From a virus: DNA of 64,000 nt. The translations under genes were made by a program, and so were the position numbers. Below the pieces are notes generated by a model. It did no database searches and was not told the DNA's origin. It was given only the letters and a program-made list of their open reading frames with translations. Of the stretch, positions 1-64,000 are shown piece after piece; within the stretch, counting starts at the first letter, position 1, and the number at the start of each line of letters is the position of its first letter. The stretch spans positions 221,128 to 285,127 of the IMG/VR virus record IMGVR_UViG_3300032240_001991; one strand, written 5' to 3'.

Positions 1-1
1 A

Positions 2-430
2 AACTGGGCATACGGAATGGGGGCATCTACTGCATTTATCGATGGTGTTAGCGGAGTTTATAATGGTGCTAATTCTGCAAATTGGACGGTAGTTTCGGAT
101 TTAAGAATTAAGAAAAATATTGTAGACAGTACTAAAGGCCTCGATGTAGTTAAATTGTTAAATGTAAAGAACTTTAATTATAAGTCTGATTTTGAAATAC
201 CAACCGACAGTAACGGTAAATCTTTAATTACTAGACTTAATACTACTACAACAGTTACCGGGGTTATTGCACAAGATGTACAGTCTGCGATTCCCGAGGC
301 GATTAATGTAGGAACAAATGGTCTTTTATCAGTCAATGCAGATCCAATCTTTTGGGCAATGCTAAATGCAATTAAAGAACTATCTGCTAAAGTGGATGCG
401 CTCGAGGCAATAGTTAATCCCAAGGTTTAA
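2..430 (+). CDS. Fibre-like protein, C-terminal S74 intramolecular chaperone (5' end outside window)
   Basis: The reading frame is open back to the window edge, so only the C-terminal part is seen. The stretch DLRIKKNI followed by GVIAQDVQ and a final helix (AMLNAIKELSAKVDALEAIV) is the pattern of the peptidase S74 / endosialidase chaperone domain, which helps trimeric phage fibres fold and usually cleaves itself off at a Ser just before the domain. A Ser-Asp pair lies at the start of the motif (VVSDLRIKK), a plausible cleavage site. The long final helix is a likely trimeric coiled coil. It is followed by a late promoter and another structural gene, so it is probably a tail or head fibre. The exact fibre type cannot be told from this fragment. 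Confidence 0.8.
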   Translation, partial: NWAYGMGASTAFIDGVSGVYNGANSANWTVVSDLRIKKNIVDSTKGLDVVKLLNVKNFNYKSDFEIPTDSNGKSLITRLNTTTTVTGVIAQDVQSAIPEAINVGTNGLLSVNADPIFWAMLNAIKELSAKVDALEAIVNPKV

Positions 431-436
431 TAGGTA

Positions 437-444
437 TATAAATA
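437..444 (+). promoter_or_regulatory. T4-type late promoter box TATAAATA
   Basis: Exact match to the T4 late consensus TATAAATA in the short gap between two structural genes, with the ATG of the next gene 17 bases downstream. The leader holds only a weak purine-rich AAGAG as ribosome site. Confidence 0.65.
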
Positions 445-461
445 AAATAAAGAGATAAAAT

Positions 462-1043
462 ATGGCAAGCACAGTTACAAATTATAGCAGTAAAATTGAT
501 ACCGGATACCCAAAGGCTGGGCAAAACAACGATAGCCAAGGTTTTAGAACTAATTTTTCTAATATTCAAAATGCATTAAGTGTTGCAGCAAATGAAATTA
601 GTACATTACAAGTTAACGGTGTTAATCTTAATAAACCTACAAACGACCTTGGATGGGCTAGTGTTTTAACTAGAACACAGTTACAGAATAGCGGACTAGT
701 TGCATATTCAGCATCGAGTGCTACTAATATTAATAATAATATTGAAATTGACTTTACACAGGGTTCTTACCAAGATGTTTCTGTTTCTACTGCTACTTCA
801 ATCTTTAAAGTAACAAATTGGGCGCCAACTGGCGTATATGGTTCGTTGCGTCTTGCTGTGAATTCTCTTGTTACAGGTACTATTAGCTTTAACGCCGGAG
901 ACGGTAATATCCTGAGTGTTAGAGACGAACTTCCGCTAACAGGATATGAGACAACAACCACTGCTGTAACTGTATGGGATCTTTGGTCTGCAGACGGCGG
1001 AGCTAATGTCTACGTTAAATTTGCTGGTGGTCCGTTTGTTTAA
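462..1043 (+). CDS. Putative virion structural protein
   Basis: 193 residues. The N-terminus carries the motif GYPKAGQNNDSQGFRTNF followed by NIQNAL, a module I associate with structural proteins of T4-like cyanophages (PVAGQDNDSQGFRDNF type). The rest is Thr/Ser/Val-rich beta sequence ending in VWDLWSADGGANVYVKFAGG, as expected for a surface or fibre protein. It sits just after the S74-domain gene and directly behind a consensus late promoter, which fits a virion part. The stop overlaps the next start as TAATG. Exact location in the particle is unknown. Confidence 0.6.
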   Translation: MASTVTNYSSKIDTGYPKAGQNNDSQGFRTNFSNIQNALSVAANEISTLQVNGVNLNKPTNDLGWASVLTRTQLQNSGLVAYSASSATNINNNIEIDFTQGSYQDVSVSTATSIFKVTNWAPTGVYGSLRLAVNSLVTGTISFNAGDGNILSVRDELPLTGYETTTTAVTVWDLWSADGGANVYVKFAGGPFV

Positions 1044-1285
1044 TGTTTAATCCATTGTTACCTGATCTAACTCAAATTAAAGATCAAGATCTAGAAACTA
1101 CTATTTCTGATCTAACACGTAAATATTTTATTGCGGCTAGATCTGGATATGGCAGTGTATGTGATCAAATCTCAGTTACATTAGAACAGTATAGAGATGA
1201 GCAAAAGCGTAGATTAATAGAAAAATCAAGAGCCACTTTAAAAAGTCAGAACAAAGGCTTAGACGATCTAATCAATATTTCTTGA
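1043..1285 (+). CDS. Conserved hypothetical protein, small, helical
   Basis: 80 residues, mostly helical and charged (EQYRDEQKRRLIEKSRATLKSQ), no signal peptide or membrane segment. Starts inside the stop codon of the preceding structural gene (TAATG), so it is probably co-translated with it. I recognise no domain. Its 3' end overlaps the -35 element of the promoter for the next gene. Confidence 0.6.
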   Translation: MFNPLLPDLTQIKDQDLETTISDLTRKYFIAARSGYGSVCDQISVTLEQYRDEQKRRLIEKSRATLKSQNKGLDDLINIS

Positions 1286-1309
1286 CTTTTTCTAAAATAT
1301 CTTTATAAT
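1282..1309 (+). promoter_or_regulatory. Sigma70-like promoter (early)
   Basis: TTGACT at 1282-1287 and TATAAT at 1304-1309 with a 16-base spacer. Only eight bases separate the -10 box from the ATG at 1318, so transcription would start at or next to the start codon, and no ribosome site is present. It overlaps the end of the previous gene. Confidence 0.7.
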
Positions 1310-1317
1310 CACAGTTT

Positions 1318-1881
1318 ATGAAGATTAACGAATATAGTGAAGTCATCTTAAATGGTAAGGATATAATAAACGGGCTATATTCTGAAAAAATTAAATCACT
1401 CAAATACATAAATTTTGAAGATAACAACTTAGTAGAACAGTTTAATAAAAGCATAGAACTAAACGCTGATAACATTGAACTAGCATCAACATACGTACAG
1501 CCGACATGTACTGTAGAAGAGTTTGATAAAATAAATCAATCTCAGTGGTTTATTCCAGAATTTTATAAAAAATTTGATATTGCAGATTGGTTATTAAGCC
1601 AATGTAAAACTCAAATTGAAACAGATCGAGTAGTAGAAGAACTAGAATTATTTGTTCAATACGAAATGATTGATGTTCTTGTATGTCTTAAATACTTAGT
1701 TGACTTTATGAGAGAAAACAAAATAGTTTGGGGACTTGGTAGAGGAAGTTCAGTTGCGAGCTATTGTCTGTTTTTAATTGGAGTACATAAAATTGATTCA
1801 TTGAAATTCTCTTTAGATATTAGAGAGTTTCTTAAAGGAGATAAAAATGAGCAAGAAAGTTTACAGATCGATGCAGGGTAG
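1318..1881 (+). CDS. DNA polymerase III alpha (DnaE)-like fragment protein
   Basis: 187 residues. Near the C-terminus the sequence WGLGRGSSVASYCLFLIG followed by VHKIDSLKF and IREFL matches the conserved DnaE stretch GPGRGSAAGSLVAYLLGIT..DPL.Y.LLFERFL that leads into the polymerase palm. In real DnaE this is followed by the catalytic PDFDID motif. Here the protein ends about 16 residues later without it, so it should not polymerise DNA. The preceding helical part (DIADWLLSQCKTQIE..VVEELELF) resembles the helical region before that motif. It has its own sigma70-like promoter and overlaps the next gene by 35 bases. Proteins of this type occur in other T4-like marine phages. Function is unknown; a regulatory or polymerase-binding role is inference. 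Confidence 0.65.
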   Translation: MKINEYSEVILNGKDIINGLYSEKIKSLKYINFEDNNLVEQFNKSIELNADNIELASTYVQPTCTVEEFDKINQSQWFIPEFYKKFDIADWLLSQCKTQIETDRVVEELELFVQYEMIDVLVCLKYLVDFMRENKIVWGLGRGSSVASYCLFLIGVHKIDSLKFSLDIREFLKGDKNEQESLQIDAG

Positions 1882-2119
1882 AGAAGTTGACCTTGATGCA
1901 TTAAGAATGAAAAACGAGCTAACTGTTGCTGTAGGAAATGCTGACATGAATGCCCGTGGTGATAAAATTGGCCAAGGTGGTAAAATTCTTAAAAAGAGAG
2001 AAGAAGCGGTAGCGGAATATTATGAAGGAAATCCTAACGCCAAGCCAAGAGAAAATGCTATCTCTGAAGTTGCACCAAAAGTAACAGCAACAACTAAATC
2101 TGAAGGTAAGAAAAAGTAA
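1847..2119 (+). CDS. Conserved T4-like phage hypothetical protein
   Basis: 90 residues. The N-terminus KVYRSMQGREVDLDALRMKN and the motif VNARGDKIG-like NARGDKIGQGGKI are, from memory, typical of a small protein widespread in T4-like cyanophages. The C-terminal third is charged and probably disordered, ending GKKK. Its start lies inside the DnaE-like gene, preceded by AAAGGAG, a good ribosome site. Its stop overlaps the next start (TAATG). A structural role is often assumed for the family, but nothing in the sequence proves it. Confidence 0.6.
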   Translation: MSKKVYRSMQGREVDLDALRMKNELTVAVGNADMNARGDKIGQGGKILKKREEAVAEYYEGNPNAKPRENAISEVAPKVTATTKSEGKKK

Positions 2120-2502
2120 TGAATATTGTAGAAGGAAACCTAAGACCGTTACATGACAATATAATTGTCACTGACATGGAATTTGGATTAGAAAAAACTG
2201 CGGCTGGAATCTTACTTCGATCAGATGACGGTAAAAGCTCAGGAGTGCACCCTCGCTGGGCAAAAGTGTATGCGCTTGGACCGGAACAAAATTCAGTTGA
2301 AATTGGAGAATGGATTTTACTTGAACACGGTCGATGGGGAAGAGGTATTAAACACATTGATGCAAACGGCGAAGAAAAAGTTATACATCTAGCCGATAAA
2401 AATGCTATACTAATGGTCAGCGATGAGAAGCCAGCCGATGTATTAAGATCTGATACAGTAGGCGCAGGTAGTAACGTAAATTTTAATATCCCAGGTGCTT
2501 AA
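2119..2502 (+). CDS. GroES/gp31-like co-chaperonin
   Basis: 127 residues. LRPLHDNIIVTD near the N-terminus is the beta strand that opens GroES-type proteins (consensus IRPL.DRV.V), followed by a mobile-loop-like segment EKTAAGILLRSDDGKSS and a core with KVYALGPEQN..EIGEWILLEHGRWG, matching the GroES order of loop, then V.avGpG, then vGd.Vl. T4 gp31 replaces GroES on host GroEL to fold the large capsid protein. This gene is the likely equivalent. The tail after residue 100 is extra and probably disordered. It is translationally coupled on both sides (TAATG). Confidence 0.65.
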   Translation: MNIVEGNLRPLHDNIIVTDMEFGLEKTAAGILLRSDDGKSSGVHPRWAKVYALGPEQNSVEIGEWILLEHGRWGRGIKHIDANGEEKVIHLADKNAILMVSDEKPADVLRSDTVGAGSNVNFNIPGA

Positions 2503-2873
2503 TGACAAATCCATTCCGTGATCAAGAAAAGTTTATGAAAGCTTGTGATCAGTCAGTTAACGAGTATAATGATAAACAGTACGCCATGTATCGTACATTA
2601 ATTGAAGAAGAGATAGATGAGTTGTTTCATGCTGTTGCAAACAATGATCAAGTTGAACAATTAGATGCTTTAATAGATATCTTAGTTGTTACTATTGGTG
2701 CAATACATAGTATGGGGGCAGATGCTGAAGGCGCATGGAAAGAAGTTATGCGCACTAACTTTGCTAAAATTGATAAAGAAACTGGAAAAGTACGTAAACG
2801 AGAAGATGGTAAAGTTCTCAAGCCCGTTGGCTGGAGCCCACCTAATTTAAAAAATTACATTAATGGAGTATAA
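2502..2873 (+). CDS. MazG-like nucleotide pyrophosphohydrolase
   Basis: 123 residues, all alpha. It shows the metal-binding pattern of the MazG / phosphoribosyl-ATP pyrophosphohydrolase superfamily: EEEIDELFHAV early, then DALIDILVVTIG, i.e. ExxE followed by ExxD-like acidic helix positions. Such enzymes hydrolyse NTPs or dNTPs to monophosphates and pyrophosphate. In phages they may clean nucleotide pools or alter host ppGpp-related responses. The C-terminal KPVGWSPPNLKNYI resembles the tail of other phage members. Substrate cannot be inferred. Confidence 0.7.
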   Translation: MTNPFRDQEKFMKACDQSVNEYNDKQYAMYRTLIEEEIDELFHAVANNDQVEQLDALIDILVVTIGAIHSMGADAEGAWKEVMRTNFAKIDKETGKVRKREDGKVLKPVGWSPPNLKNYINGV

Positions 2874-2874
2874 C

Positions 2875-3039
2875 ATGGACCAACACACGCCAGATCCAAA
2901 AGCACACAAGCAAATTAGTCTTATCAAAAGTGGAATTCGTATTTTAGCAGGTATTGCATTCTGCTTTGGTGGAATTTCAATTGGAGGATTTTTGCTCATT
3001 ATTGCTGAAGCAGCAGGAATTGCCGAAGAACTTGTATGA
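2875..3039 (+). CDS. Small single-pass membrane protein
   Basis: 54 residues, starting one base after the MazG stop and ending in an ATGA overlap with the cytidylyltransferase start, so it fits the operon exactly. A polar N-terminus (MDQHTPDPKAHKQ) is followed by a strongly hydrophobic, Gly-rich segment at about residues 22-45 (ILAGIAFCFGGISIGGFLLI), one membrane span, and a short acidic tail. No homologue is recognised. Tight coupling to its neighbours is the main evidence that it is real. Confidence 0.65.
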   Translation: MDQHTPDPKAHKQISLIKSGIRILAGIAFCFGGISIGGFLLIIAEAAGIAEELV

Positions 3040-3506
3040 TTTTTAACAAAGTTAGAGATCTTAAAGAAAAAGGTCTCAAGATTGGTATCACATTTAGCAC
3101 ATTTGATATTCTTCATGCTGGACATATTGCTATGTTAGCAGAAGCTAAAAATCATTGCGATTACTTAATTGCTGCTCTACAAACAGATCCAACTATTGAT
3201 CGACCTGATACTAAAAATAAACCAGTACAGACAATTGTAGAACGGCAAATACAATTGGCCGCAACTCGTTATGTAGACGAAGTTGTTGTTTATCAAACAG
3301 AAAAAGACCTTGAAGACCTATTGCTTATACTACCAATTGATGTTAGAATACTAGGTATTGAGTATAAAGATCATGCCTTTACAGGAAAGGAAATTTGTGC
3401 TAAAAGGAATATTGAAATTATTTATAACTCTAGGGATCATAGCTTTAGCAGTTCTACTTTGCGTAAACGTGTGGCGGAAGCAGAACGAGTTAAGGTAAAA
3501 AAATGA
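3036..3506 (+). CDS. Cytidylyltransferase-like nucleotidyl transferase (TagD family)
   Basis: 156 residues with the hallmarks of the nucleotidylyl transferase superfamily: KIGITFSTFDILHAGHIAML holds the HxGH motif, and HSFSSSTLRKR near the C-terminus corresponds to the second ATP/CTP-binding signature (SSTxxR). Glycerol-3-phosphate and related cytidylyltransferases (TagD/GCT) have this size and order; they activate an alcohol phosphate as a CDP derivative. The substrate here is unknown. In the phage it could act in membrane or sugar metabolism or modify a virion part. It overlaps neighbours at both ends by four bases. Confidence 0.75.
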   Translation: MIFNKVRDLKEKGLKIGITFSTFDILHAGHIAMLAEAKNHCDYLIAALQTDPTIDRPDTKNKPVQTIVERQIQLAATRYVDEVVVYQTEKDLEDLLLILPIDVRILGIEYKDHAFTGKEICAKRNIEIIYNSRDHSFSSSTLRKRVAEAERVKVKK

Positions 3507-3793
3507 AATTCATTAAACGTTGGATTTATAATATAGTTAAGTCTTACGAAACTAAAGCAAGATCTCCCATCTCAGTTCTTAACGGCGGAGTATCAGTTGA
3601 CGCTGATCACTTAGATAGCCAATCAGCTCTAAACTTTAGAGTACATTTTGCCGCTGGCGGCAGAGTAGTGCAAATAAATCATTACGATCATAAAATAGAT
3701 CGCAACTTTCAAAGATTATACATTATTACCGAAGATAAAAACTTTGGTGAAGAGTTAGACAAAATTATTACCTTAGAAGGAATTCGTCGATGA
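3503..3793 (+). CDS. Hypothetical protein preceding gp44
   Basis: 96 residues, starting in an ATGA overlap with the cytidylyltransferase stop and itself overlapping gp44 (ATGA). Basic N-terminus (KFIKRWIYNIVKSYETKARS), then an alpha/beta-looking region (LNFRVHFAAGGRVVQINHYDH, RLYIITEDKNFGEELDKIITLE). No known motif. It is not a recognisable gp62, the usual small clamp-loader partner of gp44. Transcribed with replication genes. Confidence 0.55.
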   Translation: MKFIKRWIYNIVKSYETKARSPISVLNGGVSVDADHLDSQSALNFRVHFAAGGRVVQINHYDHKIDRNFQRLYIITEDKNFGEELDKIITLEGIRR

Positions 3794-4716
3794 GCAAACA
3801 GTTGTGGGTCGAAAAGTATAGACCAACTACTCTTGACGGTTACGTATTTCGTGATGAGAATCAACGTAAACAAATTCAGAACTGGATCAAAGAAAAATCA
3901 ATCCCTCATCTATTGTTAAGCGGTAGTCCGGGCATAGGTAAAACAACACTTGCAAAAGTTCTACTGAATGAAATTGGAATTGAAGAGTATGATATACTAG
4001 AACTCAATGCTAGTCGTAATAACGGTGTTGATGTTCTTAAAGACACTATTGTTAACTTTATCAGTATGATTCCTTTTGGACCTTTTAAAGTTGTACTACT
4101 GGACGAGGCTGATTATCTAACCCATACTGCACAGGCTGTAATGCGCGGTGTTATGGAAGAATATCATGAAACTGCAAGATTTATCTTAACTTGTAATTTG
4201 CCTAACCGCATTATGCCAGCGATACATAGTCGTTGTCAGGCATTCCATATTTTAAAAACTGATCCTGTAGAATATACTGCTCGCGTAGCTACTATTTTAG
4301 TTAGTGAGAACGTAGAATTTGATCTAGATACGCTAGATACATTTGTGAAGGCATGTTATCCAGATTTACGCAAATGTATCAATATGGTACAACAGAATAT
4401 TGTTGACGGACATCTAGTAGCACCTAACGTAGCAGATACAGGGTCTATGGATTATAAAATTGAAATGGTTGAACTGTTTAAGAAAGGTCGAATTGTAGAA
4501 GCAAGGAAGCTGTTGTGTTCGTCAGCTCGCCCTGAAGAAATTGAAGAAATTTATCGATGGATGTACGATAATTTAGATCTTTTTGGGCAAGATGACGAAA
4601 CAAAAGATTCTGCGTTATTGATTATTAAGCAGGGACTTGTAGATCATGCAATCATTGCTGATCCAGAAATTAATCTTGCTGCGGTACTTGTTAAACTAGC
4701 TAGACTTCAAAAATAG
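3790..4716 (+). CDS. 44: Sliding clamp loader large subunit gp44
   Basis: 308 residues, close to the T4 gp44 length of 319. AAA+ clamp-loader motifs are present in order: LWVEKYRPTTLDGYVF at the N-terminus, Walker A GSPGIGKTT (about residues 45-53), Walker B VVLLDEADYL (about 101-110), sensor 1 FILTCN and the SRC box HSRCQAF. It would load the gp45 clamp on primed DNA for gp43. The small subunit gp62 is not adjacent here. It is the last gene of this rightward operon and ends in a strong inverted repeat facing phoH. Confidence 0.92.
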   Translation: MSKQLWVEKYRPTTLDGYVFRDENQRKQIQNWIKEKSIPHLLLSGSPGIGKTTLAKVLLNEIGIEEYDILELNASRNNGVDVLKDTIVNFISMIPFGPFKVVLLDEADYLTHTAQAVMRGVMEEYHETARFILTCNLPNRIMPAIHSRCQAFHILKTDPVEYTARVATILVSENVEFDLDTLDTFVKACYPDLRKCINMVQQNIVDGHLVAPNVADTGSMDYKIEMVELFKKGRIVEARKLLCSSARPEEIEEIYRWMYDNLDLFGQDDETKDSALLIIKQGLVDHAIIADPEINLAAVLVKLARLQK

Positions 4717-4751
4717 GCGACGTGTCATTGTGCAGGTGTATACGTCGCCTA
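4714..4751. terminator. Bidirectional hairpin terminator between gp44 and phoH
   Basis: A perfect 10-base inverted repeat, TAGGCGACGT at 4714-4723 and ACGTCGCCTA at 4742-4751, with an 18-base loop. It lies in the only space between two convergent genes, and includes the gp44 stop codon. Followed by CTTT on the + strand. Its place fits a two-way terminator; the loop is longer than usual. Confidence 0.65.
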
Positions 4752-4765
4752 CTCTTTAATCAATA

Positions 4766-5518
4766 TTAATCAAAATCTTTATAAATCGATAAAATCTCCT
4801 TGACAACTGGATGTCTTTCAATGTCTTGTGTTTCAAACCAAACCATATCAACTAATTTATGGCTTTCTACTCCGTCGTATAGTTCTACGAAATCTAATAA
4901 ACCATTTTCTCTTGGCCTATCTGCCTGATTTAAGTCTCCGGTTACAACCATTCTGCTATTTTCTCCAAGTCTAGTAAGTAGCATCTTCATTTGACTCGGT
5001 GTTGCATTTTGCATCTCGTCTGCTACTACAAATGCATTTTTGAAAGTACGACCACGCATGTATGCCAAAGGACTGATTTCTATAATACCGTCATCTAACA
5101 TCGATGCAATTTCTTTTGGATGATAATACTCTTCAAATACATCCATAATAGGACGGGTCCACGGTTCCATCTTTTGATTTAATGTACCAGGCAAAAACCC
5201 ATGTTCTTCGTCTACACTTACTGCTGGCCTTGTGATAACAATCTTGCTAACCACCCCTTCTTTATATAATTTAATGGCCATCTGTACACCTAACATAGTT
5301 TTACCTGTGCCCGCAGGCCCAATAGCAAAAACAATGTATTTTTTAGGATTTTTTAATAGTTCTAAGTAATTTTCTTGACTTATATTACGAGGAATTATCT
5401 GTACTTGTGTTTTTTTACGATACTTTTGCTTAAACTCTAGCAAATTCTGATTATCTTGTGAAAAACGAGGATCATGATTTAAGTGGACTACTCGGTCTCT
5501 TCTCTTTGCTTTAGGCAA
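4766..5518 (-). CDS. phoH: PhoH-like ATPase
   Basis: 250 residues. Walker A is GPAGTGKTML, followed by ITRPAVSVDEEHGFLPG, Walker B FVVADEMQN and VVTGDLNQ, the classic PhoH order. PhoH proteins are common in marine phages; the biological role is unsettled (RNA-linked helicase/nuclease-associated ATPase has been proposed). The open frame begins with TTG at 5518. I accept it because AGGAG stands at a proper distance upstream (5526-5530) and no ATG is available. It is the only leftward gene among the first 35 kb and is isolated by a terminator and a divergent intergenic region. Confidence 0.9.
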   Translation of the reverse strand: MPKAKRRDRVVHLNHDPRFSQDNQNLLEFKQKYRKKTQVQIIPRNISQENYLELLKNPKKYIVFAIGPAGTGKTMLGVQMAIKLYKEGVVSKIVITRPAVSVDEEHGFLPGTLNQKMEPWTRPIMDVFEEYYHPKEIASMLDDGIIEISPLAYMRGRTFKNAFVVADEMQNATPSQMKMLLTRLGENSRMVVTGDLNQADRPRENGLLDFVELYDGVESHKLVDMVWFETQDIERHPVVKEILSIYKDFD

Positions 5519-5612
5519 ATTTATTCTCCTTAACGTTGGTTAATAAACACACCTGCATGAATATTTACATGATATTTCAAAAAACCTATTCAAACAGGTT
5601 TATTTTACTTCG

Positions 5613-5620
5613 TATAAATA
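5613..5620 (+). promoter_or_regulatory. T4-type late promoter box TATAAATA with short leader hairpin
   Basis: Exact TATAAATA in the divergent gap after phoH, 19 bases before the ATG at 5640. TATGT at 5619-5623 can pair with ACATA at 5633-5637, leaving AAGAGAGAA with the ribosome site in the loop. The 5' arm overlaps the promoter box itself. The rest of 5519-5612 holds only a weak inverted repeat (AAACCT / AGGTTT, 5582-5601). Confidence 0.65.
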
Positions 5621-5639
5621 TGTAAGAGAGAAACATAAT

Positions 5640-6188
5640 ATGCACGATATAATCGATCTTATTAAAAACCTGCAAACGTTAACAGTTAACGACTCTGCCT
5701 TTAAAATTCTAAAGGATTTTGAGCGTGTTTTTGACGAACTTGACCTATATGTCTATGAAAACTGGCTTGATGGTGAGCTATTTGCAGGCCCAGAAGTTGG
5801 AAGATACGGAGTTACATGTAAATTTGTTTGGCCTTCTAAAAAAATGCCAAATCCGGCAGGAGCAGCAATGCTCACTGATTATGGATGTGAAGTATCGTAT
5901 CAACGTTCATATCTAATGATTCCTCGAAAGGTTCATAAGCCTAGCGACTTTCGACCAGGTACCAAAAAAGGAAAAATTGACGCGCATCCTATTTGGATTG
6001 TGAGCGTTAAGATGCCTAAGAAACTAATGCAAGACATTTATCAAGGGTACAAAGAAAAAGACAGTAATCGCATGGCAAATCTTATGAAGTATGATAAGTC
6101 TAGTATGGACACAGGTCAAGTTGCAACAGAAGCAGGATTAGAGGCAGAAACAAATGCTCCACCACCAGCACCAGAACAACCAGTCTAA
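5640..6188 (+). CDS. Hypothetical late protein
   Basis: 182 residues. Begins with a helical HDIIDLIKNLQTL segment and contains GPEVGRYGVTCKFVWP and SYLMIPRKVHKPSDFRPGTKKGKIDAHPIWIVSVKMP, an alpha/beta pattern without a motif I know. The C-terminal 25 residues (ETNAPPPAPEQPV) are Pro/Ala-rich and likely disordered. It follows a consensus late promoter, so a virion or assembly protein is likely. It overlaps the next frame by 35 bases. Confidence 0.55.
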   Translation: MHDIIDLIKNLQTLTVNDSAFKILKDFERVFDELDLYVYENWLDGELFAGPEVGRYGVTCKFVWPSKKMPNPAGAAMLTDYGCEVSYQRSYLMIPRKVHKPSDFRPGTKKGKIDAHPIWIVSVKMPKKLMQDIYQGYKEKDSNRMANLMKYDKSSMDTGQVATEAGLEAETNAPPPAPEQPV

Positions 6189-6921
6189 TTTGTCTGAAGG
6201 GCTGCGTAGCGGCGATCTTCAAGGATTCATTCTGGAAAAATTTACTATTGATCAGTTTAAAAGCAAAATGGGTGCTGATGACGAAGTCATTGTAGTAGCT
6301 TTCAAGGTTAAAGAAAAATATCCTGCAGTTGATGCTGTAGAATTTATTGAAAAAAATTATACATTTGTACTTGATGCAGACATGAGTACCGGAGAAGAAA
6401 GCGACGGGAAATATTCGCTATTTGTAGAATTTGAAAGAAATAATAAATTTCCGTATCATCTAGAACAGATGCTAGATGGATTAAGCAAACTATGCGATTC
6501 TGAAACATGGAAATTTAAATATTTTAAAGATGCTGAAAGTCATACAGTTTCAACAGAAGCACTGGAACAATTTGTACCTCTTACAGCAGAAGAATATCGA
6601 TTAAGAGTCAAAGAACAAAAAATAAATGATGTTTCTGAAATTCTTAATCAAGGCCCAACAGAAATAATCGATGTAGACGAAAGTAATAATTTCACTATTG
6701 GAAAACCATTTGGCGGAAATCTTGTATTAAACGTAGAAAGCATTGGCTTTTATGATGAAATAATTGATACATTACCAGGCGCGATACAATTAGACGAAGC
6801 GTCAAACGGTGAGATACTATTTTTAGAAAAGTATCTTGGTAATTACGAAATACATAAAATTGACAATAGATTTATAATCAGAAATGGTGACAAGGCTATA
6901 ATAGTCAAAAGGAGGGAATAA
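6154..6921 (+). CDS. Hypothetical late protein, acidic
   Basis: 255 residues if the first ATG is used. The first 12 residues (MLHHQHQNNQSN) are encoded by the Pro-rich tail of the preceding gene in another frame and look unlike the rest, so the true start may be a downstream TTG near 6190. The body is acidic, mixed alpha/beta (FILEKFTIDQFKSKMGADDEVIVVAFKV; FVEFERNNKFPYHLEQMLDGLSKL) and ends in beta strands with the basic tail IIVKRRE. No family recognised. It is in one operon with the gene before it and the spanin-like pair after it. Confidence 0.5.
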   Translation: MLHHQHQNNQSNLSEGLRSGDLQGFILEKFTIDQFKSKMGADDEVIVVAFKVKEKYPAVDAVEFIEKNYTFVLDADMSTGEESDGKYSLFVEFERNNKFPYHLEQMLDGLSKLCDSETWKFKYFKDAESHTVSTEALEQFVPLTAEEYRLRVKEQKINDVSEILNQGPTEIIDVDESNNFTIGKPFGGNLVLNVESIGFYDEIIDTLPGAIQLDEASNGEILFLEKYLGNYEIHKIDNRFIIRNGDKAIIVKRRE

Positions 6922-6923
6922 CT

Positions 6924-7586
6924 ATGTGGGGATGGATACTACACTTTACCCCGGAAAAAATATTATCCCTGCTTGTATTTGGAATTTTTAGTTTAGGAAT
7001 TTTACTAACAGTTGTTGGCTTCTTAGGAAAAAAAATTCCATTCTTATCAGCATTAATCCCTGGCGGTTCTATGGGTGTGTTAGCCGCTAAAATTTTAGGA
7101 ATATTACTTTTATTTGGCGGTTCTTGGTTTAAAGGCTGTTTTGATGTAGAGATGGTTTGGCGAGATCAAGCAGCCAAAATAGAAGCAAAATTAAAAATTG
7201 CTGAATTAAAAAGTAAAGAAAAAAATATTGAGATACAAAAAGAATACATTCATGATACACAGATAGTGCATGATGTAAAAATTGTAGTACAAGAAAAAAT
7301 TAAAGAAGTTGAAAAAATTATAGATGGTAAATGCACTGTAGATCAGTCTGCTATAGATATATTAAACCAATCAGCACTTAATCTTCCACCAGATCGATCA
7401 AGCGAAGTAACGGTTCCTAAAATTTCATCAATTGAAAAATTAGAAATGCCTAATTTACCTAAAGAAAAGATTGTAGCAACTGTAGAAAATAAGATAATTA
7501 CAAGACCAAAAGTAGAACCTATTTTGTTTAGAGACGAATCAGGTCCAGGTTGGGCTCGCGGAAATATAGACAGAAATAAGAGTTAA
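6924..7586 (+). CDS. Candidate i-spanin (Rz-like) inner-membrane protein
   Basis: 220 residues. Two hydrophobic segments lie near residues 13-35 (ILSLLVFGIFSLGILLTVVGF) and 50-68 (MGVLAAKILGILLLFGGSWF), then a long charged helix (residues 75-125) typical of a periplasmic coiled coil, then DGKCTVDQSAIDILNQSAL, which resembles the Cys-x-Val-Pro...hn.A segment of Rz-type i-spanins. A lipoprotein gene follows three bases later. In Gram-negative phages such a pair fuses inner and outer membranes at lysis. It starts after a strong AAGGAGGG site. Two membrane segments instead of one, and its length, are unusual for Rz; a membrane structural protein is the alternative. Confidence 0.5.
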   Translation: MWGWILHFTPEKILSLLVFGIFSLGILLTVVGFLGKKIPFLSALIPGGSMGVLAAKILGILLLFGGSWFKGCFDVEMVWRDQAAKIEAKLKIAELKSKEKNIEIQKEYIHDTQIVHDVKIVVQEKIKEVEKIIDGKCTVDQSAIDILNQSALNLPPDRSSEVTVPKISSIEKLEMPNLPKEKIVATVENKIITRPKVEPILFRDESGPGWARGNIDRNKS

Positions 7587-7589
7587 TTT

Positions 7590-7856
7590 ATGAAAATCTT
7601 AACGTTAATTCCATTAATACTTTTAACTGGGTGCGTTGCTACGCCAGTGCCTCAAAAATTTCCAGAGGCTGTTCCGGAATTAGTAGAGCCATGTCCAGAA
7701 CAACTACACCAGCACCCTAACAGTGAAAAATTAAGCGATCAACTTAAAGTAGTAACTGAAAATTATGCTGAATATCACACCTGTAAAAATAAAGTTAAAG
7801 GCTGGATTAAATGGTATAACGAACAAAAAAAGATATTTGACGAATCTAATAAATGA
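7590..7856 (+). CDS. Small lipoprotein, candidate o-spanin (Rz1-like)
   Basis: 88 residues. A type II signal peptide is clear: MKILTLIPLILLTGC with lipobox LTGC, giving a mature lipoprotein starting at Cys15. The mature part begins Pro-rich (ATPVPQKFPEAVPELVEPCP), as Rz1 proteins are, then forms a helix ending VVTENYAEYHTCKNKVKGW, with two more Cys residues. It is directly downstream of the membrane/coiled-coil gene, the arrangement of separated Rz/Rz1 pairs. No endolysin or holin is visible nearby, so the lysis role is inference. Confidence 0.6.
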   Translation: MKILTLIPLILLTGCVATPVPQKFPEAVPELVEPCPEQLHQHPNSEKLSDQLKVVTENYAEYHTCKNKVKGWIKWYNEQKKIFDESNK

Positions 7857-7862
7857 TTCTTC

Positions 7863-7891
7863 TTTACATCTTTAGATAGGTATGGTATAAT
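7863..7891 (+). promoter_or_regulatory. Sigma70-like promoter with extended -10
   Basis: TTTACA at 7863-7868, 17-base spacer, TATAAT at 7886-7891 preceded by TGG (TGn extended -10). The dnaJ-like ATG is at 7899, so the transcript should start within a base or two of the start codon. There is no ribosome site. Confidence 0.75.
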
Positions 7892-7898
7892 ACCACTA

Positions 7899-8711
7899 AT
7901 GAGTGACCATTATAAAACTTTAGGCATTGACCGCACAGCTACCGCAGATGATATCAAAAAAGCTTATCGCAAATTAGCGATGAAGTACCATCCTGACCGT
8001 GGCGGGGATCAGGCAGAATTTCAAAAAATTCAAGAAGCCTATTCTGTGTTAAGTGATCTTGAAAAAAAGAATCAATACGATAATCCTCAACAGTTCCATG
8101 GTCCTCCTCCAGGCTTTGAAGAAATGTTTAGAAATTTCTCGTTTAATGGTGGCATTAATATTGACGAACTGTTTGGCAGAGCAAGAACTGTTAGAAATCG
8201 AAATATTAATTTGCAAACTACAATATCTTTAGAAGACGCTTTTGCAGGAAAAGAACTTGTTGCAAATGTACAACTTCCAAACAGTAAAGAGCACATTATT
8301 AATGTAAAGATTCCTGCTGGAATACAAGACGGAATGACATTGAGATTGAGAGGTATTGGCGATAGTACATTTGCAAATGTTCCGCCAGGTGATGTTCATT
8401 TAACTGTATCAGTAATGCCGCATCCTGAATTTCAAAGAAACGGTGACAATCTTTTTAAAGAAGTGCAAATTTCTGCATTTGATGCTATACTAGGTACAAG
8501 TTTATTAATTTCTACAATAGATAACAAAACCCTTAATGTAACTATACCTCCAGGTACTCAACCAGGAACAACATTAAAGATTCATGGCTATGGCATGCCA
8601 AACGTTAATGATCCAAGATTTAAAGGACAATTACTGTTATCAGTAAAGGTTGTTATTCCAACAAACTTAACTGAAGAACAAAAAGTTACAATACAAAAAT
8701 TAAGAACGTAA
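7899..8711 (+). CDS. dnaJ: DnaJ/CbpA-like co-chaperone
   Basis: 270 residues. J domain at residues 1-63 with YRKLAMKYHPDRGG carrying the HPD tripeptide that stimulates host DnaK. A Gly/Phe linker follows (PPPGFEEMFRNFSFNGG), then the two beta-sandwich substrate-binding domains (LEDAFAGKELVANVQLP, VKIPAGIQDGMTLRLRG, TIPPGTQPGTTLKIHGYG). The Cys-rich zinc finger of true DnaJ is absent, so it is of the CbpA/type II kind. It has its own promoter and precedes the ClpA-like gene by 26 bases; together they point to control of host protein quality machinery. Confidence 0.9.
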   Translation: MSDHYKTLGIDRTATADDIKKAYRKLAMKYHPDRGGDQAEFQKIQEAYSVLSDLEKKNQYDNPQQFHGPPPGFEEMFRNFSFNGGINIDELFGRARTVRNRNINLQTTISLEDAFAGKELVANVQLPNSKEHIINVKIPAGIQDGMTLRLRGIGDSTFANVPPGDVHLTVSVMPHPEFQRNGDNLFKEVQISAFDAILGTSLLISTIDNKTLNVTIPPGTQPGTTLKIHGYGMPNVNDPRFKGQLLLSVKVVIPTNLTEEQKVTIQKLRT

Positions 8712-8737
8712 ATATCTGAGAGTTAAAAGGAAATAGA

Positions 8738-11011
8738 ATGTTAGAACCAGATAAAGAATTGTCAAGCATGTTTGAACATGCAATACATACAGCAATTGAA
8801 TATAATCACGAATACATTACATTGGAACATTTTCTTTACGGAATGATTTCTAACGATTCGTTTAGCGAAATGCTTACACAGTACGGTGCAGACGTACCAG
8901 GATTAAAAAATAATTTAGAAAATTATATCGATACTAATTTAGCGTCAATTGCAACTTTGCAAAAAAACGAAAGGCCACAAAAAACAAATACTGTAGAAAG
9001 AATGCTTAACAGAGCATTTACACAGGTACTATTCAGTGGGCGTCAGCAAATCTCTCCTATAGATTGTTTGATTAGTTTTTTCTCAGAAAAGAACAGTCAT
9101 GCAAACTTTTTTATGAGAAAGGCTAAGATTGAAAAAGAAACATTTTTGGAATTTGCTATGAATAATAGTTCTTCGTCTGAAGAAAAAGAACAGTCTACAG
9201 TAAACGAAAAACAGATCGAAAAGTTTTTAATTCAGTACTGTGCTAATCTAACAGAAAAAGCCAAAAACAAAAAAATTGACCCGGTAATTGGTCGAGAAAA
9301 AGAAATTGAGGATTTAATATTGATCCTTGCTCGTCGTAATAAGAGCAATGTTATGCTTATTGGCGACCCGGGTGTAGGCAAAACAGCTATTGCTGAAGGA
9401 GTTGCTCGTAAAATTGTTGAAGGCGACGTTCCTACTTTTATACAGAATCATAGTGTATATTCACTGGATATCAGTGCAATGTTGGCGGGTAGTAAGTACC
9501 GCGGTGATTTTGAAGAGCGTTTGAAAAATGTTCTTACCGCATTAGAAAAGAAAAAGAATTGCATTCTTTTTATTGATGAAGCTCACATGATGAGCGGTGC
9601 TGGAGCGGTCAATGGCAATAGTAACGATATGAGTAATATGCTCAAACCTGCACTTGCTAAAGGTAGCATTAAAGTTATAGCTAGCACAACCTGGGAAGAT
9701 TTCCGCAAGAACTTTGAAAAAGATCGTGCACTTATGCGGCGATTCCAGCGAGTTATGGTCAACGAACCAAATGAAGAAACTGCTATTAAGATCGTTAAGG
9801 GTGTAAAAAAGTATTACGAAAAGCATCACAAGGTAAAGATTACTAATCAAGCAGTGATTGACAGCGTAAAATACAGTATTAAGTATATTTCAGATAAAAA
9901 ATTACCTGATAAGGCATTGGATCTTATTGATTGTGCTAGTGCAAGATTTAAATTGCGTGACGAAGACGGGGGCGTTGTTGACCACGACGAAATTGTTTTT
10001 GAAGTTGCAAAGATTACAGGGTTGCCACTAGATCAAATTGCTGCCAAAGAAAGCAATAATCTTAAGGATCTTGAAAAAAACATGCGGGCAAAAGTGTATG
10101 GTCAAGATAAAGCCATCGAAGCATTGCTTGATAAGATCTTTATTGCACAGGCGGGGCTAAAATCAGTCAATCGTCCAATTGGTAATTTCTTGTTTGTTGG
10201 CCCAACTGGTGTTGGAAAAACTGAAGCGGCGAAACAACTTGCAGCCAACATGGGAGTAAAGTTGATTCGATTTGATATGAGTGAATATCAAGAACAACAT
10301 TCAGTAGCTAAATTTATTGGTAGCCCCCCAGGATATGTTGGGTTTGATGATAATGCAGGACAGTTGATTACACGTCTACAGGAAAATCCAAACGGAATCT
10401 TACTGTTTGATGAAGTTGAAAAGGCACACCCTAGTGTGTTAACTATTCTACTTCAGTTAATGGATAATGGATTTGTTACTGGTAGTAATGGAAAAACTGC
10501 AGACGGTCGTAATGCTATCATTATCATGACTAGTAACTTAGGTGCAGCAGATTCTGAAAAGAATTCAGTTGGATTTGGTAGTTTAGAACGAGATAGTGAT
10601 CCTAAGGATGCTGTTAACAAGTTCTTTGCACCAGAATTTCGTAATCGTTTAGACGGAACTATTAAGTTTGATCGACTAGATCATAGTACTATGGCATTAA
10701 TTGTTAAGAAATTTATCGACGATCTTAACGGTTTGGTCAAAGATCGAAATGTACATGTTCGGTTAAGTACCGAAGCTGTTGAACATTTGATCAAAAAAGG
10801 ATTTGATCGAAAGATGGGAGCTCGTCCGCTACAGCGTACAATTGATGAACACATAAAAAAGCCGTTAAGTAAGGAAATACTATTTGGTAATCTTATTAAC
10901 GGAGGTATTGTTGAAATTACCATTGTAGATGACGCGCTTACCTTTAAATTTGTAGATGTATTGCCAATTAAAGAAATAAAAGAAAATGAGCATCAAAGTT
11001 CTAGCAACTAA
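8738..11011 (+). CDS. clpA: ClpA-type AAA+ unfoldase
   Basis: 757 residues, about the length of bacterial ClpA (758). An N-terminal Clp repeat domain (ELSSMFEHAIHTAIEYNHEYITLEHFLYG) is followed by D1 with Walker A GDPGVGKTAIAEG and Walker B CILFIDEAHM, and D2 with GPTGVGKTEAAKQL and ILLFDEVEKAHP, then FFAPEFRNRLDG. There is no long ClpB middle domain, so it is ClpA- rather than ClpB-like. In front of FAPEFRNRL stands the tripeptide VGF, where ClpA has IGL and ClpC/ClpX have VGF or IGF; this loop docks ClpP. No phage ClpP is seen, so it probably uses host ClpP. Confidence 0.9.
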   Translation: MLEPDKELSSMFEHAIHTAIEYNHEYITLEHFLYGMISNDSFSEMLTQYGADVPGLKNNLENYIDTNLASIATLQKNERPQKTNTVERMLNRAFTQVLFSGRQQISPIDCLISFFSEKNSHANFFMRKAKIEKETFLEFAMNNSSSSEEKEQSTVNEKQIEKFLIQYCANLTEKAKNKKIDPVIGREKEIEDLILILARRNKSNVMLIGDPGVGKTAIAEGVARKIVEGDVPTFIQNHSVYSLDISAMLAGSKYRGDFEERLKNVLTALEKKKNCILFIDEAHMMSGAGAVNGNSNDMSNMLKPALAKGSIKVIASTTWEDFRKNFEKDRALMRRFQRVMVNEPNEETAIKIVKGVKKYYEKHHKVKITNQAVIDSVKYSIKYISDKKLPDKALDLIDCASARFKLRDEDGGVVDHDEIVFEVAKITGLPLDQIAAKESNNLKDLEKNMRAKVYGQDKAIEALLDKIFIAQAGLKSVNRPIGNFLFVGPTGVGKTEAAKQLAANMGVKLIRFDMSEYQEQHSVAKFIGSPPGYVGFDDNAGQLITRLQENPNGILLFDEVEKAHPSVLTILLQLMDNGFVTGSNGKTADGRNAIIIMTSNLGAADSEKNSVGFGSLERDSDPKDAVNKFFAPEFRNRLDGTIKFDRLDHSTMALIVKKFIDDLNGLVKDRNVHVRLSTEAVEHLIKKGFDRKMGARPLQRTIDEHIKKPLSKEILFGNLINGGIVEITIVDDALTFKFVDVLPIKEIKENEHQSSSN

Positions 11012-11630
11012 TAAACTTTACTATAGAAAATGGATTTATAAAGTTGAATGCGTAGTTGAAGCTCGCGTTTATTCTTTAAAATATCATTGGTATAAATCAT
11101 TTGCCGAGCTTGGCCCTGCCCTTAAAGCATTTGCAAAAGATATAGAATTTCTTGAAGGACAAGATATACAAACACGGGTAGAAAATCGTACATATACTAT
11201 TTTTTGTAGAGATGAGAATCTTTTAAAAGAGATTGTAACTAGATTAGAAAAATGGATCTATGCTATATACCGTCCAGAAAGCGAAGCTGAAAAACAGTTT
11301 CTTTTAGAAAAAGGACATACAAAAATACTACGCGATGAGTACTTTAAAGGTACTTATCGCTATCGTGTGTACATTAATAATCGGTTAGACTTTGATAACA
11401 GGCATCGTTTTTGGGAATGGTTACAAAAATACGACGAATCTTTAATATATCTAAACGGAAGTACAAAAACATGGCTTTCAGGAACTTTGCCGTATCTTTA
11501 TAGTCCCTTTATCTATATTGCTGATCCGTCAATGCTTTCAATGGTTTATCTATATTTAGGAAATAATATCAAATCAACAGACGAATTTATACTAAAGGAT
11601 AATATAAATAACATATCATGTCAGCCCTAA
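10986..11630 (+). CDS. Hypothetical protein
   Basis: 214 residues, overlapping the end of the clpA-like gene by 26 bases and the next structural gene by 13. Rich in Tyr, Trp and basic residues (KLYYRKWIYKVECVVEARVYSLKYHWYKSF; YRYRVYINNRLDFDNRHRFWEWLQKYDE). No membrane segment or known motif. The Tyr/Trp-rich beta-like composition resembles other phage proteins of unknown fold. The late promoter of the next gene lies within its 3' end. Confidence 0.55.
   Translation: MSIKVLATNKLYYRKWIYKVECVVEARVYSLKYHWYKSFAELGPALKAFAKDIEFLEGQDIQTRVENRTYTIFCRDENLLKEIVTRLEKWIYAIYRPESEAEKQFLLEKGHTKILRDEYFKGTYRYRVYINNRLDFDNRHRFWEWLQKYDESLIYLNGSTKTWLSGTLPYLYSPFIYIADPSMLSMVYLYLGNNIKSTDEFILKDNINNISCQP
11603..11610 (+). 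promoter_or_regulatory. Late promoter box TATAAATA, start-codon proximal
   Basis: TATAAATA followed by ACATATC and then the ATG at 11618. The same string ATAAATA-ACATATC-ATG recurs in front of the Dps gene (13608-13625). With seven bases between box and ATG, the late transcript should be leaderless or nearly so. No ribosome site is present. Confidence 0.65.
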
Positions 11631-12037
11631 GCAGTCAATTTTTATTCGCACTTGGTACAGGAACACTAACAGCTACTTCTGTAGCTATTCCTTCAGCAGC
11701 AGTAGCTCCAGATGGCTCTGCTGATTTTAAATCAGTTCCGCAGCAAGGAGACGGATACTACGGCACCGCCGACGGATTACATACTGTAACATATACAGTT
11801 ACACCTAATTTTGCCGGCAACCTTTGCATGGAAGCAACACTTGCTAGCAACCCTGTTGAAAGTGACTGGTTTACTGCAACTAATTCTACCGTAACATACA
11901 CATTTCCAGTTGTTCCAGCATCTACAACCACAAACTATGTTAACTTTACAGGTAACTTTGTATGGGTTCGAGCTCGTGTAAGAAGAACGCCCGATCAACC
12001 AAACGGGTCTGTACTGTTTATCAACTACAATCACTAA
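11618..12037 (+). CDS. Putative virion protein
   Basis: 139 residues, Thr/Ser/Ala/Val-rich beta sequence with no charged stretches. Contains HTVTYTVTPNFAGNLCMEATL and FTGNFVWVRARVRRTPDQPNGSVLFINYNH, which looks like a single beta-sandwich domain of the kind found on phage capsids or fibres. It is read from a consensus late promoter. The exact position in the virion is unknown. Confidence 0.55.
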   Translation: MSALSSQFLFALGTGTLTATSVAIPSAAVAPDGSADFKSVPQQGDGYYGTADGLHTVTYTVTPNFAGNLCMEATLASNPVESDWFTATNSTVTYTFPVVPASTTTNYVNFTGNFVWVRARVRRTPDQPNGSVLFINYNH

Positions 12038-12046
12038 TAAAAATTA

Positions 12047-12076
12047 CATAAATACTACACAATTAGTGGAGTATTT
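12047..12076 (+). promoter_or_regulatory. Late promoter CATAAATA overlapping a ribosome-site hairpin
   Basis: CATAAATA at 12047-12054. AAATACT (12050-12056) pairs with AGTATTT (12070-12076), and CAC (12058-12060) with GTG (12066-12068), around the loop AATTA, with one A.G mismatch. The GGAG ribosome site (12068-12071) of the gene at 12079 is inside the stem. A transcript starting about six bases after the late box would lose the 5' arm, freeing the site; read-through transcripts keep it closed. Confidence 0.6.
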
Positions 12077-12078
12077 TT

Positions 12079-12891
12079 ATGCGAATTACTGAGATCATAA
12101 CTGAGGCTAAAGCAACTAAAACACGCTTAGACCCTAAATGTTGGAAGGGTAAAAAGATTGGTAACCCTAAGACTAAAGTTAAGGGCGGAGTTCGCGTAAA
12201 CAATTGTGTACCTAAAGAAAGCGTAGCAGAAGGTGACGTATTCTTCATTGAAGCAGGCGATACACTAATTGAAACTACAGTAGTATATGAATCAAATGGT
12301 AGAATTATCATTGATCTAGACGATACTGCATTAAAAATTATCGAATCTGCTGCCCAAATTAACGAAGTAAGTGCAGGAAAAGCAGCGGCCGCAGCAGGTA
12401 AGAGAGCATTACAAGCTGTGGGTAACGTAGCTAAAGTACCAATTGGAGCTGCACTATCTGGCACAGCAGCAGTAGCTGCTGGCCTGCAACCAAGTCGAGA
12501 AAAAGGCGCAGAATGGTTAAAGCGTTCAGATTATGCAAGAGATAAAACCCTTGGTCTAGTAAAGAAAGCTGGTAAACGTGCTGGACAGGCTGCTACTAAT
12601 CTAGGCCGTGCAGTAACAAAGGGGCTAGGCGAAGATGCTTCTAGCTTAGAAGAAGCCAAATATCACGGCAAAGAAGTTCCACTAGGCAAAAGACTTCCGG
12701 GCGATGTTAAGAAATCAAAAGTCTATGTACGCAAGCCAAACGGAAAAATTGTCAAAGTAAATTTTGGCGATAAAAATATGCGTATTAAAAAATCTAATCC
12801 TAAGCGTCGTAAATCATTTAGAGCTAGACATAACTGCAAAAATCCAGGTCCTCGTTGGAAAGCACGTTACTGGTCTTGCAGAGCGTGGTAA
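12079..12891 (+). CDS. Conserved phage protein with basic Cys-containing C-terminus
   Basis: 270 residues. N-terminus MRITEIITEAKATKTRLDPKCW, then an Ala-rich middle (residues 95-150) and a basic C-terminal module: KSKVYVRKPNGKIVKVNFGD, then MRIKKSNPKRRKSFRARHNC and GPRWKARYWSCRAW. I associate that C-terminal module with small T4-like phage head-region proteins. The paired Cys residues and many Arg/Lys suggest nucleic acid or metal binding, but this is inference. Its ribosome site is tied up in a hairpin that overlaps a late promoter. Confidence 0.6.
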   Translation: MRITEIITEAKATKTRLDPKCWKGKKIGNPKTKVKGGVRVNNCVPKESVAEGDVFFIEAGDTLIETTVVYESNGRIIIDLDDTALKIIESAAQINEVSAGKAAAAAGKRALQAVGNVAKVPIGAALSGTAAVAAGLQPSREKGAEWLKRSDYARDKTLGLVKKAGKRAGQAATNLGRAVTKGLGEDASSLEEAKYHGKEVPLGKRLPGDVKKSKVYVRKPNGKIVKVNFGDKNMRIKKSNPKRRKSFRARHNCKNPGPRWKARYWSCRAW

Positions 12892-12894
12892 ACT

Positions 12895-13293
12895 ATGAAA
12901 TTATTTGAATTTTTTGGAAAGACTGTTCTAGATCTCAATGGCGAGAAAAAAGAAGATCAGCTATCAGAGAAACATAAACCGTCAGATCAAGAGCTAGCGG
13001 ATGAAGTTTATTGGTTTATATTAGACCACGATCGATTGCACAAAGAATGTTTTATGCCTATAGCAAGAGAAATTTATGTTGGGCATAAAAAGAAAGGATT
13101 TGATAAAGGAAAATACACAAAGAAATGGATGCCAATGGTAAACAAAGGTTGTTTAGAATTCTATAAAAATAAAAAGATGTCAGGCGATCCTGCAGATATT
13201 TTTACTAAGGAAATGAGACGAGACCTTTGCCACAGACTTTCAGAACAAAATTACGAAGATATTGTCAAAGGCGAGTACCGGTTAGGGGATTAA
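12895..13293 (+). CDS. Hypothetical protein
   Basis: 132 residues, three bases after the previous stop. Begins MKLFEFFGKTVLDLNG, the short hydrophobic opening seen in several phage proteins of this neighbourhood (MRITEI, MRAREFM). The body is helical and basic (DEVYWFILDHDRLHKECFMPIAREIY; KYTKKWMPMVNKGCLEFYKNKK). Family unknown. Likely expressed late with its neighbours. Confidence 0.55.
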   Translation: MKLFEFFGKTVLDLNGEKKEDQLSEKHKPSDQELADEVYWFILDHDRLHKECFMPIAREIYVGHKKKGFDKGKYTKKWMPMVNKGCLEFYKNKKMSGDPADIFTKEMRRDLCHRLSEQNYEDIVKGEYRLGD

Positions 13294-13295
13294 CA

Positions 13296-13616
13296 ATGTC
13301 CAATATATTATCTTTTGCAAACGGACATCCAAACGAAATTAAGCTTCTAAAAATTAGAATACGTCAGATCTTATACGATCGCAAAATATCTGGAACAAAA
13401 AGCAACGAGACCGAATTACGGTTATTAAAGAAAAGATTAAAAGAACTAGAGCCAACGGCTGAAACTGGCCAATCACAAATGGCAGGACCATCTGGTCCTG
13501 CATATGACACTACTGGTAACCAAAGATTAGAAAGTAAGTACGTTAAAGTAGGTGAAGCTTGGGAATCTGAAATTGCCAAGCTGGTAAAACTTTTGGAAAA
13601 CAATAATAATAAATAA
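13296..13616 (+). CDS. Hypothetical coiled-coil protein
   Basis: 106 residues from the ATG at 13296, which has GGGGAT upstream and lies directly after the previous stop. An earlier in-frame ATG at 13227 would overlap the previous gene by 67 bases and adds an unlikely Arg-rich leader, so I reject it. Sequence is helical (EIKLLKIRIRQIL, ETELRLLKKRLKELEP), with a short Gly/Pro hinge (MAGPSGPAYDTTG) and a final helix. Unknown function. Confidence 0.55.
   Translation: MSNILSFANGHPNEIKLLKIRIRQILYDRKISGTKSNETELRLLKKRLKELEPTAETGQSQMAGPSGPAYDTTGNQRLESKYVKVGEAWESEIAKLVKLLENNNNK
13608..13615 (+). promoter_or_regulatory. Late promoter box AATAAATA, start-codon proximal
   Basis: AATAAATA then ACATATC then the Dps ATG at 13623. 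The seven-base spacer is identical to the one before the gene at 11618. The box overlaps the stop region of the preceding gene. No ribosome site is present. Confidence 0.55.
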
Positions 13617-13622
13617 CATATC

Positions 13623-14072
13623 ATGGAAAAACTAGTTAACGCAGCAAAAATAGGACTCGCTAGCTCTTTTAGTTTCTATCTAAAGGCGCAGCACTTTCAC
13701 TGGAACGTTGAGGGTCCAGACTTTTTAGAATATCACGATTTGTTTGGTAAAATTTACGACGAAGTTTATGGTAGCATTGATTCATATGCCGAAAAAATTC
13801 GAGCATTGGGTGGGTACGCTCCGTCTAGCTTAAGTGAATTTGCCAAAATAACACAAATTGAAGATCAGTTAGAAGTATTACCTAAAGAACAAATGGTACT
13901 AGTTCTGCTAGAAGATAATAGAAAAATGCTAAAGATATTTAAAATAGTTTATGATTTTGCTGAAGCTGAAGGTGAACATGGGTTTAGCAACTTTTTAGCA
14001 GAACGAATGGATGCACATCGCAAGCACGGATGGATGTTATCTGCTAGCATGAAAGGCCAAGGGCAGCTATGA
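13623..14072 (+). CDS. Dps-like ferritin
   Basis: 149 residues. The Dps signature is complete: AQHFHWNVEGPDFLEYHDLF and IDSYAEKIRALGG supply the two His, Asp and Glu of the inter-subunit ferroxidase site. Length fits a single four-helix Dps subunit. Dps proteins oxidise and store iron, detoxify peroxide and can coat DNA. Reading from a late-type promoter suggests it acts late or is packaged, rather than being an early takeover gene; that is inference. It overlaps the next gene by four bases. Confidence 0.85.
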   Translation: MEKLVNAAKIGLASSFSFYLKAQHFHWNVEGPDFLEYHDLFGKIYDEVYGSIDSYAEKIRALGGYAPSSLSEFAKITQIEDQLEVLPKEQMVLVLLEDNRKMLKIFKIVYDFAEAEGEHGFSNFLAERMDAHRKHGWMLSASMKGQGQL

Positions 14073-14698
14073 GAGCTAGAGAATTCATGCGAGAAGCCAG
14101 GGACGCTGCTGCTGATTTAAGCCGCGCTGCTCCAGACGTTGATGCTGCTATTAGAGGAGCTCTAAGTATTCCTGATATCAGTCAAAATAAAGCTAACGGC
14201 AGTTCATACCTACAATATCGATTTGGTATAGCAATGGCGGGTGCTCCAGATTATCCTACCAAAGCCGCAGGTGCTATGGCAGGAGATCCTTTGTTAACAT
14301 GTTATACAGATGCTGAATTACAGATTATTAATGCCGCTGCTCAAATGGTAGGCGCAGGTACTGTAAAGAAATTAAGCAGTAATCGTAGCGAAGAATTAAG
14401 TAATACCAATACAACTAGCCCAGTTAATGACTGGAATAAGCATACTGTTAAGAAAAAGAAGAAAAAAGTAAAGGAAGCTGCGACGGCCGGCGCAACCAGC
14501 TCGGCCAATATTGGCGTTGTTCCTAATCCTCATTTAAGTCCCGGTAAAGCTAGAGGTAAAAAGTCCTACACTGGTACACCAGGACATAGCGGATGGAAAT
14601 CTCCGCCGCAGCCAAAGCCTAAAAAACAAAAACCAACCGATAATGCTTTAAATAAAAAAGGCGTAAGTTTATTTGGTGGTCCAGCAATTAAGAGATAA
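14069..14698 (+). CDS. Hypothetical phage protein
   Basis: 209 residues. N-terminus MRAREFMREARDAAADLSRAAPDV is helical; the middle (YLQYRFGIAMAGAPDYPT, TCYTDAELQIINAAAQMVG) looks folded, and the second half is Lys/Pro/Ser-rich and probably disordered (HTVKKKKKKVKE, PPQPKPKKQKP). The folded part resembles a small domain seen in several phage proteins of unknown use. ATGA overlap with the Dps gene. Possibly DNA-associated because of its basic tail; not shown. Confidence 0.5.
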   Translation: MRAREFMREARDAAADLSRAAPDVDAAIRGALSIPDISQNKANGSSYLQYRFGIAMAGAPDYPTKAAGAMAGDPLLTCYTDAELQIINAAAQMVGAGTVKKLSSNRSEELSNTNTTSPVNDWNKHTVKKKKKKVKEAATAGATSSANIGVVPNPHLSPGKARGKKSYTGTPGHSGWKSPPQPKPKKQKPTDNALNKKGVSLFGGPAIKR

Positions 14699-14700
14699 TC

Positions 14701-15330
14701 ATGAAAAAGAAAGTAAACGAAATCAGTCTTAGCGCCGACAGAGCTAAAAAGATAGCCAATATGCGCAGGTTACAAGCTGGAGTGTCAACGTTAAAAGGCG
14801 TTGCCTCACCACACGGTGACGATGTTCGTCGTCATGCAGATGATGCTACACGCTATGAAAAGAAGGCAGCGTTAGCTTCTCGTTACGCCAATAGAAAAAG
14901 AGAAAAAGAAAAAGGACAGAATGTAGTCCCGTTTAGAGAAGAATTTGATGGTGGGGAAGAATATAACGACGAAGTAGGAATGGTTAAAAATAACCTACAT
15001 ACATTGATGCGTGCTACTAAAGGCCTACATAATATGTTAGAGCCTAACGAAAATATGCCGGAATGGGTACAAGAAAAAATTGCTGCTGCAAAAGGCATGC
15101 TAGTTGCTGCTTGGGATTACATGTTGAGTCAGCATGAAGAAGGTAATGTCTATACCAACGAAGCAGCAAAAACACCAGCAAAAACCCATCCGTGGAGAGG
15201 TTCTAAAGCTATTGCAGATAAAAATCGAGCAAAAACTGAAAAAAAGAAATCGCCTCCAGTTAGCGAATCAACACGTAGAATAGAAAAAAGCTTAATGGAA
15301 GATCTCCAAAACTTTAAGAAAAATACTTGA
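14701..15330 (+). CDS. Hypothetical phage protein, basic and helical
   Basis: 209 residues, two bases after the previous stop. Helical throughout, with a basic first part (SADRAKKIANMRRLQAG, RYANRKREKEKG), a more regular middle helix pair (VGMVKNNLHTLMRATKGLHNML, WVQEKIAAAKGMLVAAWDYMLS) and a Lys-rich low-complexity C-terminus. No family recognised. Last gene before the promoter of the DsbA-like gene. Confidence 0.5.
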   Translation: MKKKVNEISLSADRAKKIANMRRLQAGVSTLKGVASPHGDDVRRHADDATRYEKKAALASRYANRKREKEKGQNVVPFREEFDGGEEYNDEVGMVKNNLHTLMRATKGLHNMLEPNENMPEWVQEKIAAAKGMLVAAWDYMLSQHEEGNVYTNEAAKTPAKTHPWRGSKAIADKNRAKTEKKKSPPVSESTRRIEKSLMEDLQNFKKNT

Positions 15331-15354
15331 TTATTATTTTATTCTGTGTATAAT
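15327..15354 (+). promoter_or_regulatory. Sigma70-like promoter
   Basis: TTGATT at 15327-15332, 16-base spacer, TATAAT at 15349-15354, in the gap before the DsbA-like gene. The downstream ATG at 15376 has AGGAG at 15365-15369, so this transcript has a short normal leader. Confidence 0.7.
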
Positions 15355-15375
15355 TGATAGACACAGGAGAATAAT

Positions 15376-15645
15376 ATGAGTAAAGTATTTGGTGATCCAG
15401 AAAAGGCAAAGATTCGTCAAATCGTTTCCGAAGGTGTAACTGTAATGCAAGAAATTACAGATTTGACCGAAGGTCTTAACGATACAATCAAAGCTGTAGC
15501 CGAAGAATTGGAAGTTAAGCCTGGTGTTATTAAGAAAGCAATTCGTATTGCTCTTAAGGACCAGTGGGATCAGGTATTCCGTGAGTTTGATGATCTAGAA
15601 ACAATCGTTGATATCAGCGGCCATGCTAATCGCAGGGAAGACTAA
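15376..15645 (+). CDS. DsbA-like small DNA-binding protein
   Basis: 89 residues, the same length as T4 DsbA (double-stranded DNA binding protein that acts on late promoters). Helical, with ITDLTEGLNDTIKAVAEELEVKPGVIKKAIRIALKDQWDQVF, which fits the helix-turn-helix-like core of that family (KDELGV..K.FN.LL.LYHK in T4). Its own sigma70-like promoter and a strong terminator make it a single-gene unit, suitable for high early expression of a regulator. The assignment rests on length and pattern, not on a computed alignment. Confidence 0.5.
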   Translation: MSKVFGDPEKAKIRQIVSEGVTVMQEITDLTEGLNDTIKAVAEELEVKPGVIKKAIRIALKDQWDQVFREFDDLETIVDISGHANRRED

Positions 15646-15661
15646 GGACCTCCTTAGTCTT
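15638..15661 (+). terminator. Hairpin terminator after the DsbA-like gene
   Basis: Perfect 11-base inverted repeat AAGACTAAGGA (15638-15648) and TCCTTAGTCTT (15651-15661), followed by TCTAT. The stop codon TAA (15643-15645) lies inside the 5' arm. It would separate the small regulator from the polymerase gene. It is followed three bases later by a late promoter. Confidence 0.75.
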
Positions 15662-15663
15662 TC

Positions 15664-15671
15664 TATAAATA
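15664..15671 (+). promoter_or_regulatory. Late promoter box TATAAATA upstream of gp43
   Basis: Exact TATAAATA directly after the terminator, 73 bases before the gp43 ATG. It would give a leader of roughly 65-70 bases containing both operator hairpins. Confidence 0.55.
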
Positions 15672-15680
15672 ATAAAAATA

Positions 15681-15738
15681 AGGTTAGACCAGCCATAAAT
15701 GGTCATGTAAAGGTTAGTGAGCCACAAATCACTAGGAG
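15681..15738 (+). promoter_or_regulatory. Tandem hairpins before gp43: putative translational operator
   Basis: Two stem-loops in tandem, each opened by AGGTTAG. Hairpin 1: GACCA (15687-15691), loop GCCATAAA (15692-15699), TGGTC (15700-15704). Hairpin 2: TAGTGA (15715-15720), loop GCCACAAA (15721-15728), TCACTA (15729-15734), touching the ribosome site GGAG at 15735-15738. The stems differ but both pair perfectly, while the 8-base loops differ at one position. T4 and RB69 gp43 repress their own translation by binding a hairpin with a 5-bp stem and 8-base loop at this same place, so this is most likely the equivalent operator. Confidence 0.75.
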
Positions 15739-15744
15739 ACGAGT

Positions 15745-18432
15745 ATGAGTTACGTTGATGCCATCTGGGATCGCGACGACGATGTTATTAGAGTCGTTGA
15801 AAGAGATCCAAAAAAAGGTCGTATATTCCACGACTATCCCGCAAAATATATTTTTTATTACCCTGACCAAAAGGGCAAGTATAGAAGTATTTTCAGTGAA
15901 ACCCTTACAAAGGTAACTTCTAAAAGTTTTAAAGAACATCAAAAAGAACAAAGAATACACAGCGGTCATCGACTCTACGAAAGCGATATCAATCCTATAT
16001 TTCGTTGTCTAGAAGAAAACTATCTTGGCCAAGATTCGCCCAAATTAAACGTAGCATTTTTTGACATCGAAGTGGACTTTGATCCAGAAAGAGGATATGC
16101 AAGTCCAGATGATGCGTTTATGCCTATTACTGCTATTGCGGTACATTTACAGTGGCTTGATACTCTAGTATGTTTGGCTATTCCTCCAAAATCTCTTTCT
16201 ATGAGTCAGGCACAGGAATTAGTTAAAGATATACCTAATACAGTACTGTTTGAAACAGAGCACGAACTGTTAGATACGTTTCTTAATCTAATTGAAGATG
16301 CAGATGTTCTAAGCGGCTGGAACAGTGAAGGTTTTGACGTTCCTTATACTGTTAATCGAGTTACTAAAGTCCTTAGCAAAGAAGACACTAAGAGATTTTG
16401 TCTTTGGAATCAATTACCAAAAAAGAGAGAATACGAAAAATATGGTAAGCAGGCAGTAACATACGACTTTGTTGGTCGTGTACATTTGGACAGTCTTGAA
16501 CTATATCGAAAATATACCTATGAAGAGCGACACAGCTACCGACTTGACGCGATAGGCGAAATGGAGATTGGTGAAACTAAGACTGTTTATGAAGGTACCC
16601 TAGATCAGTTATACAACAGCGATTTTCGTAAATTTGTTGAGTACAACAGACAAGACTGTGCCCTATTGGACAAGTTAGATAAAAAGTTAAAATTTCTTGA
16701 CCTAGCTAGTACTATTGCTCACGAAAATACAGTTCTACTTAAAACTGTTATGGGAGCTGTAGCAGTTACTGAGCAGGCTATTGTAAATGAAGCACATCGT
16801 TTAGGTATGATAGTTCCTAGTCGTAAACGCAGAAGCGACAGTGACGATCCTGAAGATGAAAACGACGATAAGGCAGCAGGTGCATATGTAGCATATCCTA
16901 AAAAAGGATTGCATGATTGGATTGGTTCGATGGACATTAATAGTCTGTATCCGTCTGTTATTCGTGCACTAAACATGGGACCCGAAACTATCATTGGACA
17001 ATTACGCCCAGACTATACCAAAGCAGAAATTGACAGTAAGATAGCTAAAAAGATGAGCTTTGCAGGTGCATGGGAAGGTAAGTTTGGCAGTAACGAATAT
17101 GAAATGGTTATTAACAAAGATCGTGTTCGTGAAATTACTGTTGATTGGGAAGATGGACGCAATGATGTATTGAGCGGAGCGCAACTGTATGAATTGATTT
17201 ACGAAAGTAATCATCCATGGATGCTCAGTGCTAACGGTACTATTTTTACCTACGAAAAAGAAGGAATTATTCCTGGACTTCTAGCTCGATGGTACAAGGA
17301 ACGCAAAGAGCTACAAAAGAAACTTAAAGAAGCAATTGACGCAGGTAATAAAACTGATGAAGAATATTGGGATAAGCGGCAGCTAGTTAAGAAAATTAAT
17401 CTAAACAGCTTGTACGGTGCTATTCTTAACGCTGGTTGTAGATTCTTTGACAATCGAATTGGACAATCAACTACGCTAACTGGGCGTCGTATTGCTAAAC
17501 ATATGGCTAGTAAAATTAACGAAATTATTACTGGGGAATACAACCATTTAGGTAAAGCAATTATTTACGGCGATACTGACAGTGCATACTTCAGTGCTTA
17601 CACTACGTTAAAGAACGAAATTGAAAAAGGTCTTATCCCTTGGGACAAAGAAACAGTAATTCAACTTTATAATACTGTAGCAGAAGAAGTTAATAGTACA
17701 TTTCCTCAAATGATGTTAGATGAATTTCATTGTCCAAAGAAGAGAGGGGATGTTATTCGCGCAGGACGAGAGATTGTAGCCAGTAAAGGCTTGTTTATTA
17801 CTAAAAAGCGTTATGCGGTGTTGTATTACGACAAAGAAAACAAGCGACAAGATATTAACGGCAAGCCCGGTAAGATCAAGGCAATGGGTCTAGATCTAAA
17901 ACGCAGCGATACTCCAGAATTTATGCAGGACTTCTTAAGTGAAATTCTAAATAGCGTACTAACTGGTTCTCAAGAAAAAGAAATTCTTGATCGTATTACA
18001 GAATTTCGTACTGAGTTTAAGTCTCGAGCAGGATGGGAAAAGGGTACACCTAAGCGTGTTAACAATCTTACAGAATATCAAGCTAAGGAAGAAAAGCAAG
18101 GTAAAGCTAATATGCCCGGACATGTTCGTGCGTCAATTAATTGGAATACATTACGTCGTATGAATGGCGACAAATATTCTATGCAAATTGTAGACGGAAT
18201 GAAAGTAATTGTTTGCAAAGTAAAAGATAATCCGTTAGGGTTTACTAGTGTTGCCTACCCAACAGACGAGTTACGACTTCCCAAATGGTTTCAAGATTTG
18301 CCATTTGATCACGACGAAATGGAAGCTGTTATTATTAACAATAAGGTAGAAAATCTTATCGGTGTTCTTGAATATGATCTAGAATCAACAGTTCGAGATA
18401 CAACATTTAACAAACTATTCAGCTTTGAATAA
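15745..18432 (+). CDS. 43: DNA polymerase gp43 (family B)
   Basis: 895 residues, same length class as T4 gp43 (898). Proofreading exonuclease motifs: FFDIEVDFD, SGWNSEGFDVPY and YNRQDCALLD. Polymerase motifs in order: A at MDINSLYPSVI (about residues 394-404), B at KKINLNSLYGAILN and C at YGDTDSAYF. The C-terminus ends KLFSFE, in keeping with the short clamp-binding tail of T4-like polymerases. Uninterrupted by introns or inteins. ATG at 15745 follows GGAG, which is covered by the second leader hairpin, so the enzyme probably limits its own translation. Confidence 0.97.
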   Translation: MSYVDAIWDRDDDVIRVVERDPKKGRIFHDYPAKYIFYYPDQKGKYRSIFSETLTKVTSKSFKEHQKEQRIHSGHRLYESDINPIFRCLEENYLGQDSPKLNVAFFDIEVDFDPERGYASPDDAFMPITAIAVHLQWLDTLVCLAIPPKSLSMSQAQELVKDIPNTVLFETEHELLDTFLNLIEDADVLSGWNSEGFDVPYTVNRVTKVLSKEDTKRFCLWNQLPKKREYEKYGKQAVTYDFVGRVHLDSLELYRKYTYEERHSYRLDAIGEMEIGETKTVYEGTLDQLYNSDFRKFVEYNRQDCALLDKLDKKLKFLDLASTIAHENTVLLKTVMGAVAVTEQAIVNEAHRLGMIVPSRKRRSDSDDPEDENDDKAAGAYVAYPKKGLHDWIGSMDINSLYPSVIRALNMGPETIIGQLRPDYTKAEIDSKIAKKMSFAGAWEGKFGSNEYEMVINKDRVREITVDWEDGRNDVLSGAQLYELIYESNHPWMLSANGTIFTYEKEGIIPGLLARWYKERKELQKKLKEAIDAGNKTDEEYWDKRQLVKKINLNSLYGAILNAGCRFFDNRIGQSTTLTGRRIAKHMASKINEIITGEYNHLGKAIIYGDTDSAYFSAYTTLKNEIEKGLIPWDKETVIQLYNTVAEEVNSTFPQMMLDEFHCPKKRGDVIRAGREIVASKGLFITKKRYAVLYYDKENKRQDINGKPGKIKAMGLDLKRSDTPEFMQDFLSEILNSVLTGSQEKEILDRITEFRTEFKSRAGWEKGTPKRVNNLTEYQAKEEKQGKANMPGHVRASINWNTLRRMNGDKYSMQIVDGMKVIVCKVKDNPLGFTSVAYPTDELRLPKWFQDLPFDHDEMEAVIINNKVENLIGVLEYDLESTVRDTTFNKLFSFE

Positions 18433-18440
18433 AAATTTAT

Positions 18441-18469
18441 TTGACTATTTGTATTTTTCTAAATATAAT
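18441..18469 (+). promoter_or_regulatory. Sigma70-like promoter for gp45
   Basis: TTGACT at 18441-18446, 17-base spacer, TATAAT at 18464-18469. The clamp ATG at 18488 follows AAAGGAA. Near-consensus in every element, so gp45 can be made independently of the polymerase, matching the higher need for clamps. Confidence 0.8.
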
Positions 18470-18487
18470 CACTAAAAGGAAACTAAA

Positions 18488-19222
18488 ATGAAAGAAATTC
18501 TCAAAGACATTGTAAGTCATACGTATAACCTAGGCTTTCTCAATATTGTTAAGGTTACCGGCGAAGAAACATCAACTAAAATTGACTCTATGAGTGATGA
18601 CCGTTCAGTTATTATGTACGGCGAAACCGCTAACCCATATCCAGATATGATTGGTGTATTTGGCATGCCGCAACTTAACAAACTTAAGTATCTAGTTGAA
18701 GGTAATGAATACAAGGAAGATGCGACTATTGATATTGTTAAAGCAGAAATTAATGGCGTAACTGTTCCAGTTGGTATTCACTTTGAAAATGCAAGCGGTG
18801 ACTTTAAAAACGATTATCGTTTTATGAATACTGCAATCATTAACGAAAAACTTAAGACTGTAAAATTCCGTGGTGCAAGTTGGGATGTTGAAGTTACTCC
18901 AAGCCTACAGGCTGTACAGAGATTTGGGTTCCAAGCTGGTGCTAACAGCGAACATACTACCTTCCTTGTTAAGACTGAAGGCGGAAACCTAAAGTTTATC
19001 TTTGGCGATCAAAGTACTCACGGTGGTGAATTTGTGTTTGCTACTAATGTTACTGGCAAGCTAACTCGTTCACATACTTGGCCAGTTGCTTCTATTCTCA
19101 GCATTTTAAAAATTGCTGATGTTAACAACTGCAAATTGAGTATTAGCGATGCTGGTGCATTGCAGATTACTATGGATAGCGGATTAGCCACATACAAGTA
19201 TATTATTCCAGCGCAGGCTTAA
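18488..19222 (+). CDS. 45: Sliding clamp gp45
   Basis: 244 residues, near the T4 gp45 length of 228. The two-domain clamp pattern of T4-like phages is visible: YNLGFLNIVKVTGEETSTKID with SMSDDRSVIMYGET, then VKFRGASWDVEVTPSLQAVQRFGFQAGANSEHTTFLVKT and a final beta strand LATYKYIIP. It forms the ring that holds gp43 on DNA and, in T4, also activates late transcription. It sits directly after gp43 with its own promoter. Confidence 0.9.
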   Translation: MKEILKDIVSHTYNLGFLNIVKVTGEETSTKIDSMSDDRSVIMYGETANPYPDMIGVFGMPQLNKLKYLVEGNEYKEDATIDIVKAEINGVTVPVGIHFENASGDFKNDYRFMNTAIINEKLKTVKFRGASWDVEVTPSLQAVQRFGFQAGANSEHTTFLVKTEGGNLKFIFGDQSTHGGEFVFATNVTGKLTRSHTWPVASILSILKIADVNNCKLSISDAGALQITMDSGLATYKYIIPAQA

Positions 19223-19227
19223 TTATA

Positions 19228-20856
19228 ATGAAATCATCAGTTAATTTAACTCCTTTGCAGAAAGACTATGCGGTATATCTTCCAGCTATATCCTCTTTCT
19301 ATAGCACCTATGTTGCTAAACAAAGACTAGAAGAATTTGTACCTGCTGATCGTATTCCTAAAGGATTTGATCGAGGTATTGAAGGTATGAACTTCTTAGA
19401 TCCTGAACAAGGCTATTTTAGCTACAAATACGCCTTGTATTCTGCAGGTCATGCACAGCTAGATCTTAATAAAAGTCTAGTACAGGAATCTATGATTCAA
19501 CAGCGAGATCGAGCTAATACTATGATACTTGGTGACTCTGGTGGTTACCAGATTGGTAAGGGTGTCTTAAAATTTGACTGGTTAGACTTTGAAGGTGCTA
19601 GTGCAAATAAAACTCGTCAGCAGATCTTAGAATGGCTCGAACTTACTGCTGATTGGAGCATGTTCCTTGACGTTCCAACCTGGGCATGCGATCATATACA
19701 TAGTCCAAAGACAGGTTTAAAAACATTTGATGACTGTTTGAATAAAACTAAGTTCAACAACGAATATTTCCTAAAGAATCGATTAGGGCAAACTAAATTC
19801 CTAAACGTACTACAGGGCAGCGATTGGGATACTGCTGAAAAGTGGTATAACGGCGTTAAGGAATTTAGTGATTCTAAAGTATGGGGAGATAAGGCTGCAG
19901 AAGGATGGGCGTTTGGTGGCGCTAACATGTGTAAAATGGATATTACACTAAAGCGTCTAATGACCATGCGCGATGACAACATGCTCAAAGGTAAGGATTG
20001 GATTCACTTCCTAGGCACAGCACAGCTAGACTGGAGTTGTTATCTAACGTCAATACAGCGTCAGATTCGTAAACATATTAACGAAAATCTTACTATTAGC
20101 TTTGACTGTGCAAGTCCATTTATTGCTACTGCACACGGATTGGTTTACACAAATGCACAGCATAATCCAAAGCGTTGGTCAGTTATCATGGATAAGGCGC
20201 CAGATAATAAAGCACTCGCAGGAAGCGATATTCCATTTCCGTTTGAGTCAGAAATTGGTAGACGCTTAACGATGGGCGATATTGCTTACTACAATATTGG
20301 AGTTCCTAAAACTCAAGAAGAATTGGGTGCTAGCGTTAAATTTGATCATTTAAATCCAGATCATTATAATGAGGTTCCTAAACTTAACAAATTAGGAAAA
20401 ATTCCTAATAAAACTTCTTGGGATAGTTTTAGCTACGCATTAATGATGGGTCATAATGTCTATTGTCATATTGTTGCAGTACAAAGAGCGCAGCATTTAA
20501 TGGACATTGAATGTGCTAAATTTAAACCAGATTGGCGTATGTGGGGACTAGAAGGAAAGAAAGAACGCGAATTGAGCGATTGGGTTCCAAGAAAGATCTT
20601 GTACTTTGATAGATTTATCAAAGAACTATTTGAAACCTCAACGAAGAAAGAAGCATTTGAAATGATCGATGCTGCTCGAGATAATGGTTTCCTTAAGAAT
20701 CTTGAAGGCGCTCGATTACAAGGTGGTCCGGCTCAAAATCAATTTGGTACTTTCTTTGAGATAGAACAGGAATCTTTCAAACAAGAAGAAATTGATCTAG
20801 CAAATCCAGATGACGATGAACTAAGAGCACTAGAAGAAAGTGTTGACAAAACCTAA
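19228..20856 (+). CDS. dpdA: DpdA-like DNA 7-deazaguanine transglycosylase
   Basis: 542 residues, related to tRNA-guanine transglycosylase. The key TGT signature appears as ILGDSGGYQIGKG (TGT: SDSGGFQ) with the Asp that contacts the base, followed by a barrel-like pattern: MFLDVPTWACDH, FLNVLQGSDW, GWAFGGANMCKMD (TGT GG loop), IHFLGTAQLDWSCY and ISFDCASPF with the likely nucleophile Asp. A CxCxxC zinc site as in tRNA TGT is not evident. Phage DpdA enzymes swap guanine in DNA for a 7-deazaguanine. The folE, queE and QueD-like genes downstream support this. Which base is finally made is unknown. Confidence 0.8.
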   Translation: MKSSVNLTPLQKDYAVYLPAISSFYSTYVAKQRLEEFVPADRIPKGFDRGIEGMNFLDPEQGYFSYKYALYSAGHAQLDLNKSLVQESMIQQRDRANTMILGDSGGYQIGKGVLKFDWLDFEGASANKTRQQILEWLELTADWSMFLDVPTWACDHIHSPKTGLKTFDDCLNKTKFNNEYFLKNRLGQTKFLNVLQGSDWDTAEKWYNGVKEFSDSKVWGDKAAEGWAFGGANMCKMDITLKRLMTMRDDNMLKGKDWIHFLGTAQLDWSCYLTSIQRQIRKHINENLTISFDCASPFIATAHGLVYTNAQHNPKRWSVIMDKAPDNKALAGSDIPFPFESEIGRRLTMGDIAYYNIGVPKTQEELGASVKFDHLNPDHYNEVPKLNKLGKIPNKTSWDSFSYALMMGHNVYCHIVAVQRAQHLMDIECAKFKPDWRMWGLEGKKERELSDWVPRKILYFDRFIKELFETSTKKEAFEMIDAARDNGFLKNLEGARLQGGPAQNQFGTFFEIEQESFKQEEIDLANPDDDELRALEESVDKT

Positions 20857-20871
20857 AAACTGTGTTAGAGT
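20843..20871 (+). promoter_or_regulatory. Sigma70-like promoter, extended -10
   Basis: TTGACA at 20843-20848 and, 17 bases on, TAGAGT at 20866-20871 preceded by TGT (extended -10). The -10 box is imperfect. The ATG at 20878 is six bases downstream and has no ribosome site, so a leaderless transcript is expected. Confidence 0.55.
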
Positions 20872-20877
20872 TAATTC

Positions 20878-21414
20878 ATGAATAGAGATTACACAACTGG
20901 CAAAGCTGAAAACGTTACATTCTTCCTAGGCAAGGAGGTCGAAAAGACCCCTGCCTACGGAATGAAGACATTGTTTGTAACAGGATTGCAACCTGTTGAA
21001 GAAATTGAAAAAGTTCTTAACGATTCTTTTACTAACATTAATGAGCCAGTTAATCATATCTTCTTTGGTGCAAATCACAGTTTTAAACCAGAAGAATATG
21101 ACGAATGGCTTTCTTGGGATGAAATGATTCTTTTTTTCTTAGAAAAGGATTATTTTTGTAGTTTAGATATTCCTCTTAGTCATGCAGACGACTTTTTAGA
21201 GAGTGGGCTTTGCGAAAAAGAAAACTTTATTCCTCAAATTCGTGTACCAATTCCGTATACTAAATTATGGAATTACAATACAATGATTAAGATTGATGAT
21301 AAGGGATTTAAGGCAACCAATCCTGGCGTATGGTGCCACAGTTTACACGATCTAATGGATCGCGATAAGTTTACAGATTGGTCACAATACAAAAACGATA
21401 CGGTGATTAAATGA
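20878..21414 (+). CDS. Conserved T4-like phage protein
   Basis: 178 residues. Motifs TGKAENVTFFLGKEVEKTPAYGMKTLFV and ATNPGVWCHSLHDLMDRDKFTDWSQY are ones I know from an unassigned protein found across marine T4-like phages, often near replication or nucleotide genes. Mixed alpha/beta, no membrane segment. Expressed from its own early promoter. A long imperfect hairpin with a Shine-Dalgarno-like AAGGAGGT lies inside the gene at 20927-20957. Function unknown; the position within the 7-deazaguanine cluster is suggestive only. Confidence 0.65.
   Translation: MNRDYTTGKAENVTFFLGKEVEKTPAYGMKTLFVTGLQPVEEIEKVLNDSFTNINEPVNHIFFGANHSFKPEEYDEWLSWDEMILFFLEKDYFCSLDIPLSHADDFLESGLCEKENFIPQIRVPIPYTKLWNYNTMIKIDDKGFKATNPGVWCHSLHDLMDRDKFTDWSQYKNDTVIK
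20927..20957 (+). promoter_or_regulatory. Intragenic hairpin containing AAGGAGGT
   Basis: Twelve base pairs with two bulged A residues: TAGGCAAGGAGGTC (20927-20940), loop GAAAA (20941-20945), GACCCCTGCCTA (20946-20957). The Shine-Dalgarno-like AAGGAGGT (20932-20939) is in the stem. The hairpin begins 49 bases after the start codon. No start codon stands at a usable distance after it, so it is not an ordinary ribosome site. Confidence 0.45.
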
Positions 21415-21782
21415 ACACTGAGAAATCAATGATTTGGGTTACTTTTCAAAAGGAAGGAATTCATTGTTATCCTGCAGCGGCCTCTGATCCAAAATTAGCA
21501 GATGTCAGCTTTTTAGGTACACCTCATCGACACATTTTTCATTTTAAAGTCTATATTGAAGTATTTCACGATGACCGTGATTTAGAATTTATTCAGTTTA
21601 AGCGTTGGCTTGAGCAGTGCTACAACAATGGTACTCTTGAGCTAAACCACAAATCCTGCGAAATGATTGCAAGAGATTTACATGCAACCATTATAGCAAG
21701 ATATCCAATCCGCGAGGTTTGGATTGACGTTAGTGAAGACAACGAGAACGGTTGCTTCATTAAATTTCCAACAACACTTTGA
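21411..21782 (+). CDS. QueD-like (6-carboxytetrahydropterin synthase family) protein
   Basis: 123 residues. It follows the QueD/6-PTPS layout: first zinc His in FQKEGIHCYPAA (QueD FEAAHRLP), the HxH pair in TPHRHIFHFKVYIEV (QueD LHGHSFMVRLEI), then DLEFIQFKRWLEQ (QueD IDFAELK), SCEMIARDLHATI (QueD TSEVLAKWIWDQ) and VWIDVSEDNENGC (QueD VMVKETCTAGC). The catalytic Cys four residues before the HxH is replaced by Leu, and the LDHH segment is reduced to LNH. So the fold and zinc site look kept but chemistry may differ. It lies between dpdA and folE. A four-base overlap links it to the previous gene. Confidence 0.6.
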   Translation: MNTEKSMIWVTFQKEGIHCYPAAASDPKLADVSFLGTPHRHIFHFKVYIEVFHDDRDLEFIQFKRWLEQCYNNGTLELNHKSCEMIARDLHATIIARYPIREVWIDVSEDNENGCFIKFPTTL

Positions 21783-21801
21783 TTTAAAGGTATATTAGAT
21801 A

Positions 21802-22008
21802 ATGGCTAATTTTAAAATTCGTTCTATGAAGCCCGAAGTTATTCGGATCTTTGACGACCTTGAAGCTTGGTTGAACCACTGTCGGTTTAATCTTCTTCCG
21901 TTTGATCCAGCTGACCTTTATAGGTCGCGCGAATGGCGAGAGTTTGCCGGAAAAGGCAACGATCGCAGGCATTATAAGAGAGATCGTGCATCAAGGAATC
22001 GAGGATGA
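21802..22008 (+). CDS. Small basic hypothetical protein
   Basis: 68 residues. N-terminal half helical (SMKPEVIRIFDDLEAWLNHCRFNLLPFDPADLYRS), C-terminal 25 residues very rich in Arg/Lys (REWREFAGKGNDRRHYKRDRASRNRG), suggesting RNA or DNA binding. Overlaps the glycosyltransferase start by four bases, so they are coupled. No family known to me beyond similar small proteins in marine T4-like phages. Confidence 0.55.
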   Translation: MANFKIRSMKPEVIRIFDDLEAWLNHCRFNLLPFDPADLYRSREWREFAGKGNDRRHYKRDRASRNRG

Positions 22009-23102
22009 CAGTATACCTCATAGATCTTGAGGCAGTTGAAACCCGGTACACTGGCCAATGGAAGGCCAGTGTACCTTCTTTGTTAAGGAGTAAAGGGCAC
22101 GATGTTAACGTTATTAGCGGTCCTGCTGATATTCCCGCTGCTACCACACCTGGTGCTTTTCTTAACTTTGGTGGTACAAACATATATAAGTCAGCGCAAG
22201 TTGAAGAAATAGCTCGACTGTTTACCGCAGGAAAAATTCAGACCGGAGATCATTTTCTGTTTACTGACGCTTGGCACCCAGGTATTCTTAATTTAAAGTA
22301 TATGAGTGAGTTATTGCAGATACCAGTGACGATTCACGCGCTCTGGCATGCAGGTAGTTACGATCCGCAGGATTTTTTAGGTCGATTAATTGGCGCTAAA
22401 GGTTGGGTTCGACATGCTGAAAAAAGTTTCTTTCATGCGATCGATCACAATTATTTTGCTACAGACTTTCATATCGAGATGTTTAATAATAACTTGTTAA
22501 ATGATGGTGTATTTGAAAATCCGTGGAAAGAAATAGATCTAGAAGATTTCAAGAATGAAGGAAAAATTGTAAGAACTGGATGGCCGATGGAATATATGGA
22601 GGACACTCTTCTTCCGTATAAAAACATGGAAAAACGTAACCTTATCGTATTTCCGCATCGTATTGCTCCGGAAAAACAAGTTGGTATATTCCGTAGTTTA
22701 AAAGATCATTTGCCTCAGTACGAATTTGTAGTTTGTCAAGATCAGCAATTAACTAAGAACGAGTATCACAACTTATTGGGCGAGGCTAAAATAGTATTCA
22801 GTGCTAATTTGCAAGAAACATTAGGCATTAGCTGTTATGAAGGCGCATTACTTGATGCTATTCCAATGGTGCCGGATAGATTAAGCTATTCTGAAATGTA
22901 TCATGAGGTCTTTAAGTATCCTAGTAAATGGGCTGAGAGTTGGGAATTACATGAACAATATCTGCCAGAACTAATGCATACCATTATCATGCATATGGAA
23001 AATTACGATGATCGTATTCTGGAGATTAGAAAACAAACAAACTTTCTAAAAAGTAACTTCTTTAACGCAGATAATCTACTAAAAAATATCAGGCAAGGTT
23101 GA
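22005..23102 (+). CDS. GT-B type glycosyltransferase
   Basis: 365 residues. The C-terminal half has the donor-binding pattern of GT4/GT1-like GT-B enzymes: LIVFPHRIAPEKQVGIF (fold entry), YEFVVCQDQ, LLGEAKIVFSANLQETLGISCYEGALLDAIPMVPDRLSYSEM with the EG...G.P.V segment that holds the nucleotide sugar. The N-terminal half is the acceptor domain. T4 glucosyltransferases that decorate DNA are also GT-B folds, and this gene sits inside the 7-deazaguanine cluster, so DNA or base glycosylation is possible, but glycan or protein acceptors are equally allowed by the sequence. A perfect 12-bp hairpin lies 40 bases into the gene. Confidence 0.7.
   Translation: MTVYLIDLEAVETRYTGQWKASVPSLLRSKGHDVNVISGPADIPAATTPGAFLNFGGTNIYKSAQVEEIARLFTAGKIQTGDHFLFTDAWHPGILNLKYMSELLQIPVTIHALWHAGSYDPQDFLGRLIGAKGWVRHAEKSFFHAIDHNYFATDFHIEMFNNNLLNDGVFENPWKEIDLEDFKNEGKIVRTGWPMEYMEDTLLPYKNMEKRNLIVFPHRIAPEKQVGIFRSLKDHLPQYEFVVCQDQQLTKNEYHNLLGEAKIVFSANLQETLGISCYEGALLDAIPMVPDRLSYSEMYHEVFKYPSKWAESWELHEQYLPELMHTIIMHMENYDDRILEIRKQTNFLKSNFFNADNLLKNIRQG
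22045..22075 (+). promoter_or_regulatory. Perfect 12-bp intragenic hairpin
   Basis: GGTACACTGGCC (22045-22056), loop AATGGAA (22057-22063), GGCCAGTGTACC (22064-22075), followed by TTCTTTGTT. A 12-bp perfect stem is not expected by chance in this AT-rich DNA. It lies inside the coding sequence, 40 bases after the ATG. It looks like an attenuator, terminator or RNase III site. Confidence 0.55.
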
Positions 23103-23127
23103 TATTGCCTAAATAAAGTTGTACAAT
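23099..23127 (+). promoter_or_regulatory. Sigma70-like promoter for the folE fusion
   Basis: TTGATA at 23099-23104 (overlapping the glycosyltransferase stop), 17-base spacer, TACAAT at 23122-23127. Leader of about 35 bases with CGGAGA before the ATG at 23170. Confidence 0.65.
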
Positions 23128-23169
23128 ATGTACATGTCATCCACGACAATAACTCGGAGAATTAAAATA

Positions 23170-24012
23170 ATGAATGATAAAACTTGGACACTCCCTGTAG
23201 AAGAAGATCCCGCTACTGGAGACAGCATTATCATCTTCCCACCTGATCTTCTTGAGGAAACCGGATGGAAAGAAGGAGATACATTAAACTGGATCGAAAA
23301 TAACGACGGATCATTTACACTACAAAGGAAAGACATGAAACCAATAAGTTCTCAAATTAGAGAAAGATTAGAACAAGCTAAACATCGTTATCACAGCAAT
23401 GATAACATTTCTGCTTTTATAAACGACGGCGAACTTGAACAACTGCAAGAAGAAGTTGCTCTTAAATTAGAAGATGTACTACAAAGTCTTGTAATTGATA
23501 CAGTTCACGATCACAATACACAAGATACTGCAAATCGAGTAGCTAAGATGTTTATTAAGGAAACATTTAGCGGGCGTTACCGTCCAGTTCCTAAGGTTAC
23601 AGCATTTCCTAACATGGGCTATAAGAGTCTTTATACTACAGGTCCAATTAGTATTCGTAGCACCTGTGCTCATCACTTTCAAAATATTGTAGGACGTTGT
23701 TGGGTAGGCATTGTTCCTGAAGGCGAAGTAATTGGTCTTAGTAAGTTTAATCGAATCGTTCATCATATTTGCGAACGTCCGCAGATTCAAGAAGAGATGA
23801 CTACGCAGATTGCAGAGGCACTTAAGGAATACGCTAAAACTGAGCATATCGCCGTTGTAGTCAAAGCAGAGCATCATTGTATGACCATGCGCGGTGTACG
23901 TGAGCACGAAAGTGATATGACTACTGCAATTATGCTGGGCGCATTTAGTACAGATCCTGCACTAAAGCAAGAATTCTATGATATTTGTCTTTCAATGAAG
24001 GGTCATCGGTAA
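23170..24012 (+). CDS. folE: GTP cyclohydrolase I with N-terminal AbrB-like domain
   Basis: 280 residues from the ATG at 23170, which has GGAGA upstream; the TTG at 23119 lies before the likely transcription start and is rejected. Residues 1-55 (WTLPVEEDPATGDSIIIFPP, LEETGWKEGDTLNWIENNDG) look like a SpoVT/AbrB swapped-hairpin domain, which other T4-like phages encode as a separate gene. Residues 80-280 are FolE: STCAHHF and HHCMTMRGV supply the zinc Cys, His and Cys, with RVAKMFIKETFSGRY before. It makes dihydroneopterin triphosphate from GTP, the entry to 7-deazaguanines and folate. A possible internal start at 23335 follows AAAGGA, so FolE might also be made alone. Confidence 0.9.
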   Translation: MNDKTWTLPVEEDPATGDSIIIFPPDLLEETGWKEGDTLNWIENNDGSFTLQRKDMKPISSQIRERLEQAKHRYHSNDNISAFINDGELEQLQEEVALKLEDVLQSLVIDTVHDHNTQDTANRVAKMFIKETFSGRYRPVPKVTAFPNMGYKSLYTTGPISIRSTCAHHFQNIVGRCWVGIVPEGEVIGLSKFNRIVHHICERPQIQEEMTTQIAEALKEYAKTEHIAVVVKAEHHCMTMRGVREHESDMTTAIMLGAFSTDPALKQEFYDICLSMKGHR

Positions 24013-24013
24013 T

Positions 24014-24574
24014 ATGAAAAAATTAACAATCAATGATCGTATGCTTAAGAATCTAGTGGCTAAGATCTGTAGAGATATTACTAATAGTGGATGGCGTCCT
24101 GAATATGTTGTTGGTATTAGTCGTGGAGGGCTATTGCCTGCGATTATGATCAGTCATTATTTTAATGTGCCTATGAAACCGTTAACGGTTAGCTTAAGAG
24201 ACGGCGGAGAATGTGTTAGTGACTTAGGAATGGCTGAAGATGCATACGGGCACTGCGATCGAACTATTGATATTTTAGAAGAAGATCCAATGGATTTAAT
24301 CAATGAAGGCATGCCTGCTGATATTTTGATTGTTGACGACATTAATGATACTGGCGCTACATTTAACTGGATCATGAAAGACTGGCCAGCAGGATGCTAT
24401 CCGTCAGATCCTGTTTGGAATGAAGTTTGGGGCAATACTGTACGATTCGCTGTTCTTGTAGATAATCTTGCCAGCAAGTGCGATATAGGAATGTATTATC
24501 ACGGAATGGAAATTAACAAAGAAGAAGAAGATGTTTGGGTTGAGTTCCCTTGGGAGAATTGGTGGCAAGAATGA
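24014..24574 (+). CDS. Phosphoribosyltransferase
   Basis: 186 residues. The 13-residue PRPP signature is clear: ILIVDDINDTGAT (about residues 97-109). The N-terminal loop YVVGISRGGLLPAIMISHYF is the pyrophosphate-binding loop of purine PRTases (xanthine/hypoxanthine-guanine type). These enzymes join a free base to PRPP to give a nucleotide. Next to FolE, GMP reductase and DpdA the most economical guess is guanine or 7-deazaguanine-related base salvage. The substrate-deciding hood region does not tell me which base. Overlaps the next gene as ATGA. Confidence 0.75.
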   Translation: MKKLTINDRMLKNLVAKICRDITNSGWRPEYVVGISRGGLLPAIMISHYFNVPMKPLTVSLRDGGECVSDLGMAEDAYGHCDRTIDILEEDPMDLINEGMPADILIVDDINDTGATFNWIMKDWPAGCYPSDPVWNEVWGNTVRFAVLVDNLASKCDIGMYYHGMEINKEEEDVWVEFPWENWWQE

Positions 24575-25023
24575 TTTTAAAACTCTTAGAAAAACTAGGA
24601 CGAAAACGCATTATAATGGATAGGATTAATAATAAACCCTATTTAGAGCGTTATTATCTTTTTTTAAAAGAACGAAAAAAATTTCCCTTTAACATCTTTC
24701 TACATAAATTCTTAAAAGGAGACCCTGACGATGTACACGATCATCCCTGGCCTTATGCAACGCTTATACTTAAAGGTGGCTATTATGAATGGATTCCCCA
24801 ATTTCGTCAAGACGGTACAAAATCTTGTGAAGTTCGCTACTGGCGTGGGCCCGGACATTTTCGCATTTGCAGCCCTAATAGCTACCATCGAATTGAACTA
24901 AAAGAAGGCGTCACCTGTTGGACATTGTTTATGCCTGGACCTCATCGCAGAGATTGGGGATTCCTTGTTAAAGATCAATGGGTGCAGCATGAAAAATATC
25001 TTATATCAAGGGCTAAAGCATGA
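24571..25023 (+). CDS. Cupin-like protein
   Basis: 150 residues from the ATG at 24571 (ATGA overlap); the in-frame TTG further up is rejected. Contains [22 protein letters not shown] and [23 protein letters not shown], the two cupin motifs with metal-binding His residues (HDH, later H). Proteins of this type occur in many phages and resemble small cupin dioxygenase or isomerase folds. The reaction is unknown. It is translationally coupled to the phosphoribosyltransferase and to GMP reductase, so a role in nucleotide or base chemistry is possible. Confidence 0.6.
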
Positions 25024-26042
25024 GAATTGAAACAGATATTAAATTAGATTTCAAAGACGTATTAATCCGTCCTAAGCGTAGTACATTGGCTAGCCGAAAA
25101 GATGTAAGTTTATATAGGAATTACACTTTCAAATGGAGCCAAAAAGAATGGGGCGGTGTCCCTATTATGGCTGCAAATATGGACGGCGTTGGAACATTTG
25201 CAATGGGCAATGCTTTGCATGAATATGAGATGTTTACCTGCCTTGTAAAGAGTTACGAAAAAGAAGACTGGGATAGCTATTACGACCCCAGTCTGACTGC
25301 TGTAAGTACCGGTATTAGTTCTTGGGATTACGTCAAACTACAAAATATTTTAGAAAATTTTGAATTAGATTTTATCTGCATTGACGTTGCTAATGGATAC
25401 AGCGAACACTTTGGTGATTTTGTTGCTAAGGTTAGAAAAGAGTATCCAACAAAAACTATTATTGCAGGTAATGTTGTTACCGCAGACATGACACAGGAGT
25501 TAATCTTACGTGGGGCAGACATTGTTAAAGTTGGCATTGGTCCCGGTAGTGTATGTACTACTCGTATTCAAACCGGCGTTGGATATCCTCAGCTCTCAGC
25601 CATCATCGAATGTGCAGACGCTGCTCATGGCCTTGGCGGTCATATTATTGCAGATGGGGGATGTACTTGCCCAGGTGATGTCGCTAAGGCATTTGGGGGC
25701 GGTGCTGATTTTGTAATGCTAGGAGGAATGCTGGCTGGACACGACGAAGGCGGAGGAGAAATTAAAGACGGAATGGTCACCTTTTATGGTATGAGTTCTA
25801 ATACCGCAATGGAAAAAAATAATGGTAGTGTTGCAGAATATCGTAGTAGTGAAGGGCGCACAGTTCAAGTTCTGTACCGCGGACCTGTAAAGAATACGGT
25901 CAATGACCTGCTAGGCGGATTACGTAGTGCCTGTACGTATGTAGGAGCACCATCTCTTAAACAGTTAAGTAAATGCACTACATTTATTAGAGTGAATGAC
26001 ACGCATAATCGTGTTTACGAATCAAATACTGTAAGGAAATAA
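25020..26042 (+). CDS. guaC: GMP reductase
   Basis: 340 residues, matching bacterial/eukaryotic GMP reductase length (about 345) and lacking the CBS domains of IMP dehydrogenase. Shared core: [51 protein letters not shown] with the catalytic Cys, [33 protein letters not shown], and [25 protein letters not shown] near the end. The enzyme reduces GMP to IMP and ammonia with NADPH. It allows guanine to be turned into adenine nucleotides. It overlaps the cupin gene by four bases. Confidence 0.92.
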
Positions 26043-26044
26043 TT

Positions 26045-26434
26045 ATGGATAATATTTTTAATGGACCAGATACATTGTCAGCTGCAGATGTTCCTTGGAC
26101 AAACCCTATAAAAGAAGACTTTCAAATAAAAGTATTTCAAGATAAATTTCCAGTTACTTCAGGTCACTTGCTTTTTGTACCAAAGTATAATAGTATTCCA
26201 GTATTAATGGAAGCTATCGAGGATGCAATTCGACATGGTAAAAATATGGTCCTTAATCATGAATATGATGGATTCAACATTGGAATTAATTATGGAGAGG
26301 CCGCTGGTCAAACTATTCAATGGCCTCATGTCCATCTCATTCCACGAAGACTAGGCGATGTTCCGGATCCTACCGGAGGAGTAAGGCATGTTATTCCAGG
26401 TAAAGGAAATTATCGCGATCCAAATTTTAGGTAA
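26045..26434 (+). CDS. HIT-family protein
   Basis: 129 residues. The histidine-triad region reads GQTIQWPHVHLIPRR; compared with the family pattern HxHxHxx the first His is replaced by Trp, while the nucleophile and the last His remain. Upstream FPVTSGHLLFVPKYNS and GFNIGINYGEAAGQ are the usual HIT strands. HIT proteins hydrolyse or transfer nucleotides (for example dinucleoside polyphosphates or AMP conjugates). The C-terminal GGVRHVIPGKGNYRDPNF is a phage-type extension. Lies two bases after guaC. Confidence 0.8.
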   Translation: MDNIFNGPDTLSAADVPWTNPIKEDFQIKVFQDKFPVTSGHLLFVPKYNSIPVLMEAIEDAIRHGKNMVLNHEYDGFNIGINYGEAAGQTIQWPHVHLIPRRLGDVPDPTGGVRHVIPGKGNYRDPNFR

Positions 26435-26439
26435 ACATT

Positions 26440-27294
26440 ATGAGTAAAATTAAAATAGCAGAATTGTTTTATAGCATTCAAGGAGAAGGAAGGTACATGG
26501 GTGTCCCTTCTATTTTCTTGCGTACATTTGGATGTAATTTCCAATGTGCAGGATTTGGAATGCCCAAAGGTGAACGCAGCACAGAAGCTGTTGATATAGA
26601 CCCTAGCAAGTATAAGTCTTATGGCGAATTGCCTCTAGTTAGTACAGGTTGTGACAGCTATGCTAGTTGGGATACTAGATTTAAAAATCTTAGTCCTATG
26701 ATGACTACTGATAATCTTGCAGAACAGATTGTTAGTCTATTACCGTACGGTGAATGGCGAGATGAGCATTTGGTTATTACTGGTGGCGAACCACTACTAG
26801 GATGGCAACGTGCTTATCCGGATTTGCTAGAACATCCTAAGATGCAGGGATTAAAGGAGATTACGTTTGAAACAAACGGTACTCAAGAACTGCACACAGA
26901 TTTTAAGCAATATCTAAAAAAATGGAATCAGTCTCAATGGCCACATGGGGGGTTTGGAGAAATTACATTTAGTGTCAGCGCAAAACTAAGTTGCAGTGGA
27001 GAAAGCAGAGAAGATGCAATTAAGCCAGACATTGTCTGTGAATATGAAGATGTAGGGTTTACATATCTTAAGTTTGTTGTGGCAAGCGAAGAAGATGCAC
27101 AAGAAGCAATTGAAACTGTAAAAGTCTATCGAGATGCTGGATTTCAAGGTCCAGTATATCTCATGCCTGTGGGCGGTGTAGAAAGTGTGTATTCACTAAA
27201 TAATCGCCGTGTTGCTGAATTAGCAATGCGTAACGGACTAAGATATAGCGATAGATTGCAGGTACCGTTATTCAAGAACGCATGGGGAACATGA
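26440..27294 (+). CDS. queE: 7-carboxy-7-deazaguanine synthase QueE (radical SAM), variant
   Basis: 284 residues. Opens with KIAELFYSIQGEGRYMGVPSIFLRTFGCNFQC, the QueE signature, and has TGGEPLLGWQ and FETNGTQ further on. The cluster-binding Cys residues are spaced CX3C-X34-C, the third being in STGCDSYASWD; ordinary radical SAM proteins have CX3CX2C. The intervening insert begins AGFGMPKGE and is rich in polar residues. QueE contracts 6-carboxytetrahydropterin to 7-carboxy-7-deazaguanine. Context with folE, the QueD-like gene and dpdA supports this. No queC is seen in the window. Confidence 0.85.
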   Translation: MSKIKIAELFYSIQGEGRYMGVPSIFLRTFGCNFQCAGFGMPKGERSTEAVDIDPSKYKSYGELPLVSTGCDSYASWDTRFKNLSPMMTTDNLAEQIVSLLPYGEWRDEHLVITGGEPLLGWQRAYPDLLEHPKMQGLKEITFETNGTQELHTDFKQYLKKWNQSQWPHGGFGEITFSVSAKLSCSGESREDAIKPDIVCEYEDVGFTYLKFVVASEEDAQEAIETVKVYRDAGFQGPVYLMPVGGVESVYSLNNRRVAELAMRNGLRYSDRLQVPLFKNAWGT

Positions 27295-27295
27295 T

Positions 27296-27808
27296 ATGAA
27301 CAAATGGATTAAAAAGTTACTAGGGGTTGATAAAATTGAAGCCGATGTTGCTGCTGCAATTAAAGCCAAGACTGAGTCTGAACAAGCGGCAAAAGAGGCA
27401 CAAGAACTAGCTGCACAAGCTAGAGCTCTTGCTGAACAAGCTGTAAAAGAATCAGCGGAAGTTGCTGAAACTGCCAAAGCCGCACAGCAGCAAGCTAAAG
27501 AATATGCAAAGATGTTGCCTAAAGAAAGAGCAACAGCTAATAAAGAACCTTACGTAGCTGTGCTCGAAACGCATGTTAATGATCAAAATCCTCGCAACGG
27601 ATTCTTTGAACTAGATTGGAATGAATATTTTATTATCCAATTAAAGGCCGAAGGATACTTTGGAGAAACAGACGAAGAAATCATTGACAAATGGTGGCGA
27701 GAGATTTGTCGTAATGTTGCAGCAGAAGAAGGAGTTAACATGGATCGACGGGGAAGCGGCTATATTAATGTTAACGATCTTGGAAACGGAAAATCTGAGA
27801 TAAGCTAA
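27296..27808 (+). CDS. Hypothetical coiled-coil protein
   Basis: 170 residues. MNKWIKKLLGVDKIEADVAAAIKA leads into a long Ala/Glu/Lys-rich coiled coil (residues 15-75), then a folded part with PRNGFFELDWNEYFIIQLKAEGYFGETDEEIIDKWWREICRNVAAEEG, ending in ISINVNDLGNGKSEIS-like beta residues (YINVNDLGNGKSEIS). The second half is of a kind I recall from T4-like phages near RNase H. Function unknown. The TAATG junction couples it to the methyltransferase. Confidence 0.5.
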   Translation: MNKWIKKLLGVDKIEADVAAAIKAKTESEQAAKEAQELAAQARALAEQAVKESAEVAETAKAAQQQAKEYAKMLPKERATANKEPYVAVLETHVNDQNPRNGFFELDWNEYFIIQLKAEGYFGETDEEIIDKWWREICRNVAAEEGVNMDRRGSGYINVNDLGNGKSEIS

Positions 27809-28530
27809 TGAACAATTACCATACATATCTAAAATCAAAAGGGCTAGCATCAGATAAAGGACCAGAGCAAGATTTAATTACATATCTTAGCTTTTTAAAA
27901 AATCAAGGTTTACAAATTGACGTTGTTTATGATATTGGCGCTTGGATGGGCTACTGGAGTCCGCTAATTAAACACAGTGTTTTGCACGATGCAAAGTTTA
28001 TTATGTTTGAAGCAAACAGCAAATATATTCCCTCTTTGTCTGCATCTGGATTTCCGTTTTTCAATCTTCTTTTAAGCAACCCTGGAAGAGAATACGTTGA
28101 GTTTTATAACGGAACGAATTCGGGCGATAGCTACTATAAAGAAACTACTACTATATATGACAACCAAACAAGTATTAAATTACCTTGCACAACACTAGAT
28201 GAAGTTATTAGGAAGTTTCAGCTCCCATATCCTAATTTCATTAAAATTGATACCCAGGGTTCTGAACTGGACATTCTTGCAGGAGCAACTTCAGTACTAG
28301 GGTATGTTGATTTAATATATGTAGAATGCCCAATATTAAATTATAATTCAGGTGCGCCCAAAATCCAAGATTATCTTGAATTTTTTAAGAAACACGAATT
28401 TTTACCAGTTCAACTAATTGAACAACATGTTTCAGAAGATATGTTGATTCAGGTTGACATAATGTTCATGAGAAAGCAAACTAAGGATCGTATATTGCAG
28501 CCTAACGCTACGATTAGACCTTGGGGATAA
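27808..28530 (+). CDS. FkbM-family methyltransferase
   Basis: 240 residues. Class I SAM-binding pattern: IDVVYDIGAWMGYWSPLI (motif I, D.GA..G), KFIMFEANSKYIPSL (motif II acidic residue), then FIKIDTQGSELDILAGATSVL and LIYVECPIL, the hallmark IKID.QG.E..vl.G segment of FkbM enzymes. FkbM proteins O-methylate sugars or small molecules. Together with the upstream glycosyltransferase it could finish a sugar decoration. Acceptor unknown. Confidence 0.8.
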   Translation: MNNYHTYLKSKGLASDKGPEQDLITYLSFLKNQGLQIDVVYDIGAWMGYWSPLIKHSVLHDAKFIMFEANSKYIPSLSASGFPFFNLLLSNPGREYVEFYNGTNSGDSYYKETTTIYDNQTSIKLPCTTLDEVIRKFQLPYPNFIKIDTQGSELDILAGATSVLGYVDLIYVECPILNYNSGAPKIQDYLEFFKKHEFLPVQLIEQHVSEDMLIQVDIMFMRKQTKDRILQPNATIRPWG

Positions 28531-28531
28531 A

Positions 28532-29524
28532 ATGACATACATCTTAGTTGATACTGCGAACACATTTTTTAGAGCTCGTCACGTTGTTCGAGGAGAACTT
28601 AACGATAAGATTGGTATGAGTATTCATACTGTGTTAAGCAGCATCCGTAAAGCATGGAAAGATTTTGACGGTAAGCATATTGTTTTTTGCCTTGAAGGAC
28701 GCAGTTGGCGTAAGGATATATATGCACCTTATAAACGACAACGGGCAGAATCTCAAGCAGCTCTGTCTCCTAAAGAAGCAGAAGAAGAAAGAGTGTTTTG
28801 GGAAACCTTTGATGAATTTAAGAATTTTATCAAAGATAAAACTAACTGCACAGTACTCCAGCATCCTCGACTTGAAGCGGATGATCTTATTGCTGGATGG
28901 ATACAAAATCATCCTAATGACGAACACGTAATCATTTCTACGGATGGTGATTTCGCACAATTAATTGCACCCAATGTTCGCCAGTATAACGGAGTTACTG
29001 GAATAACTACTAGTATCAAAGGTTACTTCGACGAAAAGGGGAAACCAGTGATTGACAATAAAACTAAAGAAGAAAAAGCTGCTCCTAACCCAGAATGGTT
29101 GCTTTTTGAAAAGTGTATGCGCGGTGATACTTCAGACAATATCTTCAGTGCTTATCCTGGTGTTCGTACTAAAGGTACCAAGAACAAAGTAGGGCTGTTA
29201 GAAGCATTTGCAGATCGTACCACTAAAGGTTACAGCTGGAATAATTTAATGTTGCAACGCTGGACCGATCACGAAGGCCACGAACACCGTGTGTTTGAAG
29301 ACTATCAACGTAATACTCAACTTTGTGATCTTTCTGCACAGCCTGCTGAAATTAAAGAAATTATAAACGAAACAATTCAGAAAGAAATAGCAGCTAATAA
29401 GAATATTAGCCAGGTTGGTATTCGGTTAATGAAATTTTGTGCGTCCTATGATTTAGTAAGAATTACGGAACAAATTGAAAGCTATGCTAAACCGCTAAAT
29501 GCAAGATACTTAGAATGTCAATGA
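28532..29524 (+). CDS. rnh: T4-type RNase H / 5' nuclease
   Basis: 330 residues (T4 RNase H is 305). Acidic metal-binding residues of the FEN/5' nuclease family are all visible: ILVDTANTFFRARH, HIVFCLEG with RKDIYAPYKRQR, LEADDLIAGW, ISTDGDFAQL and GDTSDNIFSAYPGV. It removes RNA primers and flaps from lagging-strand fragments. It is the last enzyme gene of the 19.2-29.5 kb block. Confidence 0.88.
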   Translation: MTYILVDTANTFFRARHVVRGELNDKIGMSIHTVLSSIRKAWKDFDGKHIVFCLEGRSWRKDIYAPYKRQRAESQAALSPKEAEEERVFWETFDEFKNFIKDKTNCTVLQHPRLEADDLIAGWIQNHPNDEHVIISTDGDFAQLIAPNVRQYNGVTGITTSIKGYFDEKGKPVIDNKTKEEKAAPNPEWLLFEKCMRGDTSDNIFSAYPGVRTKGTKNKVGLLEAFADRTTKGYSWNNLMLQRWTDHEGHEHRVFEDYQRNTQLCDLSAQPAEIKEIINETIQKEIAANKNISQVGIRLMKFCASYDLVRITEQIESYAKPLNARYLECQ

Positions 29525-29580
29525 CTTGCCTATATTATAACGATTGTGAAGCAAAAGTTGACAAATGTAAGGAGATAACT

Positions 29581-30066
29581 ATGAATGTTACAGCTAAGGT
29601 GTTAGTTCCAAATAAAGTTTGGATAGTACAAGAAAAAGGTTCAAAATTAGGAACTCTAAACAAAGAGAAGAAAGGGTACAGCTTTTTTAAGAAAGGTGTT
29701 AAAACTACTCTTAGTGATCTTTCTGCTGTTAAGGAAAGATTTGGATCTGAAATTTTTAAAGAACAGGAACCGGTAGTTACTTTACCTAAGCCTGAACTTC
29801 GCAACATTTATGAGTTTCCATGTGGTTCAAAACCGTATAATCCAGTATATAATATAAGAAAAAGATTACCTATCTACGCAAAAAGCTCTAAAAGCAAGAG
29901 CCTATATTGTGCAGGTTATTATGTAATTAAGTTCCGTAAAGGTTGGGTTAAAAGTTTCTGTCCTAAGTTAATTACTCTTGACAGATATCCTTATCTAGGA
30001 CCTTATAAAACAGAACAAGATATGAAGAACATGTTAAATTCATTAAATAGATCATGCCACAACTAA
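29581..30066 (+). CDS. Conserved T4-like phage protein, basic
   Basis: 161 residues from the ATG at 29581, chosen because AAGGAG stands seven bases before it; the ATG at 29515 would overlap rnh and has no site. The protein is basic: VPNKVWIVQEKGSKLGTLNKEKKGYSFFKKG then LRNIYEFPCGSKPYNPVYNIRKRLPIYAKSSKSKSLYCAGYYVIKF, ending KSFCPKLITLDRYPYLGPYKTEQDM. I recognise the pattern from marine T4-like phages, where it has no function assigned. Nucleic acid or ribosome binding is possible from composition only. Confidence 0.6.
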   Translation: MNVTAKVLVPNKVWIVQEKGSKLGTLNKEKKGYSFFKKGVKTTLSDLSAVKERFGSEIFKEQEPVVTLPKPELRNIYEFPCGSKPYNPVYNIRKRLPIYAKSSKSKSLYCAGYYVIKFRKGWVKSFCPKLITLDRYPYLGPYKTEQDMKNMLNSLNRSCHN

Positions 30067-30281
30067 ACACATTACCTATAGAAATCTTCTTAGAAAAGGC
30101 CAGGATTGCGGTCAAAACTAATCAAAAACACCTCAATTTAGATATAAAAGAGGTACAATCTTTATCAGATTGTCTAGCAGTAGTAATGACTAGATTAGCC
30201 GGTGATCTAGATGAAAGATTACAGAATATTCAAAATCAACCATCGAACATTTCTATTAAAATGGATGGGGGATCTTTTTAA
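30054..30281 (+). CDS. Small conserved phage protein
   Basis: 75 residues, overlapping the previous gene by 13 bases. Helical, acidic/basic alternating (LPIEIFLEKARIAVKTNQKHLNLDIKEVQSLSDCLAVVMTRLAGDLDERLQ), a short disordered tail. No motif. Similar short genes sit in this neighbourhood in related phages. Confidence 0.5.
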   Translation: MPQLNTLPIEIFLEKARIAVKTNQKHLNLDIKEVQSLSDCLAVVMTRLAGDLDERLQNIQNQPSNISIKMDGGSF

Positions 30282-30290
30282 TAAATTCTA

Positions 30291-30327
30291 AATAAATATA
30301 TGTGTAGTTTAAGGAATATTACACATA
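30291..30327 (+). promoter_or_regulatory. Late-type box AATAAATA followed by start-codon hairpin
   Basis: AATAAATA at 30291-30298. Immediately after it TATGTGTA (30299-30306) pairs perfectly with TACACATA (30320-30327); the loop carries AAGGA (30311-30315), and the ATG begins at 30328, the base after the stem. Late transcripts starting near 30304 would lack most of the 5' arm. Confidence 0.55.
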
Positions 30328-30627
30328 ATGAGTCGCCCAAAGCCAAAGGTATTACTAGAAGTAACTAATAAGAAAACTTTTAAAACAGAACAGGTTTTAG
30401 AAGCAGAGGCTATTTGGGCGGTCTTTTATAAAGACGAACCAGTAAATCTTAAAACAGTTTCGTTAATTGCAGAACAGTTAGGGCCAAAGTATAAAAAGGT
30501 TTCGTTTTCAAATAGCGGTCATGCTTACAATCTTGCAGAAAAATTAAATAAATTGTATAATTGTAATGATTTTTCTGTTTACAAACTAACTACGGGCCAA
30601 AAGATTTCGGATGGACACCAAACATAA
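30328..30627 (+). CDS. Conserved T4-like phage protein
   Basis: 99 residues. RPKPKVLLEVTNKKTFKTEQVLEAEAIWAVFYKDEPVNLKTVS followed by GPKYKKVSFSNSGHAYNLAEKLNKLYN is a pattern I know from many T4-like cyanophage genomes (function unassigned). Alpha/beta, basic. Its translation start is directly behind an 8-bp hairpin whose loop has the ribosome site. It overlaps the next gene by 17 bases. Confidence 0.6.
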   Translation: MSRPKPKVLLEVTNKKTFKTEQVLEAEAIWAVFYKDEPVNLKTVSLIAEQLGPKYKKVSFSNSGHAYNLAEKLNKLYNCNDFSVYKLTTGQKISDGHQT

Positions 30628-31009
30628 ACTAACTGTAGAATTTTTAACAAACTGGCTTGGGTATAGACCAAACGATTTGGTTATTTCTAAGTATTATCAA
30701 AAATGGTGGAAAAATATTAGGGCAGCTGAAAATCGCAGTTTACAGTTAACGTATGACGGATTTTCTTTTTTAAAAAACCGTGATCTTTTGAAATTTTATT
30801 CAATCGATACCATAGATACTGTTTATACCAGTAAAGTAATGCTTCAACTAGACAAGTATCTAGATTGTCCCTGGTATCTCGATACACATAGATGTATTCA
30901 GGTAAGTAGAGAAAAAATTGCAGTACAACTAATTTTATTTGGCGGAGACCTGGTAAGGTATGGTAACGCTAAAGCCAAATCTGAAGAAAACTCGTTGACT
31001 TTTACCTAA
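30611..31009 (+). CDS. Hypothetical protein
   Basis: 132 residues, overlapping the previous gene by 17 bases. FLTNWLGYRPNDLVISKYYQKWWKNIRAAE then LDKYLDCPWYLDTHRCIQVSREKIAVQLILFGGDLVRYGNA. Mixed alpha/beta, Trp/Tyr-rich, no catalytic motif seen. Its 3' end carries the -35 of the moxR promoter. Confidence 0.55.
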   Translation: MDTKHKLTVEFLTNWLGYRPNDLVISKYYQKWWKNIRAAENRSLQLTYDGFSFLKNRDLLKFYSIDTIDTVYTSKVMLQLDKYLDCPWYLDTHRCIQVSREKIAVQLILFGGDLVRYGNAKAKSEENSLTFT

Positions 31010-31022
31010 ATTCTTGTATAAT
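30995..31022 (+). promoter_or_regulatory. Sigma70-like promoter for the MoxR/VWA pair
   Basis: TTGACT at 30995-31000, 16-base spacer, TATAAT at 31017-31022. The transcript has a leader of about 30 bases, with AAAGGTGG before the ATG at 31059. Confidence 0.75.
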
Positions 31023-31058
31023 AGCTCTGTTGGTAAACAATTTTTCTAAAGGTGGTAT

Positions 31059-32141
31059 ATGGCAGAAAAAATCTCTTCAAATCGCACCGTTAGTCCTAAC
31101 GAAGCGAAAAAGGCACTTCGCAAGTGCATTAAAATTCAACGCCCAGTTTTTATCTGGGGTCCTCCGGGTATTGGTAAGAGCGATGTTGTGCACCAAATTG
31201 GTAATGAACAAAATCGCGAAGTAATTGATGTTCGGTTGAGTCTTTGGGAACCCACTGACATCAAAGGCATTCCTTATTATAATTCTACTCTTAACAGCAT
31301 GGTGTGGGCACCACCTGTTGAATTGCCTACTGATCCAGATAGTACCGCTATTCTTTTCCTTGACGAGCTTAATTCTGCTGCACCTGCTACGCAAGCTGCT
31401 GCCTACCAGTTAGTTCTCAATCGTCGAGTTGGCACATATGTACTACCTAAAGGTGTTAGTATTGTTGCTGCTGGTAACCGCGAAACTGACAAGGGTGTTA
31501 CCTATCGTATGCCAGCGCCGTTGGCTAGTCGATTCTTGCATCTTGAACTGCGTACTGATTTTGAAGATTGGTTGTATTGGGCTACCTCTAACAACATCCA
31601 CGAACAGGTTGTAGGTTATCTAGGATTTGCTAAACAAGATCTTTATGATTTTGATCCTCGTGGTTCTAGCCGTAGTTTCGCTACGCCGCGCACCTGGAGT
31701 TTTGTAAGCGATCTTCTTCAGGACGACGATCTTGACGACAATACGCTTACTGATCTTGTTGCTGGTGCAATTGGTGAAGGACTTGCTGTTAAATTTATGG
31801 CGCATCGCAAAGTTGCAAAACAGATGCCAAATCCAACAGACATCCTTAACGGTAAGGTAACTAAATGTTCTATTAAAGAAGTATCAGCGATGTACTCGCT
31901 TAACATTAGCCTTTGCTACGAACTTCAAGAACTTGATCGTAAGAAAAACAAAGATTGGGACAAGATGGCAGATAACTTCTTCCGTTTTATGATGGACAAC
32001 TTCCCAACTGAGCTAACTGTTATGGGTGCAAAGATTGCTCTTACTAACTACAACTTGCCGTTTGATGCTAGCAAGCTTAAGAATTTTGACGAGTTCCATC
32101 AGAAGTACGGTAAGTACATTATTCAGGCTATGGAGGGTTAA
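31059..32141 (+). CDS. MoxR-family AAA+ ATPase
   Basis: 360 residues. Walker A WGPPGIGKSDVV (about residues 34-45), Walker B AILFLDELNSA (about 93-103), then VLNRRVGTYVLPKGVSIVAAGNRETDKG with sensor 1 Asn and APLASRFLHLEL with the Arg finger, in the MoxR/RavA order. MoxR ATPases work with VWA-domain partners, encoded here five bases downstream, as chaperones that remodel or activate protein complexes. The early-type promoter points to action on host or replication targets. Confidence 0.88.
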   Translation: MAEKISSNRTVSPNEAKKALRKCIKIQRPVFIWGPPGIGKSDVVHQIGNEQNREVIDVRLSLWEPTDIKGIPYYNSTLNSMVWAPPVELPTDPDSTAILFLDELNSAAPATQAAAYQLVLNRRVGTYVLPKGVSIVAAGNRETDKGVTYRMPAPLASRFLHLELRTDFEDWLYWATSNNIHEQVVGYLGFAKQDLYDFDPRGSSRSFATPRTWSFVSDLLQDDDLDDNTLTDLVAGAIGEGLAVKFMAHRKVAKQMPNPTDILNGKVTKCSIKEVSAMYSLNISLCYELQELDRKKNKDWDKMADNFFRFMMDNFPTELTVMGAKIALTNYNLPFDASKLKNFDEFHQKYGKYIIQAMEG

Positions 32142-32145
32142 TTAA

Positions 32146-33411
32146 ATGTCTAACGTGATGAAACAGGAAAAGATTAAAAAATCAGTGAAAACGAAAGAAT
32201 TTTCGTCAGCTGAAAAAAACAAGATTATAGAAAAACTTGTTACGGCTCGCGTTGGTCTTCTTCTGCGACATCCGTTTTTTGGCAATATGGCAACTCGTTT
32301 GCAACTTATCGATGCCAGTGATTGGTGCCCTACACTGGCTACCGATGGTCGTAAATTTTATTACAACAACGAGTTTGTGAGCAAACTTAAACCTAAGGAA
32401 GCTGAGTTTGGGTTTGCTCATGAGGTATTACACAACGTATTTGATCATTTGGGTCGCCGCAATGATCGAGATCCTAATCTATCAAATATTGCCGCAGACT
32501 TTACCGTTAATCAAATCCTAAAAGATGAAAAAATTGGCGAAGTTCCGTCAATGATTAAAATCTTTCAGGATAATAAGTATCGCGGGTGGAGCTACGAACA
32601 GGTATATGAAGACCTTGAGTCTCGTTGTACTAAAATTAATATCAATGATCTTGGAGAACTTCTTGACGAACATCTCGACGGTGATGGCGAAGGTGATAGT
32701 GAAAACGGAAATGACGGTGAAGAAATTGACGGCAACGGAAAAGGACGTCCGCGGTTAACTGCTGAAGAACGTAAAAAGATCCGAGACGAAATTAAAGAAG
32801 CAATGGTTGCGGCTGCGCAAAATGCAGGAGCTGGTAAACTTCCGGCAGGTATTCGTCGTTTAATTAGCGACTTTACTGAACCAAAAATGGATTGGCGCCA
32901 ACTGCTTCGTATGAATATTCAAAGCATTATTAAAAATAACTTTAGTTTTAATCGCCCAAATCGTAAAAGTCAACATTCGGGTGCTGTTCTTCCGGGAATG
33001 GTTAACGAAGAAACTATTGATATTTCAGTAGCCATTGATATGAGCGGTAGTATTACTAACGCGCAAGCTAAGGACATGATTAGCGAAGTTAAAGGTATTA
33101 TGGATGAATACACTGACTTTAAACTGGACTTGTGGTGCTTTGACACTCAGGTTTATAACTATGCTCAGTTTACGGGCGATAATGCTGACGAAATTCTTGA
33201 TTACGAAGTTCACGGCGGAGGCGGCACTAGCTTTGAAGTCAATTGGGAATTTATGAAGGAAAACGGCATTGAACCAAAACGATTTGTAATGTTTACTGAC
33301 GGATATCCTTGCGGTGGTTGGGGTGACTCAGACTATTGCGAAACACTATTCATTATTCACGGCAACGAAACTATCGTTGCGCCATTTGGCCAAACTGCAT
33401 ATTATAAATAA
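32146..33411 (+). CDS. VWA-domain protein with metallopeptidase-like N-terminus
   Basis: 421 residues. N-terminal part (residues 20-150) contains FGFAHEVLHNVFDHLGRR, an HExxH zinc motif (HEVLH) with a further His, as in the DUF2201 putative metallopeptidase domain. A low-complexity acidic linker (GDGEGDSENGNDGEEIDGNG) follows. The C-terminal VWA domain (residues 285-421) has a complete MIDAS: AIDMSGSITNAQ (DxSxS), GGGGTSF (Thr) and MFTDGYP (Asp). It is the natural partner of the preceding MoxR ATPase. Substrate unknown. Confidence 0.85.
   Translation: MSNVMKQEKIKKSVKTKEFSSAEKNKIIEKLVTARVGLLLRHPFFGNMATRLQLIDASDWCPTLATDGRKFYYNNEFVSKLKPKEAEFGFAHEVLHNVFDHLGRRNDRDPNLSNIAADFTVNQILKDEKIGEVPSMIKIFQDNKYRGWSYEQVYEDLESRCTKININDLGELLDEHLDGDGEGDSENGNDGEEIDGNGKGRPRLTAEERKKIRDEIKEAMVAAAQNAGAGKLPAGIRRLISDFTEPKMDWRQLLRMNIQSIIKNNFSFNRPNRKSQHSGAVLPGMVNEETIDISVAIDMSGSITNAQAKDMISEVKGIMDEYTDFKLDLWCFDTQVYNYAQFTGDNADEILDYEVHGGGGTSFEVNWEFMKENGIEPKRFVMFTDGYPCGGWGDSDYCETLFIIHGNETIVAPFGQTAYYK
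33403..33410 (+). promoter_or_regulatory. Late promoter box TATAAATA
   Basis: Exact consensus, overlapping the last codons of the VWA gene and 13 bases before the ATG at 33424. It would place the three following small genes under late control. Could be partly chance in AT-rich coding DNA. Confidence 0.5.
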
Positions 33412-33423
33412 ACTAGGTACTTT

Positions 33424-33717
33424 ATGGCTTTATTAAAAGGTTCAGTAAATCCATTAAATGTTGTAGGACAGCGCAGACTGTCCTACATTCCTGAGCATTT
33501 TTCAAAAATGAAAATTAGTGACGCTTACCAGATAGAAAAAATTGACCAGTGGATATATTATAACTTAAATAGTAGGTATTGCGTTAAACTAAAATGGGAT
33601 CTAGATGACAGTAGAAAGTTTGCAGACGTCTGCGAAATTGGAGTTGAAGATCCTAAAGAGTTAACAATGCTTAGTTTAGCGTGCCCATATTTAAATAGAA
33701 ATAAGAAGGAGTATTAA
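33424..33717 (+). CDS. Hypothetical protein
   Basis: 97 residues. RLSYIPEHFSKMKISDAYQIEKIDQWIYYNLNSRYCVKLKWDLDDSRKFADVCEIGVEDPKELTMLSLACPYL, mixed alpha/beta with several Tyr and Trp, similar in feel to other small T4-like proteins. A perfect 10-bp hairpin begins 38 bases into the gene. Function unknown. Confidence 0.55.
   Translation: MALLKGSVNPLNVVGQRRLSYIPEHFSKMKISDAYQIEKIDQWIYYNLNSRYCVKLKWDLDDSRKFADVCEIGVEDPKELTMLSLACPYLNRNKKEY
33462..33487 (+). promoter_or_regulatory. Perfect 10-bp intragenic hairpin
   Basis: TGTAGGACAG (33462-33471), loop CGCAGA (33472-33477), CTGTCCTACA (33478-33487), inside the coding sequence 38 bases after the ATG. Same placement as the hairpin in the glycosyltransferase gene. 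Confidence 0.4.
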
Positions 33718-33939
33718 ATGTCAGAAAATAACACAGAAACCGCACAGACCTCGCCAGAGCTAACTGTAGTTGATCTACAAAATTTGAGATCTATTATTGA
33801 TGTTGCGTCTCGTCGTGGTGCTTTTGGTGCGGCAGAAATGTCTGCAGTTGGAAGTGTATACGGTCGTTTAGAAGCATTTCTTAACGCTGTAGCACCGCCA
33901 CAGGCATCAGCAGATGCTACGACACAGCCAACCTCATAA
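33718..33939 (+). CDS. Small conserved phage protein
   Basis: 73 residues, beginning at the base after the previous stop, with AAGGAG before the ATG. ELTVVDLQNLRSIIDVASRRGAFGAAEMSAVGSVYGRLEAFL is a compact helical pattern known to me from T4-like cyanophages as an unassigned protein. Both ends are Thr/Ser/Pro-rich and likely disordered. Confidence 0.6.
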   Translation: MSENNTETAQTSPELTVVDLQNLRSIIDVASRRGAFGAAEMSAVGSVYGRLEAFLNAVAPPQASADATTQPTS

Positions 33940-33948
33940 GGAGTTTTT

Positions 33949-34551
33949 ATGAAACATGTCGGTAAGATGAAAAATAATTCAGCTAGACTAGCTGTAGTTT
34001 ATAGGACGTTACCGGGTGAACCGCTCAATGCCCTTGTTGTTGGAACACAGGGACTTGCGGATAGCTACCATGATACACTTATGAGCTTGATTGAAACGCC
34101 TGCTGCTCAACAGGCTAACGAACTTGCAGATATTTTAGCAGTTCGCAAATTTCCAGACGGTAACGTAATGTTAGGGTATCTTCATAGTAAGGGGCACCTA
34201 AAGAAGGTTCCTACTAATATGGTACTTATGACTCCGGACAGTCAAACGCAGCTTCCGTTAGATGAGCTTAACAGACTTATCGCACAACAGAAAGGCATTT
34301 CAATTGAGGATCTTGCAGTTAATGACGGCACAGAAAAATCTACTAAAAAAGTAGAAACTATCGACATTGCTGAAGTTAAAGAACCAGTTCTTGAAAGTAA
34401 GACGGTTGAGAAAAAGATCTTTGATCTTTCTCCAGAAGAAATGCGTAGTCGCGCTGATGCGCTTTATAAAGAAGCTGCAAGACTTCGTAAAGAAGCCGAT
34501 GCGCTCGATCCACCTAAGTCTAAAAAGAAAGCGGCTAAAGTCGAAGTCTAA
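33949..34551 (+). CDS. Conserved T4-like phage protein
   Basis: 200 residues. MKHVGKMKNNSARLAVVYRTLPGEPLNALVVGTQGLADSYHDTLMSLIET and VRKFPDGNVMLGYLHSKGHLKKVPTNMVLMTPDSQTQLPLDELNRLIA form the conserved part; I recall this protein from many T4-like genomes without assigned function. The last 60 residues are a charged helix (MRSRADALYKEAARLRKEADALDPPKSKKKAAKVEV). TAATG junction with DHFR. The strong Shine-Dalgarno AAGGAG before it suggests good expression. Confidence 0.6.
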   Translation: MKHVGKMKNNSARLAVVYRTLPGEPLNALVVGTQGLADSYHDTLMSLIETPAAQQANELADILAVRKFPDGNVMLGYLHSKGHLKKVPTNMVLMTPDSQTQLPLDELNRLIAQQKGISIEDLAVNDGTEKSTKKVETIDIAEVKEPVLESKTVEKKIFDLSPEEMRSRADALYKEAARLRKEADALDPPKSKKKAAKVEV

Positions 34552-35039
34552 TGATTGTTGGATTAGTTGCTGTAGATCAGAAACAAGGCATAGGGTTTGA
34601 TAATTCTATGCCTTGGCCTCAACTGATTGACGATCTAAAATGGTTTAAAAAAAGAACTGATAATAATGTTGTTTTGATGGGTTCAAAAACCTGGAAAAGT
34701 ATCGGAAAACCTCTCCCCGGTAGAATTAATGTTGTTATCAGTTCTCAACTATATACTAACGCAGACTTAACGCTCTCAGATCCTGTTGAAGCTATAACAG
34801 AATTATCTGAAAGATACAGAAATAAAGATATCTGTATAATTGGCGGTCAGGCTGTATTTGATTCTGTAAAACATTTAATAGACGTTTTTTATATTACAGA
34901 GATTGAAGCCACATACGAATGTGATCGACAATTTGACTTAGAATATGTCACAAGAAAATTTAAAAATGTTTCTGAGTTAGAGCACATTGATGCAACAGAA
35001 ACAACGCCTGCATACACAATAAAAGAATACAAAAAATGA
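34551..35039 (+). CDS. Dihydrofolate reductase
   Basis: 162 residues, a typical DHFR length. IVGLVAVDQKQGIGFDNSMPWPQLIDDLKWFKKRT, then NVVLMGSKTWKSIGKPLPGRINVVIS and DICIIGGQAVFDSV match the folate and NADPH binding elements (T4 frd equivalent). It regenerates tetrahydrofolate used up by thymidylate synthase, whose gene overlaps it by four bases. Confidence 0.92.
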   Translation: MIVGLVAVDQKQGIGFDNSMPWPQLIDDLKWFKKRTDNNVVLMGSKTWKSIGKPLPGRINVVISSQLYTNADLTLSDPVEAITELSERYRNKDICIIGGQAVFDSVKHLIDVFYITEIEATYECDRQFDLEYVTRKFKNVSELEHIDATETTPAYTIKEYKK

Positions 35040-35908
35040 AAGAATACCATGAAATACTTTGCGACGTTTTAGAAAACGGCGAGGAGCGTCCTGACCGTAC
35101 CGGGAAAGGAACTCTTAGTAAGTTTGGAATGCAAACTAGGTTTGATCTTACTAAAGGATTTCCTGCAGTTACTACTAAAAAACTTGCTTGGAAAGCCGTA
35201 GTTAGCGAACTACTTTGGTTTATTGAAGGTAGCGGTGATGAGAATCGTTTAAAAGAAATTTTACACGGCGATCGAAATAGTGACAAAAAAACTATCTGGA
35301 CTGATAATGCTAATGCCGATTATTGGGTCAATCGTAGACTTAAACGCCATGTAGGAGATCTAGGTCGCATCTACGGAGTACAATGGCGTAAATGGCGTAG
35401 ACCATTGGTTAGAATCAATAAGGTAGTGTTGCAAAATCATGACCAATTAATGGATTTAATTAATGGAATTATGGAAGATCCTTACGGACGTAGGCACATT
35501 ATTACTGCGTGGAACCCTGGCGAATTAGAATTAATGGCATTACCTCCTTGTCATGTTATGGCTCAGTTTTACGTAAGTAACGGAAAATTAAGCTGCCAAA
35601 TGTATCAGAGATCTGCAGATTTATTTCTAGGTGTTCCTTTTAATATTGCTAGCTATGCTTTGTTTACTCACATGATTGCACAGGTTTGCAAATTAGAAGT
35701 AGGTGAATTAATTCTTACGTTAGGCGATGCTCACATATATAAAGATCATATTGAACAAGTTAAAGAGCAACTTTCAAGAAAGATTCTACCTCTACCAACT
35801 TTAAAATTAAATTCTGAAATTGATCGAATTGACGATTTTTCAATGCGTGATATAGAACTAATTGATTATCAATGTCACGAACCAATCAAAGCCCAAATGG
35901 CTGTTTGA
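35036..35908 (+). CDS. Thymidylate synthase ThyA
   Basis: 290 residues. ERPDRTGKGTLSKFGMQ, KAVVSELLWFIEGS, LGRIYGVQWRKW, then the active-site Cys in LPPCHVMAQFYV, the dUMP-binding YQRSADLFLGVPFNIASYA and GDAHIYKDHIEQVKEQLSR. The product is dTMP with methylene-tetrahydrofolate as carbon donor (T4 td equivalent, but without an intron). It ends exactly against the stop codon of the convergent gene, with no terminator between. Confidence 0.95.
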   Translation: MKEYHEILCDVLENGEERPDRTGKGTLSKFGMQTRFDLTKGFPAVTTKKLAWKAVVSELLWFIEGSGDENRLKEILHGDRNSDKKTIWTDNANADYWVNRRLKRHVGDLGRIYGVQWRKWRRPLVRINKVVLQNHDQLMDLINGIMEDPYGRRHIITAWNPGELELMALPPCHVMAQFYVSNGKLSCQMYQRSADLFLGVPFNIASYALFTHMIAQVCKLEVGELILTLGDAHIYKDHIEQVKEQLSRKILPLPTLKLNSEIDRIDDFSMRDIELIDYQCHEPIKAQMAV

Positions 35909-36427
35909 TTATAAAAACTTAATTGTGGTAGTTGGATAAGACCAAGAGACATTTGCATTAGTCCAGGACCATAACCCTGACGAATAAGTTGCACTAGCTC
36001 TAAGATATGGTGCTTTATCAATATATAAAGCAGTCCACCCGCTATTGGTTGCGCCAGTAATTTTTAATACTAATGTATTAGCATTATCATTAGTATACAG
36101 ATCAGTTAATGCAGCGCCGCTGTAAATACTAGAAGTCGTTGGCGTTATAGCACCAAACGGAATCGCTCCGCCTATATGAATAACTCCATTTAAACTATAT
36201 CCCGAATAGCTCCAATCAAATGTAAAACCAGGACCACTAGTAACACTTCCGCTATCATTTCCAACTGTTAATACATGAGATTCTAATGGAGAATCGAGCT
36301 GTGTATCGAGCCAAACACTACCATTCCAAGTAAAAAAATTAGTAGATGTTAACCATGAAGATCCCTTCCAAGTTTTTATTCCTATATCTGCCCATGCAGT
36401 TCCATTCCAAATTTTTGGAATTGACAT
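35909..36427 (-). CDS. Virion protein with WNGT-type repeats
   Basis: 172 residues. The N-terminal 45 residues hold three short repeats built on a Trp-Asn/Lys-Gly-x-x-Trp core (IWNGTAWADI, TWKGSSWL, TWNGSVWLD), shared with the gene at 37960-38520. The rest is Thr/Ser/Tyr-rich beta sequence. It begins after ACGGAG and closes a leftward run of fibre genes, so it is probably a small fibre or decoration protein. Its stop codon directly adjoins that of thyA. Confidence 0.6.
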   Translation of the reverse strand: MSIPKIWNGTAWADIGIKTWKGSSWLTSTNFFTWNGSVWLDTQLDSPLESHVLTVGNDSGSVTSGPGFTFDWSYSGYSLNGVIHIGGAIPFGAITPTTSSIYSGAALTDLYTNDNANTLVLKITGATNSGWTALYIDKAPYLRASATYSSGLWSWTNANVSWSYPTTTIKFL

Positions 36428-36428
36428 T

Positions 36429-37928
36429 TTATGCTCCGTAGGCTAGGTAATAAACAGGCATTAAACCGCTAGAATTACTGCTCTGTAGCATTGCTACAAA
36501 AGATGTTGTACCAAAGCTTACTAATTGCGCCCACAAATCTCCTCCAGAACCTGAATTAGCAGAAGAATTTTGAATAGTTAATTGTACGCCAAAGACAGTT
36601 GAAAAATTAACTCCAGACGCATAAGTTATAGTAGTTGAAGGAGTAGTAGATACTGTTGCGTATCCCCATGCTATCTTTATTCCGGTTGGAAGTATGGCCC
36701 ATCCATTAGTTGCTAAACTAGAAGATACTGCGGTATCAAACCAAACATCTCCAATGTTAGTGGCTGTTGGCTGTGTTGAGGTTGTATATACTCTACCGCC
36801 TGCGGTATAAGGTGCTGTAACATTGAATAATACCGGAGGTGCTGCAGATGCTGCGCTACCTTGACTACCTGTGTATCCAGTGCCTTTGCTACCAATATAC
36901 CCAACTGAACCCCAGTATCCTGCGCCGCCTCCGCCTCCGCCTGCGCTACCGGTATACCCAATTGATGTGCTAGCAGATCCTGTATAACCTGAGCCACCAC
37001 CACCAGCACCACTTCCTGTATAACCTAAAGGACCTGTTGGACCAGTGCCACCTTGGGAGCCTATATATCCGTCTAATCCATTACTACCAGTGTAGCCTGC
37101 TCCTCTGCTTCCAGAATAGCCAACACTTCCCCAGTACCCTTGACCAATAACACCAATATCGTTGTAAAAATTAGTGGCTCTTATTTCGCCTAAGTTTCCT
37201 CTAGCAACTACTGTATTTGCAGTTGTTCCAGTAGTAGCACTAAAGAAAGTTGATGTGCTATCAACTAATAGTTTATCCGACGTAAGCGATGTTGCGGCCG
37301 TTCCCCAAACTACGATACCGGCTGTATTGCTTGTTGACCTACCTATAGAATCAGAATTAGCTAATGTTAATCCTGTTTTAATATAAGAAAAGTTTGAATA
37401 TATAGATTCTGTTGTATTAACTGCAAAAGAATCATAAGAAAAAATAGAAACAACACTACTGTTAATAACTGTTTTTAAAATTGAGTGAGAATTACCGTCA
37501 GTATCTTTTACCGATACCGCAATTAATCCCGATCCTGATGAAACTCCTCCGCCTGAGATTTTAGTAAAAGTAGATCCAACTTTAATAGATAATGTACTAT
37601 CTACTGTATTAAACCAAAAGTCTCCTTCTTGAGCAGTAGTAGGTTGGCCAGTAGATAATGTAGTAAAACTAATACCTTTAAAATCAGTGCCATCGTAGAC
37701 TTTTAATTTTAATTTTCCAGAATCAAACCATAACTGTCCTTGGACTGGGTTTGTTGGGGAAGTAATATTTGAAAAATTTTCTAACATGTAAAGCAGGTCT
37801 TGCTGAAGTATTTGTCCGTAACCTGCGTAGTTTTGACCAATAAAGGTCAAAGAGCTAGAATTATCTATAGATCCATCTTGAATCGTAACAAAAGTTTGGC
37901 CGTTTGATTTCTGGAGTACGTAAGACAT
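36429..37928 (-). CDS. Fibre-like protein with collagen-like GYTGS repeats
   Basis: 499 residues. Residues 1-80 are the module shared with three neighbours (SLTFIGQNYAGYGQ, LYMLENFSN, NPVQGQLWFD). Residues 265-365 are collagen-like Gly-x-x repeats dominated by GYTGS and GYWGS. The C-terminal 130 residues (LFNVTAPYTAGGRV, GDVWFD, NGWAILPTGIKIAWGYA) form a tip-like domain also present in the 38896-40734 protein, where the reading is NGWTKLPNGILIQWGRA. This is the layout of a trimeric tail fibre with a receptor-binding tip. Late-type box AATAAATA lies four bases before its ATG. Confidence 0.75.
   Translation of the reverse strand: MSYVLQKSNGQTFVTIQDGSIDNSSSLTFIGQNYAGYGQILQQDLLYMLENFSNITSPTNPVQGQLWFDSGKLKLKVYDGTDFKGISFTTLSTGQPTTAQEGDFWFNTVDSTLSIKVGSTFTKISGGGVSSGSGLIAVSVKDTDGNSHSILKTVINSSVVSIFSYDSFAVNTTESIYSNFSYIKTGLTLANSDSIGRSTSNTAGIVVWGTAATSLTSDKLLVDSTSTFFSATTGTTANTVVARGNLGEIRATNFYNDIGVIGQGYWGSVGYSGSRGAGYTGSNGLDGYIGSQGGTGPTGPLGYTGSGAGGGGSGYTGSASTSIGYTGSAGGGGGGAGYWGSVGYIGSKGTGYTGSQGSAASAAPPVLFNVTAPYTAGGRVYTTSTQPTATNIGDVWFDTAVSSSLATNGWAILPTGIKIAWGYATVSTTPSTTITYASGVNFSTVFGVQLTIQNSSANSGSGGDLWAQLVSFGTTSFVAMLQSSNSSGLMPVYYLAYGA
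36860..37140 (-). repeat. Collagen-like GYTGS coding repeat
   Basis: DNA coding for about 95 residues of Gly-x-x triplets, with repeated GYTGS, GYWGS, GYIGS and GSRG units and poly-Gly runs. The same unit type occurs at 39536-39665 in the paralogue. Such repeats can recombine and change fibre length. Confidence 0.7.
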
Positions 37929-37932
37929 GTTG

Positions 37933-37940
37933 TATTTATT
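37933..37940 (-). promoter_or_regulatory. Late-type box AATAAATA, start-codon proximal
   Basis: On the minus strand AATAAATA is followed by CAAC and the ATG of the fibre gene (37928). There is no ribosome site, so a leaderless late transcript would result if the box is used. Confidence 0.4.
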
Positions 37941-37959
37941 CTTTCTAAAATTTTAAAAA

Positions 37960-38520
37960 TTATGCAAATGTAACCTGAATATTAGCTCCTAACGACGTTC
38001 CAAAAGGATTTATTGGCGCATTCCATTGCCAAGTTGTAGTATTTCCAACTACTGAAACTGTAGCATTTGATGCTAAAAATTGCGTTGATCCAATAGTAAC
38101 AGATGTCCAAAAGTTTCCTAGAGACGAAGGATAAGAAAATACCAACGTATCGGTTACAAAATAACCTCTAGCACCATCTCTTACTTGATCAAGCCAATAT
38201 AAACTAGTAATAGATGTATTTGCACTTGTGCCAAATGGAGTTGTAGTTCCTACGCTTGCAGGAGCAATTGAAGAAAACCCGTAAAAAGTGTCGTAAAATG
38301 CTCCTCCTCCGTTCGTTAAATTAGTAAAAATTAACGAAGCTGCGGTGCTACCCACAGTAACATTAAACGAGCCGCTCGATAGGTCTACAAATCTCCACTG
38401 AGAACCGTCCCAATAATTAGGTTTTACGTATACCCAATCAGTGCCATTCCACAGCTTAGGATATAAGAAGTACGGAGATCTCCATACGCCTCCTGTATCA
38501 TAGTAGTGAAGTATAGCCAT
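37960..38520 (-). CDS. Virion protein with WNGT-type repeats
   Basis: 186 residues. Contains LWNGTDWVYVKPNYWDGSQWRFVDL near the N-terminus, the same Trp-Asn-Gly repeat type as the 35909 gene, followed by a Ser/Thr/Val beta domain. Its start overlaps the stop of the upstream chaperone-like gene. Likely a small fibre-associated part. Confidence 0.6.
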   Translation of the reverse strand: MAILHYYDTGGVWRSPYFLYPKLWNGTDWVYVKPNYWDGSQWRFVDLSSGSFNVTVGSTAASLIFTNLTNGGGAFYDTFYGFSSIAPASVGTTTPFGTSANTSITSLYWLDQVRDGARGYFVTDTLVFSYPSSLGNFWTSVTIGSTQFLASNATVSVVGNTTTWQWNAPINPFGTSLGANIQVTFA

Positions 38521-38885
38521 TATGGAGTTCCAGGAAAGACCACATCTGCAGGATTAGCATATGATTGTGGAATATCTCTTAATACTTTACGATACGTAGC
38601 CCAAGCAGTTTGGTCAACTGGAGCATCAGATAACTGTGTCCAATCAGATAAAGCTAACAAATCGTCCCTCTTTTTTCTAATATCGTCCCATGTTAACGGC
38701 ATAACATCTCGATCTACAAGACTAGGAACGCCGTTATTAATTACAATTCTTTTTCCTTGATTAGATATTCCGTCTAAAAGTTCTAAATAGTGATCGGTTA
38801 CATCGATAATATCCGGAGGATACGACGAATAACCAACTCCTGTATCATAAAATCCATTATTCATTGGGCTATAATAAATCGTCAT
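38520..38885 (-). CDS. Tail fibre assembly chaperone-like protein
   Basis: 121 residues. The C-terminal half (WDDIRKKRDDLLALSDWTQLSDAPVDQTAWATYRKVLRDIPQ) has the pattern of phage tail-fibre assembly chaperones (R..R..lL..sDWt....p......W..YRq.LRdip). The N-terminal part is short beta sequence. In other phages such proteins bind to fibres until assembly. AAGGGGAG precedes the ATG. Placement directly after a fibre gene supports the role. Confidence 0.75.
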   Translation of the reverse strand: MTIYYSPMNNGFYDTGVGYSSYPPDIIDVTDHYLELLDGISNQGKRIVINNGVPSLVDRDVMPLTWDDIRKKRDDLLALSDWTQLSDAPVDQTAWATYRKVLRDIPQSYANPADVVFPGTP

Positions 38886-38895
38886 TTAACTCCCC

Positions 38896-40734
38896 TTATC
38901 CTTGACCAATCGCTATCCAAGTAAATCCATCTAATCCGTAGCTAGGACTTGTTGCACGCTGGTAGTAAACATAGAACTGAGAAGCAGTAATACTATTTGT
39001 CACAACCTGTAACCAAACATCTGCTCCTGCCTGCGTATTCAATGTATAAGGAGTTGCTACGACAGTCCAAGGAACTCCAACAAAGTTTGTATTAAAGTTG
39101 AATGGGCCTCTGTAGCCTTCTCCTAGGTTTGTGCCAGGTGATGCTCTGCCCCATTGTATTAATATTCCGTTAGGTAACTTTGTCCACCCATTTTGTGATG
39201 CTAATTGTGTATACCCTGTACCTGCTGACGGATCAAACCAAATATCACCTTGTTCTATAACTGTTCCAGGAAAATCAGAAGCTAATGGTGCTGTATTTTT
39301 AACAACAACTCTTCCGCCTCCGGTATATCCAGAAGTAACATGAAATAGTGTTGGAGGGGTAACAATTGAACCTGTACTAATAGCAGTTACTCTACCGTAG
39401 GTATCAACTGTTACGCTAGATATTCCAGAGTTAATTCCGCCGTATGTACCTGCAGATGTTGTTGGAGACATTGAGATATTTGGAGTACTTCCTCCAGAAG
39501 ATACCAATGGAGTCGAAGCTGTAACTGCTGTTATACTTCCGCCACCACCGCCTCCACTTCCTGTATATCCAACTGACCCTCGGCTTCCAACATATCCGTT
39601 ACCGCCACCGCCACCACTACCAGCACTGCCTGTATAACCAAATCCTTGACTACCAGTATAACCAGATTGTAGAGAGATTGTTGAAATTGCATTGTCTACA
39701 TATGTTTTTACAGCTCGTTGAGTTGAAAGCCTATTATTAGCGTTTGCCGCTAGTGTAACGTCTGTATCAAATCTATTAATAGTTGATAAGGTTAAATCAG
39801 TTAATGCACTAAAGTTAACTATATCAATGTTAGCAGTTGGTGAATCAACTAATGTAGAATAAACATTTGCCCATCTTAAATCTTGGGTGCCTAAATTAAC
39901 ACCGTTATCTCTGTTAGGTATAAAATCATTATTAAGATTCCAAACACCAGAGAATGTTCCACTTGATGCCGCAGTAAGAGAAGACGCATTAATTCCGTTA
40001 ACAGTAATATCTGCTGAACCGTCTCTTTGAACTATTGTATTTGCTAAATTTGTAGTTGATGCAGCAATATACCCTGTACCTGCTTCGTTTAACAGATAAT
40101 TTGCATACTGTGTTGATGTACTAGCTCCGTATAAAGTTACATCATTAGAATTTACATTTTTAAACGTTAAACCTCTAACTAAATTAGTAAATCCAGGAAC
40201 TGGAGTTGTAATTCCTAATGTAAAAGCACTAGCTGATAATATTGAAACTACTTCGCCGTCAACATAAAATAATATTACTGGATGCGCAGTAGGAGTTCCG
40301 TCATTTAATGTAGTTGACATCATCCGGGTTGTTCCATATCCTGGAACTCCTTCCGGACCTATCAATGCTAAACTTGAACCTGTATTAATTGATAATTGTC
40401 CGTTAACAGTATCGTACCAAAATGTTCCTGTATTAGTAGCAGCCGCTGAACTACTCGATAACGAAATTCCTGCAAGAGATCGCCACAAAGAACCAGTGTA
40501 AACTTTTAACGAATTTACTGAAGTATCAAACCAAAGTTGACCACGCATCTGATTAACTGGTGCGGTAGTTTTTGCAAAATTTTCTAATAGATAGACAAAA
40601 TTTTCATTTTGTAATTGGCCGTAATTAAAGAGGTTCTTACCTATCAGTGATAAACTTGTAGTGGTATCATCATACTGTCCATCTTGGACCGTTGTTAGTG
40701 TAGTACCGTCGCTCTTTGTAATAATATATGCCAT
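38896..40734 (-). CDS. Fibre-like protein with GYTGS repeats and tip domain
   Basis: 612 residues. Shared N-terminal module at residues 1-85 (SLSLIGKNLFNYGQ, FVYLLENFAK, MRGQLWFD), middle beta-rich region with a helix-forming segment near ADVTLAANANNRLSTQRAVKTYVDNAIS, typical of phage fibres, then collagen-like GYTGS/poly-Gly (about residues 355-400) and a C-terminal tip (LFHVTSGYTGGGRV, GDIWFDP, NGWTKLPNGILIQWG) shared with the 36429 gene. Probably a receptor-binding tail fibre; its assembly chaperone gene follows. Confidence 0.75.
   Translation of the reverse strand: MAYIITKSDGTTLTTVQDGQYDDTTTSLSLIGKNLFNYGQLQNENFVYLLENFAKTTAPVNQMRGQLWFDTSVNSLKVYTGSLWRSLAGISLSSSSAAATNTGTFWYDTVNGQLSINTGSSLALIGPEGVPGYGTTRMMSTTLNDGTPTAHPVILFYVDGEVVSILSASAFTLGITTPVPGFTNLVRGLTFKNVNSNDVTLYGASTSTQYANYLLNEAGTGYIAASTTNLANTIVQRDGSADITVNGINASSLTAASSGTFSGVWNLNNDFIPNRDNGVNLGTQDLRWANVYSTLVDSPTANIDIVNFSALTDLTLSTINRFDTDVTLAANANNRLSTQRAVKTYVDNAISTISLQSGYTGSQGFGYTGSAGSGGGGGNGYVGSRGSVGYTGSGGGGGGSITAVTASTPLVSSGGSTPNISMSPTTSAGTYGGINSGISSVTVDTYGRVTAISTGSIVTPPTLFHVTSGYTGGGRVVVKNTAPLASDFPGTVIEQGDIWFDPSAGTGYTQLASQNGWTKLPNGILIQWGRASPGTNLGEGYRGPFNFNTNFVGVPWTVVATPYTLNTQAGADVWLQVVTNSITASQFYVYYQRATSPSYGLDGFTWIAIGQG
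39536..39665 (-). repeat. Collagen-like GYTGS coding repeat
   Basis: Codes for about 43 residues of GYTGS, GYVGS and poly-Gly repeats, the same unit as at 36860-37140. The nearly identical short units in two neighbouring genes are possible recombination sites. Confidence 0.65.
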
Positions 40735-40747
40735 TTACAATTTTCCT

Positions 40748-42658
40748 TTAAAAGCTATGTATTGGATTGGCCCCGGTATCTATCCACTGACCTCCCGACA
40801 CACGAAACTCATAAACATCCCGTGTGGTTACTGTGTATGATGGTGTTACATTAAACAACGCCTCATTAGGGATCGATGTAACAAATTGTTCTGTTGATTG
40901 GTTACCATTAATAGTAACATAATCTACACCTGGTGGATTGATAGTTGCAGCACCAGATGCTACAATAGTTATTTTTGTACACAACACTCTTACCCAAGAT
41001 CCATCTGGAATGACCTTAGTAGGATCGTAAGGATCTACTACTGGTAAAAGATAAGAATTAAGCATTTGAGGAATAGTTACAGACGGACTTGTAATTCCCG
41101 TAATATCCATACTCAAGACGTAACCTCTTGCTACAAATTCAGCTACTCTTTTGTTAACATATCCAATATTAGCCGCATCGTATGCATTACTACCTGTTGA
41201 TACACTACTAATTACACTGTAACTTACGTCAACAGTGCCAGTTCCTGCTGGATTTAAATATAAATTTGCTGGGCCAACCGCAGCAACTGTTGAAATAGTG
41301 CCGGTAGTAATTAATATATTGGTTACTGTTAGATAACTTAAGGTACCTAAGCGAGTAACTCCTGGCGCTGAAGTAATTACAGAACCTAAGGATGTAGCAT
41401 TAATTACTGGCTGGTTGCTGATCTTATATGATCCGCCTGCACTTAAATTAAAGTTAGTATTTGACTCCCAAGCACTATTAGTATTAGACCAAGTTAATGT
41501 ATGGTTTGTTGACCCTATTAGTGTAATGCCACCACCATTAACAAACGTATCACTTGGAGCAGACTGGCCGTATCCTATGTTAATGCCCTTATTAATTACA
41601 TTTAATCCAGTAGTTAATATGTTTGTTGCTGTTAGCGATCCTCTAACTAGTACATCAGAAGAAATATCAACAAAACTAGCACTTGGTGCTAATGTTGGCC
41701 AAATGTATATAGTAGGAGCAGGTGATCTTGGATCAGCTTGTAGGGCGGTTATTTCACCTAATCCTGTTTTATGTACGTCTAAAACTAATGGAATGTCGTC
41801 AGTTACTGATCTAACTCTTGCTCCTACATTAAAATAATCTCCACCTATAGTATCTGCATTGTCTAGACTTAATTGATAGGCTAGATTAGTTCCATCAAAA
41901 ATAGTAAGTCCGCTGTCGCTAGCAATTGATAGGCTTCCGTTTGTAGTTTGGAATCCTCCAACAGGACTAACTTGTAAATATACACCGGTAACAGTGGTTA
42001 CTGCACCAGCAACGGTTGCGGTATTAGCATTATCTGCATGAGTAGCAGTACCAAAGAACTTAGTTCCAGGTACTAGATTAATACCAGGATATACTGTAGA
42101 TAAACCACTGTGAGCAACTGAAAATATAGATGTAGTTGAACTTGCAATAGCTATTCTTGTGTTATTATTATAAAGAACAGGAAAGTTAGCTAATGTTGTA
42201 TTTGAAAGAACTATACTTTCTTCAAACCATCCATTCTTAACGGAAGATGTAGAAGTTGCTGTAGAAGCAACGGGAACTGAAACAAATGTTAATCCGTCTA
42301 CTGAAAAGTTTAATTGATTCTTACTACTGTCAATCCATAAATCGCCAATATTAGGCGCAGTAGGTTCGCTAGGTGATACTACTGGGACTCCTACTGGTCT
42401 AAAAACATTCTGTAATGTATAAACATACAATCTTGCATCGTTTCTATTATACCATAATTGTCCAGTCAGAGGTGAACGAGGAGGAATTCCATTTGATGCA
42501 AAGTTTTCTAACATCACTACTAGGTTATCGTTGTAATACTGACCGTAAGAATTATAATTTTTACCAATTAAAGTAACACTAGTCGCAACCTGATCAATTG
42601 TTGCATCAGGAAGTGTTAGTAAAACTGTGCCATCTGAATTTCTAATAGTGTATGCCAT
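40748..42658 (-). CDS. Fibre-like structural protein
   Basis: 636 residues. N-terminal module (TSVTLIGKNYNSYGQYYNDNLVVMLENFAS, LTGQLWYN) is shared with its neighbours, followed by a second short element (PSEPTAPNIGDLWIDSSKNQLNFSVDG) and a long Thr/Ser/Val beta region; the collagen-like part is missing. The helical AYDAANIGYVNKRVAEFVARG segment resembles the ends of fibre shafts. The C-terminus differs from the two neighbours. A virion fibre or whisker protein is likely. Confidence 0.65.
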   Translation of the reverse strand: MAYTIRNSDGTVLLTLPDATIDQVATSVTLIGKNYNSYGQYYNDNLVVMLENFASNGIPPRSPLTGQLWYNRNDARLYVYTLQNVFRPVGVPVVSPSEPTAPNIGDLWIDSSKNQLNFSVDGLTFVSVPVASTATSTSSVKNGWFEESIVLSNTTLANFPVLYNNNTRIAIASSTTSIFSVAHSGLSTVYPGINLVPGTKFFGTATHADNANTATVAGAVTTVTGVYLQVSPVGGFQTTNGSLSIASDSGLTIFDGTNLAYQLSLDNADTIGGDYFNVGARVRSVTDDIPLVLDVHKTGLGEITALQADPRSPAPTIYIWPTLAPSASFVDISSDVLVRGSLTATNILTTGLNVINKGINIGYGQSAPSDTFVNGGGITLIGSTNHTLTWSNTNSAWESNTNFNLSAGGSYKISNQPVINATSLGSVITSAPGVTRLGTLSYLTVTNILITTGTISTVAAVGPANLYLNPAGTGTVDVSYSVISSVSTGSNAYDAANIGYVNKRVAEFVARGYVLSMDITGITSPSVTIPQMLNSYLLPVVDPYDPTKVIPDGSWVRVLCTKITIVASGAATINPPGVDYVTINGNQSTEQFVTSIPNEALFNVTPSYTVTTRDVYEFRVSGGQWIDTGANPIHSF

Positions 42659-42662
42659 ATTT

Positions 42663-43424
42663 TTAATACTTTATAATATATTTTGTTGTAACTACTGTTC
42701 CAGTAGTTACTGGTCCAGCTAAATTTGGAACCTTAAAATTAGTAGAATCTGTATATCCGTATCTAGTACCAATTACTGCAAATAAATTGTTGTAAGTTGT
42801 TCTAGGATATAAAGTTCCATCACACATCAACCACCCGGTTGGAGTATAATCCATTGACCATAATGTTATCATACCAGTTTGAACTAAGTACGGAGTCACA
42901 GTATCTGCTAAGAAATTTGACTTTGTAATACTCTGTAAAATTCCCCCGTCTGAAATAACTAGGTAAGCATTTGAAGTTGCAGTTGTTTTTTCAGGCTGGC
43001 CTGTGATTGACGAGCTGGTAAGATCTACGTTAGCAGGAATAGTCCATGCTGTACCGGTGTAAATTTTAATTTGATTGGTAGTAGTATCAACAAATATATC
43101 ACCTACTTCAAAGTTAGTAGTAACGCCGGTTACTGTTTTATAAACAGAATTAATCTGATTCCAATGAATGCCGTCAAACACCTTAAGCTTATAATGAGTG
43201 CTAGAAGAATCGTACCATATCTGTCCTGTTATAGGATTGTTTGGAGATGTTGTATTAGAAAAATTTTCTAACATATGTAGAAAATTTTCTGCAATCTTAG
43301 GAACATAGTTAGGATCATTTCTCCCAACTAGAGATAAACTAGTGTCGTTAGTGTTCCCAATAACCTCACGTAAGACAATGTCAGGTAAAGAAGGGTTTGA
43401 TCTTGGTATATTATAATCAGGCAT
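42663..43424 (-). CDS. Tail-collar domain protein
   Basis: 253 residues from the ATG at 43424 (two bases after the previous stop, with GTGGAAG upstream); an in-frame TTG six bases earlier is less likely. Residues 10-90 are the shared N-terminal module (TSLSLVGRNDPNYVPKIAENFLHMLENFSN, ITGQIWYD). The C-terminus has GMITLWSMDYTPTGWLMCDGTLYPRTTYNNLFAVIGTRYGYTDSTNFKVPNLAG, the phage tail-collar domain known from T4 gp12 and many short fibres. It is a short-fibre or collar protein. Confidence 0.8.
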   Translation of the reverse strand: MPDYNIPRSNPSLPDIVLREVIGNTNDTSLSLVGRNDPNYVPKIAENFLHMLENFSNTTSPNNPITGQIWYDSSSTHYKLKVFDGIHWNQINSVYKTVTGVTTNFEVGDIFVDTTTNQIKIYTGTAWTIPANVDLTSSSITGQPEKTTATSNAYLVISDGGILQSITKSNFLADTVTPYLVQTGMITLWSMDYTPTGWLMCDGTLYPRTTYNNLFAVIGTRYGYTDSTNFKVPNLAGPVTTGTVVTTKYIIKY

Positions 43425-43426
43425 AA

Positions 43427-44095
43427 TCAACTTCCACTAGTTAAGCTTTGAATTCTAATCGTATAATCAATTTGTATTAATCTGTTTAATGCTTTCTGTA
43501 CAGGATGAAAGATAACGTGCGTTAACAATAATCCTGTATTCTCGCCTGCAGGATTATAACTCTTAAGTCCTAATTCATCAAAAACAAAGGTTCCGGATGA
43601 ATCTGTAACATTAGCATCAAATGCTGGTTGTCCTTGAGGTTCTCCAAAGTCTAGTAAGCAACTTACTAATAGATCTGAGTAGTATGTGCCAGCTACGTGT
43701 CTTACTTCCATAAAATTTCTTGAAGGATCAAGATCGTAAGGATTATTTGCATCAATAACTTTATAATATGTTTGATTATATAGAGATGCATTACTACCTA
43801 CATTATTGGGTGTAAGGTATGTAATAATTCCTGTAGGATCAATTCTACTACCACCGTTGCCAAACGCCATTTCAGAGATAAAATTTTGACCTATATTACC
43901 AACTCCGCTTGCTAATGCGATAGAAAAATTTTCATAATGAATGGCGTTTCTTTTATCTACGTATACTTCTTTGGTTGTTGGATCAAATATTTTAATATGT
44001 CCCTGAAGGCGAATAGACCCTGTTTCATTAGGGTCTTTATTATTTTGACGGTTTTGTGTATTTTCAATCATTTTAGTACTCTTGATATTATCCAT
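43427..44095 (-). CDS. Putative virion structural protein
   Basis: 222 residues. SIRLQGHIKIFDPTTKEVYVDKRNAIHYENFSIALASGVGNIGQNFISEMAFGNGGSRIDPTGIITYLTPNN and LTHVIFHPVQKALNRLIQIDYTIRIQS. I recall similar proteins in T4-like cyanophages directly after the very large structural gene. It probably belongs to the baseplate periphery or fibre attachment. Its start overlaps the end of the giant gene by eight bases. Confidence 0.6.
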   Translation of the reverse strand: MDNIKSTKMIENTQNRQNNKDPNETGSIRLQGHIKIFDPTTKEVYVDKRNAIHYENFSIALASGVGNIGQNFISEMAFGNGGSRIDPTGIITYLTPNNVGSNASLYNQTYYKVIDANNPYDLDPSRNFMEVRHVAGTYYSDLLVSCLLDFGEPQGQPAFDANVTDSSGTFVFDELGLKSYNPAGENTGLLLTHVIFHPVQKALNRLIQIDYTIRIQSLTSGS

Positions 44096-47000
44096 AGTAA
44101 TATTTATCCGGTAGCGTTGCCTGTTTATCTCTCAAGAACTGAGCTATCTTTCCAGTGTCGTCAATTAAAGGAGTATTGTTTAATTCGTAAAAATTTGTAC
44201 TCGCAATTCTTTGCACTATCTCAATTCTAACACCAGTTGAGGTAGAAAGAGTAGGTAAATTCAACACTAGTGTTGCAGTACTCCATTGTCCTACTGTAAC
44301 CACATTAGTTAGAGTAAACTGCGGTTCAACCCATCTTACGCCAGTAAAACTATAGCCGTTGGTAGCTGTAGAGCTTTCTGATTTAGAGGCGGTGTACGAC
44401 CAAATTTCATTGGTTGAAGTTACAAGATAGGCAGTTCCAATAACAGTTGTTGGAGGAAGGTCATATTGTGTAGCAACTGTTGATCTGTTTAGTGTATACG
44501 CAGGAGTATCATAAGAAACTGTAATATCGTGTTGATAAAATCCAGTTTTTCTTAGAGGTGTGCCACCGTATAGAACTGTAATTTGATTCGTTGCAGTAAC
44601 AAATCCCGTAGTTGTATTCAATGATAGTGCAGAAATAGTATAACTCGTAGCTCCTGTAGCTGTCATTATTGAAGTAACCGTTGTAATTTCTCTAAATGGC
44701 GTATGCGATAGATATAGATTTTGGCGTGCTCCTTGATCTATAACTGAGGTTCCAATCGCATATACTGATTTTGCTCCAGTTCCTAAAGTAGCTCTTGTAA
44801 GATTTCCTAATACATTTTCATTAACTGATCTATATTCAATACGTTCTCCTCCAATAAAAATTACACCTGGTATTTTAAGTGCTAGGTTTGGCAGTGCTAG
44901 TTTTCCAGCATCAGCAACTGTGATTATTTTATCTGTTGGATAGAGAGGTTCTGCCAATACTGTTGAGCTATCTTTTGATAATCTTAAGAATTCGGTTCTG
45001 TTTAGCATGTCTCTAAACATTCTGTAACCGATTGTGTTTCCTACTGACGTATCGTACATGCTCATTATTGTTACTATATCTGAAGGATTGTAAGGGTACG
45101 AATCTCTTAAAACTATCGTAACACGGTCAGCGTCTACATAAAAATCAATACCTTTAACAAGAGGTTTACGGTTTACAGTTACCCAAACATAGTTATTATT
45201 AAAAATTGGTCTACTTACTTCGTAACGGCGTGATCCTCTTCCTTGGAAAGTTTCTAACTCTATTAACGGCTCTTTTTTAATACCATCCTCAACTGTTATG
45301 TTGTTAATTGTAATAATTCTCATAATCTTTGTATAAGTAAAATCTGCCGACGGTCTAACAACAATTGTATTCCTTGATTCATTAAAGTAGTAATCACTAA
45401 ATTCGTGATTTGTGATTGCTATTACATCATTAAGCTGTAGCAATCCTACTCTAAATTTAACTTTATTTTCAACAGAGTTAACTACATAATCTGTTAAAGG
45501 AATCATGCGTAACCCATTTACATATACATCTAACGAACTTAAGCCAAACGAGTTAGGCGGATATGAATTATTTGGATCTATTGAAAATTTAAGATCTACA
45601 CCAGTGAATAAGTGATATGATGTATTAGGTGGTATTAAGATTCTACTATCAACTTCTACAATAGCTTGCGAATCCGCAGACCAGTTATCGTTTAGAGGAT
45701 AGAATAAATCCCACTCAACTCTTGCAGGATCATTATTAAAAATAGATTGTTCTCTCACAGCACTATACGGTCTGTTTGTTCCAAAGAATACCCACGACTG
45801 CAATACATTTGTAATAGCAGGGTTAACTCCGGTTACAGTTAGCAATCCTTGTCCTAGTGTATATTGAGATGGTAATAGTTCTTGTCCGTTTAGTGTTGCA
45901 TATATTGTGTTATACTCAGCGTTAACTCCTACACTAACACTTATTGTGCTAGTATTTGAAAGTGCGGTATATCCAGAACTGACATAATCGTATCCTCCTA
46001 CTCCAATAACAGATACTCCTACCAGTCCTGTTGTTGTTTGGGTTCCTATTACAATAGTACTGTTAACAAGATCAAACTCATAGTCTACACCGGGTACTAA
46101 TAATTCGTTGTTAAAGGACACAATAGCAGACGCAGTTGTTGGCGGTACTGTCAATAATCTCAGTACTGTAGTCTGTGTTGTTTGTGTAATCTCACCAAAA
46201 GTTTCAGAAACAACTGGAGCTCCTGTTTGTGGATCTCGTGCATAAACACTCATACCCAAGCTTTCGTGTATTTCTCCCTTAATCATCTCCTCGGGAGCAT
46301 GACTAATGTTAGGAGATATAAACCCTTCACCGTCGACAATTATATCTTCTGGATTTAATCCCGAAGCAAGTGTATAAGCTAAGTCGCCGCCGTCTAATAT
46401 TGTATCTAAAACTCCAGGGACCATATTAAATTCCCAGAATTCAATCAATGTTCCTAGGCCAACAGTACTAATAGTTGAAGTACTAAATGTAACTAGTTGA
46501 CTAGCTGTGTTAACACTTACTACAGTAACAATAGGATCTACAAACTTGTTATAAGGAGTAGACGTACTAACTGTATTAATACGTAATCCTGGGTATATTC
46601 CTGCTAAGTTATCTAACATTAATGTATCTGTACCTGTAACGGCTACAGAAATTACACTAGCAGTTGTATAATAATACACATCATCGCCGTATAGAGACTG
46701 ACCAAACGGTGTTAATCCCCAATTTGTACTATAATCAAACATTAGCCCTTGTTTCTGTGCAGCTGGATATTCTACACCTGTCATTAATTGTGCAGGATCA
46801 ACGCCTGGCATATTAATAGAAGGTTGATAATAACTATAAATTCTATCAACTGCAGAATATAAGTTAATATTTTTATTATAAGTTATTTGTATAACTTTTC
46901 CTTGCGCTGGAGCAGAGGTTAAGACTAAATCAGAAAATAGTTTTTTATAACTATAACCAAACCCAGATGATGTTTTTCTATAAGTTTCAATATTATAATC

Positions 47001-50000
47001 AGTAGCTAGAACCCGTACCCCGCCTAATGTTATGTTAATATTAGCCTTTTTATTTTCTGCAGCCCATCCTAATGTAAATCTAAATGTTTCTCCGTCACAG
47101 ATAAAACTTTCTGTAACAGTAGAAGTATTAATTTGCTGATTAGAGCTAATACGATCAAATTTCATTTCAACAGTATTGTTTCTAACTTTACCGTTAATCA
47201 TAACCGGATAGGCTTTAGCAGTAACTAGTTCAGTTGAACCCCCGCCTACAATTATAACGCTTGGAGTTTGAAGGTATCCGCTGCCACCATTAGTAACTAC
47301 AACTCCAGTAACCTTACCGAGAGAAATTCTTGCTTCTGCTGTTGCACCTGAGCCAGTGTCTCCTAGGGCTGGTATAATCTCTACTGTAGGAACCGAAGTA
47401 TAACCAGCACCCGGCTTTTCTACAATTATACTACCAACAGAGAGTTTGTAGTTGTCTGTCCACGATTTCCAAGGATAGACACCTGATAATTCGTCTCCTG
47501 GATTGACTGTTAAAAATTGATCAGTATCTCTATCATAGTATGCTGGAGAATCAAAATCAGTAATATAAGAGTTTGAAGGTTCAAGTAAGTTATAGTTAAC
47601 TTGATAATTTCTTATCTTAGTATGATAAGGTTTAACTTCTTCTATGTACTGCTCGTAATATTGACTGTTTTGGAATTTAAAAACAGGACGTTGATCTAAT
47701 GTTCCTGCAAGATTCCTTACATTAATAAACGCTGTCTTAAATGCCCAATCTACAAATTTCTGTTCACTCATTGCATATCTTACTGCTTTAAAGAATAAGT
47801 GATTCCAGTAAACTTTTAAAGAACCTATAAAAATATCTTCTTTAATTGCCTTTAAGATATTAATTAACTCCATTTCTGGTGTTTGATCGTATAATGTTTG
47901 ATCGTATGTGAAGTGGTAATCAAAGTTATACCAATTGTTAGTTATATTCCATAAGTTATCTTTAAACTTAATAGTTCCGTTTTCATTAACCATTAGATTA
48001 TATTTGTCAGTGTAGTCTCCTGCTGACGACACTTTCTGTAGAATAATGTATCTTCCGTTGCCTTGATTTTTAACTTTAACGTAATCACCGTTATTGACTG
48101 TTATCTCGGCTAATTGATAAGTTTCTTCTACAGTCTCAGCTAATGGCTTTAGGCTATCAAAGTCTTGACTTACCCAGTTTATGTAATCCCAATACTGAGT
48201 AGTGTCAAAGTCTTGCGTAAAGACTTTGACCCAAGATTTTCCTTGCCATTCGTATTTTGCCCAACGATTGTTACTATTTTCGTCAGTTTTTACAATAACT
48301 GTATATGGTCTAACTTTAAGTTCTGGTGCTTTTAAGTATCCCTTTCCTGAATTTTTAATAGTAGCCGCAGTAACTCGGCCGTATTGATTTATTACTAGAT
48401 CAATTTCTGCATCTGAAGTATCGTTTACAACGGTTACTAGCGGTCCTGCCCATGATGTTGCCGTGCTTCCTGTATAGGTAACAGGCAATAACGGTGCATA
48501 TCCTGTACCAGAATTAACAATGTTAATTGTTGTAATAGTACCAGTTGTAGAGCTAATTGAACAAGTTAATTTTGCTTGTACTAGATCAGCTGTTTTAATA
48601 GAACTTAAATCTCCGTAGCTATCTACAATTTGATCATATTCTCTAGAATATACATCAGGAATCTCTCTCTTAGAGTTTAAATTTTTAAAATTTACCTGAT
48701 CCGTTATCAAATATCCTGCTACTACGCCGTTAACATAATCAATAACGTTACGTAGAGCTTGGTTTCTATCAACAAACATACCCTGTCTTGGTCTAACTTC
48801 AATTCCATACTTTACTCGATTGCTTAAAGATGGATCAGGTACTAAGTTACCTAAACTATCTCTTCCTACTAAGCTATCTAATAGCTTTTTATCAAGCATT
48901 TCTGTAGGCATGTTGGCAGAATTGCCTTCACCTAACAACAGCCATTCTGTATGTCGAGTAACTGAATTGTTTAGAGTATCTTTTGAAATATTAAGATAAA
49001 TTTGATTTCCAACAAGAGTATTCTTAACATTAGCAACTGCTATTGCATTTGGTGCTAATATTGAAACAAACTTTGAACCGTAACTAGCAGGATCAAAGAT
49101 TAAGCTTGCTACGGTACTTGCAGGAATCTTTCTTCCCTTTGCATTAGGTAACAATACTTTATTTTTTACCCAGTAAAAATATACATTAGTAGCCTGACCA
49201 GTTGACGGATTGTAATATTGTTTGATGCTCATTACACTATTATCTGGGTACTTAGGTTGTCCGCTAATACCTTTTGATAGCCCGTCAGTAGTATCTGCTA
49301 ATGCACTCCATTGACTAGGCAAATACTCTGTTTGTACCCATTCGTAAACATCAATACTTGCACCAGGGAATAGAGTTCCCCAAGAATTCTTTCGATATTC
49401 TAAATCGCTCTGTTCATACCAAACATACTTGACTGTGGACAGATCCCACCATAATTCTCCAACACGATCTTCAATCCAACTAGTCTTAGTATTAACTACA
49501 ACTCCTTGAGTTCCAACACTATAAGTTGCAGGATCAAACGCTGTTTTATATCTAATTTCCTGATCTGCTAATCCTGAAATTTTTCCTTTAACTGGATCAA
49601 TAATATCGAGATAATCTACAAGTTGTTCAGATTCTGTATTAACAGTAACTGATCTTTTGATCTTAGTTAAGTCAATTAAATCTTCTTGCTGTCTAAATAT
49701 TGACCAACATGTTTGAGAAGCATCAATTACATTGTACTGAAAAACTGCACCTAAAGTTACAAAATTATTAGAAATTATCCCCAAAGTATCAGGCGCGCCT
49801 ATGAAAATATTTCCGTTGTTAACAGCAATAGATTTTCCGTAATTATTTCCGCCGTATAACTCTCCGTTAAGGATAGTTAAAGAATTTGCATCAAATAATT
49901 CTGTTGCATAAACAAAATATTTGTTTTTTCTTTCATATGTGTAAACTGTTCCTGAATTATTAATATAATCAGTAAATCTAGTTGATAATCCATCAAACAC

Positions 50001-53000
50001 TGTACCGTCATTAAACGTTAAGGAGTTTTCCTGTATACCGCTTAAGGAAATAATAACTTTTTTAGCATCAACAGTTGTTTTTAATTCTGTTCCAAAATTT
50101 AAATTGTTATTTTTTAACGGATTATGAATAGTTTGTACCAATGAATAAGATGTTGCTGTACTTACATATTCGTAAACATAAACACATCCTGGTCCATAGT
50201 TATCGTTAATCAAAAACGGCGACGACGCAAACAAATATCCACCATCGTCAGACATAGAAACTGATGTACCAAACTGATCACCTATTGTTCCTGTTGGAGG
50301 CGTGATAGTCTGTAATAACGAATATGACGATGTACCGGTTGAATACTGGTAAATGTAAACAACCCCTGTTCCGGTAGACATTGCAGGATTTGCAATCGCT
50401 AAGATAGTACCGTCAATATTTCCTGCTAACGAGCAGTTAACTGTCGATGTTCCTAAAGATATTGGAGGCATTGGTACCGTAATTGCAGTTGTTGAATTAA
50501 CTGTTAACGTATAAGGGAACACTACTCCTAATGTAGGAGCAGAAACAACCAATGCCTTCCCACCTGTAGTAAATTGTGTTTTAGCTACAAATATATCACT
50601 ACCGTATCTAGATGCTGTGCTAGTGTTTAACACAGAGAGTGTTTTCTCTTCTCCTGTTGCTGGAATAATAGTTGAAATTTGTACTCTATCTACTGCAGGT
50701 GCACCGGCTACAATAACTTGATATTCAGTGTCGTATGCTAGTCCTTTTCCAAATTCAGTAGGTATAGTGATAACGTCAATTCCAGAAGCCACCATATTAA
50801 GTGTGTAACTAGTAATTGGATAATGGGTTCCGTTAAGTAACCCTAAAACAAATACTCGACCGTGTCCAGAACTTGAGAAATAATCCGGAGCGGATATTAT
50901 AAGCTTATCTGCATCCTCTTGAGTTGCAATATTGTATCCGTATCGTTGACCCGGATGATTTACACCACTAAGTATTTCTGTTGAAGTAGAATAGTTATGA
51001 TTCTTCTTATATACTGTCCACGGAGACCAATCATATGTTGCATCACCGGTATCAGTCCAGATTAGTTCGTTATCTGCAAAATCAATTTGATCCTGTAGTG
51101 CAACTGTATCATCAAAAGATTTAACTCTTACACTAATAAATTTGAACAACAATGCCTGTGTAGTTGCCGGCGAAACAGTGGCTAATGTTGAATTCACAGA
51201 AAAAGAAGTTAACGAAGGTATTTCAATAATTTCATATATTCCGTCAGTTCCGTTATCTAAACCATAAACTGAAACAATGTCTCCTACATTTAATTTATGA
51301 AAAATATCTGTATAGAAAGTTAATTTAACAGCAGGGATATCTATGTCTGACCCAATTACTTTAATCTGTTGTTTTGAGTAACGGTAGACGTCCCAATCTC
51401 CATTAGGTTTAAATCCTAACCATACAGTGTTACCATCTTGCAAGTTTCCTGCATTTGCAACATCAAACAAGCTTTGTTTGTTGTACGCTGTTGCAGTTAT
51501 GTCATCTGATCTAACATATCCTGCTGTTGGCAATAATAGATTATTATTTTTATATGTAGACGATGTGTATGTTAAAAATACATTATTAGAAGAATAATCA
51601 TAATTTTTAATTGTTACATCATTAGGAGTAACGTAAGAGATAACATCATTAGCTGTCTTAGGAGCAACATCAACAAACTTAATAATTTGATTATTTTCTA
51701 TAAAATCAGATTCTCTAAGTGGTAATTCAATTTCGTTATAAGAAATAAAATTGCCGTAAGAGCCTACTCTAAATGCCCATTCTTCGTCAAATTCAATTTG
51801 ACCATTTAAATTATGTATACTTGCTTTAGATAGTTTTGATATTGAATTTGCTGTTCCTTTTTCTCTTATAAATCCTTGATAGAATTTATATTGAGCAATA
51901 GGATCTACTATAATGTTTGTAAGATAACCTCTTGGTGTATAACCGGTTAAATGTTGGGCCATTTTTTGTTGGCCAATGTCAAAGTTATCTATATCTAAAC
52001 TATAAAAATCTTCAAATTGATTAATTTTATAATCAAAATTAGGTAACAACTGCGCAATAGGAGAAGACCCTAATAAATTCCATTTTGTGAAATTAAAATT
52101 AGATGTTCCTGTAATATTTTCATTTGCAGAATAATATTTTCCAGAATATTTTACAACACTAGAAATATCATAATCTTTATTTGCTTGCCAAGCTTCAATA
52201 GTTACATCGTCGTAAACAAATCCAGGACTTAAGAAATCACCATTCCAGTCTCCTGTAATGAATCCTGAAATTTTCATTCTAGCCTGACGATAACCTGTTT
52301 GTGTGTCATAGACTACATCTCCAAACATACTTGAATTTGCCATAACAATTGCATGTTCTTTCTGTATGAGATTTAATCTAGCAAAATATAAACCTGCAGG
52401 AGTATCTTCGGCACTTATTTTACAAATGCCATTTTCTCTACTTAAACTAAAGTTTTTTGGAGGAAACGGAGTTCCGTTTGCTGTTAATAAACTATAATCG
52501 TAAAAACTATTAAGTACATTATCAACAACAGCATCTGTAAATTTGTATTGTATTTTTCCTGAAAAAGGACTTAGTGTAATTACTGAGCCGTTAGACCAAT
52601 TTTGAGTAGTCCAATATAAAAATTCTTTTCCTGAAAAATTCCAATCTAGTACTTGCTCTAAATCTGAATTATATTCGTTAAAAATAAATCCTTGATTAGT
52701 TAGATATTTCCCGTATCCAACAATTAAATCGTAAACTTCTTGTGTTGTTGAATATTGTGTTCCGTAAGGAATAATCGTTTGATTTTGATCAAAATCTTTA
52801 GTGATCGATACCGTTGCTCCGCCTATTGTTGGTAAGTTTGCTAGTTTGATATAAGCAGTAACATCAAAAGAGGACCCAGAATTGGTACTAGTTGCAACAG
52901 AATAATAAGAATTTTCATACTTTACATACTGACCTGCTTGATAGAATGTATTTTCTGTCCAGGTTAGTACTGGCGGAGATTTTCCTCCTACTGATATAGA

Positions 53001-56000
53001 TGCGTCGTTATTTCTATGTAAAGGAGCATTTATTGTAAAGAATAGATCTTTTTTATCGTAACCCTTAACTAAAAATTTTCCATTTTTCTTTTCAACAATT
53101 ATACCAGAAATTGAAACAAACTTAACCGGATTACTTACATTAAAATGTAAAGCGTAGTCTTCGTTAGGTAGTAAAACTCCTGGACTTACTGTATTTGGGC
53201 TAACTGAATCTATAGTAATCTCTAACTTATCTTTACTTAAAAATCCACCTGCTTTATAAAACAAATTAAAGTTAACTAATGATAAATCTTGTTTCAGTGC
53301 TGCTAGATAATCTAAAGACCTCTTTTTACCAGATTCAATCACCATCACACTATAACCAGATGAAAGAACAGTATTTCCATTACTGTCTATATCACTATTA
53401 AGATAAACAATTGAAGGATTTAAAAATAAACTATTTTTACCGTACCTGTATTGTCCATCTACATTTTTAACTAGTCTAATAGGGTCAAACATTTTTGCAG
53501 CGTACGATGCTGGCTTAGATAGTGCTAAAATTATTTGCACTGCATACGGCCATATACTGCTACGTCTCCATGCAGTTTCAGCAGGACCATGATCTCCAAA
53601 AGACCAATCTTGATCTGGATTTAATATATTTTCATTCTCAGCAATACTACCCCAGAATCGTAAGTCAATCAATTGACCACTATCATCAACTGGAATTATT
53701 TTACTTAACCCTGTTCTAACATATGTAGGATCTACTCCAGCACGTTCTCCGTAACGAATTAGTCCTGCTTCTAAATCTTCCCATAAGTTTAGGTTTCCAG
53801 AAGTATAAGGTGCAGGACCATATTCTGATTCCCACCAAGATGGTTTAATACTAAATCCTAACATTTCCCAAGGATGTGTATTAGGGCGATCAGTATCAAA
53901 GTAAAATTTGTAGATACCTCTCCAATTTCCAGGAACTACAGAATTAAAAAAGTAATCTTGAGTAGATTTATAGTTATAAGTTTTATGGTTGTCTACGTTA
54001 TAGTCAACATTTGACGAATAATCTATTCCGTAACTACTGGTCCATTTAATAAAATCTCCTTGTACAATATTATAAATTTTATTATAGGAGTTTTTATTAT
54101 CTCGAAATACTCCCGGAAGTATGTCATTGATATTAATTAAATCAGGATCATATGTTACTTTTATATTATTGAACACTCTTCTTTCGTATTCTAAAAGTGC
54201 TAGGTCTCTAAAATCGTAATTGCCAATTGCGGCATTTGCAACTGTTGTATATGCCAGCGTAATACTACCATCGTGGCCTTGTATTACCATGTGGGCATTT
54301 ACTGCATATGATTCGTCTTTATAAATCATAGGCACATATTTTGGATACAATCCTAATTTGCTAGGAGTTGGCGGAACGTAGGATCCTACGGTGGTAATAT
54401 AATCAACCACCGTTATTATGTCACCCCGTGTTAAAGTTGCCGATATTACAACTACAGGGTCTACCAAATCAAAAGAATAATCAACTCCGTATACTAACAA
54501 TGAACCGTTTAGGTATATCAATACTGATCTAGTTGAAAGCTGTGTAATATCAAATGTTGAAATTAAAGGATATCTAACATTTCTAGCATCTGTAACTGTG
54601 TACTTTCTAGTAACATTATTAGTACCATATCCTAGCATATCACTTTGAGAATACGGAAACGTGTAATTTTTATTTTTAATAATAGAACTTAACGCTTGAT
54701 CTAAAACTCCGCTAGGTGATAAAGACGCATCAGATTGGGTGATAAATTTTATTAAATTTAACTTAAATTGATAATAATCATTTGCAGTACTACGTGTTGC
54801 ATTAATTAAATTATGTTCAATGTCAGTTATAAACAGTTGTGCAAACGACATTGGATTATATGATGTAATCATTCGTGTTCCGTATTTTGTAATAAACGGA
54901 AGACTCTTTAGATTACTTACACCAGGGAACACACCAACAAAATTTGGGTCTCGATTAACCATTGTTTGAACATGATCACTTAATTCACTAAGAGTAAATT
55001 GAGAAATTTGTTCGTTCAGCGGATTGTTAGATGAATTTAAAGGAAATTCATATATACCGTTTTCGTTTGGTGACGAAGCGGTATAACATTTAATTAAAAC
55101 ATTTGTTACACTAGTAAACGGTGTAACAAATTGAACATTTAAATTTGTTTTATCTATGACCAATGTATAATCTACATCTAACATTAACTTTACATTATTA
55201 GAAAATACTTCTATAGTTAGATCTGTAATTAATGCGGCATTATCAAAAACAGTGATAGGTATTAAATTTCCAGTTGATACAACTTGAAATTGTTGCACCG
55301 GCATCTGATACGGCATTCCTTCTTCCCATACGTTCTTATAAGAATATCCAGTATCCTTATTAATTCGTAAGAAAGTCTTAGATGTAGAAACATCGGTTAC
55401 TGTATTAGTACCTAATAGAGAAATATTACTTGTATTGAAATAATTTTCAAACAAATAGGATCCTTCAATCCCAACATTTTTATAGTTTAACGGAAACCCT
55501 AAAACAGGATCAGCTATACCTGTACCTATTGAATATCCAAATAACTTATTTCCTAAAAAGATTGCATTGTAATAAGTTTTATCGCTATAACTATGTCCAG
55601 TTTCATCAAATAGGTCAAAAAGTGGTGCTTGGTTTAGTACAGTTCTTTGTTGAGAAAGAACCCATTCTAATCCATTAAACCAAAATTCCTTTCCTTGTCC
55701 CTTAGTTCCTAATAATATTACTGTACTATTACCAAAAATTGGTTCTATTATCTCGGCTAGATTAATCTTTTCAACACCGTTAATTAAGCTTAACCCTACT
55801 TGAAATATTTTTCCACGAACTAGTGGATCAGGGTCTGCATTAAAAATAATGCGTTGGCCAGGTTCTAATGCAACTCCGTCTACAGTATAACTTGTAGAAC
55901 CTTCAATACTTGAAAATACATCGCTAGTTACTTGGTCAATTAAATCAACTGGATCTAAGCTGTTATTTCCAAAATTGTAGAGTTGTATATCTGCTTCAAA

Positions 56001-57278
56001 TTCAACAATAGGACGTCTTGCTCTTAAATTCTGTAAAAGTGTAGGAGTAACACCATTTGCCATTGCTGAAATTTCAATAACATCTTGATGGAACCAACGG
56101 TTATATCGAGACCAAGGATTAAGATCTTGGGATGATCTATTAATAGTTACATACTCAGGATCAATTGGTAGATTTTTAAAACTGTCAAACGGATACTCGT
56201 CAAACGGTTCAACGTCAAAATCGTCATCGTATATTGTTGCAAGATTTTCTGGAGTTTGTAATTTAGCAAAATCAACTAATTTAATAGCATTGCCTACGCC
56301 CTCTACTATAAATTCTTTATTATTATAATATTCAGGTGTTACTTGTCCTGCAAATCTAATTTTTAATCCGTTAATAAACTCAATACCGTTAGGGGTATTA
56401 GTAGTTGGTGCAGTTTTATACGTAACTTTTCCTAATATTTCCTGTTCTACGTCAATTGAAGAATTTTCTTCAATGTCTCTAATTAATATAGTTCCTACAA
56501 CAACATTTTCATTATTACTTGCGTAATATAAAATTCCCGGTAATGTTTCCGGAACAGAAAAAATTATCTGTCCTTGCTTAATACCGTTATTAAGTATTCC
56601 ACTAGACTCAGGTAGTGCATCACTATCGCCTGGTAGATTTGTTGTCTTAATATAAAAATTATGAGAAGAATTTACATTAAAGACATACGTTACACCTTTA
56701 TATAAAGTTAATAGCGGGTTTTCAGTTACTCCGTCAGGTGTAAAAATAAAAAAATTCTTATCTGCTGAATCAGTTACATTATATGTACTAACCGTAGATT
56801 TTTGTAACCCAGTTACTGTTATTGTTTCTGGGCCAGTTGTTAGCCAGTAATACTGACTAAAATTTATAAACTTATCCCAGTCAATGTGAGGATTGTAAGA
56901 ATTAACTTCTGGAGAAAATAGAGAATTTAAATTATCCGTTGACCCGCCTTGTACACTTATTTGATTTACTAGATCATCAAGTCCAAGTGCTTTCTTAATT
57001 GCACCTGATACCGTTTTAATTGTTAACGCAGGCTGAAATTGATATTTGTCTCTGAGAGAATTTTTAGTGCTGTTAGCATCGTTTACGTAAACATCTGTTA
57101 CTGAATTATAAGTAGGTGTTAACTTGCTACCAACATATCCGCTAACACGATTAAGCACCGGCACTTTATATAATTGATCAATAGTGCTAGATAAAAATTT
57201 AGTATTTTTCTTAGTTTGAAAATATGAAGGTAATAAATTTACCGACTTTCTTTCATTTTTTGAAACGTTATTAGCCAT
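44088..57278 (-). CDS. Giant virion structural protein (4396 residues)
   Basis: A single uninterrupted frame of 13.2 kb, a fifth of the window. N-terminus LLPSYFQTKKNTKFLSSTIDQLYKVPVLNRVSGY. Residues about 185-275 look cupredoxin-like (TLYKGVTYVFNV ... GILYYASNNENVVVGTI). Residues about 2095-2500 contain FG-GAP-like propeller repeats (RYGYNIATQEDADKLIISAPD, RYGSDIFVAK, FGTSVSMSDDGGYLFASSP, YGKSIAVNNGNIFIGAPD). GxGY repeats stand near 2920 and 3295-3345 (GAGYTSVPTVEI, GSGYLQTPSVII). It lies right after gp6, where T4 has baseplate genes gp7, gp8 and gp10, so it is likely a baseplate-to-fibre protein. ATG follows AAGGAAA. Confidence 0.75.
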   Translation of the reverse strand: MANNVSKNERKSVNLLPSYFQTKKNTKFLSSTIDQLYKVPVLNRVSGYVGSKLTPTYNSVTDVYVNDANSTKNSLRDKYQFQPALTIKTVSGAIKKALGLDDLVNQISVQGGSTDNLNSLFSPEVNSYNPHIDWDKFINFSQYYWLTTGPETITVTGLQKSTVSTYNVTDSADKNFFIFTPDGVTENPLLTLYKGVTYVFNVNSSHNFYIKTTNLPGDSDALPESSGILNNGIKQGQIIFSVPETLPGILYYASNNENVVVGTILIRDIEENSSIDVEQEILGKVTYKTAPTTNTPNGIEFINGLKIRFAGQVTPEYYNNKEFIVEGVGNAIKLVDFAKLQTPENLATIYDDDFDVEPFDEYPFDSFKNLPIDPEYVTINRSSQDLNPWSRYNRWFHQDVIEISAMANGVTPTLLQNLRARRPIVEFEADIQLYNFGNNSLDPVDLIDQVTSDVFSSIEGSTSYTVDGVALEPGQRIIFNADPDPLVRGKIFQVGLSLINGVEKINLAEIIEPIFGNSTVILLGTKGQGKEFWFNGLEWVLSQQRTVLNQAPLFDLFDETGHSYSDKTYYNAIFLGNKLFGYSIGTGIADPVLGFPLNYKNVGIEGSYLFENYFNTSNISLLGTNTVTDVSTSKTFLRINKDTGYSYKNVWEEGMPYQMPVQQFQVVSTGNLIPITVFDNAALITDLTIEVFSNNVKLMLDVDYTLVIDKTNLNVQFVTPFTSVTNVLIKCYTASSPNENGIYEFPLNSSNNPLNEQISQFTLSELSDHVQTMVNRDPNFVGVFPGVSNLKSLPFITKYGTRMITSYNPMSFAQLFITDIEHNLINATRSTANDYYQFKLNLIKFITQSDASLSPSGVLDQALSSIIKNKNYTFPYSQSDMLGYGTNNVTRKYTVTDARNVRYPLISTFDITQLSTRSVLIYLNGSLLVYGVDYSFDLVDPVVVISATLTRGDIITVVDYITTVGSYVPPTPSKLGLYPKYVPMIYKDESYAVNAHMVIQGHDGSITLAYTTVANAAIGNYDFRDLALLEYERRVFNNIKVTYDPDLININDILPGVFRDNKNSYNKIYNIVQGDFIKWTSSYGIDYSSNVDYNVDNHKTYNYKSTQDYFFNSVVPGNWRGIYKFYFDTDRPNTHPWEMLGFSIKPSWWESEYGPAPYTSGNLNLWEDLEAGLIRYGERAGVDPTYVRTGLSKIIPVDDSGQLIDLRFWGSIAENENILNPDQDWSFGDHGPAETAWRRSSIWPYAVQIILALSKPASYAAKMFDPIRLVKNVDGQYRYGKNSLFLNPSIVYLNSDIDSNGNTVLSSGYSVMVIESGKKRSLDYLAALKQDLSLVNFNLFYKAGGFLSKDKLEITIDSVSPNTVSPGVLLPNEDYALHFNVSNPVKFVSISGIIVEKKNGKFLVKGYDKKDLFFTINAPLHRNNDASISVGGKSPPVLTWTENTFYQAGQYVKYENSYYSVATSTNSGSSFDVTAYIKLANLPTIGGATVSITKDFDQNQTIIPYGTQYSTTQEVYDLIVGYGKYLTNQGFIFNEYNSDLEQVLDWNFSGKEFLYWTTQNWSNGSVITLSPFSGKIQYKFTDAVVDNVLNSFYDYSLLTANGTPFPPKNFSLSRENGICKISAEDTPAGLYFARLNLIQKEHAIVMANSSMFGDVVYDTQTGYRQARMKISGFITGDWNGDFLSPGFVYDDVTIEAWQANKDYDISSVVKYSGKYYSANENITGTSNFNFTKWNLLGSSPIAQLLPNFDYKINQFEDFYSLDIDNFDIGQQKMAQHLTGYTPRGYLTNIIVDPIAQYKFYQGFIREKGTANSISKLSKASIHNLNGQIEFDEEWAFRVGSYGNFISYNEIELPLRESDFIENNQIIKFVDVAPKTANDVISYVTPNDVTIKNYDYSSNNVFLTYTSSTYKNNNLLLPTAGYVRSDDITATAYNKQSLFDVANAGNLQDGNTVWLGFKPNGDWDVYRYSKQQIKVIGSDIDIPAVKLTFYTDIFHKLNVGDIVSVYGLDNGTDGIYEIIEIPSLTSFSVNSTLATVSPATTQALLFKFISVRVKSFDDTVALQDQIDFADNELIWTDTGDATYDWSPWTVYKKNHNYSTSTEILSGVNHPGQRYGYNIATQEDADKLIISAPDYFSSSGHGRVFVLGLLNGTHYPITSYTLNMVASGIDVITIPTEFGKGLAYDTEYQVIVAGAPAVDRVQISTIIPATGEEKTLSVLNTSTASRYGSDIFVAKTQFTTGGKALVVSAPTLGVVFPYTLTVNSTTAITVPMPPISLGTSTVNCSLAGNIDGTILAIANPAMSTGTGVVYIYQYSTGTSSYSLLQTITPPTGTIGDQFGTSVSMSDDGGYLFASSPFLINDNYGPGCVYVYEYVSTATSYSLVQTIHNPLKNNNLNFGTELKTTVDAKKVIISLSGIQENSLTFNDGTVFDGLSTRFTDYINNSGTVYTYERKNKYFVYATELFDANSLTILNGELYGGNNYGKSIAVNNGNIFIGAPDTLGIISNNFVTLGAVFQYNVIDASQTCWSIFRQQEDLIDLTKIKRSVTVNTESEQLVDYLDIIDPVKGKISGLADQEIRYKTAFDPATYSVGTQGVVVNTKTSWIEDRVGELWWDLSTVKYVWYEQSDLEYRKNSWGTLFPGASIDVYEWVQTEYLPSQWSALADTTDGLSKGISGQPKYPDNSVMSIKQYYNPSTGQATNVYFYWVKNKVLLPNAKGRKIPASTVASLIFDPASYGSKFVSILAPNAIAVANVKNTLVGNQIYLNISKDTLNNSVTRHTEWLLLGEGNSANMPTEMLDKKLLDSLVGRDSLGNLVPDPSLSNRVKYGIEVRPRQGMFVDRNQALRNVIDYVNGVVAGYLITDQVNFKNLNSKREIPDVYSREYDQIVDSYGDLSSIKTADLVQAKLTCSISSTTGTITTINIVNSGTGYAPLLPVTYTGSTATSWAGPLVTVVNDTSDAEIDLVINQYGRVTAATIKNSGKGYLKAPELKVRPYTVIVKTDENSNNRWAKYEWQGKSWVKVFTQDFDTTQYWDYINWVSQDFDSLKPLAETVEETYQLAEITVNNGDYVKVKNQGNGRYIILQKVSSAGDYTDKYNLMVNENGTIKFKDNLWNITNNWYNFDYHFTYDQTLYDQTPEMELINILKAIKEDIFIGSLKVYWNHLFFKAVRYAMSEQKFVDWAFKTAFINVRNLAGTLDQRPVFKFQNSQYYEQYIEEVKPYHTKIRNYQVNYNLLEPSNSYITDFDSPAYYDRDTDQFLTVNPGDELSGVYPWKSWTDNYKLSVGSIIVEKPGAGYTSVPTVEIIPALGDTGSGATAEARISLGKVTGVVVTNGGSGYLQTPSVIIVGGGSTELVTAKAYPVMINGKVRNNTVEMKFDRISSNQQINTSTVTESFICDGETFRFTLGWAAENKKANINITLGGVRVLATDYNIETYRKTSSGFGYSYKKLFSDLVLTSAPAQGKVIQITYNKNINLYSAVDRIYSYYQPSINMPGVDPAQLMTGVEYPAAQKQGLMFDYSTNWGLTPFGQSLYGDDVYYYTTASVISVAVTGTDTLMLDNLAGIYPGLRINTVSTSTPYNKFVDPIVTVVSVNTASQLVTFSTSTISTVGLGTLIEFWEFNMVPGVLDTILDGGDLAYTLASGLNPEDIIVDGEGFISPNISHAPEEMIKGEIHESLGMSVYARDPQTGAPVVSETFGEITQTTQTTVLRLLTVPPTTASAIVSFNNELLVPGVDYEFDLVNSTIVIGTQTTTGLVGVSVIGVGGYDYVSSGYTALSNTSTISVSVGVNAEYNTIYATLNGQELLPSQYTLGQGLLTVTGVNPAITNVLQSWVFFGTNRPYSAVREQSIFNNDPARVEWDLFYPLNDNWSADSQAIVEVDSRILIPPNTSYHLFTGVDLKFSIDPNNSYPPNSFGLSSLDVYVNGLRMIPLTDYVVNSVENKVKFRVGLLQLNDVIAITNHEFSDYYFNESRNTIVVRPSADFTYTKIMRIITINNITVEDGIKKEPLIELETFQGRGSRRYEVSRPIFNNNYVWVTVNRKPLVKGIDFYVDADRVTIVLRDSYPYNPSDIVTIMSMYDTSVGNTIGYRMFRDMLNRTEFLRLSKDSSTVLAEPLYPTDKIITVADAGKLALPNLALKIPGVIFIGGERIEYRSVNENVLGNLTRATLGTGAKSVYAIGTSVIDQGARQNLYLSHTPFREITTVTSIMTATGATSYTISALSLNTTTGFVTATNQITVLYGGTPLRKTGFYQHDITVSYDTPAYTLNRSTVATQYDLPPTTVIGTAYLVTSTNEIWSYTASKSESSTATNGYSFTGVRWVEPQFTLTNVVTVGQWSTATLVLNLPTLSTSTGVRIEIVQRIASTNFYELNNTPLIDDTGKIAQFLRDKQATLPDKYYYG

Positions 57279-57292
57279 TATATCAAATTTCC

Positions 57293-60200
57293 TTAGGAAC
57301 TAGTTATCAGTGTTGTTACGTTAAGCTCAGTTGCTGTTAAACTACTGATAATTTGTATATCGTTAACTGTTGTCCCGCTTACAAAGATCTCATTGCTTTG
57401 GCAGGTTATCTGAAATAAGCTACCAAAACTGCTAGTTGAAGACTTAGGAACTATAACGAAGTTAGTTATATCTGGTGTCATTATGTTCATAACATAAGTG
57501 GTTAATTCACCAAAGTTAAATGTTTGACCAAAGTCCCAATTTTCAATTGCAAAAAAATCATTTATTGCAGATAGTATTCTTGTTTGAAGACTGGTTGTGC
57601 TCTCGGTACTTGAAGCACTTTGCACTGCTTTAAATGTTGCTTGTAAAGATGGCACTGCCTGACTTCCAAACAATACTTTGTATCGAGCAGGATGATAGAC
57701 TATCTCGTCGCTTACGCTCTTTATAGGTTCAAGAAGTGCAGAATAATTTGCTTCTAAGCTTTCTGATGTTGGCGGAAGAGGTTCAGTCCCTGATCCTGAT
57801 AGCAACCAAGTTCTGTACTGCGTATCGTATTCGCTACTAAGCAAGTAAACATCCATAATATTCATTTTACTAGGATCTAAACGGCGTTCATTTCCTGTAT
57901 TGTGAAGATAATGGAATTTTATTCCTTTTCGTCCTGATCTTGCATAAAACGAAGGTTGAAGAACAAAAGAATACGTAGATGCTACCCAGCTTTGAACTAC
58001 GTTGTCTTCATAAAAATAATACAATCTTCCGTTAATTCTTTCGTTAGTTGTAACCGATGCTGCATTTGGATATGGATAAATTGATCCAGTAAACAAAGTA
58101 TAACGAAGACCATCTGTTGAGACAACGAAATAGACAAATTTATCTTTAAATCCTGTCTGACCGTTAACACTGTCAGGAGCAACAATATTATCAAACATGT
58201 CTGGGTCATCAATTTGACCGCTTTGACTATGGTCGTAAAAACTTACAAGAACTTTCTTAGGTTCAATATACCCGTCAGGTTCAATTACCGCACTGTCAAT
58301 TTGCCAAGAATAATCAATGCCTAATGCATTTGAATTAGTAGGATTTTTGTTTATTGAAAGAACATCAACTTTATCTTTAATTACTGTATCAGTAACAAAA
58401 TCATAATTTTTCTTAGAAGGATCAACAAAAAATGCTGTTTGTGCTTGACTTTCAAATAGATATTCAGTAACTCGATAACGTACTGAGTAGTTTTTTCCTG
58501 TCCACTGGAATGCAACTAGCCAGCTTGAATCTAGATTAGTATTTGATACATCTTTCTGATAAGTTAAACTAAATCCGTTAACAAGATCTAAATTTGTATC
58601 GGCTATGATATACCAAGATCTAGTATCATTAGCAAACGCTAATCCAAAATTTCTCTTTGACAAAGCTAAATTGACTATCTCTGTTTCTAAACTATAAGAT
58701 AAAATATTATCAAAAGGAGGAATAACCTCATAAGGAACAGCACCAGATGGTACAGATCCAGATAAAATTACAGGACCGGTTCCGTCACTAAGATTTCCTA
58801 GTCCACTATTTGATCCGTCTCCAATTACATTAACAACCTTTGCCCATATATATTCTACAGTAGTGTCATCTGCGATTGCGGTTAAGCTTCCAGAAGGTGT
58901 AAAATATCCTAGCGGGCTAAAGAATTTAACTAAAGATCCTGGTTCAATGAAAATTAAATTATTGCTGCCAAAAGATCCTACCATTGCGGGATTATTATTA
59001 GCGTCAAGAAAATATCCTCTAGTTTGATTTGTAGTTAAATTTGATTGATTCCACGATAAGCTATATCCGCTTAGATCAATTCTAGGATAATTCTTTTTAT
59101 CAAGATAGAAGTTCTTTAATCCAGGAGAATTTATAATAGGTTCTATCTTAGACTTAACTATTGAAAAAATTTCGTTTCTAGTTGTGAAAGAAAATTGAAA
59201 ATTATATTCATTATTTTCTTTATAAAGTATTCCGTCACTAGCAAAGATATCTGTTGAGCTATAAGCTCCGCTTACATCACTTAATTCATAATATTTGCTA
59301 ATGCCGCTGCTAACTCTATTAATACTTTTAACTTTAACAATATCAGGACTTACATTAAGAGGAGCTATGTTATAATCTTCCCCTGTTATCATTCTATTCT
59401 GTGTATAATATACCTGCGGCGCTTTTAATTTAATGTCCGCATTTGATTCACTTCCTGTAGAATTAGAAACTGTATACTTAAGGCTAACAATTATTGTTAG
59501 AGAGTGCGATTGACCATATTGGTTAACATACGGTATTTGAACAGAAATGTTATTCATCTGTTCAGGTTTAATTGAATAAGTTAGTCCATTGCTTTGACGA
59601 TAGTATAATTTAAATCCACCTTTAGGTAAATTTCCAAAACTTCCATCAGCAAAGGAAAGATCTATTTGATCATTTTGCCTTGTTAGTACTGCATAGAAGT
59701 TTCTTTCATCAGCATTGATACTATTATAAATTACATTGTTGCCAGTTACTGCAGAAACTTTGGTCCATAGTGTTTGAGGAGTTAGGCCATCTTGACTTAA
59801 CTGCCATAGCCAAACGTCAGTATTGTTAACACCGTTGACATTTACGCCAACTAATTCATTTGGTACTGGACTTGATATATTAAAATTAGAGCTAGACATT
59901 GAGCCTTGCTTAAAGTGTACGAAAAATCCTGTGTTTGAACTGCCACTTCCTTGATTATCATTTTGGAATATAATTCCAAATTGGTTCTTTGGCTTAGGTG
60001 CTTCTTCGTAAACATAGCTTTCGCCTGCAAATGTAGAGGAAACTAATTCAAAAGCCATTTGCGTACCAGAAATGTTTTTACTAAAGGTGTAAATTGGAAT
60101 ATCGTTATTACTAGAGTTAAGTTTGTAAGAGTCCGTAACTATCCCATTTATAACAGTAGATGCTACAGGCTTACCAAATTGTGCAGGCTGTGCTATTGCA

Positions 60201-60682
60201 GCGTTCATTACAGATATAAATTGTTGATACCAATTATCGTTAGATGGATCGTTCCACCCAATGATACTGTTTGCAAGATTGATACCGTTAGAATCGATAA
60301 CACTTTCAGTTGTTGAAACGGATGTAATTTTTAAAAATCCGCTAGCAGGAATGTTACGCTTAGGATTATAACTTATGAGCTGTGCTAATCTTAATATACT
60401 ATCTCTATTTTCAGCAGTTTCAAGAAAGTTATTTCTAGCATTTAAATCTATACGAAAACTAAGATTTTGACCTAAGAATGCAATTAGGTCTACTAATGCA
60501 ATAAACTCGCTGCTATCAATATAATCGTTAAACTCTTCAGGATAATTCTCTCTAAGATACGTAATCATAGTACGACGCAGAGTATCAAAGTCATAACTCT
60601 TAAAGTCTGCGTTCTTAAAACTTTGATAAATCTTAGTCCAGTCTTCTGAAACTAACAGCTGATTTGTTGTTGATGGTATCAT
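57293..60682 (-). CDS. 6: Baseplate wedge protein gp6
   Basis: 1129 residues (T4 gp6 is 660; marine T4-like versions are longer). The N-terminal region is the family signature: NYPEEFNDYIDSSEFIALVDLIAFLGQNLSFRIDLNARNNFLETAENRDSILRLAQLISYNPKRN. The C-terminal part FKAVQSASSTESTTSLQTRILSAINDFFAIENWDFGQTFNFGELTTYVMN is the gp6/J-like end that joins neighbouring wedges. gp6 forms the inner ring of the baseplate with gp25. Its AUG is the first codon of a hairpin arm whose other arm starts at a late-type promoter. Confidence 0.88.
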   Translation of the reverse strand: MIPSTTNQLLVSEDWTKIYQSFKNADFKSYDFDTLRRTMITYLRENYPEEFNDYIDSSEFIALVDLIAFLGQNLSFRIDLNARNNFLETAENRDSILRLAQLISYNPKRNIPASGFLKITSVSTTESVIDSNGINLANSIIGWNDPSNDNWYQQFISVMNAAIAQPAQFGKPVASTVINGIVTDSYKLNSSNNDIPIYTFSKNISGTQMAFELVSSTFAGESYVYEEAPKPKNQFGIIFQNDNQGSGSSNTGFFVHFKQGSMSSSNFNISSPVPNELVGVNVNGVNNTDVWLWQLSQDGLTPQTLWTKVSAVTGNNVIYNSINADERNFYAVLTRQNDQIDLSFADGSFGNLPKGGFKLYYRQSNGLTYSIKPEQMNNISVQIPYVNQYGQSHSLTIIVSLKYTVSNSTGSESNADIKLKAPQVYYTQNRMITGEDYNIAPLNVSPDIVKVKSINRVSSGISKYYELSDVSGAYSSTDIFASDGILYKENNEYNFQFSFTTRNEIFSIVKSKIEPIINSPGLKNFYLDKKNYPRIDLSGYSLSWNQSNLTTNQTRGYFLDANNNPAMVGSFGSNNLIFIEPGSLVKFFSPLGYFTPSGSLTAIADDTTVEYIWAKVVNVIGDGSNSGLGNLSDGTGPVILSGSVPSGAVPYEVIPPFDNILSYSLETEIVNLALSKRNFGLAFANDTRSWYIIADTNLDLVNGFSLTYQKDVSNTNLDSSWLVAFQWTGKNYSVRYRVTEYLFESQAQTAFFVDPSKKNYDFVTDTVIKDKVDVLSINKNPTNSNALGIDYSWQIDSAVIEPDGYIEPKKVLVSFYDHSQSGQIDDPDMFDNIVAPDSVNGQTGFKDKFVYFVVSTDGLRYTLFTGSIYPYPNAASVTTNERINGRLYYFYEDNVVQSWVASTYSFVLQPSFYARSGRKGIKFHYLHNTGNERRLDPSKMNIMDVYLLSSEYDTQYRTWLLSGSGTEPLPPTSESLEANYSALLEPIKSVSDEIVYHPARYKVLFGSQAVPSLQATFKAVQSASSTESTTSLQTRILSAINDFFAIENWDFGQTFNFGELTTYVMNIMTPDITNFVIVPKSSTSSFGSLFQITCQSNEIFVSGTTVNDIQIISSLTATELNVTTLITSS

Positions 60683-60716
60683 AACTCAAATGTTCTCAAT
60701 GATACCGTTATTTATT
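60675..60716 (-). promoter_or_regulatory. Late-type box and start-codon hairpin of gp6
   Basis: Minus strand: AATAAATA at 60716-60709, then GGTATCAT (60706-60699) that pairs perfectly with ATGATACC (60682-60675), the latter starting with the gp6 start codon. Loop 16 bases. A late transcript starting near 60703 would have an incomplete 5' arm. Confidence 0.5.
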
Positions 60717-60736
60717 GGTTTTAATATATTGGTATT

Positions 60737-61177
60737 TTATTGAGGTACCAATCCAATCTCTTTATCAAAAGCCAATCTCATAGCAATAGTTTGATCAGAA
60801 CCAATAACCTGTAGCGTTAACTCTAAAAGCATGCCGTATTCTTGCTCATCAATAAGAATTTGTATAGGTATTACCCTAGGGTCTGACCTGCATATTCTAT
60901 TAATATCGTCTGCTATAGCCTGTTTTACATCTTCAGTAAAAGGTTCAAAAATTAAAGACCAAATAATAGTACCATATTTTGGCAGCATTACCCGCTCACC
61001 TTGTTTAGTATTGAACTGATTTAGGAAGTCCTGTTTTACTAACTCAAAATCATAAAGTGAAGTAGACCCTAATGCGCCTACATTAATAGAGCTATATCCT
61101 TTGTAAAACTGACTTTCTTGCTTAGTATAGCTTGTATTATACTGGGCAGGATTTAATTCAATATTTTTATATGGCAT
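60737..61177 (-). CDS. 25: Baseplate wedge protein gp25
   Basis: 146 residues (T4 gp25 is 132). STSLYDFELVKQDFLNQFNTKQGERVMLPKYGTIIWSLIFEPFTEDVKQAIADDINRICRSDPRV is the gp25/lysozyme-like wedge domain with the conserved GER..P.yG..i....FEp motif. It starts sheath assembly at the inner baseplate. It follows gp5 and precedes gp6. A late-type box is four bases upstream of the ATG. Confidence 0.9.
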   Translation of the reverse strand: MPYKNIELNPAQYNTSYTKQESQFYKGYSSINVGALGSTSLYDFELVKQDFLNQFNTKQGERVMLPKYGTIIWSLIFEPFTEDVKQAIADDINRICRSDPRVIPIQILIDEQEYGMLLELTLQVIGSDQTIAMRLAFDKEIGLVPQ

Positions 61178-61181
61178 AAAG

Positions 61182-61189
61182 TATTTATT
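61182..61189 (-). promoter_or_regulatory. Late-type box AATAAATA, start-codon proximal
   Basis: Minus strand AATAAATA, then CTTT and the gp25 ATG. It overlaps the stop of the gp5 gene. No ribosome site. Same tight spacing as the box at 37933-37940. Confidence 0.4.
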
Positions 61190-62714
61190 TGCTGGCTGGA
61201 TTAGCTGTAGGCTGCGTTATATCGGTTGCTGCAGGAGCAAATTTTTGAGGGTCAATATTTTCATGCTGATCCCACGGTTCATGTGTTGGCACTCGTTGAA
61301 GAATAGTACTAATTCCGTCAGACTTATAAAATTTACCATTAGTCCAACCAGCATCAACTGTTCTATTTGGTACAGTAAACAAGATTAACGGATCTGGCTG
61401 AGTCGCTATTTCTGCTGCTGTAGCTGCTTCTGCAGAAGGCCCATTAAAATGTATTTTTGCTGCCGTTGCAATTAAACTGCCAACGGAGCCTAAATGTGTA
61501 GAACCACCTGTGCTTATTCTTACATGACTTTCGCCCGAGAGATCCATACCCGCACCTGCAGTTTCTGAGATCCCTTTAGTAACAGATAGATTGTAATCTT
61601 CGCCTACTGCTAATTTTAATGTTTTTCCTACAGTTTCATCCTTAGTATTAGTAACTAATATTTTAGCAGAATCTCCTACAATTAAATTATAATTTCCTGT
61701 AATGTTTGTTTCCATCTTTCCGCTAGCACGAAAATTAATATTTCTTCCTGCTTCAATATTAACATCTCTATCTGCCCTAAAATTAAAATCTGTTTCTGTG
61801 TGAATGCTTACGCTATCATGTGCAAAAATATCTATCTTGCCATTTGATGTTAATTCTATCCATGCAGTTCCTTGGCTATTAGCGATATAAATTAAATCAC
61901 TACTATTATGTAATAATATCTGGTGTCCGGTTCGTGTTCTAATACGAACTAATTCATTTTGTCCAGATTCGTCACCATCGTCCATTACAAATTGAGAACC
62001 GCCTAATCTACTAACAGGAGTAATAACTTTATTTTTATATCCAATTGCGGCTTTTTTTCCGTTAGGATTAATAGGCCCAGGAGTGCTAATGCCAAAGACT
62101 TTGCTTGGTACTTCTCTTCTTGCAGAACTTGACGTTACTCCTCGGATATTATCAAGTAATAGGCCCTGGGCCAACAATCTATCAGCAAAAGGATGAACAG
62201 GTTTTTTTTGAGAATTAGGACTTAATAAATCTTTTGCATTTCTTTTAAGAAATTCTGCTACAGGAAGATTTTTAGTACCATATTTTAATTCTTCTTCAGG
62301 CGTCAAATGAGAATTCTGACTAGCTGCTAGCCCGGGAATCATGTGATTTTGGAACTGATCTGGAAGACAACCTATCCAATAACCTAGAGGATGTCCTTCA
62401 ATGAACATTACTAAAACTTTAGTTCCTACGTCAGGAGGTACCATCCAGAACCCATAGCTCTTTTGTACATCATTAAACTTTGTAGGATCAGTTCCTTCAA
62501 AATCTACGTTTGTAACTCCATAAAAAGGACTTACGTATTGAACAGGGAAAACTTCGTTTTCTAAGTTTGCATTATTAGTAAAGCCTCTTTCAATTGCAAC
62601 TTCAACAGCTCCCATATACGTAGGATCTTTTAAATTTGTAATTCTGCCAATATAGGTACCGGGTTTTGGTGTCCCTCCTCTAAATTGACTTCTAGTTCGT
62701 TGTTGTATTGGCAT
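61185..62714 (-). CDS. 5: Baseplate hub / spike protein gp5 without lysozyme domain
   Basis: 509 residues. N-terminal OB fold: KPGTYIGRITNLKDPTYMGAVEVAIER, FPVQYVSPFYGVT, SYGFWMVPPDVGTKVLVMFIEGHPLGYWIGCLP. The centre has no recognisable lysozyme active site, unlike T4 gp5. The C-terminal half is a beta-helix spike of short repeats (LIYIANSQGTAWIELTSNG, NFNFRADRDVNIEAGRNINFRASG-like, TNITGNYNLIVGD). It forms the membrane-piercing needle at the tail tip. The missing lysozyme is common in marine T4-like phages, which must digest the wall in another way. Confidence 0.85.
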   Translation of the reverse strand: MPIQQRTRSQFRGGTPKPGTYIGRITNLKDPTYMGAVEVAIERGFTNNANLENEVFPVQYVSPFYGVTNVDFEGTDPTKFNDVQKSYGFWMVPPDVGTKVLVMFIEGHPLGYWIGCLPDQFQNHMIPGLAASQNSHLTPEEELKYGTKNLPVAEFLKRNAKDLLSPNSQKKPVHPFADRLLAQGLLLDNIRGVTSSSARREVPSKVFGISTPGPINPNGKKAAIGYKNKVITPVSRLGGSQFVMDDGDESGQNELVRIRTRTGHQILLHNSSDLIYIANSQGTAWIELTSNGKIDIFAHDSVSIHTETDFNFRADRDVNIEAGRNINFRASGKMETNITGNYNLIVGDSAKILVTNTKDETVGKTLKLAVGEDYNLSVTKGISETAGAGMDLSGESHVRISTGGSTHLGSVGSLIATAAKIHFNGPSAEAATAAEIATQPDPLILFTVPNRTVDAGWTNGKFYKSDGISTILQRVPTHEPWDQHENIDPQKFAPAATDITQPTANPASK

Positions 62715-62715
62715 A

Positions 62716-63957
62716 TTATCCCGACAAATTGCTTTGAATTAAGGTTTTTAAAGGACTAAAGGCTGCATTACTGGCGCTTCCGTATTTACTAACTACCGAC
62801 GATGCTACACTTGATACGTTAGGAACCCCAGAAGGAACAAACGAGCTAATATTATTTAAACTCGCTTCTATGCTAGGTGCCGAATTAGTTAACTTACCTA
62901 ATCCAGCTTGTAAAGTAACAGCTTTGTCTGCAAGAGATGCTGCTCCAAGTGTAGAGTTTTTTACTAATGAAGGAACAGGCTGATTTTTTAATAAATCAGT
63001 AACTCCAGGAATAAGAGAAGCACCAGGAAGATTATCTAGTTTTCCGCCTCTATCTACAATATACTTAATGTCCTTAAGGTTAAACGCAGGAGCAGGTGCT
63101 GTTGCATCTGGTTGTGTAGCCGGAATATTAGGTAAATTAGCTGTTGGTATGTTATTGAAAATAAGACCTTTATCAATTGCAGCTCCAAGATTAACATCGC
63201 TTGGTAAAGACTTAGCTGCGGAAGAAATTTGATTAACAATACTTGCCTGTAAATTTGGGCTTAACCCAGCTAAACTACTAGGTGTAATACCTAATTGTGC
63301 TGCTAACGCCGCATCTTGTCCGTTTATTCCGTCTAATTTAGAAGCAGCTTGCGAAACTAACCCTGCAGCACTTTGCCCAAGGCTTCCTACTGCTGCAATT
63401 GCACTTTTTCCTAATGTCTCTACTGTTCCATTGCCTGTAGCTAGTAATGAACTTCCTAAATTTGTAGGAGTAATTTTGCTTAATCCAACTGAATTAGCAG
63501 TTGCAGCAAGTTGATTAACTGATCCGCCCGCACTGTTAATATTGGTAGAAAACGTTGATAATCCAGAATTTGTTAATCTTAAGGCTGAAGAGACATTAGT
63601 TAACCCTTGTGATATAGGGCCAGAACCTTGACTTATAAAAGAACCCAATGCACTAGTTGCACCTGCTGCTAAACTTGCAACTGAATTTACAAGAGATCCA
63701 ATTGCCGTTCGGCCAGGAAATGACCCAGCTAACCCTCCTAAATTCCCTGGAATTAAATTTGACAATTGATTAGGTAATCCTGTAAGTGGTAGCCCTGCAG
63801 CAATCTGCGATATTAAATTATCAGCTGACGGTGTTACGGTTGACACTGGAGGAGTCGGCGTTGGAGTTGATGCCTTTAATGGATCAGGAACCGATCCAAC
63901 TAGGGATATAGGTTTCTTTGTTGGTTCTTGATTAGTATCCTCAAGCTGGTAAGGCAT
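62716..63957 (-). CDS. Ala/Ser-rich virion protein upstream of gp5
   Basis: 413 residues, almost entirely small residues with Leu (SQIAAGLPLTGLPNQLSNLIPG, SLVNSVASLAAGATSALGSFIS, NSTLGAASLADKAVTLQ), predicted helical or repeat-like and without a catalytic motif. The frame stays open to the window edge, but ATG at 63957 fits because another frame ends with a stop four bases upstream. Its place directly before gp5 suggests a tail-tip or hub component. Identity unknown. Confidence 0.55.
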   Translation of the reverse strand: MPYQLEDTNQEPTKKPISLVGSVPDPLKASTPTPTPPVSTVTPSADNLISQIAAGLPLTGLPNQLSNLIPGNLGGLAGSFPGRTAIGSLVNSVASLAAGATSALGSFISQGSGPISQGLTNVSSALRLTNSGLSTFSTNINSAGGSVNQLAATANSVGLSKITPTNLGSSLLATGNGTVETLGKSAIAAVGSLGQSAAGLVSQAASKLDGINGQDAALAAQLGITPSSLAGLSPNLQASIVNQISSAAKSLPSDVNLGAAIDKGLIFNNIPTANLPNIPATQPDATAPAPAFNLKDIKYIVDRGGKLDNLPGASLIPGVTDLLKNQPVPSLVKNSTLGAASLADKAVTLQAGLGKLTNSAPSIEASLNNISSFVPSGVPNVSSVASSVVSKYGSASNAAFSPLKTLIQSNLSG

Positions 63958-63962
63958 TCTAA

Positions 63963-64000
63963 TTAGTTGTAATGTTTGTAGGAACTCTCCGTTTCTAAAT
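63963..64000 (-). CDS. Possible 3' end of an upstream virion gene
   Basis: On the minus strand one frame reads LETESSYKHYN and then TAA at 63965-63963, five bases before the next ATG, the spacing seen at the other junctions here. Only 11 codons are visible, so nothing can be said of the product. Confidence 0.3.
   Translation of the reverse strand, partial: LETESSYKHYN

Follow-up and report, generated by a model that had tools for sequence, protein, structure and literature searches.

Tandem pseudoknots predicted before the DNA polymerase gene of an uncultured giant phage: a probable autogenous operator

Leader operators and the gp43 locus

The DNA polymerases (gp43) of phages T4 and RB69 bind a hairpin in the leader of their own mRNA, and the AC or AA bases at the 3′ side of the loop matter in T4, RB69 and RB49 (PMC3014915). 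In T4 gp43, the binding of specific RNA and the binding of DNA are mutually exclusive (PMC535899). According to a 2010 review of post-transcriptional control in T4, the gene 32 leader pseudoknot may be the sole viral example with a role in translational autoregulation (PMC3014915). Among cellular genes, the rpsO operator of E. coli (ribosomal protein S15) uses a leader pseudoknot for autogenous translational control. The preQ1-class riboswitches are very small H-type pseudoknots with an A-rich loop, located near the Shine-Dalgarno sequence.

The window (the whole stretch of DNA analysed, 64,000 nt) comes from a virus record of 326,658 bp and carries a gp43-type polymerase gene, presumed to be both the regulated gene and the source of the repressor. 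Its product matches Pfam DNA_pol_B and DNA_pol_B_exo1, and the closest solved structures are those of RB69 gp43 (1clq, E = 1e-56). The 99-nt gap between this gene and an upstream 89-aa gene contains two hairpins (5–6 bp stems; loops GCCAUAAA and GCCACAAA) placed 5′ of the gp43 ribosome-binding site. The features of the locus are as follows.

15664–15671, + strand: T4-late-promoter-like box TATAAATA, from sequence, 10 nt before the GGU of unit 1
15682–15704, + strand: distal pseudoknot (unit 1), predicted from folding, covariation and a covariance model (37.9 bits)
Unit 1, elements: S1a GGU 15682–15684; L1 UA 15685–15686; S2a GACCA 15687–15691; S1b GCC 15692–15694; L3 AUAAA 15695–15699; S2b UGGUC 15700–15704
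Unit 1, hairpin as read from the sequence, + strand: stem GACCA 15687–15691 / TGGTC 15700–15704, loop GCCATAAA 15692–15699
15712–15734, + strand: proximal pseudoknot (unit 2), predicted from folding, covariation and a covariance model (23.6 bits)
Unit 2, elements: S1a GGU 15712–15714; S2a (U)AGUGA 15715–15720; S1b GCC 15721–15723; L3 ACAAA 15724–15728; S2b UCACU(A) 15729–15734
Unit 2, hairpin as read from the sequence, + strand: stem TAGTGA 15715–15720 / TCACTA 15729–15734, loop GCCACAAA 15721–15728
15735–15738, + strand: Shine-Dalgarno GGAG, immediately 3′ of S2b of the proximal pseudoknot
15745–18432, + strand: gp43-type family B replicative DNA polymerase, 895 aa, ATG at 15745 (PHROG 262, E = 1e-193)

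A preliminary description of this DNA had reported both hairpins, and its stems, loops, letters and coordinates agree with the sequence at 15681–15744, as does its observation that the second stem abuts the GGAG of the gp43 ribosome site. The 6-bp stem that it gave for unit 2 is paired in the sequence, but the outer U-A pair (the sixth) probably opens in the pseudoknot, leaving an L1 of 1 nt where it would otherwise be 0.

Folded as a single sequence, the leader shows both hairpins in the MFE and centroid structures, with z = -1.74 and 13 of 200 shuffles equally good, and GCCAYAAA taken alone occurs at chance frequency across the window. The signal from one sequence is therefore modest, and comparative data decide.

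Compared with the T4/RB69 gene 43 operator, the locus is alike in having a small RNA structure directly 5′ of the ribosome site of a gp43 from the same polymerase family, in its 5-bp stem and 8-nt loop, and in an A-rich loop (-UAAC- in T4 and -UAAA- in RB49, per PMC3014915; -UAAA- in unit 1). The classic AGCCU-AAUAACUC-GGGCU hairpin was present in the T4 record, confirming the loop AATAACTC; the published -UAAA- hairpin of RB49 was not located in the unannotated RB49 record. However, the T4/RB69 operator is a single plain hairpin whose loop AAUAACUC has a -UAAC- core, whereas here there are two units in tandem, each an H-type pseudoknot using an upstream GGU, with the loop consensus GCCNNAAN and with the proximal unit abutting the Shine-Dalgarno sequence. 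Since it differs in both loop sequence and fold, the element was not classed with the T4-type gp43 operators. The review finds no evidence of a pseudoknot in the gene 43 operator (PMC3014915), and recognition here would have to differ.

The gene 32 leader of T2, T4 and RB69 is similar in placing an H-type pseudoknot before a phage replication gene for autogenous control (a role only proposed here), but it serves another gene and protein, is present as a single copy 67 nt upstream of the start, and is followed by an A+U-rich region that is coated cooperatively; the two compact units of the gp43 leader are spaced by about 29 nt and lie beside its Shine-Dalgarno sequence. The likeness to gene 32 is one of topology only. 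The rpsO operator also shares the leader pseudoknot and the presumed mode of control, but it is single and belongs to a cellular ribosomal protein. Unlike the preQ1-class riboswitches, the units are in tandem, match no Rfam family and do not recur in front of other genes in this genome. No description of tandem gp43 leader pseudoknots was found in the open-access literature.

The surroundings of the polymerase gene have several other features. At the end of the upstream gene (15638–15661) is an inverted repeat with perfect 11-bp pairing and arms 2 nt apart, followed by TCTA; it is possibly a terminator or another element separating that gene from the gp43 unit. A scan of the leader for sigma-70 promoters and terminators found none. 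Directly after the polymerase lies a 244-aa protein (18488–19222; PHROG 12062, unknown function); phage Phosso has a gene of similar size, annotated as a sliding clamp, at the second position downstream of its polymerase. Next is a 542-aa protein (19228–20856) with a GDSGGYQIGKG segment, TGT/DpdA-like by eye. Upstream are genes for a ferritin-like (Dps-type) protein (13623–14072) and a ClpA/ClpB-like AAA+ ATPase (8738–11011).

Pairing and covariation within the units

Both units start with GGU, a short fixed distance from the stem and complementary to loop bases 1–3 (GCC). To limit circularity, this pairing (S1) was sought as [AG]G[CT] 5–9 nt from the loop with loop letters ignored, while the hairpin finder itself required C2 in the loop and AA close to its end. 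All 217 GCC loops had an upstream GGU or GGC, all 19 GCU loops had AGU or AGC (fully Watson-Crick as AGC/GCU in the leaders L132 and L168), and both ACC loops had GGU. The sole exception (L188) has a UCC loop with GGU, which breaks one S1 pair, the third.

A FastTree built from 138 gp43 proteins shows five origins of the double S1 change from G-C to A-U, four for the distal unit and one for the proximal. The upstream G-to-A and loop C-to-U changes occur in identical rows of the alignments, with no half-changed rows. With four and one informative pairs where six are required, a sign test on the tree gave no p-value below 0.05, so support for S1 is drawn from the perfect concordance and the repeated origin of the change. 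At the third S1 position U usually pairs with G; the opposite strand would have A-C there, and the signal therefore belongs to the strand of the gp43 mRNA.

Stem S2 was examined in alignments of 45 distinct distal and 34 distinct proximal units, excluding units with 9-nt loops and the few distal units with a bulge in S2. Sequences were aligned in a fixed register with N in L1, as MAFFT mis-registered S1 across units of different length. Over the full structure (S1 and S2), 97.5% of distal and 97.4% of proximal cells are paired, compared with 79% and 84% in shuffles and less than 50% whenever the register is slid. Covariation extends to each of the five S2 pairs of both units, with changes on either side of the pair. 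In 131 distinct cores, pairs 2–5 alternate between GC, CG, AU and UA, plus G-U, without a mismatch, while the outermost pair is often open. The preliminary description had argued for covariation within one molecule, from the two differing stems; the same is now upheld between molecules, against both kinds of control.

Unit geometry (S1 of 3 bp, L1 of 0–3 nt, S2 usually of 4–6 bp, L2 of 0, and an A-rich L3 of 5 nt) fits the H-type assignment. The 8-nt loop is closed by a 5-bp stem, and a minority of units have 9-nt loops. Covariation thus shows each unit to be a compact H-type pseudoknot, in which the upstream GGU pairs with GCC of the loop. The earlier view, that of a T4-type hairpin with a swapped loop, holds for the stem-loop and is superseded by S1 covariation for the fold as a whole. 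The AGGTTAG prefix shared by the units had been noticed but its pairing role was missed; it appears functional because its GGU pairs with the loop.

The loop had been given as GCCAYAAA, which the alignments of relatives replace with GCCNNAAN, containing an invariant AA. Bases C2, A6 and A7 are invariant in the 131 distinct cores, partly by construction since detection demanded both C2 and AA, though AA is also seen in undirected alignments. Such invariant loop bases are as expected for protein contacts, and the AA is suggestive of a parallel with the loop bases of T4 and RB69.

Occurrence among relatives and the link to gp43

A protein-based scan of IMG/VR listed 80 close relatives with gp43 72–81% identical, and two further scans extended the set to at least about 240 loci. 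All 80 of the nearest listed relatives carry two units directly before the gp43 start, usually ending at a purine-rich ribosome site. The RNA structure is therefore conserved in relatives with the same gp43, the comparison by which the preliminary description proposed to judge its reading, which is not refuted by it. Both units are typical at gp43 identities of 70% or more. Between 60 and 68%, many leaders have one, proximal unit; below about 60% no convincing unit was found, only isolated weak candidates. The claim that the phage had duplicated its operator needs rewording, as the two units are common to the clade of at least 70% identity, while sister lineages have the proximal pseudoknot only.

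In single-pseudoknot sister clades (L158, L170, L181, L141, L131, L143 and others) a different hairpin replaces the distal unit. It lies about 45–55 nt before the gp43 ATG, typically as C-G(4–5 bp stem)-loop-stem-C-AUG; its loops include ACUUAC and CCGUAAA, and its stems vary in sequence but keep their pairing. In one sister subclade (L158, L170, L179, L150 and others) S2b runs into the Shine-Dalgarno sequence (CGG-AG).

The spacing of the two units is nearly constant. The loop-to-loop distance is 28–30 nt in all 98 two-unit leaders (29 nt in 70), and the linker varies oppositely to the length of L1 plus S2a of unit 2 (rho -0.86). The resulting spread is 0.53 nt, against 1.78 nt expected under independent variation; because the sequences share ancestry, this compensation is indicative and does not amount to a test. 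A TAA[AG]TA box is found 9–15 nt upstream of the unit-1 GGU in about 76–77 of 99 leaders, with a gap of 11–12 nt in 62. The corresponding box of the window, TATAAATA, resembles a T4 late promoter and may act as one; if so, transcripts would start a few nucleotides downstream, and unit 1 would form the 5′ terminus of the mRNA. Some relatives have TATAAT in place of this box.

Three DNA patterns for the units, which made no use of gp43, gave at least 330 matches in IMG/VR. Of the 330 matches listed, 319 have a gp43 start within 150 nt. The other 11 comprise four short contig ends with a readable gp43 N-terminus (L365, L285, L290, L304), one contig that breaks off within the leader (L505), and six matches, from five loci, where a small ORF lies between leader and gp43. 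Where read, this ORF is Cys-rich (50, 53 and 63 aa), although the loci do not all encode one and the same protein; the overlap of its stop with the gp43 ATG (ATGA) points to translational coupling. Where the small ORF intervenes (L363, L541, L542, L278), the putative operator precedes it. A similar arrangement occurs in three close relatives without an adjacent motif (L192, L211, L236), and probably also in two loci of the GCU clade with a unit 173–194 nt upstream (L134, L136).

A covariance-model search of the 326-kb genome found the units at gp43 only (next best E = 0.16), and the weak extra matches at E 0.16–5 (L263–L267) are within the range of chance. Strong matches in the records of 12 relatives were the known leader units. 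In Rfam, no family, preQ1 riboswitches included, matched 15620–15780 at the gathering score or at E ≤ 5. The conservation of both structures, the constant distance between them and their confinement to the gp43 operon are thus established, and the element belongs to a large and widespread group of uncultured giant phages. It is absent from the cultured phages Phosso, Atu_ph07, Vibrio 2.275, GAP32, 121Q, Munch, XaC1 and K64-1, and blastn of the leader against cultured phages gave short, weak matches only. Contigs of bacterial and archaeal genomes contained no gp43 relative and no motif match, and so give no clue to the host.

Proposed translational control of gp43

The tandem pseudoknots are most probably an autogenous translational operator for gp43, a reading to which we assign a probability of about 0.7, judging from the sequences and from analogy with T4. 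It would act in the manner of the T4/RB69 operator. The gp43 mRNA leader folds into two tandem H-type pseudoknots 29 nt apart, each with a 3-bp S1 (GGU:GCC), a 5-bp S2 and an A-rich 5-nt L3 with invariant AA, the second touching the Shine-Dalgarno sequence. Free gp43, when in excess over DNA template, would bind the pseudoknots and block ribosome entry, so that the polymerase would limit its own synthesis, and two sites would permit cooperative or graded repression. At high concentration, T4 gp43 can form complexes of two polymerases on the clamp, with an interface that is however poorly conserved (PMC12746103), so the placing of two polymerases on the two pseudoknots is a hypothesis only.

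This operator is the best explanation because it accounts for a conserved fold next to the Shine-Dalgarno sequence, for the unpaired A6 and A7, and for placement at gp43 only, which is what an autogenous gp43 operator predicts, in a polymerase family with known autorepression. Of the gp43 RNA operator first proposed, a conserved, duplicated element found only at the gp43 start wherever searched has been retained, and the plain hairpin has not. Counted against the operator are T4-related gp43s that do not autoregulate (PMC3014915), the frequent lack of the motif with gp43s of 55–65% identity, its absence in Phosso, Atu_ph07 and 121Q/GAP32-type phages, and one close relative (L198, gp43 72% identical) that has no unit in the 700 nt before gp43.

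The rival explanations are weaker, as none of them predicts gp43-only placement together with conserved loop bases. It is unlikely, though the strongest of these alternatives, that a phage protein other than gp43, such as a gp32-like SSB, a RegA-like repressor or the small protein encoded just upstream, binds the pseudoknots. T4 gp32 does recognise the H-type pseudoknot of its own mRNA leader before coating an A+U-rich stretch cooperatively (PMC3014915, PMC535899), but that control targets gene 32, RegA acts on many unstructured sites, and a motif confined to gp43 in the searched genomes is unexpected for a repressor with other duties or with its own gene to control. A passive 5′ element, stabilising the mRNA end or fixing the translation rate with no trans-acting ligand, is a less probable account again. 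It would suit a transcript starting just before unit 1 from the promoter-like box 10–12 nt upstream, and 5′ structures generally protect mRNAs, but it leaves unexplained the conserved unpaired loop bases, the strict S1 covariation, the 29-nt spacing and the exclusive use at gp43.

Least probable, and very doubtful, is a miniature tandem riboswitch, in which the pseudoknots would bind a small molecule (a nucleotide or 7-deazaguanine) and gate the polymerase Shine-Dalgarno sequence. Small H-type pseudoknots with an A-rich L3 abutting that sequence do resemble the preQ1 class, and by eye the second gene downstream, with its GDSGGYQIGKG segment, resembles TGT/DpdA, but searches of Pfam, PHROGs, NCBIfam and PDB gave this 542-aa protein no match and so do not support that identity. 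Rfam offered no match at any threshold, no unit stands before biosynthetic genes of the genome, and few bases are invariant enough to form a ligand pocket. If it were true, the level of the replicative polymerase would be coupled to a nucleotide or deazaguanine; we know of no phage in which DNA replication is under small-molecule control through such an RNA.

If the autogenous operator is correct, this is likely the second viral case after gene 32, with a structure that has strong comparative backing, in tandem, at about 23 nt per unit, and at the gene of a replicative polymerase. The fixed 29-nt spacing makes a model of cooperative repression by two polymerases testable, and so minimal a pseudoknot offers a well-constrained object for structural work on RNA recognition by B-family DNA polymerases. 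The autoregulation of gp43 would then have been rebuilt in these phages with a different RNA fold.
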